Part shown: positions 1 to 64,000 of the stretch, in pieces | How positions within the stretch are numbered: position 1 is the stretch's first letter | How the letters are laid out: each line of letters opens with the position of its first letter | Notes under the pieces: generated by a model | Told to the model about the DNA's origin: nothing | The model's database searches: none | The model's input: only the letters and a program-made list of their open reading frames with translations | Program-made: the position numbers and the translations under genes | DNA from: Candidatus Nitrotoga arctica | Lineage (GTDB): Bacteria > Pseudomonadota > Gammaproteobacteria > Burkholderiales > Gallionellaceae | Length of the DNA stretch: 64,000 nt | Direction: 5' to 3' | NCBI RefSeq assembly: GCF_918378365.1 | Contig: NZ_OU912926.1 | Location: forward strand, 2,170,001-2,234,000

Positions 1-92
1 AAGAACTGATCGGCCTAATCTGGACTGAACAGTAAGCAGCCGACTTTATCGGTGATCAGCAAACGTGGTGTTAGTTGTGAGGGACACCCGCT

Positions 93-494
93 CTACGGTA
101 GCGGTAGCCATTTCGGGCCAATGCTATGGGTGGTGCAGTTAATGCGTCGTCCTGACTTTCCTTCTTTGAAAATTTCATCCGACTTAGAGATAATCTCTTC
201 CGCATAGGCCTGTGAATCACCTGACGGGGTGGTGGCTACAACAAATACAACACCTTCACTAAGTTTTTGCATAAAATAAGCGTCTGTAACAATACCTTTT
301 TGCCGGTAGCCGTTCATTAAAACCAGTAGCTTTGGGAACATTTTTAAAAAATCTGACCCGGGCGATTTGTGGAGATTGTCAGTTTCACACATTACCAAAG
401 TGTTCGACCCAACCATACTTTTTATATCTGCAAACACTGGAGATACAAAAAAAACAGATAACAAAATGAATAAAATACTCTTTACTTTTCTCAT
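93..494 (-). CDS. small secreted protein of unknown function
   Basis: This 133-residue protein starts with a basic n-region and a hydrophobic stretch ending in a plausible signal peptidase I site after ...SPVFA (residues 1-22), so it is probably exported to the periplasm. The mature part is about 110 residues with two cysteines (near residues 36 and 120) that could form a disulfide. I recognise no family. It stands alone, pointing left, with AT-rich DNA behind it. The signal peptide supports a real gene; the function is unknown. Confidence 0.6.
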   Translation of the reverse strand: MRKVKSILFILLSVFFVSPVFADIKSMVGSNTLVMCETDNLHKSPGSDFLKMFPKLLVLMNGYRQKGIVTDAYFMQKLSEGVVFVVATTPSGDSQAYAEEIISKSDEIFKEGKSGRRINCTTHSIGPKWLPLP

Positions 495-999
495 GATTTT
501 CTCCTATGCATCTAAATTAAATTAATTTTTTAAAATATACAATATAGATTGTACCTGACATGAATATTACAATATATTAATGTGTGAATAACAATAAATT
601 TTAGACATGGTCTCAAAAACACTTGATTTTGGTAACACTTGCACAGGTTAGTCTGCCAAAGTTCTTAGCACAACTTCTATTTCAACATTTTCGAAAAGCG
701 CTAATTTTTAATTAAACAGCGCGCTTAATTGTGTATAACCCAGCATCTCAAGCCAAGTATAGGAAAAATAAAGCACCTTTCATGAGCATTGAATGTACTG
801 AAAGCTGGCTCGGCTGTCAAACAGTGGGATAATCGATCGAAAATGACTGTATTCCGGTTTAGTTAGCACGAAAAGTGAAAGATTTTGCCGCGTTTTGGCG
901 CATCAGGAAAGGCGCCCAGAGGCAAAGGTTAGCAAAGGGCAACGGGTCACATCACACGACCAACCCCGTGCAGAATGCGAGCATCAATATTTTCCTCGA
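495..999. other. intergenic stretch with no recognised gene
   Basis: About 500 bases between the secreted-protein gene and the 3' end of the LysR gene. The left half is AT-rich and should carry the promoter of the leftward gene. Short open frames near 875-1060 have no ribosome binding site and no recognisable family. I see no RNA gene or repeat. Confidence 0.5.
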
Positions 1000-1905
1000 T
1001 CACCCTTTCTCCATAAACTGCTCAAGATGTGCAAGAAAGGCGCGTGTCTTGACGGGCAGGTAGCGGCGCATGGGCATCACGGCCCAGGCGGGCACGGCGG
1101 GAAGGCGCCACTTCGGCAATATCCGCACCAAACGTTGGTGATGTACATCTTCTACTACGAAACGATCCGGTAACGCACCGATGCCCGCACCATCCAGTAA
1201 AAGCTGCTTGATCATGTCAGGTGAATTCAAGGTGAGACGTCCGGGGAGAACCCCTTCCCAAACAATCTTGCCATTTGTGAGTTTCCAAGGGACTGCGCTT
1301 CCTCGCGCCGAGAGTAAACGAACCGCCGTATGACGTTCTAACTCATCAGGATGCTGCGGTGCAGAATGAAGCGCGAGATAGATGGGGCTGGCGTACAGGC
1401 CGAAACCAAGCGCGTCGATCTTGCGCGCCACCAGCGTGGAGTCGCTTTCCAGCACCCCCATGCGAATGGCAAGATCGAAGCGTTCGCCGATCAGATCAAC
1501 GCGTCGTGAAGACAGATCCAGATCAAGTTGTATCTCGGGATAGGTTTCGATGAAGGTGGCGATGGCGCGCGAGAAATGTTGCTTGGCATAGTCGCCCGGC
1601 ATGGAAACGCGTAGTCGTCCGCGCGGCTGCACATCCTGACTGCGCACGAAATCTTGTGTGATAGCAACCTCTTCTGCAACGCGTCGGCAATGATCAAGGA
1701 ATTCCTGACCAAAGTCGGTGAGTGTGAGTCGACGAGTCGTGCGCAACAGTAGCCGCTGCCCCAGTGCTGCTTCAAGATTCGTCAAGCGGCGAGAGACCGT
1801 GGCTTTGGGCATGGCGAGATGTTCGGCTGCACGCACCAAACTTTCTTGTTCGACGATGGTAGCGAACAGAATGTAGTCGTCAGCGGAGATATTCTTTTGT
1901 TCCAT
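1000..1905 (-). CDS. LysR-family transcriptional regulator
   Basis: A 301-residue protein of normal LysR length. Residues 1-65 form the winged helix-turn-helix (SLVRAAEHLAMPKATVSRR, then LEAALGQRLLLRTTRR), followed by the linker helix and a periplasmic-binding-like effector domain from about residue 90. The N-terminal signature resembles the LysR subgroup that often sits divergent from oxidoreductase genes. It is divergent from the pirin-nemA pair, with only about 85 bp between the starts, so by the usual LysR arrangement it probably controls both itself and that pair. A perfect 7-bp inverted repeat lies over its start codon. Class assignment is firm; the inducer is unknown. Confidence 0.92.
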   Translation of the reverse strand: MEQKNISADDYILFATIVEQESLVRAAEHLAMPKATVSRRLTNLEAALGQRLLLRTTRRLTLTDFGQEFLDHCRRVAEEVAITQDFVRSQDVQPRGRLRVSMPGDYAKQHFSRAIATFIETYPEIQLDLDLSSRRVDLIGERFDLAIRMGVLESDSTLVARKIDALGFGLYASPIYLALHSAPQHPDELERHTAVRLLSARGSAVPWKLTNGKIVWEGVLPGRLTLNSPDMIKQLLLDGAGIGALPDRFVVEDVHHQRLVRILPKWRLPAVPAWAVMPMRRYLPVKTRAFLAHLEQFMEKG

Positions 1906-1915
1906 TTGTGGAACA
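1898..1915. promoter_or_regulatory. palindrome over the LysR start codon, possible operator
   Basis: TGTTCCA - TTTG - TGGAACA is a perfect 7-bp inverted repeat that begins with T and ends with A, as LysR boxes do. It covers the first codons of the LysR gene and faces the pirin promoter region. A role in autoregulation is inference; the match may be chance because part of it is coding. Confidence 0.3.
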
Positions 1916-1995
1916 GCTTATCCCATCTTCATGGCTTTATCTATCTTTTCGAGCCGTCTAAGATGTAGTCACATTAATTTAATGGAGAAATGAAT

Positions 1996-2862
1996 ATGAA
2001 TACCATCAATCAAACAACGCTGCATCAATCGCGTGGCGTCGAGCGCATCATCGAAGGAGTTGCCACCTCGGACGGCGCCGGCGTGAAGCTCACTCGCGTA
2101 CTGACGGGCAAACTGCAGCACCGCCTTGATCCATTTTTGATGCTGGATGCATTCGGCAGCGATAACCCGGACGACTACATCGCGGGTTTCCCGGATCACC
2201 CGCATCGGGGTTTCGAGACAGTAACCTATATGCTGTCCGGACGGATGCGGCATCGTGACAATGCAGGACACGAGGGGCTGCTGGAACAGGGTGGCGTTCA
2301 GTGGATGACCGCTGGGCGCGGCATTATTCATTCTGAAATTCCCGAGCAAAAAGACGGTGTGATGGAAGGTTTTCAGCTGTGGCTCAACCTGCCCGCGAAG
2401 GCCAAGATGGGCGAGCCGTGGTATCGCGACATTGGAAGCCAGGAGATTCCAGAATACATAACGGCAGAGAACGTTACCGTGCGTGTCATTGCCGGAATGA
2501 GTAACGGTGTGGCAGGTGTCGTTACACGCGAAGAGACCGAACCCATGTATTTGGACATTCACTTGCCTGCGGGCGCTTCATTCTCGACGGCATTGCCCGC
2601 CACGCATAACGCGTTCATTTACGTCTATCGCGGCACGGTGAAGGTGGGTGACACGCCGGTGGAATCGCATCGCATGGGTATTTTGAGCAACACACCGCAA
2701 GCCGATGGCGTGACGCTCACAGCGACAGACGATGCGCGTCTGATTCTGATCGCTGGCCGGCCGCTCAACGAACCCATCGTGCAGTACGGGCCGTTCGTGA
2801 TGAATACGCAGGAAGAGATTCATCAGGCAATGGACGATTTCCGCAACGGGCGCTTTGCATAG
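1996..2862 (+). CDS. pirin family protein (cupin, putative quercetinase-like)
   Basis: A bicupin pirin of 288 residues. The family Fe-site residues are present: His68 and His70 in FPDHPHRGFETVTY, then His112 and Glu114 in RGIIHSEIPE, matching His56/His58/His101/Glu103 of human pirin. Some bacterial pirins have quercetin 2,3-dioxygenase activity; others act as redox sensors. I choose ATG 1996 rather than ATG 1990 because GGAG at 1984-1987 is 8 nt from 1996 but only 2 nt from 1990. It lies 44 bp upstream of an OYE-family reductase in the same direction and is probably co-transcribed with it under the divergent LysR. This is the intact one of two complete pirins in the window. Confidence 0.92.
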   Translation: MNTINQTTLHQSRGVERIIEGVATSDGAGVKLTRVLTGKLQHRLDPFLMLDAFGSDNPDDYIAGFPDHPHRGFETVTYMLSGRMRHRDNAGHEGLLEQGGVQWMTAGRGIIHSEIPEQKDGVMEGFQLWLNLPAKAKMGEPWYRDIGSQEIPEYITAENVTVRVIAGMSNGVAGVVTREETEPMYLDIHLPAGASFSTALPATHNAFIYVYRGTVKVGDTPVESHRMGILSNTPQADGVTLTATDDARLILIAGRPLNEPIVQYGPFVMNTQEEIHQAMDDFRNGRFA

Positions 2863-2906
2863 GCTTCAAGTTTTTTTACGATTCATTCAACAGAAGGAAA
2901 AATTAT

Positions 2907-3974
2907 ATGACCACTACCCTGTTCACCCCCACCACGCTAGGCAAACTGCAACTGAAGAACCGCATTGTCATGGCACCCCTGACGCGTTCACGCGCCATCG
3001 GCAATGTGCCGAACGAACTGATGGAAAAATATTACCGACTGCGTGCGGGAGCAGGACTCATCATTACTGAAGGCACATCGCCATCGCCGAACGGACTCGG
3101 CTATGCGCGGATTCCCGGCATATTTAACGATGCACAAGTACAAGGCTGGCGGCGAGTGACGGACGGTGTACATCAGGCGGGTGGCAAGATATTTATGCAA
3201 CTGATGCATACTGGGCGGGTTAGTCATCCCGCGAATATGCCTGCCGATGCCAGGGTGCTCGCGCCATCCGCCATTGCCACGCCAGGTGAAATGTGGACGG
3301 ACAGCAATGGATTGCAACCGCATCCTGTTCCCATTGCAATGAACGAAGCCGATATTGCTCAGGCTATCGCCGAGTATGCAGCTGCCTCCAAGCGGGCGAT
3401 CGAAGCTGGATTCGATGGAGTAGAGTTGCATGGGGCGAATGGCTACTTAATCGATCAATTTCTTAACTCCGCTTCCAATCAGCGCACTGACCGCTGGGGC
3501 GGCAGTATTGAAAATCGCATTCGCTTCGCCGTAGAAGTTGCCAAAGCTGTCGCCGTGGCTATCGGTGCAGATCACATCGGTATGCGCATCTCACCTTATG
3601 GTGTATTCAACGGAATGACTCCCGATGCTGAGATGGACGCGTTGTACGAGCGCTTGATCGCCGAATTAAACAGCATCGGCTTGGTTTATATCCACATTGT
3701 CGATCACAGCTCGATGGGCGCACCGGAAGTTAGCCCAGCGTTGAAGGCAAAGATACGTGCCACGTTCAAAGGAAAATACATTTTGTCAGGCGGCTATGAT
3801 TTGACTCGCGCGAACATCGATCTCAATTTGCAACGTGGCGACCTCGTCGCATTCGGCCGCCCATTCATCTCCAATCCCGATCTGGTGGAAAAATTACGCA
3901 ATGACACCCCATTGGCATCACCAGACTCCAATACCTTTTATACACCGGGAGAAAAAGGATACACCGACTATTGA
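2907..3974 (+). CDS. nemA: Old Yellow Enzyme family alkene reductase (NemA type)
   Basis: A 355-residue FMN-dependent (beta/alpha)8 barrel of the OYE family, which reduces activated C=C bonds (N-ethylmaleimide, enones) or nitro-esters with NAD(P)H in the cytoplasm. Visible signatures are MAPLTRSRA near the N-terminus, HTGRVSHPANMP at 101-112, the substrate-binding pair His175/Asn178 with proton-donor Tyr180 in HGANGYLIDQFLN, and the phosphate-binding GRPFISNPDL near the C-terminus. AAGGA sits upstream of ATG 2907. It follows the pirin in the LysR-controlled pair, suggesting a response to electrophiles or quinones. The symbol follows E. coli nemA; the exact substrate is unknown. Confidence 0.93.
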   Translation: MTTTLFTPTTLGKLQLKNRIVMAPLTRSRAIGNVPNELMEKYYRLRAGAGLIITEGTSPSPNGLGYARIPGIFNDAQVQGWRRVTDGVHQAGGKIFMQLMHTGRVSHPANMPADARVLAPSAIATPGEMWTDSNGLQPHPVPIAMNEADIAQAIAEYAAASKRAIEAGFDGVELHGANGYLIDQFLNSASNQRTDRWGGSIENRIRFAVEVAKAVAVAIGADHIGMRISPYGVFNGMTPDAEMDALYERLIAELNSIGLVYIHIVDHSSMGAPEVSPALKAKIRATFKGKYILSGGYDLTRANIDLNLQRGDLVAFGRPFISNPDLVEKLRNDTPLASPDSNTFYTPGEKGYTDY

Positions 3975-4429
3975 TGCAAGCAATGACTATGACAGAGTCA
4001 TTGCTGCTAGTCTTAACTGCGTCAAATTTAAACGAGCCTTGCGATAACGATCCATTCTCATATCGAGGTATGAGCGTAATGAGAAGGCTGGCGGAATTTG
4101 AACATCATCTTGAGCACCCGTGCGAAGTATTGGAAAGTGTGGGTTGCGTCCCCATGAGAATAAGAAATTTGCTTATTTTAATTTGTTAGCACCTCTGTAC
4201 TATGTACTCCTCATACGGGCATGGCGACTAGAGCTGGACAATGAATCGCCTGGCTTTGTTGCATCCGTCCTTAGATAGGAGAAACTTCAATCCTTGGTTA
4301 AGCGCCAGTGATTACTTCAAGCCAGACATCGGCTTTGAGCACGGGACGTACAAGCAGCAAAAATGAACGAAAATGACTTTATGAAGCTTAACAATATTTA
4401 AGATAACAGTTGTTTAAATCCATCTATTA
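3975..4429. other. intergenic stretch, nothing supported
   Basis: About 455 bases between nemA and the first IS630 copy. An open frame at 3971-4189 has no ribosome binding site and resembles no family. The right side becomes AT-rich before the IS end. It may contain old gene debris, but I cannot identify any. Confidence 0.45.
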
Positions 4430-5541
4430 TTGACCCGGCCATTAAATAGTTTCAAGCGGCATATTTTACGCGTGGGTCTTGAAAGTAAGAAGCGACGCGT
4501 CTAGGGTTGCTCTCCAGCATTGTCATGTGATCGTTGGCAGCGGCACGCAATTTCTCCTTGGTACGCACCTGCACTTTCGATCCGATAGCCTGCTTCAAGT
4601 CTGAATTCAACCGCTCTTCCGGATTCAATTCCGGACTGTAGCTGGGCAAATAGAAGCATTCGATTTTTTCCTTGTTTTTTTCCAGCCAAGCCTTCACGGG
4701 TTTGCTGTGGTGCACTCTCAAATTATCCAGAATCAAGAACACTTTTCTCCCCGCATCCTTGATCAGTAGTTCAAGGAATTCAATGAGCCGATCCGAGTCG
4801 AAATTTCCGTCGATAATCTGCCAACGTGCACAGCCTTTGTTGGTTACAGTGGCAATCATCGATAGCCGCTGCCGCGTACCGGGTGCATAGGCCACCGGCG
4901 TTTTTCCCTTAGGCGCAAAACCACGCCCGCGTACATCGGTATTAACCAGTGCCGTCTCATCACCCCAGTGAATTTCTCCGCCCTCGGTACGGGCGCGCCT
5001 GGCAATCTCCGGATACTGCTCGTCGAGCCATTGCTTTACCGCCTCCGGTCGCTGTTCGTACGCTTTCTTGATTGGCTTTTGGGGTGTAAATCCCCAACGT
5101 TTGAGATAATGCCCTACCGTCCGGATCGGCATGGAAATATGGTACTCCTGCTTGATTAACTGACTTACCGCGGCACGATTCCACAACGCAAAATCCATTT
5201 TCATCTGCTCAGGGCGTTTCTCGCAAATGAACTGTTGCAATAGCCGCTCTTGTTCTTCGGACAGGCTGCGGTTCTCACCTGCACGACGGCCTCGCTTTCC
5301 GGGTTTTATTCCAGCCGTGCCGCCTGTTTCATAGAGTCGAATGATCTTCCTTACAGCGGGGTAGCTCAACTCCGAAACTTGAGCTATTTGCGCGGGGGTG
5401 CCACCACGCTTATGTAGCCGGATAACTTGCCTGCGGCGTTCATGCAGTGCTTCGTCTTTGAGGGTTCTGGCGTCTATTTTTTCCATGCAACTATGGCATG
5501 CAAAATCACCAAAAGTTCAAACTATTTAATGGCCGGATCTA
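4430..5541 (-). mobile_element. IS630-family insertion sequence, copy A
   Basis: A complete 1112-bp element. Its imperfect terminal inverted repeats share CCGGCCATTAAATAGTTT; the left end reads TTGACCCGG and the right end, read inward, TAGATCCGG. The target dinucleotide TA is present on both sides (4428-4429 and 5542-5543), the TA duplication expected of IS630/Tc1-mariner elements. It contains one transposase gene. Copy B, about 370 bp further right, has the same architecture but different ends and protein. Confidence 0.9.
4452..5486 (-). CDS. IS630-family transposase (copy A)
   Basis: A 344-residue DDE transposase with no visible lesion. Residues 15-60 form the first helix-turn-helix (RRRQVIRLHKRGGTPAQIAQ), followed by a winged-helix segment. 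The catalytic triad lies in HWGDETALVN (Asp), FLILDNLRVHHSKPV (Asp) and YSPELNPEERLNSDLK (Glu). The gene fills almost the whole element. The core (TPQKPIKKAYEQRPEAV and the catalytic blocks) is nearly the same as in copy B, while the N-terminal domain differs clearly, so these are sister elements rather than a recent duplication. Confidence 0.93.
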   Translation of the reverse strand: MEKIDARTLKDEALHERRRQVIRLHKRGGTPAQIAQVSELSYPAVRKIIRLYETGGTAGIKPGKRGRRAGENRSLSEEQERLLQQFICEKRPEQMKMDFALWNRAAVSQLIKQEYHISMPIRTVGHYLKRWGFTPQKPIKKAYEQRPEAVKQWLDEQYPEIARRARTEGGEIHWGDETALVNTDVRGRGFAPKGKTPVAYAPGTRQRLSMIATVTNKGCARWQIIDGNFDSDRLIEFLELLIKDAGRKVFLILDNLRVHHSKPVKAWLEKNKEKIECFYLPSYSPELNPEERLNSDLKQAIGSKVQVRTKEKLRAAANDHMTMLESNPRRVASYFQDPRVKYAA

Positions 5542-5706
5542 TAAGGCAAGAAAAAATCCACTTGAAAAATAAAAGAAATCGACAAGGCAAATTGAGGAAA
5601 TATTTACCAAGCCGATCGAACCTGGAAAAAATCCAGTTACCCAGATTCAACATTCTTTATTCCACTTTTCTGTATTGGAAAATACAGCACTCGTTTGGTG
5701 ACAGCC

Positions 5707-5908
5707 ATGTTGCATTTACTTTGCCCCTTGCGCTACGTTATAGCACTCGTCTTAGGTCTGCAGCTTGTCAATCCTGCCGCTGCGGCTGAACCTGAATGGT
5801 TGTACGCGGTAAATCCCGGCGACACTTTGATCAGCGTTGCGGCAGACTATTTGGCCAATCCCAACGACTGGCACCAGCTTCAAAAACTCCATGACGTGAC
5901 TGAACCTA
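5707..5908 (+). pseudogene. 5' part of a LysM-FecR envelope protein, cut by IS630
   Basis: The start at ATG 5707 gives a signal peptide (hydrophobic stretch ending in NPAAAA) and a LysM motif (YAVNPGDTLISVAADYLANP...WHQLQKLHDV) expected to bind peptidoglycan. The frame is stopped by IS630 copy B at the TA 5907-5908. Joining the flanks across the IS restores ...TEPKRLM, the normal continuation of such LysM domains. The rest of the gene, a FecR domain, is found at 7024-7280 in a shifted frame. Intact relatives are LysM-FecR proteins of the envelope. The gene was already damaged apart from the IS. Confidence 0.75.
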
Positions 5909-7023
5909 TTGATCCGGCACGAATTATTCATGAAGCCGCGTAGGCGACTTTTGGGTCGCCGAAATAACGGCGCACGCGTTCGGGGTTTTGCTCAAGCATG
6001 GTCATGTGATCAGTCGCAGCAGCTCTGAGTTTTGCCTTGGTGCGCACTGGCACCTTTGAAGTGATGACGTGTTTGAGATCCGCATTCAGTCTTTCTTCGG
6101 GGTTGAGTTCAGGGCTGTAGCTGGGCAAGTAGAACAACTCGATTTTCTGTGCGTTCTCGGCAGCCCAAGCCTTTACAGGTTTGCTGTGATGAACTCTCAA
6201 GTTGTCCAGTATCAGAAACACCTTGCGGTCTGTATCCTTGATGAGCGCCTCCAGAAATTCAATGAGCTTGTCGGAGTTAAATGCCTCATCAATAATCATC
6301 CAGCGCGTTTTACCCTGATTGGTTACCGTCGCAATCATCGATAGCTTGTGGCGCGTGCCGCCTACTGCGAACGTCACAGGTGTCTTGCCCACCGGCGCAT
6401 AGCTCCTGCCTCTGACATCCGTGTTGACTAGCGCCGTCTCGTCGCCCCAGTGAATTTCCGCACCTTCTGTTTTTGCTCTGGCTTCAATGGCCGGATATTG
6501 TTCATCAAGCCAAGCCTGGACGGCTTCAGGCCGCTGCTCGTATGCTTTTTTAATGGGTTTTTGTGGTGTAAAACCCCAACGTGCCAAGTAGTTGCCTACT
6601 GCCCGAATAGACAGCTTGATACCGTGCGCCAGCTCAATGTGCTGGCGCACAGCGGGCCTGCTCCATAGCGCAAAATCCATCTTGAGTTGTTCGGGGCGTC
6701 TGTCGCAGATGGTTTGTTGAATCGCCAGCTCTTGGCTAACCGTCAAGCGGCGTCCACTGCCAGGTTTTTTACCCCGAACGCCGGGCTTGAGTGCCCCCGA
6801 ACCTTCAGCCTTATACAACCGCAGCGCCGTATTGACTGCCGTCCAGCTCAGTCCCGTTTGCACCACGATCTCCATCACCGCCACACCTTTGCGGTGCATA
6901 CGAATAACTTGCTTGCGTCGTTCATGCAGTACTTCTCGCGACTGCTTGCGGGCATCTTCTTTTTCCATACTCCATAGACATCGAAAACCAATAAAAATTC
7001 ATTTATAAATCGTGCCGGGTCTA
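5909..7023 (-). mobile_element. IS630-family insertion sequence, copy B
   Basis: A complete 1115-bp element flanked by the TA duplication (5907-5908 and 7024-7025). Its ends are TTGATCCGGCACGA on the left and, read inward from the right, TAGACCCGGCACGA; the repeats continue imperfectly towards ATTCATGAA / AAATGAA. It carries one transposase gene and interrupts a LysM-FecR gene. Confidence 0.9.
5928..6968 (-). CDS. IS630-family transposase (copy B)
   Basis: A 346-residue DDE transposase of normal IS630 length. It has an N-terminal helix-turn-helix (RRKQVIRMHRKGVAVMEIVV) and the triad in HWGDETALVN (Asp), FLILDNLRVHHSKPV (Asp) and YSPELNPEERLNADLK (Glu). It is intact and may be active. The N-terminal third differs clearly from copy A (for example SWTAVNTALRLYKAEGSG against SYPAVRKIIRLYETGGTA), while the catalytic domain is close, so the two are sister elements. 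Confidence 0.93.
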   Translation of the reverse strand: MEKEDARKQSREVLHERRKQVIRMHRKGVAVMEIVVQTGLSWTAVNTALRLYKAEGSGALKPGVRGKKPGSGRRLTVSQELAIQQTICDRRPEQLKMDFALWSRPAVRQHIELAHGIKLSIRAVGNYLARWGFTPQKPIKKAYEQRPEAVQAWLDEQYPAIEARAKTEGAEIHWGDETALVNTDVRGRSYAPVGKTPVTFAVGGTRHKLSMIATVTNQGKTRWMIIDEAFNSDKLIEFLEALIKDTDRKVFLILDNLRVHHSKPVKAWAAENAQKIELFYLPSYSPELNPEERLNADLKHVITSKVPVRTKAKLRAAATDHMTMLEQNPERVRRYFGDPKVAYAAS

Positions 7024-7280
7024 TAAGCGGCTCATGTCTCCTGCTCACCCAGAACACGCAAGTGAGCCTAGCGGAAATGATGCTCTTTGGAAAAACTGGC
7101 ATGGCCCAAACGGTTATCGAGTTGAATCGAGGCAACCTGGACACCCACGTAACGGAACAGCAGAAACCATCCGCACGTTATGAAATCAAGTCACGCGCGC
7201 TCAATCTGGTTGTGCGAGGAACCCGCTTTCGCGCCCATGTGAGCAACATAGATCACATCTCGCGTAGCGAAGTGCTTGCG
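7024..7280 (+). pseudogene. FecR-domain remnant of the split LysM-FecR gene
   Basis: After IS630 copy B the next frame encodes a FecR-like segment: FGKTGMAQTVIELNRGN, then TRYEI-like ARYEIKSRALNLVVRGTRFRAHV. In intact relatives this domain follows a LysM domain like that at 5707-5908. The frame differs from the one entering the IS, so there is also a deletion or frameshift between the two domains. The homology stops at about 7280, where GC content rises sharply and the same open frame runs straight into a hydroxy-acid dehydrogenase tail. That makes this a recombination breakpoint. Confidence 0.65.
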
Positions 7281-7664
7281 GCGATCCAGGTCTCCAATCA
7301 CGGCGGACGCGCGCTCGACGGCACGCCGGCCGTCATCACCGTGCTGCCTTCGATCGCGGAGGTGGTCAAGGGCGACGTGCCCCTGATTCTGGACAGTGGC
7401 ATCCGGCGCGGCACCGACGTAGTGAAGGCGCTGGCGCTGGGCGCCAACGCGGTACCCATCGGCCGGCCGGTCATGTTCGGCCTGACCTTGGGCGGTGCGA
7501 GCGGCGTCGATAGCGTAATCAACTACTTGCGCCGCGAAACCGTGAACACCGTCCTGCACTTGGGCGCCAACCGCATCGGCGCGCTCGGCCGACAGCACTT
7601 GCGCCAGTCCGCTGCGCCGGGCACGCAAGTGCCGGTGCAAGCGGGCGCGGACCGGTTAGCCTAA
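7281..7664 (+). pseudogene. C-terminal fragment of FMN-dependent alpha-hydroxy-acid dehydrogenase
   Basis: About 127 residues match the C-terminal part of the LldD/glycolate-oxidase family: VSNHGGRALDGTPA with the conserved Arg, LILDSGIRRGTDVVKALALG, then AVPIGRPVMFGLTLGG (FMN phosphate binding). The catalytic N-terminal two thirds are absent. Upstream the frame runs into the FecR remnant, making a chimeric open frame. A truncated barrel like this should not be active. Confidence 0.8.
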
Positions 7665-7861
7665 CGACCGGCCGAATGAAGAGGCACCCGTAAGTGTCAC
7701 GAACCGGTTCAGACAAGTACCACGAAGCGCCGCGGGTTGGCCTGAGGAGCCGAACCGCAGGCGTGCGCACCCCCCCGTGCAACGTGGGCACGTCTAAAGC
7801 TTGGGCGACAGGCTCCATCGCTATCGCGGCCCGTTAATCCACTTTTTAAAGGACAAGAACC

Positions 7862-8656
7862 ATGACAACCACTCAACTGCATCAACGCGACGTCACCAGG
7901 GTCGACGCCCCCTCAATCGGCCGGGGGGCATGAGCGGCGACCATCGCGTGCGCCTGCTCGTTGCGCTGGGCAGCGACCGACCCATTCCTGCTGCTGATGG
8001 AAGACTGGTTCCCGGTCGGCGTGTTCGATCACCATCCGCATCGCGGCATCGAGACGTTGACGTATGTGATCGACGGCGTGATCGATCATTACGACAACCA
8101 TGGCAACAAAGGCACCCTTCACCCCGGAGACGTCCCATGGATGGCGGCAGGGCGCGGGCTGATCCACAACGAGCAGCCGGCTGCGGGGCTGACCGTCCAT
8201 TCGTTGCAGCTTGGGTCAATTTGCCAAGGGCTGACAAACTCGTCCCGGCGCACTACCAGGACATCCTCGCTGACGAAGTGCCGGTGCGTCACGAAGCCGG
8301 AGCAAAAATCCGGGTGTTCTCCGGCGTCTCCGACGTCTCCGGCGAGTTGAAATCGCCGACGCAGAACCATACACCCGTGACCATGGTTGAAATCCGGTTG
8401 CAGCCCGGTGCCATCATCGAGCAAAACCTTTCTGCCGACTACAACGGCTTCGTCGTCGTTTTCACCGGCAGCGCAGCCATCGGCGCCGCATCCACTTTTG
8501 TCGAGGCTGGACAGGTCGCTTGGTTGGCACAGAGCCAAGCACCCAGCGGCGTCTCCCTGACCGGTGGCGAGCACGGTGTGCGGGGCCATCCTGTTCGCGG
8601 GAAAGCCGCTGCGCGAGGCGGAATTCCGCGCCCAGAGCGAACAGTTTGGTTTGTAG
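7862..8656 (+). pseudogene. broken pirin gene
   Basis: The start MTTTQLHQRDVTRVDAPSIG follows a good Shine-Dalgarno (AAAGGA), but the frame soon stops. The pirin core then appears in another frame (7961 on: WFPVGVFDHHPHRGIETLTY, AAGRGLIHNEQPA), shifts again near 8217 (NLPRADKLVPAHYQDI, then VFTGSAAIGA) and once more near 8580, where AILFAGKPLREAEFRAQ ends at TAG 8654. At least three frameshifts are needed to restore one product. Neighbouring long genes are intact, which argues against general sequencing error. The metal-site motifs survive, so decay may be fairly recent. Confidence 0.8.
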
Positions 8657-8766
8657 AAACGGTTGCCGAGCCGTTCGCAACGGTCTAAACTGGCTTCTCG
8701 GCTCAATGTGCGGTTGGGCCCAAGCGTACGATTGCAACACAGCACTCCTCAATGAAAGGAAATCCC

Positions 8767-10266
8767 ATGAGCAGCCTTGACAAGAACAGTGTTTCGGGTT
8801 CGACCACCGGTTCCGGCGCGTCCGCCGAGAGTGACCGCAACTCTCTGACCATCGGCGCCGACGGCCCGATCGTCCTGCACGACGTGCATTTCCTGGAGCA
8901 GATGGCGCACTTCAACCGCGAAAAGGTGCCCGAACGGCAGCCGCACGCCAAAGGCTCTGGCGCCTTCGGTGTGCTACAGGTCACCGAGGACGTCTCGAAG
9001 TACACCAAGGCGGCGTTGTTCCAGAAGGGCGCGTCCACCGAGATGCTGGCGCGCTTCTCCACCGTGGCGGGCGAGCAAGGCAGCCCCGACACCTGGCGCG
9101 ACGTGCGCGGCTTTTCGTTGAAGTTCTACACCACCGAAGGCAACTACGACCTAGTCGGCAACAACACCCCGGTGTTTTTCGTGCGCGACCCGATGAAGTT
9201 TCCCCACTTCATCCGCAGCCAGAAGCGCCTGCCCGACTCGGGCCTGCGCGACAACCACATGCAGTGGGACTTCTGGACCAACAATCCCGAGAGCGCGCAC
9301 CAGGTCACCTACCTGATGGGCGAGCGCGGCCTGCCGCACAGCTGGCGCCACATGAACGGCTATGGCTCGCACACCTACATGTGGGTCAATGCGGCCGGCG
9401 AGAAGTTCTGGGTCAAGTACCACTTCCACACCCGCCAGGGCATGGCTTTCTTCAGCAACGCCGAAGCCTCGGCAATGGCGGGCTCAGACGCCGACTTCCA
9501 CCGCCGTGATTTGTTCGAGGCCATTGCCGGCGGCAAGCATCCGGAGTGGACCGTGTCGATCCAGGTGATGCCCTACGCCGACGCGAAAAGCTACCGCTTC
9601 AATCCGTTCGACCTGACCAAGACCTGGTCGCACAAGGACTATCCGCTGATCAAGGTCGGCACGATGACGCTGAACCGCAACCCCGAGAACTTCTTCGCCC
9701 AGATCGAGCAGGCAGCGTTCTCCCCGGGCAACACGGTGCCGGGCATCGGCCTGTCGCCCGACAAGATGCTGCTGGGCCGGGCGTTCGCCTACGCCGATGC
9801 CCAGCGCAACCGCATCGGCACCAACTTCCACCAGTTGCCGGTGAACCAGCCAAAGGTGCCCGTCAACACCTACATGTTCGACGGCCAGATGGCCTACCAG
9901 CACAGCGGCAGCGCGCCGGTCTACGTGCCCAACAGCGGCGGCCGGCCCTGGGCCGACAGCACCGGCCCCGCGGCCGACGGCTGGGAAGCCGACGGCGCGA
10001 TGGTGCGCAGTGCCTACACGCTGCACGCCGAGGACGACGACTTCGGCCAGGCCGGCACGCTGGTGCGCGAGGTGTTCAATGACGCCCAGCGAGCAGCGCT
10101 GGTCGACCAGGTTGCAGGTAGCCTGCTGGGCGGCGTGCGCAGCCCGGTGCTCGAACGCGCCTTCGGCTACTGGAAGAGCGTGGACGCCGACGTGGGACGG
10201 CGTATCGAAGAGAAGGTGCGCACCGGCGCGGCCGGCAAGCCGGCTGAGGGGATGGGCGAAAGTTGA
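8767..10266 (+). CDS. monofunctional heme catalase
   Basis: A 499-residue small-subunit catalase (typical 480-510) that dismutates H2O2 in the cytoplasm. The catalytic His is His60 in [12 protein letters not shown] and the Asn is Asn133 in [12 protein letters not shown]; the heme-proximal Tyr region is [20 protein letters not shown] 8767 is preferred over 8752 because AAAGGA (8755-8760) is correctly spaced from it. It leads a same-strand group (catalase, dioxygenase, P-type ATPase, exchanger) within the GC-rich block; 46 bp separate it from the next gene. No regulator such as OxyR is adjacent. Confidence 0.95.
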
Positions 10267-10312
10267 AGTGATTTTCCCTGCAACGGCAGAGCAAGGTCAC
10301 AAGGAACACGCC

Positions 10313-11176
10313 ATGACCACTCCCTTACGCATGCCGGCCGCATTCATTGGCCACGGCTCACCGATGAATGCACTGGAGGTCAATGACTTCACGCGTTGCT
10401 GGCGCGAACTGGGGCGTATGATGCCGCGCCCGCGCGCAGTATTGGCGATCTCTGCGCACTGGTTCATCCAGTCCACGGCCCTAACAGCCATGGCGCAGCC
10501 GCGGGTGACCCACGACTTCTATGGTTTTCCGCCCGAACTGTTCGACGTCCGCTATCCAGCTCCGGGCAGCCCGGAGATTGCGCAGGAGATCGCGGATGTG
10601 GTGCGCCCTGGAGATATTGGTCTGGACCACGATAGCTGGGGTCTGGACCATGGCACCTGGTCGGTGCTGGTACACGTGTTCCCGGCAACGGACATCCCTG
10701 TGCTGCAGTTATCCATCCACGCCGGCGCGCCGTTGGCCTACCACATGGAACTCGGCGCGCGGCGCGCGCCGCTGCGCGAACGCGGTGTGTTCATCATCGG
10801 TAGCGGCAACGTAGTGCACAACCTTCGGCGCGTGAACTGGTCGTACGGCAACCGCGGTTTTGACTGGGGCGTGCGCTTCGATGCGCACGTGCGGTCCATC
10901 ATGACGTCCGATCCCGCTGCACTGGCGGCGGTGGAGAAGCACCCCGACTACCCCCTGGCCGTGCCGACCAACGAGCACTTCCTGCCGCTTGCCTACCTGG
11001 CCGGGCTGTGCACCGCCGCTGGCGAAGCCGCGCAGCCGTTCGCCGCAGGCTGCACGCTGGGCTCCCTGAGCATGACCAGCTACCTGCTCGGCATGCAGCC
11101 ACCCGTGGCTCGCACTAGCGGGGATGAGGCCCAATTGCTGCCTGCTGGCGTGCCGCCGGAACAGACCAACATCTGA
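10313..11176 (+). CDS. class III extradiol dioxygenase (LigB/YgiD, DODA type)
   Basis: A 287-residue protein of the LigB superfamily, close in layout to E. coli YgiD. Metal and active-site blocks are visible: FIGHGSPMNAL with His14, LAISAHWF, LDHGTWSVL and GSGNVVHNLRRVNW. Members cleave catecholic substrates such as DOPA in vitro; the physiological substrate is unknown. ATG 10313 follows AAGGAA; the longer open frame upstream overlaps the catalase gene and is a shadow. Its stop overlaps the next start by one base (TGATG), so translation of the pump is probably coupled. Confidence 0.88.
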   Translation: MTTPLRMPAAFIGHGSPMNALEVNDFTRCWRELGRMMPRPRAVLAISAHWFIQSTALTAMAQPRVTHDFYGFPPELFDVRYPAPGSPEIAQEIADVVRPGDIGLDHDSWGLDHGTWSVLVHVFPATDIPVLQLSIHAGAPLAYHMELGARRAPLRERGVFIIGSGNVVHNLRRVNWSYGNRGFDWGVRFDAHVRSIMTSDPAALAAVEKHPDYPLAVPTNEHFLPLAYLAGLCTAAGEAAQPFAAGCTLGSLSMTSYLLGMQPPVARTSGDEAQLLPAGVPPEQTNI

Positions 11177-13995
11177 TGCTGCAAGCGCAGGTTCTAGTTC
11201 ACAGCAGCCCCCCGATCGACAACCCTTCGCTCCTCGATGCCGAAGCGGTTGCCCGCGCGCTGGGCACCGACCTCGAAAGCGGGCTCGGCACAGGCGACGC
11301 TGCTGCCCGACTCGCACACGATGGCCCCAACGCGTTGCGCGCCGCCACGAGCGTGCCCACCTGGCGCCGCATCCTCGGCCAATTCCAGGATCCGCTGATC
11401 TACCTGCTGCTGGCGGCGGTGGCGATCGCGCTGGCGGCCTGGCTGGTCGAAGGCCGGCAGGGCTGGCCGGTGGACGCGATCGTGATCGCATTGGTCATCC
11501 TCTTGAACGGTGCGCTCGGCTACGCGCAGGAAGCCAAGGCCGGCAACGCGGTGGCTGCATTGGCCGGCATGACGAGCGCCACCTGCGCGGTGCTGCGCGG
11601 CGGCAAGCCGCTGCGCATTGCGAGCGCGGAGCTCGTTGTCGGCGACTTGCTGGTACTTGGCGAAGGAGACCTCGTCGGCGCCGATGCGCGGCTGCTGCGC
11701 ACCGCTGCGCTGCGGGTGCAGGAATCGTCACTCACCGGCGAGAGCGAGGCGGTGCTGAAGGACGTGGCCACGCTGCCGGCACCGACGCCGCTCGGCGACC
11801 GGCTGAACATGGTGTTCAAGGGCACGGCGGTCGCGCAAGGCACTGGCCGGGCCGTCGTCACCGCGACCGGCATGTCCACCGAGATGGGCTCGATTGCCAG
11901 CATGCTCGATGCCACCGTTGAAGAGGCCACGCCGTTGCAGAAGGAGGTCAGCCGCATCGGCCGCATGCTCGGCATCGCGGTCATGATCATCGCCGTCGTC
12001 GTAGTCGCAACGATCCTGCTGATGTCGGACATCCGCGGCCCGTCTGACCTGATCACCGTACTGCTGCTCGGCGTGTCGCTGGCGGTGGCCGCAGTGCCCG
12101 AGGGGCTGCCTGCGATCCTGTCGGTGGTGCTCGCGATGGGCGTGCAGCGCATGGCCAGGCGCAAGGCCATCGTGAAGAAGCTGTCGTCGGTCGAGACCTT
12201 GGGCTCCGCTTCCGTGATCTGCTCCGACAAGACCGGCACGCTGACACGGTCCGAGATGACGATCCAGCGCGTCGTGACCGCCTCCGGCGACACGCTCGTC
12301 ACCGGCGTAGGTTATGCACCCGAGGGCAAGGTCGAGCATGAAGGCGCGCAGATCCAGCCCGGCGCGTTGCTGAACGAGCAGATCGTGGTGCTTAGCGGCG
12401 GCAGCCTGGCGGGCAACGCCAACTTGCGCCAGGCGGACGATGGTCGATGGGAGATCCAGGGCGACCCTACCGAAGCCGCCTTCCTCGTCGCCGAACACAA
12501 GCTCGGTGCGACCGAGCGGCGCGAGCGCCGCTTCGAGCGCATCGGCGAGGTCCCGTTCACGTCGGACCGCAAGATGATGTCGACCATCGAGCGCGACCAC
12601 GAGCACGCTGGCGAGATCGTGGTCATCACCAAAGGCGCACCTGACGTACTGCTCGAACACTGTACGCGTGCACGCGTCGGCATGGACGTCGTCGACCTCG
12701 ACGACGAACTGCGATCGCGCGCCCTCGCCGACGTGGCCCGGCTCACCGACGAGGCCTTGCGCACGCTCGCCGTCGCCTACCGCCCGCTGGCCCCCGGGGA
12801 GCGTGCCGAGGCTTCGCCCGACCTGGAGCGCGACCTGATCTTCGTCGGCACCGTCGGCATCATCGACCCGCCGCGCCCCGAGGCCGCGGTGGCGATCCGC
12901 GAGGCGCACCGGGCCGGCATCCGCGTGATGATGATCACCGGCGACCACCCGCGCACGGCGGCGCGCATCGCCGCCGACCTCGGCATCGTCGAGCCGGGCG
13001 CGCAGGCGCTAACCGGGGCCGAGCTCGATGAACTCGACGCTGCTGGTCTCGCCGCTGCGGTGCGCGTGACCTCGGTCTACGCCCGCGTGGCGCCGGTGCA
13101 CAAGCTGCGCATCGTCGATGCACTGCAAGCCGACGGCAACATCGTCGCAATGACCGGCGACGGCGTCAACGACGCGCCGGCGCTGAAATCGGCCGACATC
13201 GGCGTGGCGATGGGCATCACCGGCACCGAGGTGACCAAGCAGGCGGCGAAGATGATCCTCGTCAACGACAACTTCGCGACCATCGTCGACGCGGTGCGCG
13301 AAGGCCGCGGCATCTTCGACAACATCCGCAAGTTCCTGCGCTACTTGCTGTCATCGAACATGGGCGAGGTATTAACCGTCTTCCTCGGTGTCGTCGGGGC
13401 GGGCGTGATCGGCCTGACCGGCGGCAGTGAAGCCATCGTGCTGCCCTTGCTGGCGACGCAGATCCTGTGGATCAACCTCATCACCGACTCCGGCCCGGCG
13501 CTGGCCATGGGCGTGGACCCCGAGACCGACGACGTGATGGCGCGCAAGCCACGCAAGCCCACCGAGCGCGCCATCGACGCGCGCATGTGGTGGGGTGTGG
13601 TCGAGATCGGCTTGGTGATGGCGCTGGCCACGCTGCTGACCATCGACCTGTACCTGCCGGGCGGCCTGATCGAAGGCACGAACGATCTGGACAACGCCCG
13701 CACCGCCGGCTTCACGGTGCTCGTCTTGGCCCAGTTGTTCAACTGCTTCAATGCGCGCTCGGAGACGACCAGCGCCTTCCACCACCTGTTCGTCAATTCG
13801 TGGCTGTGGGGCGCCATCGCGCTGTCAGCCATCCTGCAGGTGGCAGTGGTGCACATCGGTTTCCTCAATGTGGCGTTCGGAACGGTGCCCCTGAGCCTCG
13901 AACAGTGGGCCGTGTGCCTGGCCATGGGCAGCACGGTGCTATGGTTCGGCGAACTGCGCAAGCTGGCGCTGCGCGCGTGGAGCGGGCGCAACTGA
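11176..13995 (+). CDS. P-type cation ATPase, type IIA (Ca2+-ATPase-like)
   Basis: A 939-residue membrane pump of normal type II size. Actuator motif TGES is at 187-190, the phosphorylated Asp351 lies in DKTGTLT, and the hinge motif GDGVNDAP starts at 661. The membrane helices carry the Ca2+-ligand patterns of SERCA-like pumps: VPEGLP in M4, SSNMGEV in M5 and NLITDSGPALAMG in M6. It probably exports Ca2+, though Mn2+ or Na+/K+ transport cannot be excluded. It is translationally coupled to the dioxygenase upstream and lies 1 bp before a Ca2+/cation exchanger gene. Together they look like a cation-efflux pair. Confidence 0.92.
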   Translation: MLQAQVLVHSSPPIDNPSLLDAEAVARALGTDLESGLGTGDAAARLAHDGPNALRAATSVPTWRRILGQFQDPLIYLLLAAVAIALAAWLVEGRQGWPVDAIVIALVILLNGALGYAQEAKAGNAVAALAGMTSATCAVLRGGKPLRIASAELVVGDLLVLGEGDLVGADARLLRTAALRVQESSLTGESEAVLKDVATLPAPTPLGDRLNMVFKGTAVAQGTGRAVVTATGMSTEMGSIASMLDATVEEATPLQKEVSRIGRMLGIAVMIIAVVVVATILLMSDIRGPSDLITVLLLGVSLAVAAVPEGLPAILSVVLAMGVQRMARRKAIVKKLSSVETLGSASVICSDKTGTLTRSEMTIQRVVTASGDTLVTGVGYAPEGKVEHEGAQIQPGALLNEQIVVLSGGSLAGNANLRQADDGRWEIQGDPTEAAFLVAEHKLGATERRERRFERIGEVPFTSDRKMMSTIERDHEHAGEIVVITKGAPDVLLEHCTRARVGMDVVDLDDELRSRALADVARLTDEALRTLAVAYRPLAPGERAEASPDLERDLIFVGTVGIIDPPRPEAAVAIREAHRAGIRVMMITGDHPRTAARIAADLGIVEPGAQALTGAELDELDAAGLAAAVRVTSVYARVAPVHKLRIVDALQADGNIVAMTGDGVNDAPALKSADIGVAMGITGTEVTKQAAKMILVNDNFATIVDAVREGRGIFDNIRKFLRYLLSSNMGEVLTVFLGVVGAGVIGLTGGSEAIVLPLLATQILWINLITDSGPALAMGVDPETDDVMARKPRKPTERAIDARMWWGVVEIGLVMALATLLTIDLYLPGGLIEGTNDLDNARTAGFTVLVLAQLFNCFNARSETTSAFHHLFVNSWLWGAIALSAILQVAVVHIGFLNVAFGTVPLSLEQWAVCLAMGSTVLWFGELRKLALRAWSGRN

Positions 13996-13996
13996 G

Positions 13997-14980
13997 ATGC
14001 AGCCGCATCCGGCCATCATCTTTCTCGGCGGCCTGGTGGTCATCATCGTCGGCGCCGAAGTGCTGCTGCGCGGCGCGACACGCATGGCAGCGATGCTGAA
14101 CATCCAGCCGATCCTCATCGGCTTGACCGTCGTCGCCATCGGCACCAGCATGCCCGAGCTGGCGGTGGGCATCACCGCCGCCTACGAGGGCAAGGGGCCG
14201 CTGTCCGTGGGCAATATCGCCGGCGGCAACCTCTTCATCCTGCTATTCGTGCTCGGCCTGAGCGCGCTGTATCGCCCGTTGCCGCTGAGGTTGCAGAGCA
14301 TCAAGTTCGACGTGCCGGTGATGATCGCCACGTCGCTGATGCTGATCGCCATGGCCTGGGACGGCGTGCTCAGCCGCACCGAGGGCGCGATCCTGGTGGG
14401 CGCCTCGATTGCCTACTTCACGACGCTGGTGCGCCTGAGCCGGCGCGAAAGCGCGCGGATGAAGCTCGAGTTCGCGCAGGAATACAGCCCGAGTGCGCTG
14501 AAGACCCGCCCCAGCCCCCGGCAGTGGGCGTGGAAGGGGCTGCTGCTGGCGGGTGGCATCGCGCTGACGATCATCGGCGCCAACCTGCTCGTAGCCGGAG
14601 CCGTCGACATCGCCACGAGCTTCGGTGTTTCCGATGCAGTGATCGGTCTGACCATCGTCGCCTTCGGCACGAATGCGCCGGAGTTGACGACCACCTTGGT
14701 CGCCACGCTGAAGGACGACCGCGACGTCGCCATCGGCAATCTCATCGGCAGCAGCATCACCAACATCCTGGTCATCCTCGGCCTGATCTGCCTGGCCGCA
14801 CCGGGGGGCATCGAGGTGAGCTCAGACGTGCTGCGCATCGACCTGCCGCTGGCCGCCCTGGTAGCCCTGGTGTGCCTGCCGGTGTTCAGGAGCGATCAGA
14901 AGGTCACGCGTCGGGAGGGCGCGTTCTTCGTTGCCGCCTACATCGCCTATCTGAGCTCGCTGCTGCTGTTGCGTACGTGA
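13997..14980 (+). CDS. CaCA family sodium/calcium exchanger (YrbG type)
   Basis: A 327-residue polytopic membrane protein with the two inverted alpha repeats of the Ca2+:cation antiporter superfamily. Repeat 1 has LTVVAIGTSMPELAVG, then GNIAGGNLF. Repeat 2 has LTIVAFGTNAPELTT, then GNLIGSSITN. The paired GTSxPE/GTNxPE acidic residues form the ion site in this family. About ten membrane segments are expected. It begins 1 bp after the ATPase stop, so primary and secondary Ca2+ (or other cation) export are encoded in one unit. Confidence 0.92.
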   Translation: MQPHPAIIFLGGLVVIIVGAEVLLRGATRMAAMLNIQPILIGLTVVAIGTSMPELAVGITAAYEGKGPLSVGNIAGGNLFILLFVLGLSALYRPLPLRLQSIKFDVPVMIATSLMLIAMAWDGVLSRTEGAILVGASIAYFTTLVRLSRRESARMKLEFAQEYSPSALKTRPSPRQWAWKGLLLAGGIALTIIGANLLVAGAVDIATSFGVSDAVIGLTIVAFGTNAPELTTTLVATLKDDRDVAIGNLIGSSITNILVILGLICLAAPGGIEVSSDVLRIDLPLAALVALVCLPVFRSDQKVTRREGAFFVAAYIAYLSSLLLLRT

Positions 14981-15073
14981 ACAGCCGACGCGGCGAATGC
15001 CTCGTCGCTTGATCTCCATCAACCCGGGACGGGGACCTGCCTCGTAGATTTCAAGCTGGAAAAAAAGAGTCCC

Positions 15074-15299
15074 ATGAACGCTCTAGCCGCCACCGCACCG
15101 CCTGCCGCGAGCACTTCCACCGCGAAGCAAGCCGGCCTCATCGCCGCGTTCGTGACGCTGCTCGTCATCACCTGGTTGTCGGGCGTAGCGGGCCTGCGGT
15201 CGGCGGGCAGGTGATGCTCGCCATTCCTCACCTTCGCGGTGATCGTGTGGATGACCGAGGCCCTCGACTACGCCGTGAGCGCCGTGGTCATCGGCGCGC
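15074..15299 (+). pseudogene. 5' remnant of an SLC13/DASS-like anion permease
   Basis: From ATG 15074 an N-terminal cytoplasmic stretch and first membrane helix are read (LIAAFVTLLVITWL), then a stop. The next helix, LTFAVIVWMTEALDYAVSAVV, follows in another frame after at least two frameshifts. The WMTEA...AVSA pattern resembles DASS/SLC13 anion transporters. Homology ends abruptly near 15299. Family assignment from so short a piece is tentative. Confidence 0.45.
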
Positions 15300-15387
15300 G
15301 AGAAGGTGGTGCGCTACCGCGAGCTGGTGGCGATCGAGGCGGTGAGCCGCGAGAGCGCTGACGATCAATCGTCGCCGCTTCGAGTGC

Positions 15388-15480
15388 ATGATGGATCGGC
15401 TTCGGTTCATGCGCGTGTTCCAGCGGGCGCTCGGCGAAGGTGGCTTCGCGGCGGCGTTTGATCGGAATCAAGCGCGAGGG
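15388..15480 (+). pseudogene. LysR N-terminal fragment at the island edge
   Basis: From ATG 15391 the frame reads MDRLRFMRVFQRALGEGGFA, close to the first residues of many LysR regulators. It then loses similarity within about 25 codons, where the GC-rich block ends. Only the first helix of the DNA-binding domain survives. Short, so tentative. Confidence 0.4.
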
Positions 15481-15579
15481 ATTGCTGTCTCAATAGTCTT
15501 CGGATACTCTGCGATGTAGAAGGCGTTTTAGCGTGATTCATTTACTCATATAGGTAGCTTCGTTTCAAGGAGCGGCAAT

Positions 15580-16479
15580 ATGCCAGGCATACAAAATCTT
15601 CTCGTCGCCACTGACTTTTCGGAACGGGCACAGAGAGCGGAAAAGCGCGCTGCTATGCTGTGTACGGGACACAAATGCAACACAGCGGAACTAATGACAG
15701 TGAGAGAGTCCGAGCAACTCGAGGGGCTTGCGCGACTCATGAATAAGTCACCTGAAGCAGCCAAGACAGAGGTTACCGATGCGGTTCTCCGCGAACTGCA
15801 GGCCCGGACCAGCGAGTTATCCAATGAATGCGGCGTCAAATTTACTTGCACCGTGCGATTCGGCCAGCCAGCCATCGAGATATCGGCCCGAAGTGAGGAA
15901 ATTTTTGCAGACTTGATTGTAATTGGTGCGCACGGCGGCAACTTCTTCACCGATATCTTTCTCGGAAATACGGCCGATAAGTTGATCCGACGCTGTAGGC
16001 GACCTTTATTGGTCGTGAGAAACGAACCGGCTTCCCCATATCGAAATATCCTTGTTCCGGTAGATTTTTCGGATGATTCGAGGCAGGCGGCACAGTTGGC
16101 GCTCCAGATCGAACCACAAGCAGAAATCACGTTTCTTCATGCCTATGAAGTTATGTTCGCAAGTAAATTATCTTACGCAGGCGTTTCGCAAGACGCCATT
16201 GATCACTACCGTATAAAGACCCGCCAAGAAGCCCTTCTGACGATGAACAAGTTCATTGATGACCTCAATGCTCCGCGGCGGCGCATAATGCGCGACGTTG
16301 TTCTTGGTCATCCCAGTGCGATCGTGCGAGATCACGCTGAAAAAATGCAAACAGATTTAATCGTTATAGGAAAACACGGACGCTCACGCATCGAAGAATT
16401 GATTGTGGGCAGCGTTACTCGTGACACGATCCACTGGACAAAATGCGACATTATGGTTGTCCCTCCGCTCGCTGCGTAG
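15580..16479 (+). CDS. tandem universal stress protein (UspA x2)
   Basis: A 299-residue cytoplasmic protein made of two Usp domains (about 1-148 and 150-299). Each ends with the nucleotide-binding loop: GAHGGNFFTDIFLGNTADKL in the first and GKHGRSRIEELIVGSVTRDT in the second, so both halves may bind ATP. An AAGGAG precedes ATG 15580. It is monocistronic, with a terminator-like hairpin 8 bp past its stop, and it faces the Mrp antiporter operon. Role: general stress adaptation; the specific signal is unknown. Confidence 0.9.
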   Translation: MPGIQNLLVATDFSERAQRAEKRAAMLCTGHKCNTAELMTVRESEQLEGLARLMNKSPEAAKTEVTDAVLRELQARTSELSNECGVKFTCTVRFGQPAIEISARSEEIFADLIVIGAHGGNFFTDIFLGNTADKLIRRCRRPLLVVRNEPASPYRNILVPVDFSDDSRQAAQLALQIEPQAEITFLHAYEVMFASKLSYAGVSQDAIDHYRIKTRQEALLTMNKFIDDLNAPRRRIMRDVVLGHPSAIVRDHAEKMQTDLIVIGKHGRSRIEELIVGSVTRDTIHWTKCDIMVVPPLAA

Positions 16480-16487
16480 GAACATTG

Positions 16488-16508
16488 GCATTCAGCGGAA
16501 TGCTTTTT
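16488..16508 (+). terminator. Rho-independent terminator after uspA
   Basis: GCATTC - AGCG - GAATGC followed by TTTTT. A perfect 6-bp stem with a tetraloop and a U-run, 8 bp after the UspA stop and before the convergent mnhG gene. Confidence 0.75.
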
Positions 16509-16561
16509 CAGAGCATTTCCATTCCTGAAATAGCTACATGCCTTGAAGCCAGTAATCGCTC

Positions 16562-16936
16562 TCATTCCTGCTCGGGAAAACGGTAGACGTCACCAGACGC
16601 AACCCCGCTGTCGCGTTTGCCGGCGCGTAGATCACGATACACCGCTGCCCGCATGATGAGCATTGACACGACCGGAGCAGTCATCAAGACAAAGACGGCG
16701 ATCAGCAATTCATGAAGCACCAATCGCGATTGCAGCACGGTGAAATAAAGCATGGACGCAATCAGCAGACATCCGGCACCAAGCGTGACGGTAATTGCCG
16801 GACCATGGATGCGCTGATAGAAATCAGGCAGGCGCATTAATCCAAGAGCGCCAATCAGGATGATGCTTCCTCCTAGTATCAGTAACGGCACAAGCAAGGC
16901 CGCGGCCCATAGTGGGATGGTTTCCATTTCATTCAT
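16562..16936 (-). CDS. mnhG: Mrp/Mnh antiporter subunit G
   Basis: A 124-residue, three-helix membrane subunit of the multisubunit Na+(K+)/H+ antiporter. The family block GLMRLPDFYQRIHGP is clear. The start ATG 16936 overlaps the mnhF stop (ATGA). A longer in-frame reading upstream merely overlaps mnhF and is not the start. It is the last gene of the operon. MrpG is required for assembly or activity of the complex in studied systems. Confidence 0.92.
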   Translation of the reverse strand: MNEMETIPLWAAALLVPLLILGGSIILIGALGLMRLPDFYQRIHGPAITVTLGAGCLLIASMLYFTVLQSRLVLHELLIAVFVLMTAPVVSMLIMRAAVYRDLRAGKRDSGVASGDVYRFPEQE

Positions 16937-17211
16937 TCGATGATTTCTCCGCGCATCAGAAATTTTGCAAAGGCAATAGTTGACACAAAACCGAGCAGTG
17001 CAATAAGCAGCGCTGCTTCGAAATAGATCTGGCTGCCGAACCGCATGCCGAGGATCAGCGCCAGCAGCATACCGCACATCCACAGCGTATCCAGCGCGAG
17101 TACACGGTCATGCGCCGCTGGCCCGATCAACAGGCGAACGGTGCAAAACAGCATGGCAATCACGACGCAAATCAGCGCGTAGTTTATTGCCAGCGCCAGC
17201 AGGCTAATCAT
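16933..17211 (-). CDS. mnhF: Mrp/Mnh antiporter subunit F
   Basis: A 92-residue protein with three membrane helices and the signature GPAAHDRVLALDTLW. It overlaps mnhE upstream and mnhG downstream by 4 bp each, giving tight translational coupling. It belongs to the inner-membrane Mrp complex. Symbols follow Mnh naming; Mrp and Pha are synonyms. Confidence 0.92.
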   Translation of the reverse strand: MISLLALAINYALICVVIAMLFCTVRLLIGPAAHDRVLALDTLWMCGMLLALILGMRFGSQIYFEAALLIALLGFVSTIAFAKFLMRGEIIE

Positions 17212-17729
17212 GGTGGGTTTTCCTCATGAATTTCCTCGTGAAAAATGTCGATAATGGGCTTTTCATAACGGGTCTTGATGGTAGCCACCCACCACTGTTC
17301 ATCGTGCAGGTCGAACACGTGCAGCACCAATTCGTGCCGGTCCGGTAAAATTTCCACCCAAACAGTCCCCGGAGTCGAATTGATCAGGCATGACAACAAT
17401 GCCAACCCATATGGGTTACGCAGGTCGAGCGGAATTTTAATGAATTGAGAGTTCATTCCATCCGGCTTGGGAAACAGGATCAAGCGGCTGACGGTAATCG
17501 CGGAATGCACAATTTCCACCAGCGCCATTCCCAGCAGGCGAATCAGCATTACGGGTTTTGCCAGTCGGGGATAGCCGATTGGCTGCATCAGGGGACGTGC
17601 CAGCAACGGCGCAACGATGGCAAGCACTGCGCCCAGCAGCAGATGGGCCGGGCTCAGACTCTGGTTGAGCAACAGCCAGAGCGCCAACAGCACTCCCGAC
17701 AGCAACGGCGATGGCAGCCCGCGCTTCAT
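17208..17729 (-). CDS. mnhE: Mrp/Mnh antiporter subunit E
   Basis: A 173-residue protein: two N-terminal membrane helices, then a cytoplasmic domain with the family block LALLSCLINSTPGTVWVE and LVLHVFDLHDEQWW. Normal MrpE length. It overlaps mnhD and mnhF by 4 bp on either side. Confidence 0.92.
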   Translation of the reverse strand: MKRGLPSPLLSGVLLALWLLLNQSLSPAHLLLGAVLAIVAPLLARPLMQPIGYPRLAKPVMLIRLLGMALVEIVHSAITVSRLILFPKPDGMNSQFIKIPLDLRNPYGLALLSCLINSTPGTVWVEILPDRHELVLHVFDLHDEQWWVATIKTRYEKPIIDIFHEEIHEENPP

Positions 17730-19354
17730 TGCACTTCCTTTTTACCCAGCGGACCTGAGATGACGGGTTCCGACAGTACCTTGTCTATGTAGCGCTGGGG
17801 ACGATGCAAATCTTCTGTCGTACGCTCCAGATAAGCGAGAACCGGTCCGGCTTGCACCGTCAGTACGACGCACAGCAGCAATAGCAGGCTGATCGGCGCC
17901 GCTTCGATGAATGGCAGGTGAGGCGGCGAAATTTTGCCTGCCGCCCAGAAGGTCCTCACGCCGAAGCGCAGCAATGCTATGGTGGCTGCCAGGCCTGACA
18001 GCAGAATCAAGGCCATCAGTGCCCAGGTAGCGGGGGTGGGAGTGCTGCCCGCTACGCCGGGATTGAGAAGCGCATGGAACAGACCGAATTTTGCAACGAA
18101 ACCGGAAAGGGGCGGCAATCCTGCGATGATCAGCGCGCAGCCGGCAAACGACAGGCCAAGGAATGCGAGCGCGCCCGGGATACTCTCGCCCACCGGCTCA
18201 TCAGGGGCTTCCTCGATTGTAAAGACTTCCATTGTCAATGCCAGAACCGCTGCGCCCGGTGAGCGAATACGTTCGATCAATTCGAGCAGCAGCATGAACG
18301 CCCCCAGCGCCAGAGTCGATCCGAGCAGGTAGTACAAACCCGCGGTCACCAGTGAAGGCTGTCCATAACCGATTACCGACAGCAGGATGCCGGACGAAAC
18401 AATCGCGCCAAAGCCCGCCAAGCGTCCCGGTGCCTCGCTTGCCAGCATGCCAGCGGCGCCGTATACGATGGTAGCCATGCCCCCCCAAAGCAGGGCATCA
18501 AAGCCGAAACCGGCGGCAGCGCCGGCCTCGCCGGAAAAAATCAAAAGCCATACGCGAAGAATCACATACACGCCGACCTTGGTCATCAGCACGAGCATTG
18601 CCGCCACCGGGGGTGACGCCGCCGCATAGGTGGCCGGCAGCCAGAAACCAAGCGGCCACATTGCGCTTTTGGCGAGAAAGGCAATAGCCAGCACTGCCAC
18701 ACCAACTTTCAGCAACGCCAGTCCATCCGTGTTGATGGCAGACAGTCGCGCGGCCAGATCAGCCATGTTCAACGTACCCGTGCTGGCGTAGATCAGCGCA
18801 ACACCGATCAGAAATAATAGAGAGGCTGCGAGGTTGATTGCGATGTACTGCATGCCGGCGCGGATACGTGTCACGTTGTAGCCATGCAGCAGCAGCCCGT
18901 AGGAAGCGGCCAGCATGACTTCAAAGAATACGAACAGGTTGAAAAGATCGTGCGTCAGGAAGGCGCCGTTGATACCCATCAGAAGGAACTGGAACAGCGA
19001 ATGAAAATGCACGCCGATGCGGCTCCAGCGCTGCATGGAATACAGCAACGCAGCCGTCGCTAGTACCGCTGTCAGCAGCAGCATCAGTGCCGCCAGACGA
19101 TCGGCTACCAGCGCGATGCCGAATGGCGCCGCCCAGTTCGCCGCCAGGTAAACGCCGATGCCTTGCGGCCAGTGGCCGCTATCGGCCATCCACATCAGTC
19201 GGGCCGCTACCGCGAGCAGGCAAATCGCCGACCCCAGGTTAATGAAAAACTTGAGATGATGGCGCCGTTCGTTGAGGGCAATCAGCAGCGCGCCGCACAG
19301 CAGCGGCAGCAACACGGGCACAACGATCAGGTGTTGATCCCATGCCAGGTTCAT
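17726..19354 (-). CDS. mnhD: Mrp/Mnh antiporter subunit D (ND2/ND4-like)
   Basis: A 542-residue protein with about 14 membrane helices, homologous to the antiporter-like subunits of complex I. The MrpD pattern DLFNLFVFFEVMLAASYGLL is near residues 125-145 and the conserved KSAMWPLGFWLPATYAAA lies in the central proton-channel region. With subunit A it forms the ion-translocating core of the complex. It overlaps mnhC and mnhE by 4 bp. Confidence 0.93.
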   Translation of the reverse strand: MNLAWDQHLIVVPVLLPLLCGALLIALNERRHHLKFFINLGSAICLLAVAARLMWMADSGHWPQGIGVYLAANWAAPFGIALVADRLAALMLLLTAVLATAALLYSMQRWSRIGVHFHSLFQFLLMGINGAFLTHDLFNLFVFFEVMLAASYGLLLHGYNVTRIRAGMQYIAINLAASLLFLIGVALIYASTGTLNMADLAARLSAINTDGLALLKVGVAVLAIAFLAKSAMWPLGFWLPATYAAASPPVAAMLVLMTKVGVYVILRVWLLIFSGEAGAAAGFGFDALLWGGMATIVYGAAGMLASEAPGRLAGFGAIVSSGILLSVIGYGQPSLVTAGLYYLLGSTLALGAFMLLLELIERIRSPGAAVLALTMEVFTIEEAPDEPVGESIPGALAFLGLSFAGCALIIAGLPPLSGFVAKFGLFHALLNPGVAGSTPTPATWALMALILLSGLAATIALLRFGVRTFWAAGKISPPHLPFIEAAPISLLLLLCVVLTVQAGPVLAYLERTTEDLHRPQRYIDKVLSEPVISGPLGKKEVQ

Positions 19355-19695
19355 TGATCCGGCTCCCGGCCATCTACATGATCGGTGCCGGTCAGGCCGC
19401 GCGAGCCGATCATGATCACGAGATAGAGTGCCGTGGTGGCAAAGCCAATCACGATCGCAGTCAACACCAGCGCTTGCGGCAAAGGATCTGCAACCGTGGC
19501 CGGATCGGGCAAATGCGCGCCAAGCGTCAAAGGCGGGCGATCAATCCACAGACGTCCCATCATGAAGATGAACAGATTGACCGCGTAGGACATCAACAGC
19601 AGTCCAGTCAATACCTGGAAGGAACGCGGGCGCAGGATCAACCAGATACCCGATCCAAACAAAATACCGATGGCGAGCGCCATAACTAGTTCCAT
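19351..19695 (-). CDS. mnhC: Mrp/Mnh antiporter subunit C (NuoK-like)
   Basis: A 114-residue, three-helix subunit homologous to NuoK of complex I (GIWLILRPRSFQVLTGLLLM; ALVLTAIVIGFATTALYL). Its start shares one base with the mnhA stop (TGATG) and its stop overlaps mnhD by 4 bp, so it belongs to the same coupled operon. Confidence 0.93.
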   Translation of the reverse strand: MELVMALAIGILFGSGIWLILRPRSFQVLTGLLLMSYAVNLFIFMMGRLWIDRPPLTLGAHLPDPATVADPLPQALVLTAIVIGFATTALYLVIMIGSRGLTGTDHVDGREPDQ

Positions 19696-22607
19696 CAGAT
19701 GGTCTCCGGTGCAGAAGCGGTCTGAGCGGCGGTAGGCATGCCTTGCGGCAGCCGGTGACTGCGTACTGACTGGTGCGCTAGCGCCAGCAGGATCAGCATG
19801 GTGGTGCCGACCACCGCCACGAACACCCCCAGGTCAAAAAAGAAGGCGCTCGGAACATGAATTTCTCCCAAGAGCGGCAGGTGCAAGCGTGCTGTGTGAC
19901 TGGTGAGAAACGGATAGCCGAACAAAAATGCGCCGAGCCCCGTCAGACAGGCAATGACGAGTCCATACGCAATCCAGAGATGCGCTCGCAGGCCGAATCG
20001 TGATTCCACCCAGACCGTACCCGCCAGCATGTATTGCACGATGATCGCCACTGCAAAGATCAATCCGGCGACGAAACCGCCGCCCGGCAAATTGTGCCCA
20101 CGCAAGAAAAAGTACGTCGCGACGACGATCATGAACGGCAGCAAGAAACGCAGATAAACGCCGGAGACCAACAGATATCCATTATTAGCTTGCTGCGCTG
20201 GTGCTTGCCGCGCCACCGGGTCGACGTCATTGGCCCGTTGCGCAGGGATGGCCATGCTCTCGGGTGCGGGGCGGAAGCGGCGCAGCAGCGCATATACCGT
20301 CAATGCCACAATGGCTAGCACGGTAATCTCTCCCATGGTGTCGAAGCCGCGAAAGTCAACTAGGAGCACGTTGACTGCGTTGCTTCCGCCGCCTTCGGAC
20401 AGCGTGCGTAACAGGAAGAAATCGCCGATACCTTGCGGCGCTGGCCGCGTCAGGACCGCATAGCTAAGGGCGGCCATGCCTAAGCCGCCAACCACGGCAA
20501 CCAGTATATCGCGCGAACGGCGAAGCCATACCCGATGCGACACCTGAATGTTCAATTCACGTGGCGTCAAACGCGGCGGCAGCCAGCGTAGGCCAAGAAG
20601 GATCAGCACCGTAGTGACGGTCTCCACCATTAATTGTGTCAATGCCAAATCAGGGGCCGACAGCCACAGAAAGGTCAGGCTGGTGACGATGCCGGTACCA
20701 CCAACCAGCATGAGCGCGGCAAGACGATGATATTTCGCTTGCCAGGCGGCCGTCACTGCACACGCGCAGCCTATCAACCACATCAACGCGAACAATGCAT
20801 CGGATCCTGCAATGACAGGTTTGGCAAATTTCGGCAAGGGCTGAACAAGCAATAGCGGTATGCCGACCAGTGCCACCATCAGCAGCAGCATTTGCGGTTG
20901 CAGACGTTGGGTGCCGAGCCATTTCACCAGCCAGGACGCCGCCACGCCCAAACGCAAGATCGTGGTCTCGTAGGCTTGCGCACCATTGAACCTGTTCAGT
21001 AGCGGCGTCTTGTCTCTAGTGGCAAGCGCAAAGTATTTGCGAAGCAAGACATAGAATGTGATTCCGCCCAGTAGCGCTATCACGCTCTTGAGAAGCGGCA
21101 CGTTAAAGCCATGCCATATTTGCAGACTAAAGGCGGGCGTATGCTCGCCGAGCACGGACGCAACCGCAAGCTTGAGGGTGGGTTCCACGCTAGGGCCGGG
21201 TGCGATCCCGACCACCAGGCACAGCAAGACCAGTATCTCGACCGGGAATCGCATCCAGCGTGGCGGTTCGTGCGGCATTTTCGGCAAGACTTGAGTCGGC
21301 TTTCCAAAAAAGACGCTAATGAAACGCAAGGAATAAGCCACACTGAAGATTCCCATCATCACCGCGACGACCGACATCGACCAATCTTCCGTGCCGCCCA
21401 CTAGCGCAGTTTCAGCAAAGAACATTTCCTTGGAAAGGAACCCGTTGAGGAGTGGCACGCCGGCCATTGCGGCGCTGGCTACGATGGCCAGCGTGCCCGT
21501 GAATGGCATTTGCCGATAAAGCCCGCGCAGTATGCGCATATCGCGGGTTCCGCATTCATGGTCAATGATACCTGCGGCCATAAACAAAGACGCCTTGAAA
21601 ATGGCGTGATTGAAGGTGTGGAACACCGCCGCAACCATGGCAAGCGGTGTACCCAGACCCAGTAATAACGTGATCAGGCCCAGGTGGCTGATAGTCGAGT
21701 ACGCCAGCAAACCCTTCATGTCATGCTGGAAAATCGCTGCGAAAGAGCCGAGCAGCATCGTACAGATGCCCGCGCCAGCGATGATCCACACCCATTCCTG
21801 GCTACCGGACAATGTCGGCCACAGACGTATCAGCAAAAATACGCCTGCCTTCACCATCGTGGCCGAATGCAGATAGGCTGACACGGGGGTAGGGGCGGCC
21901 ATCGCGTGCGGCAGCCAGAAATGAAAAGGAAATTGTGCACTTTTGGTGAGCGCCCCAAGAGCGATAAAGATAAGCGCCGCCAGGTACCACGGATGCGCGC
22001 GCACCAAGTCACCTGCTGCCAGTACCGCGTCGAGGTCATAACTGCCGACGATGTGACCGAGAATCAGGACGCCGAATAACAAACACAATCCACCGGTCGC
22101 GGTAACTGTGAATGCCATGCGGGCACCGCGCCGGGCGTCGATACGATGATGCCAGTAGCCAATCAGAAGGAACGACGTGAGACTTGTTAGCTCCCAGAAC
22201 ACCACCAGCTGTATGAGGTTCCCTGAAAGCACTACCCCCAGCATGGCGCCCATAAAGGCAAGCAAAAAGGAAAAGAACCTTGGGACGGGGTCCTTGGGCG
22301 ACATATAGTAGCGTGCGTACAGCATCACCAATAGGCCGATCACCAACACCAGCATGACGAACACCCAGGCAAGACCGTCCATGCGCAACGCGAAATCCAC
22401 CCCATAGGCTGGCAACCATGTGGCGCGGTAATGTACGACTTCGCCATTGCCCACTTTCGAATAAAGAAGAGCCGCCACCAGCAACCCGGACAAGGTCACA
22501 ACACTCGCCAGTATGGCCTCCCGATTACGTGCATTGGCCGGCATGCATGCCGCAACTGCACTGCCAACAAAGGGAAGCAAAATAAGAATCAACAGCAGCG
22601 TAGGCAT
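19695..22607 (-). CDS. mnhA: fused Mrp/Mnh antiporter subunit A-B (NuoL-like)
   Basis: A 970-residue fusion. The N-terminal ~780 residues are the ND5/NuoL-like MrpA domain, with FPFHFWLPHAMAAPTPVSAY and the FNHAIFKASLFMAAGIIDHE block. The C-terminal ~150 residues are an MrpB domain containing RGHNLPGGGFVAG. This AB fusion defines the group often called Pha in rhizobia. The gene is first in a six-gene operon (AB, C, D, E, F, G) whose genes all overlap. Function: Na+ or K+ export coupled to H+ uptake for pH and salt homeostasis; ion preference cannot be read from the sequence. Confidence 0.94.
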   Translation of the reverse strand: MPTLLLILILLPFVGSAVAACMPANARNREAILASVVTLSGLLVAALLYSKVGNGEVVHYRATWLPAYGVDFALRMDGLAWVFVMLVLVIGLLVMLYARYYMSPKDPVPRFFSFLLAFMGAMLGVVLSGNLIQLVVFWELTSLTSFLLIGYWHHRIDARRGARMAFTVTATGGLCLLFGVLILGHIVGSYDLDAVLAAGDLVRAHPWYLAALIFIALGALTKSAQFPFHFWLPHAMAAPTPVSAYLHSATMVKAGVFLLIRLWPTLSGSQEWVWIIAGAGICTMLLGSFAAIFQHDMKGLLAYSTISHLGLITLLLGLGTPLAMVAAVFHTFNHAIFKASLFMAAGIIDHECGTRDMRILRGLYRQMPFTGTLAIVASAAMAGVPLLNGFLSKEMFFAETALVGGTEDWSMSVVAVMMGIFSVAYSLRFISVFFGKPTQVLPKMPHEPPRWMRFPVEILVLLCLVVGIAPGPSVEPTLKLAVASVLGEHTPAFSLQIWHGFNVPLLKSVIALLGGITFYVLLRKYFALATRDKTPLLNRFNGAQAYETTILRLGVAASWLVKWLGTQRLQPQMLLLMVALVGIPLLLVQPLPKFAKPVIAGSDALFALMWLIGCACAVTAAWQAKYHRLAALMLVGGTGIVTSLTFLWLSAPDLALTQLMVETVTTVLILLGLRWLPPRLTPRELNIQVSHRVWLRRSRDILVAVVGGLGMAALSYAVLTRPAPQGIGDFFLLRTLSEGGGSNAVNVLLVDFRGFDTMGEITVLAIVALTVYALLRRFRPAPESMAIPAQRANDVDPVARQAPAQQANNGYLLVSGVYLRFLLPFMIVVATYFFLRGHNLPGGGFVAGLIFAVAIIVQYMLAGTVWVESRFGLRAHLWIAYGLVIACLTGLGAFLFGYPFLTSHTARLHLPLLGEIHVPSAFFFDLGVFVAVVGTTMLILLALAHQSVRSHRLPQGMPTAAQTASAPETI

Positions 22608-22781
22608 CCGGCAGTGTCCGTTTTTAGGTCAAAAAAATTCTGACGAGCTGTCCAGTGGAAATGCATTCAAGTCAGATTAAGCTTCGCCCTCAGAACGGTC
22701 TAAGCGGACCATGATCAAATCACACTCTTTTAGGTTCAGGCCGGAATTTATACTGCCTGATACTTGCTGTCACCAATGCCG

Positions 22782-23017
22782 TTATCGATGAAGCTGGCTA
22801 TTCGCTTCGGGTTGGAACCGTACATCGAGTACACGCAGTTCAAGCTGGCCACCCGGTACTTGCCACGCAATCGATTGGCCAATTGAAATCTCCAGAAGAG
22901 CACTGCCGACGGGCGCCAAAATAGAGACAGGATTAGGATGCGCATTTGAATCGGGGTAAACCAAAGCAAGTTCGTACTCTGTTCATCTCGAAAGAAAACA
23001 GTCGAGTTCATCGTCAC
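22782..23017 (-). pseudogene. degenerate Rnk/GreA-C-domain gene
   Basis: Two frames together give MTMNSTVFFRDEQ, then after a one-base shift YELALVYPDSN, SILAPVGSALL and WQVPGGQLELRVLDV, ending at TAA 22782-22784. The same blocks occur in the intact gene at 24543-24956, so this is a broken paralog of the Rnk-like protein. Its N-terminal coiled region is missing or unrecognisable. It lies behind the Mrp operon promoter region. Confidence 0.7.
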
Positions 23018-23169
23018 CAGATAGCGACTCGAGAAATATTCGCGGTTTTATCTGCTTGCCTACTGTCAGAGCCTGTAACAGCAAACAGCCTTACGCTTTA
23101 AAATGTTTTTATCCAGACATTGATCTTGTACTTTATACCCCATACCTTAAACAATTTCATGGATGTATT

Positions 23170-23889
23170 TCAAAAGTCGGGCAATTCGCGAGCTCGCAAA
23201 TCAAATACGAGAACCTCAGCATCGTGTCCATCGCTTAAAAATAGTGAATGTTCCTCCCGTACACGCAGTCCGTCTCCTTCTGACAATACCAGACCGTTAA
23301 CTTTTATACTTCCGCCGGCTATATGTACGTATGCATATCGTCCTTCATTAAGGTTAAGTGTAGCCGATTCCCCATCAGAAAAAAAACCTGCATATATGCG
23401 TGCATCCTGGTGAACCCCTAAAGAACCTTCATTACCTTCAGGTGAGATAATGAGCCGTAACTTTCCTCTTTTTTCTTTCAATGAAAAATGTATCTGCTGA
23501 TAGCGTGGGGCTACCCTCTTTTTATCCGGAACGATCCAGATCTGGAGAAAGTGAACCGGTTCACTTTTTGAGTGATTAAATTCACTATGTGCGATGCCAG
23601 TGCCTGCGCTCATCATCTGGACGTCACCAGGTTTGATTACCGATCCGGTCCCCATCGTGTCTTCATGTTCCAGAGCGCCGTCCAGGACATAAGTAAAAAT
23701 CTCCATATCCTGGTGAGGATGTTTGCCAAAGCCTTGTCCTGGCGCAACACGATCATCATTAATTACAAGCAAATCCGAGAATCCAACTTGGGATGGGTCA
23801 TGATATTGGCCAAAAGAAAACGTGTGTCGCGAACTGAGCCATCCATGCTCCGCTATTCCTCGTTCGTTTGCCTTGCGAATTTCCAGCAT
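23170..23889 (-). CDS. pirin family protein, YhhW type
   Basis: A 239-residue bicupin, the length of E. coli YhhW (quercetin 2,3-dioxygenase activity in vitro). The metal residues His57, His59, His101 and Glu103 occur in FGKHPHQDMEIFTYVLDG and AGTGIAHSEFNHS, at the same numbers as in YhhW. The C-terminal cupin is complete (GGSIKVNGLVLSEGDGLRV). It is monocistronic, between two pseudogenes, and belongs to a different pirin branch from the one at 1996. The physiological substrate is unknown. Confidence 0.92.
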   Translation of the reverse strand: MLEIRKANERGIAEHGWLSSRHTFSFGQYHDPSQVGFSDLLVINDDRVAPGQGFGKHPHQDMEIFTYVLDGALEHEDTMGTGSVIKPGDVQMMSAGTGIAHSEFNHSKSEPVHFLQIWIVPDKKRVAPRYQQIHFSLKEKRGKLRLIISPEGNEGSLGVHQDARIYAGFFSDGESATLNLNEGRYAYVHIAGGSIKVNGLVLSEGDGLRVREEHSLFLSDGHDAEVLVFDLRARELPDF

Positions 23890-23997
23890 GGTTGTTCTCC
23901 TGTAAAGTAGGACGCCCTTGGAAAATAACTTAAGGGCTTCTCTAAATATTAATTTCGATGCGTATCTGAGACGACGCTCGAGTTTTTTTGCGCGGAT

Positions 23998-24239
23998 TCA
24001 AGTTCGAAGTGCAACAGCCAGTGGTTGCTTGGTGTAGCGTACTTCTATCTCAAAGAATACCTCATGCGGGGTTCTAAATCCAAGTACTTTTCGAGGTCGG
24101 TGGTTGATCGCTCTACCGTCTCCTGCACTTGTTCCTCGGTGATGTCTGTCAGCGCCATGCCCTTGGGAAAGTACTGCCTCAACAGCCCGTTACTGTTCTC
24201 ATTAAACCCCCGCTCCTAGGAGTAATAGGGATTGGCAAA
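23998..24239 (-). pseudogene. IS30-family transposase remnant
   Basis: The C-terminal ~80 residues of an IS30 transposase are readable: VIEFANPYYS then a stop in place of Trp, ERGFNENSNGLLRQYFPKG, TDITEEQVQETVER, and after a one-base deletion NHRPRKVLGFRTPHEVFFE to TGA (23998-24000). The DDE catalytic core upstream is missing. It is broken by a nonsense change, a frameshift and truncation. The missing 5' end abuts a hairpin that may belong to another element. Confidence 0.8.
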
Positions 24240-24247
24240 CTCAATTA

Positions 24248-24400
24248 CCACCTACTAAAGTAGGTGGGCTGAGGCTCCGACCATCGCCCCCTAAAAGTGG
24301 GCAAACTGTGGCGGACTCCGCTAAAACCATATTCACAGAACGTATAATGAAACTCGTAGTGTTTAAAACCTTAAATGCATCAGCTGAAGCTGGTGGTTTT
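24248..24400. repeat. possible transposase-less IS200/IS605-like relic (paired hairpins)
   Basis: The left hairpin, 24248-24267, is perfect: CCACCTACT - AA - AGTAGGTGG. The right structure, 24365-24400, has an outer AAAACC/GGTTTT stem and an inner CAGCT-GA-AGCTG stem. About 100 bases lie between them with no gene. Subterminal hairpins at both ends are typical of IS200/IS605 elements, so this could be a non-autonomous relative. No second copy occurs in the window, so this is only a hypothesis. Confidence 0.35.
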
Positions 24401-24542
24401 TACCAATTGATGGAAAATAAGCTAAGAACGAGTAAAAATTCAAAGTAAAATCCGTGTCAACATTACACGCAATTCAACAAAATCACGAATATAGTACATA
24501 TAATTATTGTTATACGACCGAACTTTTGAAGGAAAATATATT

Positions 24543-24956
24543 GTGGCTGATCTTCCCAACATCATCGTTTCGAGCTTGGATCTAGCGCGTCTTAACCACT
24601 TAATAGATGCGCTGCCGACGGATTCGCAGCCTGAATTGGACAATCTGCGGTATGAATTGGATCGTGCGGTGGTGGTTGCGCCGGAGAATATCCCGGCGAC
24701 CGTTGTAACCATGAACTCAACCATTCGATTCATTATTGAGCCGACGGAAAAAACGTTCGAACTGACACTGTCATATCCTGAAGACGTGCAGGGGAAGCCC
24801 GGTCAAATTTCCGTATTGGCGCCGGTAGGTAGCGCGTTACTGGGACTGGCAGTCGGTCAGCAGATGGAATGGCCGGTACCCGGCGGCAATACCATAAAGG
24901 TACGAGTCCTAGATGTCAGTTACCAACCAGAAAGATCCGGCGAATATACAAAGTGA
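24543..24956 (+). CDS. rnk: Rnk-like nucleoside diphosphate kinase regulator (GreA/B C-terminal domain)
   Basis: A 137-residue protein. The N-terminal ~50 residues form a short helical region (LDLARLNHLIDAL). The C-terminal domain is the GreA/GreB FKBP-like fold of Rnk: VTMNSTIRFII, ISVLAPVGSALLGLAVGQQ and WPVPGG...KVRVLDVSYQPE. I choose GTG 24543 because GAAGGA (24528-24533) is 9 nt upstream; the longer TTG start at 24507 would place this SD inside the gene. Rnk binds RNA polymerase and affects nucleotide pools in E. coli. A broken paralog lies 1.5 kb to the left. Confidence 0.85.
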   Translation: MADLPNIIVSSLDLARLNHLIDALPTDSQPELDNLRYELDRAVVVAPENIPATVVTMNSTIRFIIEPTEKTFELTLSYPEDVQGKPGQISVLAPVGSALLGLAVGQQMEWPVPGGNTIKVRVLDVSYQPERSGEYTK

Positions 24957-25025
24957 TATTCAGTATCTCAGTATTAGGGATCTCTGTGTCAGCGTGGTGA
25001 TATATCGTCACCTTGGCGTTACTCG

Positions 25026-26153
25026 TTACCTCTCCCGAGCGCTTGCTGCCTGTTCGAGATCTTCAGCGGCCACCACTCGGTTGCGTCCCGTTTGCTTCGC
25101 CTCATACAGGGATACGTCAGCACGCTCCAGTATAGCTTCCCTGGTTTCGCCCGGCCTCAACATCGCCACTCCGAGGCTGATGGTCACCTCAATGATGTGC
25201 CCCTTTGCATGAAATGGGGTTTCCGCGACATCCTGACGAATCCTTTCGGCGATAACCCTGGCCAACGCCATATCAGCATTCGTCAGAATGACTGTAAACT
25301 CCTCTCCGCCAAAACGCCCTACCATATCAAAGTCTCGTACTGCCGACTTAATGCGCTCCGCAGTATGTATGAGCACGCTGTCTCCGACCAAGTGGCCATG
25401 GATATCGTTAACCCTCTTGAAAAAATCTAGGTCTATCATCATGACGCACAGCGTCGTTCCCGTTTGCGCTGCTTTATTAATATGATTTTCAAGAGCTTCC
25501 ATCACATGACTGAAGCTCATCACACCCGTGAGCTGATCTGTTGCTACTTTTTGATACAGCTTGGCTGATTCAGCCCGACAGGCTGCTAACTTTTTCTGCT
25601 GACCCTCGATTTCCTGAAGATGATAAGCCTCTATTGTCAAGTGCAGATCCAAAGCGATGAACTTGAGGATGCAAGGCATTAGTGCCCACACAGTCTTGGG
25701 GTCGTTCTGGAAAGAGGTAATTAGGCGCTCAACTAAAATCTGTTGGGTGATTTGATGCTGCAAGTGCAGAACGCTCATCGAAAGTCCATCATGAACACGG
25801 GCAGCTGAAAGAGTAAGACGTTCCGCAAAATATGCAGGGGTATGGAATCCTTGGCCAAAGCGCCGCAACTGGTCGGCCCAAACTTGTTTGAAAACGGACA
25901 CATCTAAATTTGGCTCGATCAGGGAAAATTCCCGAAGACGTGCCAATACAGCGAAGCAGACATTTACAAGCTCCTCGGCCTCGTCCCCGATGACTTCCCT
26001 GTTAATTCGGTCTGCGAGATCAGCATACGCGGGATGGATGTCCAATGCCAAAATGGTTTCTCGGATACGCGTATCGTCAAATCCGTACTTAATACAGATG
26101 GATATAGGTTCATCGTTCATTCTGGGAATGATCTCATTTCGAGGGGTTTGCAT
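25026..26153 (-). CDS. globin-coupled diguanylate cyclase (DosC-like)
   Basis: A 375-residue cytoplasmic signalling enzyme. Residues ~25-180 look like a globin sensor domain, with candidate heme-proximal His121 in AARVHDGLSMSVLHLQHQI, as in globin-coupled cyclases that sense O2. A short linker helix leads to the GGDEF domain (~200-375) with DLDFFKRVND, the active-site GGEEF (282-286) and an inhibitory RxxD site, RDFD (273-276), five residues before it. It should make c-di-GMP and be product-inhibited. No EAL domain is present. I use ATG 26153; TTG 26159 is also possible and no strong SD is seen. Monocistronic and convergent with rnk. Confidence 0.85.
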   Translation of the reverse strand: MQTPRNEIIPRMNDEPISICIKYGFDDTRIRETILALDIHPAYADLADRINREVIGDEAEELVNVCFAVLARLREFSLIEPNLDVSVFKQVWADQLRRFGQGFHTPAYFAERLTLSAARVHDGLSMSVLHLQHQITQQILVERLITSFQNDPKTVWALMPCILKFIALDLHLTIEAYHLQEIEGQQKKLAACRAESAKLYQKVATDQLTGVMSFSHVMEALENHINKAAQTGTTLCVMMIDLDFFKRVNDIHGHLVGDSVLIHTAERIKSAVRDFDMVGRFGGEEFTVILTNADMALARVIAERIRQDVAETPFHAKGHIIEVTISLGVAMLRPGETREAILERADVSLYEAKQTGRNRVVAAEDLEQAASARER

Positions 26154-26374
26154 AATCAATCACGTTTTATGGCATGTCGTCAACATGCTAAGTACCTTAA
26201 CGCTGTAGTTGCTCCATTCAATTTAACTTAAAAGTAACCAAATGAGATAGTACTAAAGTTTGAAATACGCTTTTACTTGGCTCAAAGATCCAGTCGATTC
26301 TTCCCGTGAAATCTGACGCACATCCATTGACTAAGAATGCAAATGGCGATAATGCTCCTGACTTTTTCTCCGCG

Positions 26375-26557
26375 TCAAGCAGCATGCTTTTTCACCCATG
26401 CGACATAGTGGTCTATCCAGTTCTGGAGGAATTTTTTGCTGCCTTCATCAATGTCGCCAGCCTCATCAAACAATCCATCCCTTACATGGACGGATGCTTC
26501 CGATTGACCGAAGGTCGGTACGACTAGGTAAGCGAGAACATTGCGTTTAAGGTTCAT
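26375..26557 (-). pseudogene. C-terminal fragment of NADPH-dependent FMN reductase (chromate-reductase-like)
   Basis: About 57 residues (LKRNVLAYLVVPTFGQSEAS, LFDEAGDIDEGSKKFLQNWID) resemble the last third of ChrR/YieF-type flavin reductases. The flavodoxin-like N-terminal part is missing; just upstream lies the SnoaL-like gene. Assigned from a short stretch, so moderate certainty. Confidence 0.5.
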
Positions 26558-26565
26558 TCACATTG

Positions 26566-26952
26566 TCAGAACATCGTATTGTTGTTGGCGGAATTGTCCG
26601 GCACGATTTGCAACACATCCCAGTGTTCGACAATTTTGCCGGCATCATCCAGGCGGAAAATGTCGATGCCGGCCCAGTCATGGTCGCCCGGCCATTGCTG
26701 AAAACAATGCAGAACGACGAGATTTCCTTCGGCGATGACCTGCTTAAAATGTACATGCTTACCCGGATATTCGCTAGCCATCCGCTCAAAATATGCGATG
26801 AAAGCATCAACGCCGTCGGCCACCTGGGGATTGTGTTGAATATAGGTGTCGTCGATATATTGATGTACCGCCTCGCGCGGCTGACATTGATTGAACATCA
26901 GGTCGTAGAAGGCGGTGACGTTTTGTTTGTTGCGTTCCAGTTGCGTACTCAT
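26566..26952 (-). CDS. SnoaL-like (NTF2-fold) protein
   Basis: A 128-residue protein with the SnoaL/polyketide-cyclase-like pattern: [49 protein letters not shown] and the C-terminal [22 protein letters not shown] 26952 is preferred because AAAGGGA lies 8 nt upstream. Bacterial members are small enzymes or ligand-binding proteins, often near oxidoreductases; no substrate can be given. The gene appears intact among pseudogenes. Confidence 0.8.
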
Positions 26953-27039
26953 GAACACGGTCCCTTTCAGGTCACGACAGGCAATCTTATACCTGTTTGT
27001 AGGCCAATGATTATTGGCAAAATGCCGTTCCTATATCGG

Positions 27040-27315
27040 CGAGGCACAAACCACCGTTGCCTCGGGAGCTTGCCCCGAGCACACCGAGAAAGCCGTGATG
27101 TTCAAGGCTTTGCAGTGCGAGGAAATCGGCATGCATTTGACCGAATCTTCGCCATGTTCCCCGGCGCATCGGTATCTGGTTTCTATTTCGCCCATCCCGA
27201 CTCGAAGTCCTTCAGCATCGGCAAGATCGGCATGGGCCAGCTCGACGACATGGCAGCGCGGCGCGGCGCGGCCAAGGAAAATTTGGAACGCTGGCTGTCG
27301 CCTAATCTCTCCTGA
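27040..27315 (+). pseudogene. 3' remnant of cobalamin-dependent methionine synthase (MetH)
   Basis: One frame gives ACPEHTEKAVMFKALQCEE then MHLTES; after a frameshift near 27148 another gives AMFPGASVSGFYFAHPDSK and GKIGMGQLDDMAARRGAAKE, ending ERWLSPNLS and a stop. These are the hallmark blocks of the AdoMet-binding activation domain at the MetH C-terminus. The preceding ~1100 residues are absent. A functional metH, if any, must be elsewhere. Confidence 0.8.
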
Positions 27316-27339
27316 GATGCCTGGGCAGATTTACGAAAT

Positions 27340-27500
27340 CTGCTTGGCATCCTTCTTGATCGCGATCAGCTTGACCAGCAGGTCGTCGCGCTCGCGCAAG
27401 GTCGCCTCGAAATCATAATCCTTCAACTCTTCGGCGATGCCTTACGCTCCCGGCGCGATAAAGTCGTCGGTCCTGGGATAGACGCCGAACTGAATCGGAT
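27340..27500 (-). pseudogene. unidentified gene fragment with an internal stop
   Basis: On the minus strand the frame reads FGVYPRTDDFIAPGA, a TAA, then GIAEELKDYDFEATLRERDD and LLVKLIAIKKDAKQIS before a natural-looking stop. Composition and continuity across the stop suggest the end of a real gene with a nonsense mutation. I do not recognise the family. Confidence 0.35.
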
Positions 27501-27566
27501 TTAAGAATTTAATTCAGAGCACCGCAAGAAGCCGTGGCCAAATAAAATTCTCTAACATCAATCAAA

Positions 27567-28058
27567 TCATTTCAATCGATCCTTAATCTTAGCGATTCCT
27601 GCCTCCGCGCACAGCTCATCGAGATGGCCACCAGGTGCACCACTTATGCCAATGGCACCAATTGTGTCGCCTTCCACTTGAATGGGTACTCCACCACCCA
27701 CGGCAATGAAATCATTTATGAAGACAAGATTAGCAGCTGCGGGATTCTTCTGTGTATTTTCCATTAGCCGCGTGGTCGAATTTTTGGTCGTAAGAGCTGT
27801 GTAAGCTTTCCTGCGGCTGGTATCGACCGAATGCGGGCCCGCGTTGTCTGCACGTTGCAGCGCCTTGAGCTGTCCCGCGCGATCAACCACTGTTCCGCTG
27901 ACGTTATAGCCTTTGGAAGAGCAGTCAGCGACGGCGGCGGCAACGGCTTCTACTGCCAGTGCGGTCGGGATGTCTCTGACGGTGCGAACTTGTGCGTGAG
28001 CATTGCTGGCAGTAACGAGCGTCGCGAAAATGAGAGTGCTTGTGACGCGTGAAATCAT
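27567..28058 (-). CDS. periplasmic GlcG/HbpS-family protein
   Basis: A 163-residue protein. ATG 28058 is the start because AGGAG is 7 nt upstream and a signal peptide follows directly (MISRVTSTLIFATLVTASNAHA). The mature part is a GlcG/HbpS domain: GYNVSGTVVDRAGQLKALQR, DTSRRKAYTALTTKNST, GGVPIQVEGDTIGAIGISGA. HbpS of Streptomyces binds heme, but many members are of unknown function. Exported and probably intact. Confidence 0.85.
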   Translation of the reverse strand: MISRVTSTLIFATLVTASNAHAQVRTVRDIPTALAVEAVAAAVADCSSKGYNVSGTVVDRAGQLKALQRADNAGPHSVDTSRRKAYTALTTKNSTTRLMENTQKNPAAANLVFINDFIAVGGGVPIQVEGDTIGAIGISGAPGGHLDELCAEAGIAKIKDRLK

Positions 28059-28309
28059 GATAGTTCTCCTGGTGGTTGTTGAATTGATTAAGTGCCTTAA
28101 AGAAAATACTATCAAGGTCCTCTTCACTCTGTATGTTCGTTACTGCACATGCAGCAAATTTATTTTGAGTAAGATAGCACTATATGAGTTTGGCGATATT
28201 CCTTCATGGGCCCATAAGCAAAAACTGCTATACAGTGAAACTATTTTGGGACACAGGCGCATTGCAATGTATCTTTGAACTAGCTATTCCTAAGTTAAGG
28301 ACAATCACC

Positions 28310-28719
28310 ATGAATGTACTAAACCGCTATGGCCCGCTTTTAGGTCGCCTGCTGATCGCTTTCATCTTCGTTATGTCGAACTTCGATAAAATGACTGGCT
28401 TCGAAGGGACGTAGGGTATATAGCCAGCAAGGGACTGCCAATGCCGGAAATGCTTGCTATCGGCGTCATTTTCGTTGAACTGGGCGGAGGGATCAAGCTG
28501 ATCATTGGCTGGAATGCACGTTGGGTCGCGGCCGCAATATTTGTATTCACCGCAATGGCTGCGCTGTTCTTCCATAATTTCTGGGCTGTGCCGCCCAACG
28601 AAGCACAAAATCAGAAGATCAACTTCATGAAGACCATTTCCATGATGGGCGGCTTACTATATGTTGTCGTGCACGGCGGCGTGCCTTTTAGTTTAAGTCC
28701 TGACACGATAAGTTCATAA
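28310..28719 (+). pseudogene. frameshifted DoxX-family membrane protein gene
   Basis: ATG 28310, after AAGGA, reads MNVLNRYGPLLGRLLIAFIF then FDKMTGFEGT and a stop. One missing base later the family continues as GYIASKGLPMPEMLAIGVIF, GGGIKLIIGWNARWVAA and ALFFHNFWA to a normal C-terminus. Restoring one base gives a complete four-helix DoxX protein of about 136 residues. It is either a recent pseudogene or a sequencing error. Confidence 0.8.
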
Positions 28720-29319
28720 TTTCAAGAAATTTAACATACGACCCCATGTGTCAGCTTCAGTACCTTAGGTCGGTAGGCAATAGTAGAATTCAACGTGTTT
28801 AGGAGCGAGTGATAGGTAACTGTTCCGTCTTAAGAATTTTGTTCAACGCATTTTGCGCGTACCATTGGATTCCTTCTTTTTGCTTATCTCAATGCTTTCT
28901 GGATACATTTCAGTATGGGATCATTAATGCTTTAGATTCTTCTATGTGATGCGCTTTTAATTTAAGTCAGGCCATTTAAAGGACATTCGCCTAGACAAAA
29001 TGCAAAGGTAAGGACGTCTCTAATGCTGATTAATATGTTATGAAGGCTACTATCGCGCACTGGCACATGACAATGGGAGTCAACACCATGGCGAACATCC
29101 TGCACTCGAAGAAGTTTTGCGTTCGATTGAGCACGATCATCTTGCTGATGAAGCCACCATTCAACTTATCCGCACGAAAAAGACCTGGCTCAGCTCACAT
29201 CCTCTCGAGCCGAGTGAGAGTCGCTCATTAACGATTCCTTGCGACCCTGATAGTGGGCAGAAACAGAACCTGATTAAGAGTCGCCTGGCAGTGGTTTACG
29301 GCAAGATAGCGGTCCTGCC
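28720..29319. other. stretch without a recognised gene
   Basis: About 600 bases of degenerate-looking sequence. An open frame at 29117-29326 (ALEEVLRSIEHDHLADEATI) has regular amino-acid composition and may be gene debris, but no family is recognisable and no ribosome binding site is placed for it. No RNA gene seen. Confidence 0.4.
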
Positions 29320-29562
29320 TGCGTAAAACTGGAGCAATTTCACGCGGTCAATACCCTCTTGGGCAATCTGAAGACGATGTTCTCTGGAACCTACCATGCG
29401 TTCGATTTCTCCAAGTACGCCCATCGTTACCTCGCCGAGTTCCAATATCGATTCAACCGCCGCTTCGACCTGTCTGTCATTCTGGTCAGACTGCTTCGAG
29501 CATCATCCGTCACTTCGCCCTATCCTGAGCGCCTCATTCGCGCGGCTGAACATTGTGGCTAA
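29320..29562 (+). pseudogene. IS1595-family transposase remnant
   Basis: The last ~80 codons of an IS1595 (ISSpo3-like) transposase: LEQFHAVNTLLGNLKTM, GTYHAFDFSKYAHRYLAEFQ, YRFNRRFDL, ending near RLIRAAEHCG. The N-terminal zinc-binding and DDE region is not found. No terminal repeat is visible. Confidence 0.75.
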
Positions 29563-29619
29563 TCAGGTCTGGTTTTGATGTGGTCGTCATGATATTTCTC
29601 GAAAACAGTAAAAGGTATA

Positions 29620-30144
29620 TTAAATAATAATTTCCACCTTGCACTGTTCAAGTCTGCTAAACAAATTGACCTCTCGTTTGAATGGGCGCCACTCGTACAG
29701 CAGAAGATCTGCAGGTCGCCAAAGGGCAACCCATCCAAGAATAACGAGTGCCTCACGGAATGTGATAGATAAGCCTCCCTCCGGTAATAGTTGGGCAGCA
29801 AACGTAGCTAATGAAATAAGTAAACTTAAAAATACAATCGAAATCAGAAGACTTCTCCAGCCAAGTTGTAAAGTCTGCTTTAATTTTCTTTCTGATTTAT
29901 TCTTTAGATAAGCAAAATGCTTATGAATAGCACTTTCAATTTCATGCGCCCTGTTAGCAGCCTCCGAGGGTAGATGAACTTTCAAATATACACGGGCATG
30001 GTAAGGCTGTGTTGCCGCTTCTTCGGCGAGAAATTCTTCTGCATCGGGACTTAACATACGGTTAGGATAAAACGGGGATTCAGGCAGCATAAGCATTTGG
30101 TCTACGCTTTGAAGTTGAAGTATAATTTCATTTGTTTTTTTCAT
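29620..30144 (-). CDS. conserved two-TM inner-membrane protein
   Basis: A 174-residue protein: a soluble N-terminal ~90 residues (SPDAEEFLAEEAATQPYHAR, VYLKVHLPSEA), a basic helix, then two membrane segments (~97-118 and ~130-148) and the tail LLLYEWRPFKREVNLFSRL. GGAG lies 12 nt before ATG 30144, a loose spacing. I do not recognise a named family or a function; the regular composition and long open frame support a real gene. Confidence 0.65.
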   Translation of the reverse strand: MKKTNEIILQLQSVDQMLMLPESPFYPNRMLSPDAEEFLAEEAATQPYHARVYLKVHLPSEAANRAHEIESAIHKHFAYLKNKSERKLKQTLQLGWRSLLISIVFLSLLISLATFAAQLLPEGGLSITFREALVILGWVALWRPADLLLYEWRPFKREVNLFSRLEQCKVEIII

Positions 30145-30192
30145 AATGATTATTTACTCCACCCGTAGGATAGGAAATTCAACCGCTCTAGT

Positions 30193-30830
30193 CAAATTAA
30201 CTTCGCCCCACATCCTCTTGCCAATCTAATTTCCATCGTCAAATCCATAACAGATTCTGCATTTCGCCCATTCCCACGGTAAAAATAGGTCGCGTCAAAG
30301 CCAAAAAACGGCACACGCCAGACACAGCGCACAAGCCTACCCAAGGTGAGCAATAAATTGATATCACCAAGCGATGCGCTTATCGAACTTGAACTCCGGT
30401 TCTAGCTGAGCCGCCGAATCCCCTTGAGAATCGTTGCCCGTTCGCTCTGTAGCCATCGCTGCCTCCCACAGCGGAAGATCATGCGCCGGGGCGATTCTCG
30501 GTAGCTGCGTGGATTCACCGAGGTGATCAATGATCAGCATCTGTATCTGACAAAATCGCCCACACCAACGGAGGCACTTCATAGCGCGCCAGCAGTATTT
30601 TCCACAGATAGGTATGATGCGGCACGGCGGAGTGGTGCGTCTGCTGCGGTGACTTCCACCAGTAGCGAGGCACAACCACCGGCAGCGGTGCCAAGGCCGT
30701 GACGGCCGCACATGCAGATGCTCCCGCTCGAAGGGTGAATGGGCGCAATAGCGCAACGGTTGTTCCACCCATACCTAGTCTGTGTCACCGATACACCCCG
30801 AGGCATCCATTGAGATACCGCCGCCATGTT
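30193..30830 (-). pseudogene. decayed minus-strand genes, unidentified
   Basis: Several frames in tandem have plausible protein character. LLTLGRLVRCVWRVPFFGFD...YFYRGNGRNAESVMDL ends near 30193. Upstream of it a frame ends in LEPEFKFDKRIAW at 30364. Before that, in a third frame, lies LPVVVPRYWWKSPQQTHHSA...YLWKILLARYEVPPLVWAIL (30527-30772). They look like at least two neighbouring genes broken by frameshifts. No family is recognised. Confidence 0.35.
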
Positions 30831-30889
30831 GGATCGGGATGCTTCCGAACCGTCACAAAATCGGGAGCCACTTGCGAGCGCACCGTCAA

Positions 30890-31339
30890 GCGCGTACGGT
30901 CGATCTTGTGACGGTCGCCGGCGATGATCTGTATTACTGGTGGGCCGACAAGGCTACCTTCACTGGCCCAGCGGATCGACCTGTTGGCATCTACACACCG
31001 GAAAGCTTGCGCGGCGAATATCTCCGCAAGGTAGCTCCCGAAGCGCACCAGCAGGAGCTTGAGGCTGGCTACCTCAAGGGCCTCACTGAGGAAGCGCCTG
31101 CTGTGGTCACGCTCAACATGCGTGCCGCAGCCGCCTGCGTGAATGAGTTCATCGCGCGCGCTTTTCCCTTCCACTTGGAATCCAACCGTCTCTATGCCCG
31201 TACGCAGTTCAGTCTCTCCGCTTGCGAAGAAGAATACTTCGCCGAGGATGTATTCAAGTGCACGCCGAATCACCTCCTTGCGCGAGGCGATGCCGAACCA
31301 TTGCTGGGTTTGCCTGCGCTTAGGGTGCTTGCGCAATGA
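30890..31339 (+). pseudogene. C-terminal part of a ThiF/E1-like adenylyltransferase
   Basis: About 150 residues in one frame: GEYLRKVAPEAHQQELEAGY, EEAPAVVTLNMRAAAACVNE, FIARAFPFHLESNRLYARTQ, EPLLGLPAL. This pattern is the C-terminal region of a ThiF-family (E1-like) enzyme of the kind found in bacterial ubiquitin-like operons. The nucleotide-binding N-terminal half is missing. The next remnant downstream resembles DUF6527 proteins, which accompany these E1 enzymes. A long minus-strand frame over the same bases is taken as a shadow. Confidence 0.6.
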
Positions 31340-31439
31340 CGATTTCGGCAAAAATCACGCGATGGTGGCGTAACGTCTAGCCCGGTTCGGCCCGTGCCGA
31401 CGGCTGTGCATTGTCGCGGGTGATAGTCTGCCGTCTCAT

Positions 31440-31680
31440 ATGCCTAGGCGAGATCTTGTCCTCGCGTGCGACGATGGCGAGGACTGGTGTGTGGGCATGC
31501 GCTGCCCCTGTGGCTGCGGCTACGCGATCGAGCTTTTAGTCGTTGCGGAGGCGAAGCCACGGTGGGACGTGTCGGTAGACGCCAGGAGCAGGCCAACCCT
31601 TACTCCGTCTGTCTGTCTGGCTGCAGAAAGGCTGTCGCTCTCACTTCTGGATTCTTGGAGGCCGAGTCCATTGGTGCTGA
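31440..31680 (+). pseudogene. DUF6527-like small metal-binding protein, frameshifted
   Basis: From ATG 31440: LACDDGEDWCVGMRCPCGCG, then KPRWDVSVD and TLTPSV. The expected continuation WLQKGCRSHFWILGGRVHWC to TGA 31678-31680 lies in another frame. Between them GTCT is repeated three times (31607-31618); removing one copy restores the frame. So a 4-bp slippage event inactivated an otherwise complete ~78-residue gene. The Cys-rich CPCGCG and GCRSHF blocks suggest metal binding. The DUF6527 label is from memory of the family pattern. Confidence 0.6.
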
Positions 31681-31739
31681 GAGTAGTGCGTTATGGGCGG
31701 CACACCAAGATCACCGCCGTCCAGCGCATGACGTGAAGC

Positions 31740-32081
31740 TTAGCCGTGAACCGGAGTAGGCTCGGCTGGCACAACAGACAGACGCATACCGACAGCATGA
31801 AGCACTGCCAGAAGTGTCTTGAGCGTCGGGTTGCCGCTCGGTGACAATGCACGATACAACGCCTCGCGGGTGACGCCTGCTTCTTGCGCCACGTTCGCAA
31901 GCCCGCCATATGCCTGAGCCACGTCGCGTAGCGCGAGCAGACCGACGGCCCGATGATCTGGATTGTCCAATTCTTCCAGCGCCGATTTCAGGTACTCGAC
32001 TGCAAAGGATCGATCAGTCCGCAATTCGGCAATGATCGCTTCGGTATGCGGTATCGAAGCGGCATGTTTGCGATTGCTCAT
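31740..32081 (-). CDS. HigA-like antitoxin (HTH)
   Basis: A 113-residue protein starting at ATG 32081, 5 nt after GGAG. The C-terminal half is a helix-turn-helix (GGLANVAQEAGVTREALYRA, SPSGNPTLKTLLAVLHAVGM), typical of the antidote that pairs with HigB/RelE-type (phage gp49-like) toxins. It is encoded just downstream of a toxin-like gene, in the toxin-first order of higBA modules. The antitoxin is intact while its toxin is frameshifted. Confidence 0.8.
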   Translation of the reverse strand: MSNRKHAASIPHTEAIIAELRTDRSFAVEYLKSALEELDNPDHRAVGLLALRDVAQAYGGLANVAQEAGVTREALYRALSPSGNPTLKTLLAVLHAVGMRLSVVPAEPTPVHG

Positions 32082-32401
32082 GTTTTCTCCGTTTCCAGTC
32101 CAACCAGTATTCCTTGGCCCGTTTGATGTCCGTATCCTGCGTGCGCTTGTCGCTGCCGCAGAGCAGGATGACCAACGTCGCGCCATGCCGCCCCAGATAC
32201 ACGCGATAGCCGGGACCAATGTCTTCGCGCAACTCCAGGCACACCTTCGCCGACTGGCTTGATGTCACCGAAGATGCCCAAGGACACCCGCCGAAAACAG
32301 ATTTCCAGCTTGGCCATAGCCCGCACATCACGCATTCCGATAAGCCAGTCGGTCAACGGCACTTCGCCATCAATGCGCTGATACCGGCGCACTTCAATCA
32401 T
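32078..32401 (-). pseudogene. HigB/RelE-type toxin gene with a frameshift
   Basis: The first ~54 residues from ATG 32401 (MIEVRRYQRIDGEVPLTDWL, LGIFGDIKPVGEG) are in one frame. The rest, ELREDIGPGYRVYLGRHGAT, LVILLCGSDKRTQDTDIKRA and KEYWLDWKRR, is in another, with one extra base near 32236. In frame these make a complete phage-gp49-like mRNA-interferase. As read, the product loses its C-terminal core and should be inactive. Confidence 0.75.
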
Positions 32402-32491
32402 GGCGCAGCCTCCATTGCAACTTATACTTCACAGAAGTCAAAGCTTGCGAAGTCCCAGTGAAAAGCCGTTGGACAGTCATAACACAGCAGA

Positions 32492-33804
32492 CTAGGTTGA
32501 AGTGCTGGCGGCCCGCTTGCTGCCGGGAGGCGTGGAGCGGTTTTCCCCCTGCGGTGGCGGAAGGCTTGGCGGCGTCGCTCCAGATGTGTCAGCGATAGGC
32601 TCAGGAATATCGTTCGGAGAAATCGGATGGCTCTCCACAACGGTCTTGCGCCGATTGGCAACCAACTCTGCTGCGGCGCGAACTGGATCGTCCTCGGTAT
32701 GCACATAACGCATGAACATCGTGACCGTTTTGTGCGCGGTCAGCGCCATGCCTACCTTGACCGGAATGCCAGAATTGGCTATGTCGGTGGCTGATCGGTG
32801 ACGGATTTCGTGCGTCCCGACCGGGGGCACGCCGGCACGATCAAGGATGCGCCGCCAAGCCGTGTAGTACGAATTTCGGGTCAGTGGCTGCTTGCGATTG
32901 AAGATCGACGGGCACACATAGGGGGAGTTCTCGTAATGCGTAGCACTCGATAGAAGTCGGTAAGCCTCCTCACTCATGGATTTGGACATGTTGCCGGTCT
33001 TGCTGTCCGGTCAAACCACACGCTTGTTGGGCAGGTCAATCCAGTCCCACTGCAACAGCAGGATTTCCGACATGCGGGCGGCAAACTCGAACTGCAGCCC
33101 GGATAGCCAGAGTCAGTGTCGGATGCTCCAGGCCTTCGGTATCGGCCTTGTCGAGATAGGTGAACAGTTGCCCCATCTGCGCATCAGTGATCAGACGGGT
33201 CTTGACTTTTTCTGGATACTTCAGAACATGCCTGCAGGGGTTTGAGCCATCGGGCCGATAGCCCCACAGCTCGGAAAGGTTGAACATCTTGCGGATGCAG
33301 CTGAGCACACGGTTGGCTTGTATGGGTGATTTCTCCTTGCGCTTCATCAGCACAATCACGTCCATGCGCGTGATTTCAGGGACTTTTTTGCTGCCGAAAG
33401 CGGGAATGATTGAGCGATCGATTTGATGCTGGTATGAGCGTTGGGTGCTCGGCTTGTTGCGGGTCTTGGAGTAGTCCTCCATGAATCGGGGACATAGCTC
33501 CTTGACGGTCGGTGCCTTGCGCGCATCTGCCTTCTCACCGCCTGGATCACCGCCATGGCGAACCTCGGCCAGCCAGTCTTGCGCAAGCGCACGGGCCTGC
33601 TCGACGGTCAACTCGCCGAACAACCCAAGCGACGGTTTGCGGCGCTCGCCAGTGTTGGTGCGATACTGAATCATGAAGACCTTACGACCTGCCGGGGTGA
33701 CCTTGCATAGAAAGCCCGGCACTAAAGGTATCGCGTAGTTCCACGTCAGTGGATTGAGGTTGTGCTGCGTCAACAGCCGTTTTCGTCAATTTGATCTTAG
33801 CCAT
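32492..33804 (-). pseudogene. P4-type tyrosine integrase, broken
   Basis: The start MAKIKLTKTAVDAAQP is at 33804. An extra T near 33725 shifts the frame into VPGFLCKVTPAGRKVFMIQY, which continues through the core-binding domain. An extra base near 33070 shifts into LQFEFAARMSEILLLQWDWI (first catalytic Arg), a TGA replaces the Trp of VVWPDSKTG, and the last part carries HEIRHRSAT and YVHTEDD. Two frameshifts and one nonsense change separate this from a ~430-residue integrase. The N-terminus points at a tRNA-Leu fragment 165 bp away, the normal layout of an island integrase and its att site. Confidence 0.85.
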
Positions 33805-33968
33805 GAATGCTCCTGGAAATACCCCATTTCCAGGAGCCAAGCGAACGGGAACCGGGTCGATTTTGGTCGAACACCGTGGTATCATGGGGGTCGATGCTTC
33901 GAGAGGAAACCTGCTCAAGAGAGCTGTGTGGTAGCCCGGCGTACCTCGGTGTATTGCCTATAATCCGG

Positions 33969-34025
33969 CTTAAAATCCGTCGGGGAGAAATCTCTGTACC
34001 GGTTCAAGTCCGGTCCCGTTCACCA
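33969..34025 (+). other. 3' fragment of tRNA-Leu(UAA): island attachment site
   Basis: These 57 nt match a tRNA from the anticodon loop to the encoded CCA: CTTAAAA loop, TCCGT 3' anticodon strand, a variable arm, the T-arm ACCGG-TTCAAGT-CCGGT, then CCCGTTC-ACCA. The 5' half (acceptor, D-arm, 5' anticodon strand) is not present; the bases before the loop do not pair with TCCGT. Loss exactly at the anticodon loop, next to an integrase gene, marks the distal att repeat left by integration into a tRNA-Leu gene. The complete tRNA should lie to the left, outside this window or deleted. Confidence 0.75.
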
Positions 34026-34385
34026 ATAATCAATAAGTTACGTCTAAATTGTAACTTTCAAAAATCAAGCTCTGCTCCGCAAAAATGAACTTTCCGGTAT
34101 TCGAACAAAAAAATAACCGTAAAGGAGAGTGACCTGACACAACAAACACAAAAAGTACAAGCACTCACGGTGCAGCATGCCAATAAAATTTATGTTGCTA
34201 CGATCGTGAAAGTAGTCAAGACAAAATTCCCATTCAATGCACAATCTGACTTTCCGCTGTAACTTTACTCAGCCCATCAAAACATTCCCGCTAATCCGAT
34301 CTTTTTAATCTCTGAATGTTGTCGCAAACACCCATTTTTATCAGCGTCAGCAGGAATGAATTTTGGATTTTTTAGAGGTATCCTA
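34026..34385. other. leader region of rep with a lone ribosome binding site
   Basis: About 360 bases. AAAGGAGA at 34121-34128 is a very good SD, but no ATG follows. An open frame beginning with CTG at 34133 encodes about 42 residues (TQQTQKVQALTVQHANKIYV...) up to TAA at 34261. It may be a gene whose start was mutated or a tiny CTG-started ORF. Nothing else is seen except AT-rich DNA that should hold the rep promoter. Confidence 0.35.
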
Positions 34386-36374
34386 ATGCTAAGTAAACTT
34401 AATCCCTCACAATTCGAAGCAGTTAAGTATCTGGATGGCCCGCTGTTGGTGCTGGCTGGCGCAGGCAGCGGCAAAACGCGTGTTATCACTCATAAACTGG
34501 CCTATCTCATTGAGCAATGCGGCTATGCACCGCGCAACATCGCCGCAATCACCTTCACCAACAAGGCTGCGAATGAAATGCGTGAGCGCGTAGGCAAACT
34601 GTTATCTGGACGAAATACCAAGGGTTTAACCATTTGTACCTTCCATGCGCTCGGTATGCAAATCTTGCGTGAGGAAGCTGGTCTGCTTGGCTACAAAAAA
34701 CAGTTTTCTATCTTCGATAGTGCTGATACTGCAAAGATCATTAGCGAGCTGTTGGGGGCACCGGACAAGCAAGATATCCGTACCGCACAAAGTGTCATGT
34801 CCAAATGGAAATCCTCTTTCACTTCACCGGAACAAGCGTTAAGTCTGGTAGAAAACGAAGCAGAGCAACGTACTGCATTACTTTATGCACGCTATCAAGA
34901 AACATTACGCGCCTATCAGGCGATGGATTTTGATGACTTGATCCGATTACCAGTGGATTTGTTTCAGGGTTTTCCTGAAGCCCTGCTGCGCTGGCAGCAA
35001 CGTTTTCGTTATTTGTTGATCGACGAATATCAAGATACCAACGATTGCCAGTATCAAATGACTCGTTTGCTGGCGGGCAGTCGCGCAGCACTGACGGCAG
35101 TGGGCGACGATGATCAAGCGATCTATGCCTGGCGCGGAGCGAGTACTGCGAATTTGCAGAATTTACAAAATGACCACTTGAATTTGCGCGTAATCAAGCT
35201 GGAACAGAACTACCGTTCTTCGCAACGCATTTTGACCTGTGCCAATCATTTAATACGCAACAATACCAAGCTATTCGAAAAAAAACTGTGGAGCGACCAT
35301 GGACCGGGCGACCCTATCCGCGTATTTGCAGCCAGGGACGGCGAGAACGAAGCAGAGTCCGTAGTAATGCGTTTGCTGGCACATAAATTTGAACACAATA
35401 CGCGTTTTTCTGACTATGCCATCCTGTATCGCAGCAATCACCTATCGCGTACTTTTGAGGAACAACTGCGTGGACAGAAAGTGCCCTACACCGTCAGTGG
35501 CGGCAGCTCCTTCTTCGATCGCGCGGAGATCAAGGATCTCACTGCCTATTTGCGCTTGATTGCAAACACGGATGACGATCCGGCCTTCATTCGCGCCATT
35601 ACCACGCCTAAACGAGGTATTGGCAACCAGACATTGGAGAAACTTGCGGGCTATGCGGGTACACGCAACATCAGCCTGTTCGCAGCGGCTTTCGAAAGCG
35701 CCATGGCACATCAACTTCCTGCGCGACAGCACGAAGAGTTACTAACCTTTTGCAATTTCATCAATCGCATGGAAGCGCGTGCCGACAAGGAAGAGTGTGC
35801 GACGGTGATGGCAGATCTAATGAGCGCAATCGATTACGAGGCATGGCTGTTCGACAGCCATGAACCGCGTCAAGCGGAAAGCAAATGGGCGAATGTTACG
35901 GATTTTGTCGGCTGGATCAACCGCAAATCAGAAGCCGACGGCAAAACGTTATTGGCGATGACCCAAACCATCGCGCTGATGAACCTGCTCGAATCCCGCG
36001 AAGAAGAAGTGGATGCCGTCTCATTATCCACTCTGCATGCTGCCAAGGGTCTGGAATTCGGCCATGTGTTCATGGTTGGAGTGGAAGAAGGCACCCTGCC
36101 GCACCACCAAAGCGAGCAACCGGAACAAATTGAGGAAGAACGTCGTTTGATGTACGTGGGCATAACTCGCGCAGAGCGTTCACTGCAAATCAGCTACTGC
36201 ACCAAACGTAAACACGGAAAAGAATGGCAGGCATGTGAAGCAAGCCGCTTCTTGAAAGAATTACCCGCAGATGAACTAATCTATTCGGGTGTACTACCCA
36301 CAGGCAGTACACCCGAAGTAAGCAAAGACGTGGGCATGGCGAAATTAGCGCGACTGAAGGCGATGTTAGGGTGA
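34386..36374 (+). CDS. rep: ATP-dependent DNA helicase Rep
   Basis: A 662-residue superfamily 1A 3'-5' helicase. Walker A GAGSGKT is at 25-31, motif II lies in LLIDEYQDTN, motif III in VGDDDQAIYAWRGA, motif IV near LEQNYRSS, and motifs V/VI in STLHAAKGLEFGHVFMVG and EERRLMYVGITRAERSL. Length and the ending fit Rep rather than UvrD (about 720 residues). ATG 34386 has GAGG 7 nt upstream; the earlier ATG 34356 has its SD too close. Rep clears proteins ahead of replication forks. Monocistronic. Confidence 0.92.
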   Translation: MLSKLNPSQFEAVKYLDGPLLVLAGAGSGKTRVITHKLAYLIEQCGYAPRNIAAITFTNKAANEMRERVGKLLSGRNTKGLTICTFHALGMQILREEAGLLGYKKQFSIFDSADTAKIISELLGAPDKQDIRTAQSVMSKWKSSFTSPEQALSLVENEAEQRTALLYARYQETLRAYQAMDFDDLIRLPVDLFQGFPEALLRWQQRFRYLLIDEYQDTNDCQYQMTRLLAGSRAALTAVGDDDQAIYAWRGASTANLQNLQNDHLNLRVIKLEQNYRSSQRILTCANHLIRNNTKLFEKKLWSDHGPGDPIRVFAARDGENEAESVVMRLLAHKFEHNTRFSDYAILYRSNHLSRTFEEQLRGQKVPYTVSGGSSFFDRAEIKDLTAYLRLIANTDDDPAFIRAITTPKRGIGNQTLEKLAGYAGTRNISLFAAAFESAMAHQLPARQHEELLTFCNFINRMEARADKEECATVMADLMSAIDYEAWLFDSHEPRQAESKWANVTDFVGWINRKSEADGKTLLAMTQTIALMNLLESREEEVDAVSLSTLHAAKGLEFGHVFMVGVEEGTLPHHQSEQPEQIEEERRLMYVGITRAERSLQISYCTKRKHGKEWQACEASRFLKELPADELIYSGVLPTGSTPEVSKDVGMAKLARLKAMLG

Positions 36375-36506
36375 TCCATATTGGCAATGCGAAATACTGG
36401 AACGAAAATTTGGATACTGAAGCTCAGAACATGAAGTGAAATAAGCAAAGCAAAAGTAATCGGTGAAATACGCTACTCTAGTTATTCCGTCCAGTTTGCT
36501 GCTAAT

Positions 36507-37244
36507 TTACCCCATCCGTTGTCTTCTAGACTCAAACAAACACACCCCTGCGCTCACAGATACATTCAAACTTTCTACGTTGCCCAGCATCGGAATACGC
36601 ACCAGCTGGTCGCAGGTTTCTTGGGTAAGCCGACGCAGGCCTTCTCCTTCCGCGCCCAGCACCCAGGCCAATGCGCCGGTATGCCGGAACCCATACAGGT
36701 CAGTTTTGGCCTCGCTATCCGCACCGACTACCCAGATATCACGCTCTTGTAGCTCGCGCAGGGTACGTGCGAGGTTGGTGACGGTAATATAGGGAACCGT
36801 TTCCGCCGCGCCGCAGGCAACCTTTTCCACGGTCGCATTCAAACCAACGGCGCGATCTTTGGGAGCGATGACGGCATGTATGCCGAAAGCATCGGCACTG
36901 CGCAAACAAGCACCCAGGTTATGCGGATCTTGTACACCATCCAGCACTAGTAACAACGCGGGTTCGGTAAGTGTGTCCAGAACATCATCCAGATGCCGCA
37001 CCTTTTGCGCGGCATCTACGCGAGCGGCGACTCCTTGATGGCGAGCATTGCCAGCCATGCCATCAAGACGCTTGGTATCCACAGGGACCACGCGCACGTT
37101 GTTGCTTTCCGCCAACTTCAACAGATCACGAACACGTGGATCGCGACGTTGGGTATCTACATAAAGTTCCAGCACGCTGTCAGCGTGCTGGCGAATACGC
37201 GCAGTGACGGCATGAAAACCATGAATTACACGAGTTTCAGCCAT
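36507..37244 (-). CDS. rlmB: 23S rRNA (guanosine-2'-O-)-methyltransferase RlmB
   Basis: A 245-residue SPOUT methyltransferase. The N-terminal substrate-binding domain ([14 protein letters not shown]) is followed by the three SPOUT motifs: [39 protein letters not shown] and [18 protein letters not shown], which form the knotted AdoMet site. It methylates G2251 of 23S rRNA in E. coli. ATG 37244 overlaps the rnr stop by 8 bp, the conserved rnr-rlmB arrangement; the longer frame upstream lies inside rnr. Confidence 0.94.
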
Positions 37245-39471
37245 GACGTAATTTGGTTTTTTTTGGTTTCTTAATTTTCGCTTCCTTAGCTGGCGATTCT
37301 CCAGCTGGCAGATCCAGCACAAAATCGAGCTTGGTACTTTCCATATCTACTCGCACGACTTTAACGCGCACGCGATCTCCCAAGCGATAGCGCTTACCAG
37401 AGCGCTCACCTAACATCTGGTGCTTGGCCGCATCGTAATGAAAATAATCGGTACCGAGTTCTGACACATGCACCAGCCCTTCGATGAAAAGATCATCGAG
37501 CGCAACAAACAGGCCGAAGCCAGTCACTGAAGATACGGTGCCGTCGAAGCTGCTGCCGAGATGATCCCGCATGTAGAAACACTTCAGCCACGCTTCAACA
37601 TCACGTGTAGCATCGTCAGCCCGGCGCTCTGTCATAGAACAATGTATGCCAAGTTCTTCCCACTTCTCTTTTGGCTTGTATTGATTGTTATTTAACACAG
37701 CCTTAATAGCGCGGTGCACCAACAGATCGGGATAACGGCGAATAGGCGAAGTAAAGTGTGTATATGCATCATAGCCGAGACCGAAATGACCAGTGTTTTC
37801 TGGGCAATAACGCGCTTGGCGCAATGAGCGTAACATTACTGTCTGCAATAAGCCGGCATCAGGTCGCCCCTTGACCTGCTTGAGCAGCTTGGAGTAATCG
37901 CCAGCCTCAGGTTTTTCGCCCCCCCCAAGTTCCAGGCCGAATTCCTTAAAGAACTCACGCACTGCTTCCAATTTTTCAGGGGTGGGGCCTTCATGCACAC
38001 GATATAGCACTGGGTGCTTACGTTCGCTGAGGAAATTGGCGGTACAAACATTGGCCGCCAACATACATTCCTCGATCAGGCGATGAGCATCGTTACGTAC
38101 CAAGGGTACGATGCGCTCAATCTTGCCCTGATCGGTAAACATCATCTGAGTTTCTATGGTCTCAAAATCAATCGCACCACGTTTCTCGCGGGCTTGCAGC
38201 AAGGTCTTGAATAAAGTGTGTAAATGATTGATTTGCGGCAGCACGGCGGCAAATTTTTGCGCCATTTCGCCTTGTGGGTGAACCAGCATATCAGCTACCT
38301 GGTTGTAGGTCAGGCGAGCCTGCGAGAACATGACCGATGGATAGAAGCGGTAAGCTTCAATATCGCCGTGAGCGCTGACCTGCATATCACATACCATGCA
38401 CAGGCGTTCAACAAGTGGATTAAGCGAACAAAGGCCGTTAGAAAGCTCTTCCGGCAACATTGGAATAACGCGGCGAGGGAAATATACCGAATTACCTCGA
38501 TTCAAAGCTTCCTTATCCAGCGCATCCCCGGGCTTTACATAATGACTTACATCGGCAATTGCCACCACCAGACGGAAGCCATCGGCATTCGGCTCGCAAT
38601 ATACCGCATCGTCAAAATCCCGCGCCGTCTCCCCGTCTATAGTGACAAGCGGCAACTGACGTAAATCTTCACGTCCTGCATAATCTTCTGGCAGCACTTG
38701 GGGCGCAATTTTTTCAGCTTGATGTTTCGTGTCGACTGGAAACTCATATGGCAGATCATGCTTGCGTAACGCAATTTCAATTTCCATGCCAGGGTCGGCA
38801 TAATTACCCAAAATCTGTACGATGCGGCCTATGGGTTGTGCATTTTTGCTGGGTTGCTGCATAATTTCCAGCATCACCACCTGTCCCGCCTTTGCCCCGA
38901 TGTGCTCACCTGGAGCAACAAGAATATCCTGACTAATACGACGGTTTTCCGCTACCACAAACTGAATTCCATGCTCCTCATACAACCGCCCGACCAGACG
39001 CTGGGTGGCACGCTCCAACACCTCCACGATACCGGCCTCGCGGCGTCCGCGCCGATCGGTGCCCGTTTCGCGTACCACGACAGTATCGCCATGCAACGCT
39101 TTATGCATTTCCTTGGCACTCAATACCAAATCGGCGCTGCCATCATCAGGAATCAAAAAACCAAAGCCATCGGGATGGCCTTGTACCTTGCCCTTAATCA
39201 GGTCAAGTTTATCCATCACGCAGATAGCCCGCTTACGGTTACGCATTATCTGACCATCGCGCTCCATAGCGCGCAGGCGGCGCGAAAACAGTTCAGCCTC
39301 GTGCTCATCAATCCGCAACATGTGGCACAACTCTTCTTCAGCAACCGGCACGCCTTGCTTTTCCAGTAATTGCAGAATGTACTCGCGGCTGGGCAACGGA
39401 TGATCGTACTGGGCACGCTCGCGTTCCAGGAATGGATCGAGCTCACGAATGTTGTTTTTCTTATTTGTCAT
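37237..39471 (-). CDS. rnr: ribonuclease R
   Basis: A 744-residue 3'-5' exoribonuclease. In order: an N-terminal helix-turn-helix ([20 protein letters not shown]), cold-shock domains ([20 protein letters not shown]), the RNB catalytic domain with the Asp cluster in [14 protein letters not shown], an S1 domain ([20 protein letters not shown]) and a short lysine-rich tail ([12 protein letters not shown]). It degrades structured RNA and takes part in rRNA quality control. Co-transcribed with rlmB, which modifies 23S rRNA. The start is ATG 39471, close to a divergent tRNA gene. Confidence 0.95.
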
Positions 39472-39532
39472 TGACAGAAAATCCTATAACGATTAACTTG
39501 TGCGCCCTTAAGAAGCAAAGTTTTGTTTTATT

Positions 39533-39617
39533 GCCCAGATGGCGGAATTGGTAGACGCGCACGGTTCAGGTCCGTGTGCCGCAAGGTGTGGAGGTTCGAG
39601 TCCTCTTCTGGGCACCA
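39533..39617 (+). tRNA. tRNA-Leu(CAG)
   Basis: An 85-nt class II tRNA with encoded CCA. Acceptor GCCCAGA pairs with TCTGGGC, the D-arm is GCGGAATTGGTAGACGC, and the anticodon arm CACGG-TTCAGGT-CCGTG places CAG at 39567-39569. A long variable arm (TGCCGCAAGGTGT) and the T-arm GGAGG-TTCGAGT-CCTCT follow, ending ACCA. The anticodon CAG reads CUG (Leu). Transcribed rightward with its own terminator. Confidence 0.97.
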
Positions 39618-39654
39618 TAAAATAAACTGTCACTATTATTCATCCAGTTATAAA

Positions 39655-39675
39655 GTGCCCATCGGGGCATTTTTT
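39655..39675 (+). terminator. Rho-independent terminator after tRNA-Leu
   Basis: GTGCCC - ATCG - GGGCAT (the outer pair is G-T) followed by TTTTT, 38 bp after the tRNA. Confidence 0.75.
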
Positions 39676-40165
39676 CATTTATTTTCATATTAGCTAGTGT
39701 AATTGTTATTTCAGAAATTCTTCTGAGAGCTTTACAGGCATTTACATAATGCAACACCCACGCAGCATTTTTGATCAACTCAATAATTACAGCAAAATTC
39801 CCGGTAAATTGAAACAACATGTCTAAAAGTATTTTAGATACTTAAAGGTAAGGAATGGTAATTGTTTTCATAAATTTTTCGTCTGATGTGCAATACTTTG
39901 CTCGATAGATAACAATATGAAGAAGCGGGTAGCAATTAACCCGTCAGAATAAAGTATTGCAGAACAAAAAAATCCAGCGCAAGTTTCGATATACAAAAAT
40001 ATAAAATTCAACTAAAAGACTAAGCTACAGCTAAATTCTATTGTTATCAATGATAGCAGGAAAGCTTGATGTCTTGTGAAAAGACGCCAATTCCATTAGT
40101 AGAATGGCAAAACATTTTTTAATCGCAGAAGAATAACCATATTTTTAACAGGAACAAAGTTTGAC
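39676..40165. other. AT-rich intergenic region before cysG
   Basis: About 490 bases without a protein gene, holding the cysG promoter region and the nested inverted repeat described separately at 39889-39961. The rest is AT-rich with no other feature I can support. Confidence 0.5.
39889..39961 (+). ncRNA. candidate structured RNA / long inverted repeat upstream of cysG
   Basis: An outer perfect 11-bp stem pairs TGCAATACTTT (39889-39899) with AAAGTATTGCA (39951-39961). Inside it, CGGGT (39926-39930) pairs with ACCCG (39939-39943) over an 8-nt loop. There is no coding potential. It could be a leader RNA of cysG, a small RNA or a short MITE-like repeat; no second copy occurs in the window. The strand is arbitrary. 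Confidence 0.35.
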
Positions 40166-41545
40166 ATGGATTTTTTCCCCATTTTTCTAAATCTCAAGAA
40201 GAAAAAGTGCCTCGTTGTAGGAGGGGGTGAAGTTTCCTTTAGAAAAGCTTCCGTGCTAATTCAAGCGGGCGCATTAGTAAAGATAGTCTCGCCAGAATTG
40301 TGTGAGGCTTTTAAAAGTATTCCCAATATCGAATATGTTCCAGATCGGTTTCAAGCTGCACATCTAAATGACATTACCCTTGTCATTGCCGCCACAGATG
40401 AAATCGAGACCAACAAGGAAATTTCAAACCAAGCAAAAAAAAGAAACATACCCGTCAATGTGGTCGACAACCCCGATCTCTGCACCTTCATTATGCCCGC
40501 AATACTGGATCGCTCTCCCCTCATGGTCGCTTTTTCCACCGGAGGGGCATCCCCTGTTCTGGCGAGGATTTTAAGAGGCAAGTTAGAAACGCTGATACCG
40601 CCAGCATATGGCCAGCTAGCGGCCTTCGCCGCCAAATTCAGGCAAACAGTCAAAACACATATCAGCAATTTCAGTAAGCGTCGGATATTTTGGGAGAACG
40701 TGCTGGAAGGTCCTATTGCTGAGAAAATTTTTTCGGGCAACGACAAATCTGCCGAAACCATGCTACTGGCTATGCTGAAAGACAATAATCATGGCTCAGT
40801 CGGTGAAGTATTCCTGGTGGGCGCAGGCCCAGGCGCACCCGATTTGCTCACTTTCAGAGCGTTACGGCTGATGCTAAAGGCAGATGTGGTGCTTTATGAC
40901 AACCTTGTTTCCAAACCGGTACTGGAAATGACGCGACGCGATGCAGAAAGAATATTTGTCGGCAAGATGCGCGGTCACCACACGATGCCGCAAGAAAGCA
41001 TAAACGATCTATTGGTAAGACTAGCGAAAGAAGGGAAACGGGTCTTGCGACTCAAGGGGGGTGATCCCTTCATTTTCGGGCGTGGCGGAGAAGAAATCGA
41101 GACGCTATCAGAACACAAAATAAATTTCCAGGTCGTACCGGGCATCACCGCTGCCTCCGGTGTTGCAGCCTATGCCGGGATACCGCTCACACACAGGGAT
41201 CATGCGCAGTCTTGTATTTTCGTAACGGGCCATCTGAAAGAGGGTGGCATGAATCTCGATTGGGAAATGTTGGCACGCCCCAATCAGACCATTGTGGTTT
41301 ACATGGGCCTGCATGGTCTCGAAATCCTATGCTCCAAACTAATAGCACATGGCTTGCCGGAATCCACCCCTGCCGCCATCGTGCAACAAGGAACAACACA
41401 AAATCAGCGCGTAGTTTGCGGAACTCTGACTACATTACCAAAAATTGCAGAAGCTGCAAAACTTAAAGCTCCAACTTTAATTATCATAGGTGGCGTGGTA
41501 AAACTCAGAGAGAAACTCTGCTGGTTTGAGCCTGATAAAACTTGA
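40166..41545 (+). CDS. cysG: siroheme synthase CysG (trifunctional)
   Basis: A 459-residue fusion. Residues 1-~150 form the NAD-binding precorrin-2 dehydrogenase/ferrochelatase (CLVVGGGEVSFRKA; VVDNPDLCTFIMPA with the catalytic Asp; FSTGGASPVLAR). From ~213 on lies the uroporphyrinogen-III C-methyltransferase (FLVGAGPGAPDLLTFRALRL; RLKGGDPFIFGRGGEE; VVPGITAASGVAAYAGIPLT). It converts uroporphyrinogen III to siroheme, the cofactor of sulfite and nitrite reductases. Monocistronic, after a long AT-rich leader. No reductase genes are adjacent. Confidence 0.95.
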   Translation: MDFFPIFLNLKKKKCLVVGGGEVSFRKASVLIQAGALVKIVSPELCEAFKSIPNIEYVPDRFQAAHLNDITLVIAATDEIETNKEISNQAKKRNIPVNVVDNPDLCTFIMPAILDRSPLMVAFSTGGASPVLARILRGKLETLIPPAYGQLAAFAAKFRQTVKTHISNFSKRRIFWENVLEGPIAEKIFSGNDKSAETMLLAMLKDNNHGSVGEVFLVGAGPGAPDLLTFRALRLMLKADVVLYDNLVSKPVLEMTRRDAERIFVGKMRGHHTMPQESINDLLVRLAKEGKRVLRLKGGDPFIFGRGGEEIETLSEHKINFQVVPGITAASGVAAYAGIPLTHRDHAQSCIFVTGHLKEGGMNLDWEMLARPNQTIVVYMGLHGLEILCSKLIAHGLPESTPAAIVQQGTTQNQRVVCGTLTTLPKIAEAAKLKAPTLIIIGGVVKLREKLCWFEPDKT

Positions 41546-41647
41546 AGAACGTAAACATATTACGTATATTCAACCTTAATAAAAAGTTTCACATTAATGT
41601 AATTAAAAGATAATTTATTTTCATCAATACTGTTTTAGTATGCAGAG

Positions 41648-42316
41648 CTATTTGGCTTTCAAGCGCTTAAACTGATCTGCTACTTGCCATAAATACCAGG
41701 CGGCGGTTGAACGATAAGGACTCCAATCTAGTCCAATTTTAAACAACTCCTTGGGCAGAGGTTGCTTGGGCAGTGACTTCATCACTCGCCAACCTTCACG
41801 CACGCCAAAATCGTCAATGGGCAAAACATCAGGACGTTCCAGTGTGAAGATAAGAAACATCTCTACCGTCCAGCGACCAATCCCGCGAAGCGAAACCAGC
41901 CGAGAGTTTAATTCTTCATCCGTCATTGCCAACGCGGCACTCCGTGCGGGCACTATCCCATCCAGAGTTTTTTCCGCAATTCCGTGAATTGTCGTAACCT
42001 TCGCAGCAGAGAAACCACAGGCGCGCATTATGTTTCCGTCGGTTGCAAGAATGCTCGTCGGTGATGGAAAGGATACGTCCGGATAGAACGCTAAAAATCG
42101 ATTAAGTATTGCTTCGGCTGCCCGCGCATGGAGTTGCTGATGTGCAATTGCCCGAATCAACGCCTCATAGGGTTCACGTTCAGGTATTGACTGCAATCCA
42201 CATGGGCCGACGCGAGCAATCAAGTTTGCCCAATCGGGATCTGAGGCTGCCAGATGTGCAACTGCGGGACCAAATGGATCAACCAGCGTGCTGATGGTAC
42301 CTGCTACCATAGTCAT
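41648..42316 (-). CDS. alkA: DNA-3-methyladenine glycosylase II (AlkA type)
   Basis: A 222-residue HhH-GPD glycosylase lacking the E. coli AlkA N-terminal domain. The helix-hairpin-helix is LVSLRGIGRWTVEM (140-153) and the catalytic Asp is in LPIDDFGVREG (168/169). It excises 3-methyladenine and related alkylated bases. The start overlaps the alkB stop by 4 bp (ATGA), so the two repair genes form an operon. Convergent with cysG. Confidence 0.92.
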   Translation of the reverse strand: MTMVAGTISTLVDPFGPAVAHLAASDPDWANLIARVGPCGLQSIPEREPYEALIRAIAHQQLHARAAEAILNRFLAFYPDVSFPSPTSILATDGNIMRACGFSAAKVTTIHGIAEKTLDGIVPARSAALAMTDEELNSRLVSLRGIGRWTVEMFLIFTLERPDVLPIDDFGVREGWRVMKSLPKQPLPKELFKIGLDWSPYRSTAAWYLWQVADQFKRLKAK

Positions 42317-42966
42317 AGGGCCTTCCTGAACGTCAGGTTGATGCGCTTGCCGCCGAGGATAGGATGATATCCGTCCAAGAGTGGAGCAATGCCGTGAAAA
42401 TTAAACCTCGAAGGTCCACCCCAAACCGCTACATCACCATGCACAAGTTGATAGCGCTTTGGTCGAATGGTGCGACTTAATCCACCGAACAAAAACCCCG
42501 CAGGGAGGCCAAGGGATACTGAGACAATCGGGGCAGACTCGTCGCGCTCATTCTTGTCCTGATGCAAGGATAACCGAGCGCCTGGTTCGTAACAGTTAAT
42601 CAAGCAGGCATCGGGCAAGAAATTCTCATACCCGGCACGCATCGCCGCCCTCCTCGCTATGTCTATGAATGTTTCAGGCAAAGCTGGCCATGGACGTCCG
42701 GTTTCTGGATCGATAACACCATAGCGATATCCGCTACGATCTGTTATCCAGCCGACCTGACCGCAATTACTCATTGCCACCGACATGCGAAAACCGCCTG
42801 GGGTAATCATGTGACGCAAAGGCGATTGAGTAACGACCTTCTCTATCGCGCTAATCAAGGCAGTATCGACATTTTTGGCAAAGCCTCGCAATAAAAATGC
42901 GCCATCATCAAGACAAACCTGTTGTAGATTGAGGTCTGGCAGACCCTCAAAAAGATCAGCATTCAT
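42313..42966 (-). CDS. alkB: alpha-ketoglutarate-dependent dioxygenase AlkB
   Basis: A 217-residue Fe(II)/2-oxoglutarate dioxygenase that reverses 1-methyladenine and 3-methylcytosine damage. The iron ligands are His135 and Asp137 (LSLHQDKNE) and His191 (RFNFHGIAPL); the 2-oxoglutarate arginines are Arg208 and Arg214 (KRINLTFRK). All are offset by four from E. coli AlkB. It is first in a two-gene operon with alkA, combining direct reversal and base excision. No Ada protein is nearby. Confidence 0.95.
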   Translation of the reverse strand: MNADLFEGLPDLNLQQVCLDDGAFLLRGFAKNVDTALISAIEKVVTQSPLRHMITPGGFRMSVAMSNCGQVGWITDRSGYRYGVIDPETGRPWPALPETFIDIARRAAMRAGYENFLPDACLINCYEPGARLSLHQDKNERDESAPIVSVSLGLPAGFLFGGLSRTIRPKRYQLVHGDVAVWGGPSRFNFHGIAPLLDGYHPILGGKRINLTFRKAL

Positions 42967-43189
42967 ATTTCTATTCTTGCCAAATATTATTATTGAGCAT
43001 CATGAAAAACTTAAGGACTCTATAAACTAACGACAAAAGGCGCCAACTTTGAGTATTCCTGATGGTTTCAGCACACTCCTCAGTTTATACATAACAAGTG
43101 GCCCCACTCCCTTCTGGCTGCGTTATACCTCTTATCTTTAAGCATTGGTGCCTGACACTTACTTGCTCTTGCCTGAAACAAACCCCAAG

Positions 43190-44401
43190 CTACCACCCCG
43201 ATTCACGTTCCGGTGTTGCCGTAATCTTGTGTATGCTTAAATCCGAACCATTGAATTCTTCTTCCGCACTCAGTCGAATACCTACGGTTTTCTTAAGGAG
43301 AACATAGACTAAAAAACCACCGCCAAATGCAATAACGACACCCAGCAGCGTACCGATTATTTGTGCCATCAAACTGACTCCGCCAAGCCCTCCCAATGCC
43401 TTTAGCCCGAAGATACCTGCTGCGATACCGCCCCATGCGCCACATAATCCATGAAGCGGCCAAACGCCAAGGACGTCATCGATTTTCCACCGGTTCTGCG
43501 TCAGAGTGAACATCCATACAAACAACCCACCCGCAATGCCGCCGGTCAATAATGCGCCAAGGGGATGCATCACGTCTGAGCCGGCGCATACAGCTACTAG
43601 CCCGGCCAGTGGACCGTTATGTACGAAACCGGGGTCGTTCTTGCCGGCAAATAGTGCAACCAGAGTGCCGCCCACCATCGCCATCAGCGAGTTAACTGCA
43701 ACCAAGCCACTAATCTTGCCTATTTCTTGCGCGGACATGACATTAAAACCGAACCAGCCCACAGTGAGGGTCCATGCGCCTAGTGCAAGAAAGGGAATGC
43801 TGGAAGGGGGATGCGCCGAGACGCGCCCTTCCTTGGTGTAACGTCCGCGCCTCGCCCCGAGCAGTAAAACAGCCGCCAGTGCTATCCAGCCACCCACTGC
43901 ATGCACCACAACAGAACCGGCAAAATCGTGGAACTCTGCGCCAAATTTTGTTTGCAGCCAACTCTGTATACCGAAACGATGGTTCCAGGCGATGCCTTCG
44001 AAAAAGGGATAAATAAAGCCTACCAGTAAAAAAGTGGCAGCTAACTGCGGATTGAATTTGGCACGCTCAGCCACACCACCGGAAACAATCGCGGGAATGG
44101 CAGCGGCAAAGGTAAGAAGGAAGAAAAATTTGATCAGTTCATAACCATTTTTCTGAGCCAATTGTTCAGCATCTGTGAAAAAATTGACACCGTAGGCGAT
44201 GCCGTAGCCGATAAAAAAATATGCCAGCGTGGAGATGCCGAAGTCGGTGAGAATTTTCACCAATGCGTTCACCTGATTTTTTTTTCGCACTGTGCCCAAT
44301 TCAAGGAATGCAAATCCTGCGTGCATCGCAAGAACCATGATAGCGCCGAGCAGAATAAACAACGCGTCACTGCCCGCTTTCAGGCTTCCAATATTTTCCA
44401 T
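43190..44401 (-). CDS. amtB: ammonium transporter AmtB
   Basis: A 403-residue Amt/MEP/Rh channel with 11 expected membrane helices. The twin pore histidines are His167 (GSVVVHAVGGW) and His317 (WPLHGLCGAWGG). Other signatures are FAFLELGTVRKKNQVNAL and SGGVAERAKF. GGAG is 6 nt before ATG 44401. No cleavable signal peptide is evident, and the usual partner gene glnK is not adjacent. It imports NH4+/NH3. Confidence 0.94.
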   Translation of the reverse strand: MENIGSLKAGSDALFILLGAIMVLAMHAGFAFLELGTVRKKNQVNALVKILTDFGISTLAYFFIGYGIAYGVNFFTDAEQLAQKNGYELIKFFFLLTFAAAIPAIVSGGVAERAKFNPQLAATFLLVGFIYPFFEGIAWNHRFGIQSWLQTKFGAEFHDFAGSVVVHAVGGWIALAAVLLLGARRGRYTKEGRVSAHPPSSIPFLALGAWTLTVGWFGFNVMSAQEIGKISGLVAVNSLMAMVGGTLVALFAGKNDPGFVHNGPLAGLVAVCAGSDVMHPLGALLTGGIAGGLFVWMFTLTQNRWKIDDVLGVWPLHGLCGAWGGIAAGIFGLKALGGLGGVSLMAQIIGTLLGVVIAFGGGFLVYVLLKKTVGIRLSAEEEFNGSDLSIHKITATPERESGW

Positions 44402-44591
44402 TTCTTACTCCATATGAACTAGCCCAGAGGTTATATGCAAATTTCGTTCCAGTTTGCTCGTGGCTTGATTTGCATACGTATTCCTATGGAATCGATATTC
44501 ATATATGAATAGGCTCACCAATTTGGTGCATTATTACTTCATTCATGCTTCATATTGGCGCGTCAACCTGAAATATGAAGATTTCCAGCAT

Positions 44592-45140
44592 TTAATATTT
44601 TTTCCAGCCATTTAACATCTTTTCCAGCCAGAAAATGCCAACCATGGTTTTACTGTCATTGATTTTGCCTTGTCTTATCCAATCCAGTGCATCGGAGAGC
44701 GATAGCTCAAATACTTCGAGGAACTCGCCATCGTCTAGTTGCCTACCTTGGTAGGTCAGACCTCGCGCCAGAAAATATTCCATTCGTTCATCGGCAAAAC
44801 CTATACACGGCCAAGCCGTAGTCAAATGCGTCCATTGGCTGGCAATGTAACCGGTTTCTTCCAATAATTCGCGTTGCGCGGTGAGCAAAATATCTTCGCC
44901 ATGATCAATTTTTCCAGCAGGTAACTCAATGAATTCGCGTTGCGGCGCATAACGAAATTGCCGTTCCATCAATAGGTCGCCATTGTCCAAAATTGCCAAC
45001 ACAGCCACCGCGCCGGGATGGACTATATGTTCACGCGAACCCACACTGCCATCCGGCAAGCGCACACTGTCTTTAAACACCTTGATAAAATCACCTTCAT
45101 ACACAGCCATCGAATCAATACGCGTTTCTTTTAAATCCAT
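44592..45140 (-). CDS. Nudix hydrolase, ADP-ribose pyrophosphatase type
   Basis: A 182-residue NUDIX enzyme with a perfect box at 76-98 (GKIDHGE...QRELLEETGY), which binds the catalytic Mg2+. The upstream ELPAG motif (72-76) and PCIGFADERMEYFLARGL fit the ADP-ribose/NudF-like group. It probably hydrolyses ADP-ribose or related nucleotide sugars. It lies 47 bp downstream of the DUF255 gene in the same direction and may share its transcript. Confidence 0.9.
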   Translation of the reverse strand: MDLKETRIDSMAVYEGDFIKVFKDSVRLPDGSVGSREHIVHPGAVAVLAILDNGDLLMERQFRYAPQREFIELPAGKIDHGEDILLTAQRELLEETGYIASQWTHLTTAWPCIGFADERMEYFLARGLTYQGRQLDDGEFLEVFELSLSDALDWIRQGKINDSKTMVGIFWLEKMLNGWKKY

Positions 45141-45187
45141 AAATACTCCTTAAATTTTATCAACGAATGCATGTCGCACGCAGGTGA

Positions 45188-47260
45188 CTATGTATTCTGT
45201 GCATTAATACTGCCTGAACCCGTTTCGCCAGATTTGCAAACATCTATCAATTTTTGGCAATCTTCAATTACCGGCAAGCATTGCACTCCCTGGCACACCC
45301 AAGCGCTAACATCTTGTGTGTAAGGCCTCGTCAACGTTTCTGGTAGTCCAATTAGCTCGCCTTCCAAAGCCAAAATCAGGGTACCAGGCCAATAATGCTG
45401 AAATAATTGCTCGCGCCACGCTGCACTTGCTTCGGGAGTACTACGTAAAATAACAATTTGCGGCGGCATGAGATATTCTTGCAAAGTCATTAGAAGGCTA
45501 GTGAAGCTCATTGGTTGCTTTGCAAAAAACGGATAATAAAGCGTCAGGGTGCGCTCGGCGGCCTCAAGGTAGCGCTTCTCTCCCAAAATATGGCCGAGGC
45601 GCTGTAACGCGAGCGCTGCGATGCCATTACCGGAAGGCATGGCATTATCATGCTCTGGTTTCGGGCGATGGATGAGCTTTTCGTGGTCGTGGCTCGTAAA
45701 GAAAAACCCTCCCGCTTGCTGATCTTCGAATTGTTCCAGTAACACATCGGCAAGCGCGCGGGCAAATTCCAGATCAATCAGACGGAACTGCGTTTGCAGC
45801 AATTCCAGCAAGGCGTCCAGCATGAATGCATAGTCATCAAGATACGCATTCAGATGCGCTTTGCCGTCCTTGCTGGTAGCAAACAGGCGACCATTTTGCC
45901 ACATCGTGGCATGGATAAAATCCACCGCCCGCTGTGCCGACAATATCCACTCTGACTCGCCCAGTCTCCTGCCGGCACGCGCCATCCCTTTAATCATAAG
46001 AGCGTTCCAGCTGACCAATATTTTTTCGTCACGTCCTGGGCGAACCCGGTTTGCGCGCGCGGCAAACAATTTTTTTTGCGCACTGGTGAGTTGCTGCGCG
46101 ATTTGTTCAAGAGGCAGATGGCGCGCTTCTGCTATGGTGGTTAGCGGCTGGGCAACTATCAAATTCCAATGCCTATTTTCAAAATTAGGCGGATGATCCA
46201 GACCGTAATGAGCCGCTACAATGGCATATTCTTCAACGCTCAACAGGCTTGCGGCCTGCTCTGGCGTCCACACATAAAATTTGCCTTCCTCGTGTTCTGA
46301 ATCCGCATCCAGGCTGGAATAATAACCACCTTGCGGCGACTGCATCTCACGCATGACCCAATCCGAAATTCCTTGCACCACACGCTTGAACGATGCCTCG
46401 CCCGATAGCACATACGCATCGGTATAAAGCGCCAGCAGTGGACCATTGTCATAGAGCATTTTTTCAAAATGGGGAATTTCCCAGCGTTCATCCACGCTGT
46501 AGCGGCAAAAACCGCCACCAAGCTGATCGTAGATCCCGCCATCTGCCATTTTGCGCAAAGTGTGGAGCACCATGCGATGCGCGTCGGGGTTACCGCCGCG
46601 CGTCGCATACCTTAACAAAAATTCCATTTCGGTCGGGAGCGGAAATTTAGGCGCACCGCCGAAACCACCGTGAATCGGATCAAAAGATTGTTGCAATCCG
46701 CTGAATGCCTCTTCCAATGACGTTTTATTGAAACTAACCTGGTTTTCTGCACTCGGCAGGCTAGTACCAAATAGTTGCAACAGCGACGCACTTTGTTTGG
46801 CAATGTCATCCCGACGCGTGTGGTAAAGATCAGCCACACGTTCGAGCAAAGGCACAAAACCAGGCAGATTGTAGCGCGCCTCTTTTGGAAAATAGGTACC
46901 GCCAAAAAACGGCACTTGATCGGGCATTAAAAATAAGGTGAGTGGCCAGCCACCATTACGCTGGGCCAGCATATTATGGGCAGCCTGATAAATGTGATCC
47001 AGGTCGGGGCGCTCTTCACGATCCACCTTGATATTAATGAAATATTGGTTCATCACTGCGGCGACGTCTGCATCCTCAAACGACTCGTGTGCCATGACAT
47101 GGCACCAGTGGCAGGCCGAATAACCAATGGATAGCAGGATCGGTTTATTCTGTTCGCGAGCGCGCATCAGTGCTTCCTCACCCCAAGGAAACCAGTCAAC
47201 TGGATTGTCGGCATGCTGCTGCAAATAGGGGCTGGTCTCTTGGGCAAGGCGGTTAGGCAT
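45188..47260 (-). CDS. thioredoxin-domain protein of the DUF255/YyaL (spermatogenesis-associated 20) family
   Basis: A 690-residue two-domain protein. The N-terminal ~160 residues are a thioredoxin-like DUF255 domain with Cys50/Cys53 in [15 protein letters not shown]. The remainder is an (alpha/alpha)6 barrel like glycosidases and N-acylglucosamine epimerases ([52 protein letters not shown]). The biochemical role is unknown in bacteria. I place the start at ATG 47260 because relatives begin [15 protein letters not shown] 47290 is also open. Probably co-transcribed with the Nudix gene. Confidence 0.9.
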
Positions 47261-47290
47261 ATTGGGCTCAATAAAAAATACTTCGATCAT

Positions 47291-47858
47291 GTCAGCACTG
47301 ATGCTTGCCTGACGCCGGGCTTACCGTTATACAACATTACCGTCACCATCACTACGGGATGAGCAATACTGACTTTGCGTCTTAAAAAGCGCACATTGTC
47401 TCTTTAACTATCCAGTTCGAAGGAATGAATGCCGCAGTATTAACAATTCCGCATCTATAAAATTCAGGACACCTCCGCTAAAAGTATTTTTTTCAACGTG
47501 AACACAGTCGAACGCTTCACGATATTTTATTGGATCAGCTATACTTAAAAAAGTGATATTTACGCTTCTCAGGCACCACTAGAATCCGCTTCCCGCCCAT
47601 TATTGGGTTAACAAAATCTTGTTTATATAGGCAGATAAATGCAGCACCTTGAAATTATTCCCATGACTTACCTGCCGGCAAACTTTAAATTTTCAAAGGC
47701 ACCTTCTGGATTTGAATCCGTCTAAATTATTTGATGCAATTTTCGTTTAAATCCACCCATCTATTTTTCCAAGAAGAACTCAAAAAGTACTTCTCAATCA
47801 TTCTGGTAGCTCCATCATAAAGCGCACGCTCAAACTTTTTACCCTGGCTGTTCTTATC
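47291..47858. other. intergenic region between DUF255 and penicillin-binding protein genes
   Basis: About 570 bases, divergent promoters on both sides. Its last ~105 bases are open in frame with the following gene and encode I-I-K-R-T-L-K-L-F-T-L-A-V-L-I-L, which looks like the natural N-terminus of that protein although no ATG, GTG or TTG precedes it. Nothing else recognised. Confidence 0.5.
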
Positions 47859-50800
47859 TTGTTTCTTATTGCACTGGCCCTTACCGCTTTCTTTATTTAT
47901 CGAGAAACAGAAACCTCTGCATACCAGGCGCGCCGTCTTGCAAAACTGGGCAATGATCTTCGCTGGGAGGTGAAAAGTGGTCCAAATGGTGGTTTACATT
48001 TACCCCAGGCGGGGCCATACGATATGCGCCTTGGATATAGTCGATTGCCAGAGTTTCTTCAGAGTCTGACCGATCGCGGCTTCCATGTGCATGCTCAGGC
48101 AAGAATTTCCTCGCGTATGAAGAAACTCGTTGAACAGGGACTATTCGTCCCCTACCGGGAAAAATCGCAGACCGGTCTCGCAATTGTCGACGGCAACGGT
48201 CAGCCACTTTACCGTGCTGTTTTCCCAACTCGCGTTTATGAAAACTTTGAATCGGTTCCGCCATTGGTAACAAACAGCCTACTATTTATCGAGAATCGTG
48301 AGCTATTGGACCCGGCCCAACCCAGAAAAAATCCGGCCATCGAGTGGACCCGGCTTGGAAAGGCAGTGCTCGACAAGACTATTCAGTTCGTTCGACCTGA
48401 ACACGACGTACCGGGCGGTAGCACACTTGCAACTCAAATTGAGAAATACCGGCATTCTCCCCACGGGATGACCCTCAGCCCCAATGACAAGATACAACAA
48501 ATCGCCTCGGCCTCTGTGCGCGCTTATCTGGATGGGGAGGAAACAATGCCTGCCCGCAAGCGTATCGTAGTAGATTATCTTAATACGGTTCCACTTGCCG
48601 CTGCCGCGGGCTTCGGAGAAGCCAACGGACTGGGAGACGGTTTGTGGGCATGGTACGGCCTGAATTTCGAACGTACTAATCGCATCCTGAAAACCGGGTC
48701 TGCAAGCAGTACGGACCTTGCCGAGACGGCACGTTACTATAAACATGTGCTAAGTCTCATGATCGCCCAGCGCAGGCCTTCCAGTTACTTGATTAGCGAA
48801 CGCAAAGCGCTAAATGAACTTACCAATAGCCACTTGCGCGTGCTGGCGCAGGCCGGCGTAATATCACCCAAACTCAGTGAGGCTGCGATAAACGTACCGC
48901 TACGCTTCCGCTATGCCGCTGTGCCAGAAGAAACCAGGAATTTCTCTGCTTCAAAGGCTGCTAATGCGGTACGGGTGCATCTTGCTTCTCAACTGGGGTT
49001 ACAGCGTCTGTATGAGCTGGATCGTCTGGATTTATCGGTGCAAAGCACGCTCGACGGCGAGTTGCAAAAAAAGACTACCGATATCTTGCGTCAGCTCAAA
49101 AATCCGGAATATGCGCGCGCTGCGGGACTATATGGCAATCGCCTGCTGGGCGAAGCGGATCCGGGCAAAATAATTTACAGTTTCACGCTTTCCGAGCTGA
49201 CACCGCAGGGTGCAAAATTTCGAATTCAGGCTGACAACTTCGATCAACCCTTAGACATCAATAAAGGCACTAAGCTGGATCTTGGATCCACAGCAAAACT
49301 AAGGACATTGGTAACTTATCTTGAAATTGTCGAAGCACTGCATCGAAAATATGCTGCACTTGAACCAGAGACGTTACATAAAGAAGTGAGCGATCCTAAC
49401 GATGTCCTAAGTCGCTGGGCGATCGAATATCTACTACAAAGCACGGACAAAAGTTTGGCAGCCATGCTGGGAGCTGCCCTGGAACGCAAATATTCTGCTA
49501 ACCCTTTTGAACAATTCTTTACCGGTGGTGGAGCGCATTATTTCCAAAATTTCAAACATGAAGACGACAGCAGGATACTGAGTGTGCGCGAAGCGACGCT
49601 CAATTCCGTCAACCTCGTTTACATCCGCCTTATGCGCGATATCGTGCGCTACCATATGCTTCATATCAAGGGTTCGTCTGCCAAGATACTCAAGGATGCT
49701 GACCACCCTGGTCGCGAGGCATACCTCAGGCGATTTGCGGACAAGGAAGGCACGGAATTCATCAACCGTTTTTATCTTAAGTACAAGGGTAAAACGGCAA
49801 GCGAGATTGACGAGATATTTTTTTCCAGCTTTCGGCACACGCCGCGCCGACTTGCCGCCGCTTACCGCTATATTCATCCTGAGGCTACGCCCGCTCAGTT
49901 CAATAAATTCATGACATCGCGTCTGCCTGGCCTCCAGGGGCCGGATGAGCGCGTTCTCCATGACCAGTATCAGCGCTATGCGCCAGGCAAATACTCACTG
50001 GCGGACCAGGGTTATATCGTAGCCGCACACCCCTTGGAATTATGGCTCGTGCACTATTTAAGTAGCCACCCAAATGCGAAATTTAAGGACGTGATCAAAG
50101 CCAGCAGCGCAGAGCGTATAGCTGTCTATCGCTGGCTATTCAAGACCATCCACAAGAATGCACAGGACATCCGAATCCGCAGCCTGCTGGAACTGGAAGC
50201 CTTTCTGGAGATTCACCGCAGTTGGAAACGCCTCGGCTATTCTTTCGATGCCCTTGTACCATCACTAGCCACGGCAATAGGCAGTTCCGCTGACCGACCT
50301 GCCGCACTCGCCGAACTGATGGGCATTATCTTGAATAATGGCGTTCGAATTCCCACGATGCTTATCGAACGTCTGCACTTTGCAGCGGGCACGCCCTTTG
50401 AAACCATTGTGGAACGTATCCCTATCCAAGGTGAAAAAATGTTCTCACCCGACCTAGCCGCTGTAGTGCGTGACGTATTAACCAGAGTAGTGGAAAAAGG
50501 CACCGCATCGCGACTCGCCCACTCAATTGTGAAAGAAGATGGTACCTGGATCCCGATCGGCGGCAAAACTGGAACCGGTGATCATCGTTATGTCACTTTT
50601 TCCTCGGCCGGTGTTATCAAAGAATCCCATGCGGTAAACCGCTCCGCCACTTTTGTGTTCTTCATCGGGGATCGATTCTTCGGAACGCTGACTGCATTTG
50701 TGCCAGGCGCGGACGCAGCTAACTATCAATTTACTTCAGCACTCTCTACGCAAGTTTTGAAATACCTCTTGCCTACTTTGAAACCGCTCACTGATAAGGC

Positions 50801-50927
50801 TCAACCTCTGCCCGAACAAACCTCATCGAAACCAATCGTCAAGCCCAGCTCGGCAAAAGAAAAGGGGGTAGATGAGGCTGTTAATTCCAGCCAACAGCCC
50901 GCTTTGGTAGACGATCAGCTACCTTGA
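47859..50927 (+). CDS. class A penicillin-binding protein-like (GT51 transglycosylase plus transpeptidase)
   Basis: A 1022-residue, membrane-anchored peptidoglycan synthase-like protein. After an N-terminal membrane helix, the glycosyltransferase 51 region shows FIENRELLDP (catalytic Glu region) and PGGSTLATQIEKYRHSP. The transpeptidase part has the SxxK motif as Ser477-Thr-Ala-Lys480 (DLGSTAKLRTL) and KTG at 903-905 (GGKTGTGDHRY). It is longer than PBP1a/1b because of a large insertion in the second half. The only canonical start is TTG 47859, inside the membrane helix; see the upstream stretch. Monocistronic. Substrate details are inference. Confidence 0.85.
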   Translation: MFLIALALTAFFIYRETETSAYQARRLAKLGNDLRWEVKSGPNGGLHLPQAGPYDMRLGYSRLPEFLQSLTDRGFHVHAQARISSRMKKLVEQGLFVPYREKSQTGLAIVDGNGQPLYRAVFPTRVYENFESVPPLVTNSLLFIENRELLDPAQPRKNPAIEWTRLGKAVLDKTIQFVRPEHDVPGGSTLATQIEKYRHSPHGMTLSPNDKIQQIASASVRAYLDGEETMPARKRIVVDYLNTVPLAAAAGFGEANGLGDGLWAWYGLNFERTNRILKTGSASSTDLAETARYYKHVLSLMIAQRRPSSYLISERKALNELTNSHLRVLAQAGVISPKLSEAAINVPLRFRYAAVPEETRNFSASKAANAVRVHLASQLGLQRLYELDRLDLSVQSTLDGELQKKTTDILRQLKNPEYARAAGLYGNRLLGEADPGKIIYSFTLSELTPQGAKFRIQADNFDQPLDINKGTKLDLGSTAKLRTLVTYLEIVEALHRKYAALEPETLHKEVSDPNDVLSRWAIEYLLQSTDKSLAAMLGAALERKYSANPFEQFFTGGGAHYFQNFKHEDDSRILSVREATLNSVNLVYIRLMRDIVRYHMLHIKGSSAKILKDADHPGREAYLRRFADKEGTEFINRFYLKYKGKTASEIDEIFFSSFRHTPRRLAAAYRYIHPEATPAQFNKFMTSRLPGLQGPDERVLHDQYQRYAPGKYSLADQGYIVAAHPLELWLVHYLSSHPNAKFKDVIKASSAERIAVYRWLFKTIHKNAQDIRIRSLLELEAFLEIHRSWKRLGYSFDALVPSLATAIGSSADRPAALAELMGIILNNGVRIPTMLIERLHFAAGTPFETIVERIPIQGEKMFSPDLAAVVRDVLTRVVEKGTASRLAHSIVKEDGTWIPIGGKTGTGDHRYVTFSSAGVIKESHAVNRSATFVFFIGDRFFGTLTAFVPGADAANYQFTSALSTQVLKYLLPTLKPLTDKAQPLPEQTSSKPIVKPSSAKEKGVDEAVNSSQQPALVDDQLP

Positions 50928-51779
50928 TGGGTGAAGCTGGCTCGAAATTAATTAATTGCTGGACATCGTGACGCGTTAGAGGTGGCTTTGTAATCTATGT
51001 TCTCCTGAACAAACCCCAGGTATTGGACGAAGCAAACGCGAAAGCCGCCGCGGAGCCGGACCTAGGGCAATTAATCGGCACAACGTCATATTTTTCCTAT
51101 CAATTTTATTACCAACAGAAAATCGAATTTGTTGAGAAAAATTCAAGCCGAAAGGCTTAACAAATATGCGCTAGGCAACGCTCCGACAACACCAAAATCA
51201 ACGCGATTGCAAACAGCAGCGATACTTAAACAAGACTATTCGGTCGCCAGCAGATGTCTATATTTGCCTACTCGATTTCAAGTTTTGCAAATGCTTCTAT
51301 TATGGTGATACTTGAATTGCAACGATTTGGATATGCGAACTGGCCACTTCCTTACGTCCGTTAGCCTACTCTGTGTTACGGTGATAACGCAGAATCTGGC
51401 TGTAGCTGTTGGTGCCGCTGTCACTGTTACGTTTAGCATTACACCAAATATAACGTGCTCTCGCTATCGAATTTCAGGCATTTATTGCCACATTTGCTTT
51501 GAGTGCCTCCTTGGAATTATCCTGTCGCTCGCATGGGCTGTAGGTTCAGTAATCCTGCCATGAGACGAACATTGTTGAATTGGACGAGGGCTTGTCGGAA
51601 ATATTTACGCTTGCAGTTCCGGTAAATTTTTGTTATTCAATATCTATTTGATTAACAATGAAAAAATATAATTGGCGTGAAAATTGCTGAATTTGATGTC
51701 GTTCATCAACTTGCCAATAGTGCATATTTCTAAGCAATAAATTAAGATCAACATTATTCATCTAAAAGGAGATACGGTT
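50928..51779. other. stretch with no supported gene
   Basis: About 850 bases. A frame at 51312-51563 encodes a hydrophobic, Cys-rich peptide without a ribosome binding site, and a frame ending near 51308 encodes a basic peptide; neither resembles a known family. The last ~200 bases are very AT-rich and probably hold the promoter of the secreted-protein gene. Confidence 0.45.
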
Positions 51780-52205
51780 ATGAAGCGTCTTATGGTTACA
51801 AGCATCGTCTTGTTCGCAGGAATTTCTGGGAAAGCAATGGCACTAGACTGTCAAGGTAACAGCCAATTGAAAGATCCTGCCCTTATTGCTGACGCTATTT
51901 CTAATAAAACAGTGTGTGCCATGTTAGGAAGCCAAAAATGGCAGGAATTCCATGGTGCCGGGGGGAGTCTTATCGACTACAAGAAGGGACCGACTGATCC
52001 CATGGAGAAGACCAAACAAGTAGGCACCTGGAGCACCAGCGGGAATGGGGGCAATAGCAAAGTAACATATAACTACGGGACCGGAGGGTCGCCGTCCTAT
52101 AAAGTTCATCTTAAGGGCGGCACCTACACGTTCTGTGGTATTGGCGGCGCCCCCACCGTGGACGTGACCTTGCTTTCAGGTCAAGTCTCATGCGGGTTTA
52201 AATAA
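51780..52205 (+). CDS. small secreted protein of unknown function
   Basis: A 141-residue protein with a textbook signal peptide (MKRLMVTSIVLFAGISGKAMA) and a strong SD (AAGGAG) 8-9 nt before ATG. The mature 120 residues have four cysteines, suggesting two disulfides, and a Gly/Ser-rich middle (GTWSTSGNGGNSKVTYNYGT) followed by KVHLKGGTYTFCGIGGAPTV. This looks like a compact beta-rich periplasmic protein. I do not recognise a family. It is monocistronic and convergent with the large VanZ gene. Confidence 0.75.
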   Translation: MKRLMVTSIVLFAGISGKAMALDCQGNSQLKDPALIADAISNKTVCAMLGSQKWQEFHGAGGSLIDYKKGPTDPMEKTKQVGTWSTSGNGGNSKVTYNYGTGGSPSYKVHLKGGTYTFCGIGGAPTVDVTLLSGQVSCGFK

Positions 52206-52293
52206 GGATGCAATGCCGCATCAGTAACACTCGTTCACCTCTATCCAAACTGACCATAAATACGCTAGGAGCGGGCTGACGGAGCAAGGTTTT

Positions 52294-55200
52294 TCAGGAA
52301 GCCGGGGGGTTCATCCTGGCCCCCCAGCAGAATCGGATAAGCAGCAAGAATAGAAGGATGAGGCGCGGACTGTCCACCAGGCTGTCTAGAGTGCCGATTA
52401 CGAGGAAGCCGATGCTGGATGCCAGCATCGCACCAGCTATCGCGTCGCCGCGCCAAGTATCGCGGCCAGCGCGCCATAAGCCGACCACGACGAAAAAGGT
52501 CAGGGCGACCAAACCCAACCACCCTTGGTCAAACAGGACTTGAATTGGCAGGCTCCAGATATGCCATGGCCTATCGTTGTCAACGGTAAAGAACCACCGG
52601 TCCAATCCCATCGAAAATTCTCCATTGCCAAGCAGGTTACCCCCGTCCATTGACTGCACGCGCACGTTGTCCACATCTACCACGGCATGTGCATTGGAAT
52701 TGTAGATAGACAGCTTGACGGGACGGGATGCATACCAGCGGCCGCTTCCCACATCGCCCGATTGCAGACGCGTCTGGACTGATTGCCATCGTCCGTTTCC
52801 TGTAACATCAATGGACTTGAGGGTGCAGCGCGCTGAGGTGAGTAGCCACTTTTCGCAGATTGACACAGAGACTTGAGTGTTAGGCTGATCGCTGCGGGCG
52901 TTCAGGCTGAGCAAATAATCACGCTGTGGTTCAATCGTGACGAACTGCTCTACGTAAAGTGGACTACCCGTTCCCAGTCGCAGGAACGTGTTGCCAGTTT
53001 CGGAACCTAGCCGATAAGTGGCTGCTCGGTTTTCTTCGCTACGCCAAGAATGAGTTTCCGGGTAACGGCCAATTCCCATCCCGAACAGTGCTGTGGGCCA
53101 GCCCGGATCCCGCATCTGCAAAGCATCGGCCCAATGGGCTAAACGTACTTCCAGATCAACTCCAGCCTGAGACATACGAGTCTGCGTGAACGGACCTTTG
53201 AAGATCGGTACCGCCACTGCGAGAGCCAAAATCACAAGTACGAAAGCCGCCATGCCGCGCTTAAAAAAACTCGTTCGCACCCGATTGTCTGATTTTGCCA
53301 TAGCCATCAGCAGGGCGAGTGCCATAGCGATACCGAAGGCAACGTAGCCAATACGCGAGAAAGTGACCATCACTCCATAGGTGGCGCCAACCAGCAACGC
53401 TGTACCGGTCAGCCTTGTTACCCAGCTCCGTCTTTCAAACAGCAGCACCACCAGGAATGGTGTCGATAGCGTAAGGAAAGATTCGATATCAGCCCCGCCG
53501 GTATGCATCTGGGAGAAAGGCCCTGTCACCCGGTAAACGTCGGTGAAATTGAATAATCCAGGAAACACGAAACGCTCCCAGGCCAACATCACAATCGTAC
53601 CGGCCAAGCCGGCCACCATACCTCGCGCGAAAAGGCCGCGAACATCCTGCCCGATGGACGCCAGTCGTCCGAGCAGGCCATATATAAGGAATGCCCATAA
53701 TGCACCCTTTGCAATGCGGAGCGCGTTATAGGGACTGTAGTAATTTGTGAATGAGTTTGCCTCTAGCGTTTGCCATGGCAGCAAGGCGCAGAGGATGCCA
53801 ATCGCATAGGAAAGACCCAGTAAAGCAGCGAGGGAAAGAAACAGCAGGTCGCGTGGTGAATGACGACGCGCGGGCGGTAATCGGACATAACCGACGGTGA
53901 CGCTGGTCAATAGAAGAAAATCAAACTCGTCAAAATAAAAGCGTCCACTCCAAGGCGCGAGGTCGAAAAACGCTAGAGCAGCTGGAACAACAATGAATAT
54001 CAACTGTGGCCGGTACCAGAGCAGAACCGCATACCCAGCGAAAAGCGCAGCGAGGAGAGCTGGCTGGCTAGGAAAGGTCGCGACACCCCAGCCGACACTC
54101 GCCAAGCCCGCAATCAGGACGGCGTAACCTATAAGAGATGGCCTTTTGAGCATGATAAGCGGCACGGCCGACACTGTCGTGTCCGACATTTTGTTATTTA
54201 TTGCTGGCGCCTTGGCCTTGGGAGCTTCCGTTTCACTAACATAGGGACGGCTGCGCATGGGGTAAGTTGATGCCGCAGTCATCGGCGAGTCAATGTGCTT
54301 CGAGATCTCTGCAGATATAGTAGGGGCAGACGCAAGCCGATTGACCAGTTTCGCTGTTGCCCAAGCAGAAAACCCAGCGAGGAGAATATTGGTGGGGTCG
54401 GGGTGGAGAGTCTCAAGGTATAACTTGCTCGTTTCCATGAATCCAGCTAACAACATTGCCATTAACATCGCTAGCCCGGGAGGATTCCAGGATGCCCAAG
54501 CCAGAATTCCAATGGGCGCATACAATAGGCATATGGATGTCAAACTTAACAGGGCGACCTGTTCCGTAGAGTAGTAATGATAATAAAACGGAAGAAAATG
54601 AATGTCATTTAAGATGCTCATGGCGAAGTCGTTGCCTATCCAGCGATGCTCGAACCAGCCATTTACCGCAGTCAGGGCAATCAGATAAAGGATACCCATG
54701 GGTAGACCGAATCGCCTGAATTCAGACGCCAGTCGTGATAAGTGCAACCGTGTACGATGGCGCCAAAACAGTGCGCCCAGACAAATTCCCGTCGCACGTG
54801 TAAACACGGAAAGACCCTGGCTAATGCCGGACACAATGAAAAATTGGGCAATCTCAATAATTAGTCCAAGGACCGCGCCAACGACAAATGCACGGGTAAA
54901 AGACCACGGGCGCCCCCTAATTGTCAGTTGGCAGAGTATCAAACCCAAGGGTACGACGGCCAAGGTTTCTGCAAACAGCTTAGCAAGAGGAAGCGCGATG
55001 TTGCCACGTACGGACTCCGATGCTACCAGCCATCCCCAGCCATCCGAGTGAAGCTTCCATTCGAGTTCAGGCACTGATACCAAGAAATCGTAGGGAAATA
55101 GGCTGAACGCAACATAGCCAATAGCATATGCTTTCAGCAGATGGGCAACCAAGCGATCCGGATTTCCCATAAGCGTGGAGAGGAACGACATGAATCGATC

Positions 55201-55674
55201 TGGCCAACGCACTGCAAAAACAGCTCCCAGAATGCTGCCGAGAAACTCAGCAATTACATCGTTGATGGATACCGTTCGGGGCGGGAAAAATAGTTGCGCA
55301 AATTCAACTGTTACGGCCAAAGTGAACGAAAACAGAAGCGAACCGATAAATGCCAAGACAAGTGTGCGATGCGTCTTGAAACGCGTAAATAGGGTGACGG
55401 TGAGGAAACCAACGGGTACGTAGAGCACGCCATTCGCGACCCAGTCGGCACGTCCTTGGGTTCCGACGTTGAGTAGACTGATATGCTGAAACATTTCCCA
55501 TGCCTGATCCCAGGGTCGTGGATGAAAATCCAGAGGTACCAAGCTACCGTATATCACAAACAGGGTGTATACAATGGCAAGAGCCAGTATAGAAAAACGA
55601 GCGGAGGAAATGCTGAGCGAGTCACCACCCGACTTTTGCTGGAGATATTTCGGAGTTGCATGCAAGTCAGGCAT
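52294..55674 (-). CDS. giant VanZ / O-antigen-ligase fusion membrane protein
   Basis: An 1126-residue polytopic protein. Residues ~30-310 hold two VanZ-like units (VYTLFVIYGSLVPLDFHPRP, VANGVLYVPVGFLTV; EIAQFFIVSGISQGLSVFT), perhaps a third to ~460. From ~510 to ~820 it resembles an O-antigen ligase/polymerase (Wzy/WaaL type: RVTGPFSQMHTGGADIESFL, VTFSRIGYVAFGIAMALALL). Residues ~870-1000 form a soluble beta-rich insert ending in GNGEFSMGLDRWFF, like carbohydrate-binding modules, before the last helices. It probably acts on lipid-linked glycans in the inner membrane. No glycosyltransferase or export genes flank it, so it is an orphan. No clear SD before ATG 55674. Confidence 0.8.
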   Translation of the reverse strand: MPDLHATPKYLQQKSGGDSLSISSARFSILALAIVYTLFVIYGSLVPLDFHPRPWDQAWEMFQHISLLNVGTQGRADWVANGVLYVPVGFLTVTLFTRFKTHRTLVLAFIGSLLFSFTLAVTVEFAQLFFPPRTVSINDVIAEFLGSILGAVFAVRWPDRFMSFLSTLMGNPDRLVAHLLKAYAIGYVAFSLFPYDFLVSVPELEWKLHSDGWGWLVASESVRGNIALPLAKLFAETLAVVPLGLILCQLTIRGRPWSFTRAFVVGAVLGLIIEIAQFFIVSGISQGLSVFTRATGICLGALFWRHRTRLHLSRLASEFRRFGLPMGILYLIALTAVNGWFEHRWIGNDFAMSILNDIHFLPFYYHYYSTEQVALLSLTSICLLYAPIGILAWASWNPPGLAMLMAMLLAGFMETSKLYLETLHPDPTNILLAGFSAWATAKLVNRLASAPTISAEISKHIDSPMTAASTYPMRSRPYVSETEAPKAKAPAINNKMSDTTVSAVPLIMLKRPSLIGYAVLIAGLASVGWGVATFPSQPALLAALFAGYAVLLWYRPQLIFIVVPAALAFFDLAPWSGRFYFDEFDFLLLTSVTVGYVRLPPARRHSPRDLLFLSLAALLGLSYAIGILCALLPWQTLEANSFTNYYSPYNALRIAKGALWAFLIYGLLGRLASIGQDVRGLFARGMVAGLAGTIVMLAWERFVFPGLFNFTDVYRVTGPFSQMHTGGADIESFLTLSTPFLVVLLFERRSWVTRLTGTALLVGATYGVMVTFSRIGYVAFGIAMALALLMAMAKSDNRVRTSFFKRGMAAFVLVILALAVAVPIFKGPFTQTRMSQAGVDLEVRLAHWADALQMRDPGWPTALFGMGIGRYPETHSWRSEENRAATYRLGSETGNTFLRLGTGSPLYVEQFVTIEPQRDYLLSLNARSDQPNTQVSVSICEKWLLTSARCTLKSIDVTGNGRWQSVQTRLQSGDVGSGRWYASRPVKLSIYNSNAHAVVDVDNVRVQSMDGGNLLGNGEFSMGLDRWFFTVDNDRPWHIWSLPIQVLFDQGWLGLVALTFFVVVGLWRAGRDTWRGDAIAGAMLASSIGFLVIGTLDSLVDSPRLILLFLLLIRFCWGARMNPPAS

Positions 55675-56430
55675 AAATTAATTTTTATATTTGGTGACGT
55701 TGTAATTTCAAGGTCTTTGATCGTTAAGCATAACCATCAAGATGGGTACTCACACTGGTGCGCGCGTCTATAACGATATCCTGTCGTTGCCTGCAGTTGA
55801 AATCGTGATCCCAATCTGCTAACGAATACATATAAGCATCTATCTGCCGCCCTTCCCAAACTTGTTAAACCCGCGATCTTATTGGCGGTGGTGAACCTCG
55901 TTGGACTAAACCTTGGAGAACCGAACCTATGGGGATTGTAAGGTTTTGAAGTGTGGCGTCAACCAACCCATCTTTAACTCCCCCCAAAGAACCATCTTTC
56001 CTAATCATGCAATTAGCGCGTACTGATATTTTTACAAGCGTATTTGCTCGTTATTTTCGTCAGCCAACCAGTTTTTTGATTCCTCCGAGTGCAGGGTTTA
56101 TCCCCAGTGCTTGATAAATTGCCAGCAACACGGCTTCCGCAAATGTACTTTTGCGGACATGTATTATTAGACCATCCGTGCACCGCAAGCTGAAAGTTCA
56201 CAGGGAGGGTTAAATCATCTCCTTAAAGACTACCTGTAAAGCACCTCTCTTCCATTTATCGAATCCGTCGAAAATCAGTTTGTTGTAAACTAAAAGCATC
56301 CGCAATTCATTTCGATCCCCTGCAGGTCTTTTGGCAGGATGAAAATCGAGATGTCAGGATTGTTCGGCTTTCCTGAATTTTTTAAATGAATCAAGTTGGC
56401 AGTTTTATAAACTGCCAACGGAGTAGCGTT
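55675..56430. other. intergenic region upstream of the porin gene
   Basis: About 750 bases, mostly without coding character. A minus-strand frame at 56013-56201 is unsupported. The region should contain promoters for the leftward VanZ fusion and the rightward porin, and ends in the hairpin at 56395-56419. Confidence 0.45.
56395..56419 (+). promoter_or_regulatory. leader hairpin abutting the porin ribosome binding site
   Basis: GTTGGCAG - TTTTATAAA - CTGCCAAC is a perfect 8-bp inverted repeat with a 9-nt loop. The SD GGAG (56420-56423) begins at the very next base. It may be an operator or an RNA hairpin that affects ribosome access. Function is inferred from position only. Confidence 0.45.
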
Positions 56431-57753
56431 ATGGACATTCATCGTACGATCCCTCATTGGCTACTGGCTTGTATTGCGACTCACTTCGGGCTTTCTCTCG
56501 CCTATGGGGTAGAGGAAAGTTGGAACGCCAAGTTCCAGACTACCTACGTCTGGCAGAGCAAAGCGCCATTCAATGCCGCCTACAGCGGACGCAACAGCCT
56601 CTCTACGGAGCGGGAAAAAAGCTATTCCTTCACCGGAACCGCCTTCCTCGGCATGCGGCCATGGGCGGGAGGCGAGTTGTATTTCAACCCGGAAGTGGTT
56701 CAAGGCGTCCCGCTCTCCAACCTCACGGGACTGGGCGGATTAACCAATGGCGAAATCGCCCGCACCTCTGGGCCCAAGCCAAAACTTTACATGGCACGGG
56801 CCTTCTTGCGCCAAAGCTGGGGATTGGGTGAGATACAAGATGCAGTTGATTCTGGTGCCAATCAACTGGCCGGGAAAGTTCACCAGCGCCTAATAGCCCT
56901 CACCGTGGGCAAACTTTCGGTAACGGATCTATTCGACAACAACGTTTACAGCCACGATCCGCGGACCCAGTTTATCAACTGGTCTCTCATGACCGCGGGC
57001 GCTTACGACTATGCAGCCGATGCGCGTGGTTATTCCTGGGGCGCCGCGCTGGAATATTATTACGACGACTGGGCCATACGCGCTGGCCGCTTCATCCAGC
57101 CTAAAGTGCCTAACCAGCTCGTCCTGGATCCGAATATATTCAGTCACTACGGCGATCAGATCGAAGTGGGGCATGGGCATGTGCTTATCGGTCAACCGGG
57201 CAAGATACGTCTGCTGGCCTTCCGCAACCGCACCTTGATGTCACGCTTCCAGGATGCGTTGGATTACGCCACGCTCAACGGCGGCGTGCCGAATATCAAC
57301 AATGTGCGTAACGGTGAACAGATAAAATACGGCTTTGGCCTCAATCTGGAACAACAGCTAATCCAAAATGTGGGTATGTTCGGCCGCGCCAGTTGGGCAG
57401 ACGGTAAAACAGAAACCTACGCCTTTACCGAAATAGACAATTCACTTGCTGCAGGGGCAGTCGTCCAAGGCAGTGCCTGGGGTCGTATTCAGGACAGCAT
57501 GGGCATCGCACTCGTGCAAAATGGACTGTCGCGTCAACGACGCGACTACTTGGCCGCCGGCGGCATCAGTTTCTTCATTGGCGACGGCGCTCTCAAATAC
57601 CGACGGGAAAATATTCTCGAAACCTACTACAGTCTTGGCGCTATCAAAAACACCTGGCTTACACTGGACTACCAACACATCCGCAATCCCGCGTACAACA
57701 CCGACCGTGGGCCGGTTTCCATCGGTGCTGTTCGATTGCGTGGGGTGTTTTAA
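56431..57753 (+). CDS. OprB-like outer-membrane porin
   Basis: A 440-residue protein with a signal peptide (WLLACIATHFGLSLAYG) and a beta-barrel pattern of alternating aromatic strands, matching carbohydrate-selective porin OprB relatives: AKFQTTYVWQSKAPFNAAYS, GGELYFNPEVVQG, VGKLSVTDLFDNNVYSHDPR, ending in a C-terminal Phe (RLRGVF), as outer-membrane barrels do. ATG 56431 has GGAG 7 nt upstream. It converges on the modA-like gene 60 bp away. In this setting it may pass small solutes or oxyanions, but the substrate is not shown by sequence. Confidence 0.85.
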   Translation: MDIHRTIPHWLLACIATHFGLSLAYGVEESWNAKFQTTYVWQSKAPFNAAYSGRNSLSTEREKSYSFTGTAFLGMRPWAGGELYFNPEVVQGVPLSNLTGLGGLTNGEIARTSGPKPKLYMARAFLRQSWGLGEIQDAVDSGANQLAGKVHQRLIALTVGKLSVTDLFDNNVYSHDPRTQFINWSLMTAGAYDYAADARGYSWGAALEYYYDDWAIRAGRFIQPKVPNQLVLDPNIFSHYGDQIEVGHGHVLIGQPGKIRLLAFRNRTLMSRFQDALDYATLNGGVPNINNVRNGEQIKYGFGLNLEQQLIQNVGMFGRASWADGKTETYAFTEIDNSLAAGAVVQGSAWGRIQDSMGIALVQNGLSRQRRDYLAAGGISFFIGDGALKYRRENILETYYSLGAIKNTWLTLDYQHIRNPAYNTDRGPVSIGAVRLRGVF

Positions 57754-57776
57754 GGCTAGCAGCCTATCGGATTTTT
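57753..57776 (+). terminator. possible terminator between porin and modA-like gene
   Basis: AGGCT - AGC - AGCCT, then ATCGGATTTTT. A short stem beginning within the porin stop codon and a delayed T-run; weak. Confidence 0.3.
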
Positions 57777-57812
57777 CTTGCAAACCCACTCTAATCATCA
57801 TGATCGAAATAG

Positions 57813-58646
57813 CTAAGGATTAGGTTTAGCTTCCGCTACAGTGGTAAATCCGTATTGACTGATGATGCCCTGAGCTTGCGGGCTCATAATGAATAAAGCA
57901 AAACGATAAGCAGCATCATGGCTTGCAGCGGTTGAGGTCAGCACCGATAAACCATAATCTGCCCTAATGGCAGCTTCCGCAGGTAATTCAATCATAGTAA
58001 AGGCAGGGTCTGGGGTAGTTTGACGCGAACTGCAATACCCAATTGAGATATCAATTTTATGCTGTTCAAAAAAATAGAGCGGAGCGGTTTTTCCTGCGGG
58101 TACGGGCGGATTTGTCTTGCCTCCACCTAATTGCTGCGCTTTAGCCTGCAATATGGCCTCAGCACTTGGCCGCACCTTATCTATTTTGGAAAACATCATC
58201 CAAGTGTAATCTCCGCCGGGATCAGATTTAGGAGTTGATGTTCCTAGCCCGACTTTTGGATCCAGTAGCCGATCCACAAAATTTTCCTTGGTCAGGCCGA
58301 ATTCTGGCAGAGCTTTTGCGCACAATCGATTACGTGCCATCACTACAGGGGGCGTTGCCAAGCCTTTATCCGCCAGCTTTTGCGGGTGCGCCATATTGGC
58401 GGAAGCAAATATATCTGCTGGCTCACCCTGCTCTATGCGCTCCAATAACAACCCAGCCGGGCCAAAATCAGCTTGCACGGCTTCGCCGGTTTTTTCCTGA
58501 TAGGCCTTAATGACAGCAGTCAGGGCACCAGTAAGGCTACCTGCTGCCAGCACCTTAATTGGCGGGGCTGCCAAGACATGGGGTGAGACTATTGCCAACC
58601 AGGAAAGCATAGCCAAGGTAAAGTGAAAGCTTTTAAGTTTTAGCAT
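57813..58646 (-). CDS. ModA-like periplasmic oxyanion-binding protein
   Basis: A 277-residue substrate-binding protein of the ModA/WtpA-like fold. A signal peptide (FTLAMLSWLAIVSPHVLA) is followed by the ModA opening VLAAGSLTGALTAVIKAYQE, GEPADIFASANMAHPQKLAD and GTSTPKSDPGGDYTWMMF. GAAGG lies 6 nt before ATG 58646. It is encoded 55 bp downstream of a TonB-dependent receptor in the same direction, and no ModB/ModC genes follow it. Molybdate or tungstate are the likeliest ligands given the ModE-like site upstream of the receptor; related proteins bind other anions. Confidence 0.85.
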   Translation of the reverse strand: MLKLKSFHFTLAMLSWLAIVSPHVLAAPPIKVLAAGSLTGALTAVIKAYQEKTGEAVQADFGPAGLLLERIEQGEPADIFASANMAHPQKLADKGLATPPVVMARNRLCAKALPEFGLTKENFVDRLLDPKVGLGTSTPKSDPGGDYTWMMFSKIDKVRPSAEAILQAKAQQLGGGKTNPPVPAGKTAPLYFFEQHKIDISIGYCSSRQTTPDPAFTMIELPAEAAIRADYGLSVLTSTAASHDAAYRFALFIMSPQAQGIISQYGFTTVAEAKPNP

Positions 58647-58701
58647 AAGTAACCTTCGCAATGTAATTTAATGATGTAATTTAATATCGACTTCACCTGA
58701 A

Positions 58702-60825
58702 TCAGAAATCTATCTGTAATGAGGCACGCAGGGTGCGCGGCGCGCCTAAAGTGCCGGTACCATTGCCGGTTGCGCTAAAACCGTTTTGGCCATTGGGCGT
58801 AATATTGGCCCAGTAGCGCTCATTGGCGAGATTATAAAGAGTCAGGTTCCAGCTCGCTGCTTTGCCCATTATTTGGCTGTAATAACGTGCGCCCACATCT
58901 ACTGTCGTAAAACCCGCCACCGAATAAGTGTTGGTATGATTTCCTGGGCGGCTTGTCGCATTCGCAATATGTAGATTGACCGATAGGCCGGGCGCCGCCG
59001 CAATGCGATAATCAAGCAATACACTGCTTACTACCTTGGATAAACCCAGAATCTGCTTGCCTTCAGTGGCAGCAGTTAGTGTATTTTCAAGACGTGGATC
59101 AAGGAAAGTTACGCCACTGTATATCGTCAGGTCTCGGGTTAAGGTACCGTTAGCGGTTAATTCCAGGCCATTATTTATCTGGTCGCCTTGCACCCTGAAT
59201 ACGCCATCTGCTCCAATATAGGGATAAGGTCGCTCAACGCGGAAGAGTGCCGCAGTCAAATTCATTTTCGCAATACTGACTTTATAGCCTAATTCCCACT
59301 GCTTGCTACGATACGGCGCCAATATCGCTTGCGGATTATTGGGCACTGGATCTGCCTGCTGCAGGCTGTCCGCATAAGACCCATACACCGTCATATTGCT
59401 TTGCGGCTTATAAGAAAGGATGGCGTTGGTACTAATGCCATCCTTGTCATAGCGGCTGGTGTCCACGCCAGCTTTGTTATTGCTGCGTGCTGTGATCCAG
59501 CTTTGGCTGGCAATCAGCGTTGCTGACCATTGCTTATTGAAGCTAATGGTATCGCCTATGTTGAGAGACTGCTGGCGCGTGGTCTGGGATTTATAACGAT
59601 CTTTGAAATCTGGAAATACTGGCTCATTGAAAATAACAGGATTATCCAGGCTGGCGCTTCCAAGAGTAATTGCACCTATCTTGTTGGGTGTATAGCGATC
59701 CCAAGTAAATCCAGTGCTGGAAAATATCAGATCATGCGTCCAATCTCCGGTTTTAGCATGACCATTGAGCGCGATCGTATTACTGAGAATACGATCCAGA
59801 CTGAAAGTCGTCGTAGCGGCTGTCGTAGTGTAGCTCCCTGCATTATTTGTCAGTGTATTGGTGGGTACGGTCGAAGCACGATCACTATCTTGTTGCAACA
59901 AGCCCGCCGATATTTGCCAGTCAGCGTTAAAACTATGCTTAAGTTTACCGCTGAAAGTTTTCGTAATATTGTTATCACCGCCAAAAGGCTGGCCATAACC
60001 CACCCGCGTGGGATCAGGCGCTGAAGGAAAACGCACATTGTCGTTCTGCAAGCTAAAAGTTCCGGGAAAACCCATGCTGAGGTAATGGTAGCGACTGGCA
60101 TTCAGCTCCAATTTGGTGACATCGGTAAAATTGACATCCACTGCCAGACTCACCAGCTTACGTTCAAGCCGACTACGGTCAACGTAACCCTCGCCGGTAT
60201 CATTCAATAAATTAAGGCGGTAACCAAACACTTTTCCCTTATCCACATAACCGCCCAAATCGACACTGCCCAGAGCCGCGCTCTGCGTGCCATAGCCCAC
60301 ACCGATCCGCCTCCGAGGCTCATCAGTCGGACGCTTTATTACATAATTGAAGGTACCAGCCGGATTAGAAGGCCCATAGATCGCTCCTGCCAACCCATTC
60401 AACACTTCGATGCGCTCAAACTGCTCAATGGGATAATCGGTAGTGGCTGCGATATTCATACCGTCGATGCGTGTATTCTGTACCACGCCAGCTTGCAGGC
60501 CACGCGTTTGCGGCCGAATATTCTCGCCCTGAACGGATGGCAAATAACGAAAAGCTTCACGCACGCTTTTAAACTGCTGGTTTCGCATCAGCTCCGCGGG
60601 AATCACATCGATCGCATAAGGAGTATCCAACAACGATTTTTCACTTAAGGGGCCAATTTTTACTTTGTCTGTGCGGTAATCCGAATCAACTTTTTTTCCG
60701 CTGACTTTAATTTCACCCAAGAAAGCTGGGTCTTCTTCCGCTAAAACCGTGACAGATAAACCCATATTAGTAGAAAGAACGGCCAGAAAAATAATCCGTC
60801 GAGAAGAAAAAAGCTTGTTTGGCAT
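58702..60825 (-). CDS. TonB-dependent outer-membrane receptor
   Basis: A 707-residue receptor in the siderophore-receptor size class. Signal peptide ~1-29, plug domain ~50-165 (LDTPYAIDVIPAELMRNQQF, TRIDGMNIAATTDYPIEQFE, GAIYGPSNPAGTFNYVIKRP) and a 22-strand barrel ending DF. It imports a ligand across the outer membrane with TonB/ExbBD energy. It shares a transcript with a ModA-like binding protein and is preceded by a ModE-like palindrome 58 bp before its start. That context suggests a molybdenum- or tungsten-related ligand rather than ferric siderophore; this is inference. No strong SD precedes ATG 60825. Confidence 0.9.
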   Translation of the reverse strand: MPNKLFSSRRIIFLAVLSTNMGLSVTVLAEEDPAFLGEIKVSGKKVDSDYRTDKVKIGPLSEKSLLDTPYAIDVIPAELMRNQQFKSVREAFRYLPSVQGENIRPQTRGLQAGVVQNTRIDGMNIAATTDYPIEQFERIEVLNGLAGAIYGPSNPAGTFNYVIKRPTDEPRRRIGVGYGTQSAALGSVDLGGYVDKGKVFGYRLNLLNDTGEGYVDRSRLERKLVSLAVDVNFTDVTKLELNASRYHYLSMGFPGTFSLQNDNVRFPSAPDPTRVGYGQPFGGDNNITKTFSGKLKHSFNADWQISAGLLQQDSDRASTVPTNTLTNNAGSYTTTAATTTFSLDRILSNTIALNGHAKTGDWTHDLIFSSTGFTWDRYTPNKIGAITLGSASLDNPVIFNEPVFPDFKDRYKSQTTRQQSLNIGDTISFNKQWSATLIASQSWITARSNNKAGVDTSRYDKDGISTNAILSYKPQSNMTVYGSYADSLQQADPVPNNPQAILAPYRSKQWELGYKVSIAKMNLTAALFRVERPYPYIGADGVFRVQGDQINNGLELTANGTLTRDLTIYSGVTFLDPRLENTLTAATEGKQILGLSKVVSSVLLDYRIAAAPGLSVNLHIANATSRPGNHTNTYSVAGFTTVDVGARYYSQIMGKAASWNLTLYNLANERYWANITPNGQNGFSATGNGTGTLGAPRTLRASLQIDF

Positions 60826-60882
60826 ATAGGCTCGCGATGAGAAATGATGGGGAATTTACCCAAATCCAGCCTACAGATCAGG

Positions 60883-60912
60883 AATCGTTATATTTTAATG
60901 TATATAACGATT
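60883..60912 (-). promoter_or_regulatory. ModE-like operator upstream of the TonB receptor
   Basis: AATCGTTATAT (60883-60893) and ATATAACGATT (60902-60912) form a perfect 11-bp inverted repeat with an 8-bp spacer. The half-site resembles the CGTTATAT...ATATAACG pattern of operators bound by the molybdate-responsive repressor ModE. It lies 58-87 bp upstream of the receptor start, in promoter position. No modE gene is in the window. Confidence 0.7.
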
Positions 60913-61452
60913 ATTAACCAATCAATTCTGACAGTCACAAATTCTGAAGCCGGATTTCTGGAATTAAAAACCAAAGTTCCTACTAAAAAATCTGAAATTA
61001 AATTTCAGAATCAATCATTATGCAAAACATAATTAAGCTAAATAAAATGAAACCCACCATTGCAATGGGCGGATGAACAATACATTACCAACGTGCCGAT
61101 ACAGTGGGCAGTACATACGTTTCAGTGTTAATTTGGCTAAACGGCGCTCCAATGTATTGGAGTGGCACATTGATGACTTTCTCTCCCTGAGAGGAGCTCC
61201 AAACGTGATGGAATTTTCTATAGTCTCGGCATGGCCGTGACAGTAGGCGTCAAGATCGACAGCGACGTGGAGACCGTTCGCGCGTAACTTACGTCTTCAG
61301 AGCAGCGAAGGACGGCTCAAAGCCCAAGGACTAAACCGCTCGCGCGGTAATTGGCGCTCCGATTTAGCGCTTGTGGGTAGTTGACAGAAGCGCACCGCTG
61401 CTTATGTTGAGAAGTGAGGCAATCCGCCTCATTTTTCGATAGGAGCAGCATC
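60913..61452. other. region between the ModE-like site and the IS91 module
   Basis: About 540 bases without a gene. It contains a perfect hairpin CTCCAAT-GT-ATTGGAG (61147-61162) and, just before the recombinase SD, TGAGGC-AATCC-GCCTCA followed by TTTTT (61415-61436), which could be a terminator or part of the element end. The left end of the IS91 module must lie here, but I cannot define it. Confidence 0.45.
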
Positions 61453-62328
61453 ATGAACTCAACGACACACCCCCTCAGTCCGTTGCGTCAACGCTTTCTT
61501 GACGACATGCGGATGCGCAAACTTGCCGCCAAGACCCAGAGCGGTTACCTCCGCGCGGTCAGCCGGTTTTATGACTGGCTGAAACGTTCGCCGGATACCG
61601 CAACGGCCGAAGACTTACGGCGTTATCAGATGTACTTGGTCGATCACGGCATGTCGTCGATCTCACTCAACATCACGATAACCGGATTGAAGTTCTTCTT
61701 CAATAGCACCCTTGATCAGCCCGAGTTAATGAGGCACATGCATCCGGTGCGCGAGCCGCGCAAGATTCCAATTGTCTTGAGTCAGGAAGAAGTCGCGCGC
61801 CTGATCGGCTGTGCCGGAAACCTCAAGAACCAAACGGCATTGTCAGTTGCCTACGGCGCGGGACTGCGCGTCAGCGAGGTCGCTGCGCTCAAAGTCAGTG
61901 ATGTCGATAGCGAACGCATGACCCTGCGCATTGAACAGGGCAAAGGCAGCAAGGATCGCTACGCGATGCTCTCCCCCGTCCTGCTGGAGAGCCTGCGGAC
62001 TTGGTGGCGCGCTGCTCGTGCCTCAGGTTGGATGCTCAATGGGGGCTGGTTGTTTCCGGGCCAGGATCCCGCTGACCCGATCAGCACCCGTCAGCTCAAC
62101 CGAGTCATCCATGAGGCGGCCAAGGTCGCCCAGATCGACAAACGCGTCTCGATGCACACCCTGCGTCACAGCTTCGCTACTCACTTGTTGGAACAGAAGG
62201 TGGATATTCGGGTGATTCAGGTTTTGCTGGGGCATAAAAAACTGGAGACGACAGCACTCTATACGCAAGTGGCGACCAAGATTCTGCGCGAAGTGGTCAG
62301 TCCGTTGGATAGCCTGAATTCCATGTAG
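61453..62328 (+). CDS. tyrosine recombinase associated with IS91 transposase
   Basis: A 291-residue tyrosine recombinase with a SAM-like N-terminal domain (KLAAKTQSGYLRAVSRFYDW) and the catalytic set: Arg in GAGLRVSEVAALKVSDVD, Lys region GKGSKDRYAML, HTLRHSFATHLLE, then LGHKKLETTALYTQV with the nucleophile Tyr. AGGAG (61441-61445) precedes ATG 61453. It is 20 bp from an IS91 transposase in the same direction, a pairing known from several IS91-family elements, where the recombinase is thought to help transposition. Intact. Confidence 0.92.
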   Translation: MNSTTHPLSPLRQRFLDDMRMRKLAAKTQSGYLRAVSRFYDWLKRSPDTATAEDLRRYQMYLVDHGMSSISLNITITGLKFFFNSTLDQPELMRHMHPVREPRKIPIVLSQEEVARLIGCAGNLKNQTALSVAYGAGLRVSEVAALKVSDVDSERMTLRIEQGKGSKDRYAMLSPVLLESLRTWWRAARASGWMLNGGWLFPGQDPADPISTRQLNRVIHEAAKVAQIDKRVSMHTLRHSFATHLLEQKVDIRVIQVLLGHKKLETTALYTQVATKILREVVSPLDSLNSM

Positions 62329-62348
62329 ACACCGTGTAACTCACCAGC

Positions 62349-63536
62349 ATGGTGCGTCCCGTACTGGAGGTCGCTGATATCTTCCGCGCCCAGGGTCCGG
62401 CATGGCGAGCAGCTCAGCAAGGGCATTTGAGTTTAGGGCAACTGAAGGTCATGTCAGCCATCGAACAGTGCCGCAGCGCGGCGCTGGGAGGGCATGTGTT
62501 GCATTGTCCAGCGTGTGCGCATGACGAAATCGCGTACAACTCCTGCCGTAACCGGCATTGCCCAAAGTGTCAGGCCAGCGCCGCCAAGCGTTGGCTCGAA
62601 GCCCGTCAGACCGAGCTGTTGCCGGTGGACTATTACCATGTCGTATTCACCTTGCCCGCGCCGATCAGCGCCATCGCTTACACCAACAAGGCGGTGATCT
62701 ATCGTTTACTGTTTGAGGTGGCGGCCGAGACGCTGCATACCATCGCCGCCGATCCCGAGCATCTGGGGGCACGCATTGGGGCAACGTTGGTGCTGCACAC
62801 TTGGGGATCGGCGCTTACACATCATCCTCATGTGCATGGCATTGTTCCCGGCGGTGGGTTGTCATTGGATGGGGAGCGTTGGGTGGCGTGCAAGCCGGGC
62901 TTCTTCTTGTCGGTGCGTGTGTTGTCGCGATTGTTTAGGCGGCGCTTCTTGGAAGAGCTGGCGCAGGTTCATCGTGCTGGTCAATTGCAGTTCTTCGGTG
63001 AGTATGCGCAGCTGAGTGAAGCGACTGCCTTCGCAGAGTGGCTTGCTCCGCTGCGCAAGTGCGAATGGGTGGTATATGCCAAACGCCCCTTTGCCGGACC
63101 TGCGGCAGTGTTGGTGTATCTGTCGCGTTACACCCATCGGGTGGCGATCGCCAATTCTCGCCTGATCGCGCTGGATGAGCGTGGTGTGACTTTTAAGTGG
63201 AAAGATTACCGAGAGACGGGGGGAACACGCCACAAGACGATGACGCTCAAGACCGACGAATTCATGCGGCGCTTTCTATTACATGTGCTGCCCAGTGGAT
63301 TTCACCGTATCCGTCACTACGGCCTGATCGCTAATTCCGGTCGGCGGGAGAATCTTGCACGAGCGCGCGAACTGTTGAATGTGGCACCGGTGGAGCCCAA
63401 AGAGATTGATGTGTCGAACGAAACGGTTACACCGACCTTCGTTTGCCGGGAATGTGGTGCGGCGATGATCGTGACTGGAATATTGGCACGCGCATCAAAC
63501 ATCCGAGCGCCACCACCGTGTCGAGGTGTGACATGA
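62349..63536 (+). CDS. IS91-family transposase (HUH type)
   Basis: A 395-residue rolling-circle transposase. The N-terminal zinc finger is HCPACAHDEIAYNSCRNRHC; the HUH nuclease motif is ALTHHPHVHGIVPGGG. The catalytic Tyr lies in VYLSRYTHRVAIANSRL, and a second Cys pair is near the C-terminus (FVCRECGAAM). Length is normal for IS91; the last residues (IRAPPPCRGVT) look unusual and may run into flanking sequence. Follows its partner recombinase by 20 bp. Confidence 0.92.
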   Translation: MVRPVLEVADIFRAQGPAWRAAQQGHLSLGQLKVMSAIEQCRSAALGGHVLHCPACAHDEIAYNSCRNRHCPKCQASAAKRWLEARQTELLPVDYYHVVFTLPAPISAIAYTNKAVIYRLLFEVAAETLHTIAADPEHLGARIGATLVLHTWGSALTHHPHVHGIVPGGGLSLDGERWVACKPGFFLSVRVLSRLFRRRFLEELAQVHRAGQLQFFGEYAQLSEATAFAEWLAPLRKCEWVVYAKRPFAGPAAVLVYLSRYTHRVAIANSRLIALDERGVTFKWKDYRETGGTRHKTMTLKTDEFMRRFLLHVLPSGFHRIRHYGLIANSGRRENLARARELLNVAPVEPKEIDVSNETVTPTFVCRECGAAMIVTGILARASNIRAPPPCRGVT

Positions 63537-63910
63537 GCATCAGCGGGTTTCGACAATCCAAACGACATCGGTCAATACCGATACGAGAAGGCGTTGCCTG
63601 GCGATGTAAAAACGCCATTCCTGGCGCACCGCCTCAATGTGAAATTGCAAATAGTCGCTCCGATACCGGATGCCTGGGTCAGCTGAGCCGTGTCATCGTT
63701 AGCTCAAACGATGGGATCTTCATCTTCAGCCGCAGCGTGATTCCTCAAATCCCCATAGGTCTTTGCCCACACTAACGCGCACCAGCAGCATCACCGCGGT
63801 TTCCTCCCTGAAGGCTTGTCAGACGCCTGCCCCACTGAGGGTCGTTGCATCTTGCTCGGGCTGCGACTAAGGGCAGGCATCTGACAACCCTAAACCACAG
63901 CGGACCTTTA
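63537..63910. other. right flank of the IS91 module
   Basis: About 370 bases with no supported gene. The right end (oriIS side) of the element should lie here. GC content stays high; no convincing open frame. Confidence 0.4.
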
Positions 63911-64000
63911 TCAGCCTGTCGGTGGCTTACCAGTGAACACCGCCAATTGAGCGTCGAAAGCACGCTTGAAGGCGGGTCGCGCTTCGCCACGGGCGACATA
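63911..64000 (-). CDS. C-terminal end of a glutathione S-transferase-like gene (partial)
   Basis: The last 29 codons before TGA (63911-63913) read YVARGEARPAFKRAFDAQLA then VFTGKPPTG. The RPAFxRAxxAQ pattern resembles the C-terminal helix of GST-family proteins. The gene continues beyond the window, so this is a tentative call from a short stretch. Confidence 0.5.
   Translation of the reverse strand, partial: YVARGEARPAFKRAFDAQLAVFTGKPPTG

Follow-up and report, generated by a model that had tools for sequence, protein, structure and literature searches.

A putative molybdenum or tungsten import pair, a TonB-dependent receptor and a ModA-like protein, behind a ModE-type operator in Candidatus Nitrotoga arctica

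Porins are the usual answer to the question of how molybdenum crosses the outer membrane. ModE senses the oxyanion, and nitrite oxidoreductase, the key enzyme of nitrite oxidisers, needs molybdenum. The E. coli ModE consensus has been published as ATCGNTATATA-N6-TATATANCGAT (PMC545781). Molybdophores are molybdenum-binding organic compounds of Azotobacter (PMC3440940), and a TonB receptor encoded among the mod genes of Azotobacter chroococcum, Achr_39300, has been described as 'potentially for molybdate' (PMC4465626). A tested receptor for Mo-chelates is not named in the parts of the literature consulted.

The window analysed here is a stretch of 64 kb of the Candidatus Nitrotoga arctica genome, and the following features are used throughout the text.

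56431..57753, plus strand: OprB-family porin (ORF 56386-57753; start at 56431 or 56386), converging on the operon
57813..58646, minus strand: ModA-like binding protein ModA1, second gene of the operon, presumably periplasmic
58702..60825, minus strand: TonB-dependent receptor TBDR1, 707 aa, siderophore-receptor class
60883..60912, no strand assigned: putative ModE-type operator, ending 57 bp 5' of the TBDR1 start codon
60910..60938, minus strand: sigma-70-like promoter, GTGACT-17-AATAAT, a consensus match only

The palindrome at 60883-60912, AATCGTTATAT-N8-ATATAACGATT, is a perfect 11-bp inverted repeat with an 8-bp spacer. It matches the ModE core ATCGNTATAT-N8-ATATANCGAT with 0 mismatches and is the sole match at up to 3 mismatches within the 64 kb, where shuffles (n=100) predict 0; an earlier, sequence-only reading had placed a ModE-type palindrome in the receptor promoter, and this description holds. 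From the longer E. coli consensus, as given in the accessible part of the source, the site differs at one innermost base only (PMC545781). It is kept in a 95%-identical relative. Sigma-70-like promoter matches number 3 in the region versus 5.7 expected from shuffles. The -10 hexamer of the promoter at 60910..60938 shares 3 bp with the operator edge, so that bound ModE could block this promoter.

The host genome (3.30 Mb) carries 10 ModE-type sites at up to 3 mismatches, versus 17 obtained with the reversed pattern as a control of this loose search. Two sites only are perfect, one upstream of TBDR1 and one upstream of TBDR2, a second TonB receptor that is unrelated to TBDR1 and has modABC nearby. 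A site with 1 mismatch lies approximately 0.4 kb before modE, which was found at 5170-6000 of locus L020 and encodes an HTH_1 domain and two TOBE stretches. Plug matches were found 13 times in the genome and, besides TBDR1 and TBDR2, 0 of the remaining 11 lie within 5 kb of a listed ModE-type site. The operon holds no cognate modBC; the genome has two copies, both at other places and one of them without an adjacent modA. A TOBE-bearing ModC was not found in the 64-kb window, in agreement with the sequence-only reading, which had called for a permease encoded elsewhere. ExbB/ExbD-like ORFs were spotted by eye in locus L022.

The gene directly behind the palindrome is a TonB receptor, as had been proposed, with a plug (PF07715, 57.2 bits) and a barrel (PF00593, 97.4 bits) both above the Pfam cut-offs. 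TBDR1 scores 224.3 bits against TIGR01783 (TonB-siderophor), just over the cut-off of 223.5, and its fold matches the chelate receptors FemA, BauA and FhuA with a TM of about 0.8; FoxA is likewise among those matched. The plug segment 98-122 is 96% conserved, versus a mean of 68% (50 sequences), which suggests one ligand common to the family.

The next gene in the operon is ModA-like, also as proposed. The ModA1 ORF (57813-58661) is open to a TTG at 58661, and the ATG at 58646 is the likelier start; judged by eye, the N-terminus resembles an ordinary Sec signal. The protein has an SBP_bac_11 domain (Pfam) and reaches 75.2 bits against the TIGR01256 modA model (cut-off 62.5), the best stretch covering residues 40-117 only. 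Six longer models, PRK03537 molybdate-binding models, match it, all below their own cut-offs. For the predicted fold, the nearest solved structures are ModA: among the first 15 Foldseek matches (query TM 0.58-0.69), ModA, WtpA and putative molybdenum-binding proteins account for 13, and the remaining 2 are the YvgL-like 7tav. ModA1 lacks the classical oxyanion-loop residues, with the Ser/Thr of the second loop replaced by Ala in GPAG and the APYG-type loop by a conserved DPGGDY; a GYCS loop is also present. The roles of these pocket residues are those known from ModA structures. As the pocket loops differ from those of classical ModA, binding of free molybdate cannot be derived from homology.

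To collect relatives of TBDR1, named genomes were scanned with two peptide patterns. Of the 84 stretches matched, 37 encode a relative, giving 36 distinct loci. The set is not independent, with 10 of the 36 from Paraburkholderia. Neighbours were counted with tblastn, since ORF calling was poor in some GC-rich loci. A ModA1 homologue lies directly downstream of the receptor in 35 of the 36 loci, the remaining locus being ended by a contig edge, and a possible 4-bp start/stop overlap between the two genes was seen in 19/35. Additionally, a ModE-type box within 300 nt upstream is found at up to 4 mismatches in 26/36 loci and at up to 3 in 17/36. In 200 shuffles the mean was 0.07 and the maximum 1, and the rest of the loci gave 5 sites at up to 4 mismatches in 496,367 positions. 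The spacer of 8 nt is by far the best; at up to 4 mismatches, spacers of 10, 4, 2 and 6 nt give 8, 6, 4 and 2 of the 36 loci, respectively. Thus the palindrome and the ModA-like partner are both retained beside most orthologues, loss of the former being what the sequence-only reading had named as grounds for giving up its proposal.

Box-bearing loci come from alpha-, beta- and gammaproteobacteria and include four Nitrobacter. Ten of the 36 have no box at up to 4 mismatches in the 300 nt, three of these having 5. Linkage to mod genes is best in one Rhodanobacter cluster, where the order is modABC-OxMo-TBDR2-TBDR1-ModA1; the upstream site there has 8 mismatches, and none with up to 5 occurs elsewhere in the locus. 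In Herminiimonas, modE, modA and modB together with TBDR2 are close to the receptor pair. A ModE-type gene was present in all 25 genomes examined out of the 36, 12 of them above the curated cut-off. No third gene family, for instance for chelator synthesis, accompanies the pair constantly: when the called ORFs were compared all against all, the next largest cluster reached 7/36 loci. The printed member of this cluster looks like a LysR-type regulator.

The porin had been counted as a third part of the system. A convergent OprB-family gene is indeed present, and its membership did not stand: it has no box at up to 3 mismatches and a porin is near the pair in 1/36 loci, namely L044 of the same genus, 4 kb beyond ModA1 (flanks of up to 7 kb, some ended by contig edges).

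Close relatives of TBDR1 are rare in taxonomic samples, being found in 1/369 genomes of the class sample (E<=1e-90), 2/150 of the family sample (E<=1e-60) and 3/399 of the order sample (E<=1e-150), the host counted in each. Two of the three in the order sample are 39-41% identical and have neither box nor ModA1 in flanks of 1.5 kb. ModE boxes at up to 1 mismatch occur in 7/369 genomes of the class sample, and the reversed control pattern in 2/369. Among the six non-host genomes, modE or modA adjoins the box in two (L037, L039), a phosphate-type porin is at one (L040) and ydhR genes at two (L038, L041); the box in L042 falls within a coding frame, probably by chance.

On the basis of sequence and comparison we consider it likely that TBDR1 and ModA1 form a ModE-repressed, TonB-driven import pair for molybdenum (or tungsten), probably in chelated form, which feeds a ModBC encoded elsewhere. 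With ample molybdate in the cytoplasm, ModE carrying Mo would occupy 60883-60912 and block the promoter; when molybdenum is scarce, repression would be lifted and TBDR1 and ModA1 would be made together. TBDR1 would then import a molybdenum species with TonB energy, a complex with a chelator (a molybdophore or a borrowed siderophore) being a likelier cargo than free molybdate. In the periplasm, ModA1 may pick up the cargo and hand it to the ModBC permease. Of the sequence-only reading, the ModE-type operator and the receptor/ModA-like operon pointing to molybdenum or tungsten are well supported; membership of the porin is not supported, and neither is free-molybdate binding by ModA1.

We tentatively put forward, as a possibility that falls somewhat short of probable, dedicated import of chelated molybdenum: a receptor for a molybdophore or a borrowed Mo-siderophore and a ModA relative with its pocket rebuilt for the complex, both under ModE control. 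Nitrite oxidisers (Nitrotoga, Nitrobacter), soil Burkholderiales and lineages with nitrogen fixers among them would use this system. It is rather unlikely that TBDR1 takes the free oxyanion, molybdate or tungstate, with no chelate and with ModA1 as a high-affinity trap: the receptor groups with siderophore receptors by sequence and fold, and the loops of the ModA1 pocket are unlike the classical ones, even if ModE is an oxyanion sensor, the partner has ModA as its nearest solved fold and a review provides a precedent in MnoT, a TonB receptor specific for plain Mn2+ (PMC8602904). ModA1 might instead be an extracellular molybdate-scavenging carrier that docks on TBDR1. The constant pairing of receptor and binding protein would suit this idea, as would the P. 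aeruginosa ModA, reported to be secreted by the H2-T6SS with the outer-membrane partner IcmP, and TseM/MnoT of B. thailandensis (PMC8602904, PMC11734730). We regard it as quite improbable, given the apparent Sec signal, the lack of a constant third family by ORF clustering and an outer-membrane partner that is a TonB receptor and not IcmP.

Two readings set molybdenum aside as the cargo. The pair could import iron or vanadium needed when molybdenum is short, so that ModE control would be a Mo-sparing response; according to the accessible part of one paper, ModE of A. vinelandii represses the activators of its alternative nitrogenases, and VnfA1 is needed by certain genes for TonB siderophore receptors in this organism (PMC9542535). 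This is improbable in view of the ModA-like partner, the receptors that adjoin mod genes in Rhodanobacter and Herminiimonas, and the position of TBDR2 near modABC in the host. Furthermore, Fur-like boxes were found in 0 of the 36 upstream regions at up to 4 mismatches, in 1 at up to 5, in 6 at up to 6 and in 11 at up to 7, counts that carry no shuffle control, and no Fur box at up to 3 mismatches is present in the 3-kb locus L001. Fur control of the receptor, which would have told against the original proposal, thus finds no support in either place. An ordinary iron-siderophore receptor behind a chance palindrome has the family name in its favour, through a TIGR01783 score just over the cut-off, and is hardly credible: the conservation of the box is strongly against it, and the missing Fur box in L001 and the perfect box in front of TBDR2 also count against it.

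A receptor/binding-protein operon under an apparent molybdenum sensor makes the passage of molybdenum through the outer membrane directly testable, and it bears on nitrite oxidisers and on molybdenum limitation of fresh-water nitrogen cycling. If import of chelated molybdenum is the true reading, the molybdenum regulon would have an entire outer-membrane branch, made up of the pair, TBDR2 and ModE-linked porins. Genes annotated as 'siderophore receptor' that adjoin a 'molybdate-binding protein' may be misnamed.

A report of the TBDR1-ModA1 operon family was not found in the literature; an earlier survey of ModE elements (2003) might mention TonB receptors. The ModE regulon of modABC in E. coli, Azotobacter vinelandii and Geobacter sulfurreducens, as described in the accessible parts of the sources, shares the operator sequence, its spacing and the ModE-type genes (PMC545781, PMC2700814). 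The difference lies in the apparent targets, which here go beyond the inner-membrane transporter to TonB receptors of the outer membrane and to a ModA-like protein that has no modBC of its own. Achr_39300 is likewise a TonB receptor proposed for molybdate, and adjoins modE/G and modABC (PMC4465626); in the accessible text the proposal is a brief remark with no operator, conservation or partner analysis, and the two are likened by description only.

ModA/IcmP of P. aeruginosa and TseM/MnoT of B. thailandensis also combine a metal-binding protein with an outer-membrane importer (PMC8602904, PMC11734730). In the accessible accounts of those systems the protein is T6SS-secreted and IcmP is a metalloproteinase outer-membrane protein, whereas here the two genes form one operon behind a ModE-type box. 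Molybdophores would be the cargo of TBDR1 in the reading that we prefer, and the accessible part of the paper on them names no outer-membrane receptor (PMC3440940). FemA, BauA, FhuA and FoxA have fold and sequence family in common with TBDR1, but they are receptors for iron complexes; TBDR1 instead stands under the box of a molybdenum sensor and is paired with a ModA-like protein.

The palindrome at 60883-60912 (core CGTTATAT-N8-ATATAACG, hereafter the operator or box) was the single match in the window, and a scan of the window against shuffled sequences excluded a chance match. The ModE-type palindrome that the sequence-only reading had placed at the promoter of a TonB-dependent receptor gene is therefore real and unique in the window. 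The window is part of a single contig of 3,301,051 bp from Candidatus Nitrotoga, a nitrite oxidiser. The following features were considered.

60883-60912: ModE-type palindrome (operator)
60910-60938, minus strand: promoter-like hexamer pair with its -10 element on the operator's edge, a consensus match only
Downstream of the operator, minus strand: TBDR1, TonB receptor of 707 aa
After TBDR1, minus strand: ModA1, ModA-like protein
Converging on the operon: OprB porin
61414-63536, 0.5-2.6 kb upstream of the operator: tyrosine integrase gene and IS91-type transposase

Compared with the published E. coli ModE consensus (PMC545781), the operator differs in one innermost base only; a near-identical form of the consensus appears in PMC2700814. 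Promoter-like hexamer matches were no commoner in the region than in shuffles, and the position of the putative -10 element at the operator edge would fit repression.

An alignment of 18 TBDR1 sequences was used to search named genomes for relatives of TBDR1, which yielded 36 loci. These include Paraburkholderia, Caballeronia, Burkholderia, Herminiimonas, Janthinobacterium, Luteibacter, Rhodanobacter and Rudaea as well as four Nitrobacter, Beijerinckia, Acetobacter, Caulobacter, sphingomonads and others; the hosts are beta-, gamma- and alphaproteobacteria. A ModA1 homologue lies directly downstream of the receptor in 35 of the 36 loci, the 36th (L070) ending at a contig edge, and a 4-bp overlap of the two frames is possible in 19 of the 35. 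One Paraburkholderia locus (L074, 7001-9093) has the receptor gene broken into two frames, with box and partner gene kept.

The proposed search for the palindrome upstream of orthologues was run with the published ModE core, untrained on these loci, within 300 nt upstream of the receptor. A box was found in 26 of the 36 loci with at most 4 mismatches, in 17 with at most 3 and in 7 with at most 2 (dinucleotide-shuffle means 0.07, 0.01 and 0.00, respectively), the loci being phylogenetically related and gathered by similarity to TBDR1. Elsewhere in the same loci, the remaining 496,367 positions held 5 sites when up to 4 mismatches were allowed. At the limit of 3 mismatches, the spacer of 8 gave the 17 loci, spacers of 2 and 4 gave 2 each and the other ten gave none; at the limit of 4, the 26 loci for spacer 8 compare with 8, 6, 4, 2 and 1 for spacers 10, 4, 2, 6 and 9, and none for the rest. 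The even-spacer matches are probably shifted TATA repeats, and the AT-rich Acetobacter site (L064) could be a chance match. At the limit of 4 mismatches, ten loci lacked a box within 300 nt upstream: L043, L051, L059, L060, L065, L067, L068, L071, L073 and L077; the best upstream site in L059, L071 and L073 has 5 mismatches.

ModE-type HTH genes were found in all 25 genomes queried, hand-picked from the 36 (best E-values 8.5e-31 to 2.5e-18; 12 over the curated cut-off), and in 7 of 14 control genomes, 2 of them over the cut-off. TBDR1 is rare: counting the own genome, it occurs in 1 of 369 genomes of the class (E≤1e-90), 2 of 150 of the family (E≤1e-60) and 3 of 399 of the order (E≤1e-150). 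Two relatives at about 40% identity have neither box nor ModA1 within 1.5-kb flanks.

The closest relative found with a TBDR1 locus is Candidatus Nitrotoga sp. SPKER, of the same genus. Aligned sequence similarity between the two breaks off some 20 bp before the operator of TBDR1, so their upstream sides differ, with operator and operon retained. SPKER keeps the TBDR1 box (1 mismatch) together with a second, unrelated receptor, TBDR2, and its box (0 mismatches); a third site with 2 mismatches resembles the own-genome site before modE. Across the genus sample, sites with at most 3 mismatches occur in 13 of 19 genomes (30 sites) against 9 of 19 (11 sites) for the reversed control, and such loose sites are therefore partly background.

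In the own genome, 10 sites with at most 3 mismatches were found and 17 for the reversed pattern, so only sites with 0-1 mismatches are informative. The only two perfect sites precede TBDR1 and TBDR2, and a 1-mismatch site lies about 0.4 kb before modE. Among 13 Plug matches, none of the other 11 lies, by coordinates, less than 5 kb from any listed ModE site. The resemblance between the two receptors is remote (26% over 62 residues in the best segment), hence their sites do not stem from recent gene duplication. The cluster at 2,479-2,492 kb (L020) holds modE, a Mop protein, a two-piece modE-like gene, an Alginate_exp outer-membrane protein, modA, modB and modC; next after modABC, on the opposite strand, come TBDR2 and a small Oxidored_molyb protein. 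Three features of this cluster have the following positions.

L020 8032-8059: box with 4 mismatches, ahead of the Alginate_exp gene
L020 8086-9825: Alginate_exp-family outer-membrane protein, between the modE-type genes and modA
L020 14290-14823, minus strand: Oxidored_molyb protein (PF00174, 177 aa), signal peptide by eye, accompanying TBDR2

In five further loci of the same genus (L100, L102, L106, L108 and L111), Alginate_exp homologues come after modE-type genes and after ModE-like boxes with 3-4 mismatches, and the protein is a candidate third outer-membrane route for Mo. Relatives of the Oxidored_molyb protein occur in L060, L082, L084 and L085, with a homologue also in L043.

The permease, absent from the window and expected elsewhere, is indeed encoded twice: a second modBC lies at 344-347 kb (L021) behind another modE-type gene, with no modA between, and the copies are 100% identical over 2,031 bp (L020 10474-12504, 2485 kb; L021 6824-8854, 345 kb). 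Since no modA adjoins the L021 copy, it could serve ModA1.

Linkage to mod genes recurs elsewhere. Rhodanobacter L060 carries modA, modB, modC, an Oxidored_molyb homologue, TBDR2, TBDR1 and ModA1 in a row; its best site in the TBDR1 upstream region has 8 mismatches, and outside that region no box with at most 5 was found. In Herminiimonas L048, modE, modA, modB, the TBDR1-ModA1 pair and TBDR2 all lie within 15 kb. TBDR2 relatives (E≤1e-100) occur in 16 of 399 order-sample genomes, own included, and 9 of the 16 have a box within 600 nt at up to 4 mismatches, against 1, 1, 0 and 4 for the wrong spacers 6, 7, 9 and 10. Those in L082, L084 and L085 adjoin modE, Mop or modA. An SBP_bac_6 binding protein follows TBDR2 relatives with 2-mismatch boxes in L083 (191-1528, minus strand) and L093 (3574-4833, plus strand), a second case of receptor and binding protein paired behind a ModE-type box. 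L040, from a further genome of the class, has a perfect box at 6766 ahead of a phosphate-selective-type porin (Porin_O_P, 6861-8390) near a gene resembling, by eye, a formate dehydrogenase subunit; this is possibly an oxyanion porin in the Mo regulon. Boxes of ModE type with 1 mismatch also stand beside a ydhR-type gene (PF08803) and a TetR-like-looking gene in two genomes (L038 5600, L041 7483).

By sequence and predicted fold (mean pLDDT 79), TBDR1 groups with the chelate receptors FemA, BauA, FhuA and FoxA. Across 50 sequences, conservation reaches 96% in plug segment 98-122, compared with 68% on average, and as plug loops usually touch the ligand, a shared ligand is likely. The ModA1 model, of high predicted confidence (mean pLDDT 91.8), is nearest to ModA structures; further binding proteins that share this fold appear lower in the list. 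The family's own conserved loops include AAGS, GPAG, STPxxDPGGDY and GYCS, together with two conserved cysteines; at the matching places, the classical ModA-type sequences of the collected loci carry different residues. Fold and gene company thus point to a ModA-like role for ModA1, and because the loop residues differ, homology is insufficient to read bare-molybdate binding.

The comparison strongly supports control of the TBDR1-ModA1 operon by ModE, which we regard as very probable. At ample Mo, molybdate-bound ModE would switch the operon off; under Mo shortage TBDR1 and ModA1 would be produced, TBDR1 using TonB energy to draw a Mo species across the outer membrane, ModA1 receiving it and ModBC completing import. 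Regulation, partner and neighbourhood make Mo or W the probable cargo. For such a cargo, the receptor class and altered pocket incline us modestly towards a chelated form.

A full-text search of the open-licence literature, within its accessible text, turned up neither an account of ModE boxes ahead of TonB receptors nor one of the operon family formed by TBDR1 and ModA1. Molybdophores are described from Azotobacter (PMC3440940), and PMC4465626 names Achr_39300, a TonB receptor of the A. chroococcum mod cluster, as 'potentially for molybdate'. The T6SS-secreted ModA with IcmP (PMC8602904) offers molybdate another way across the outer membrane, distinct from this one.
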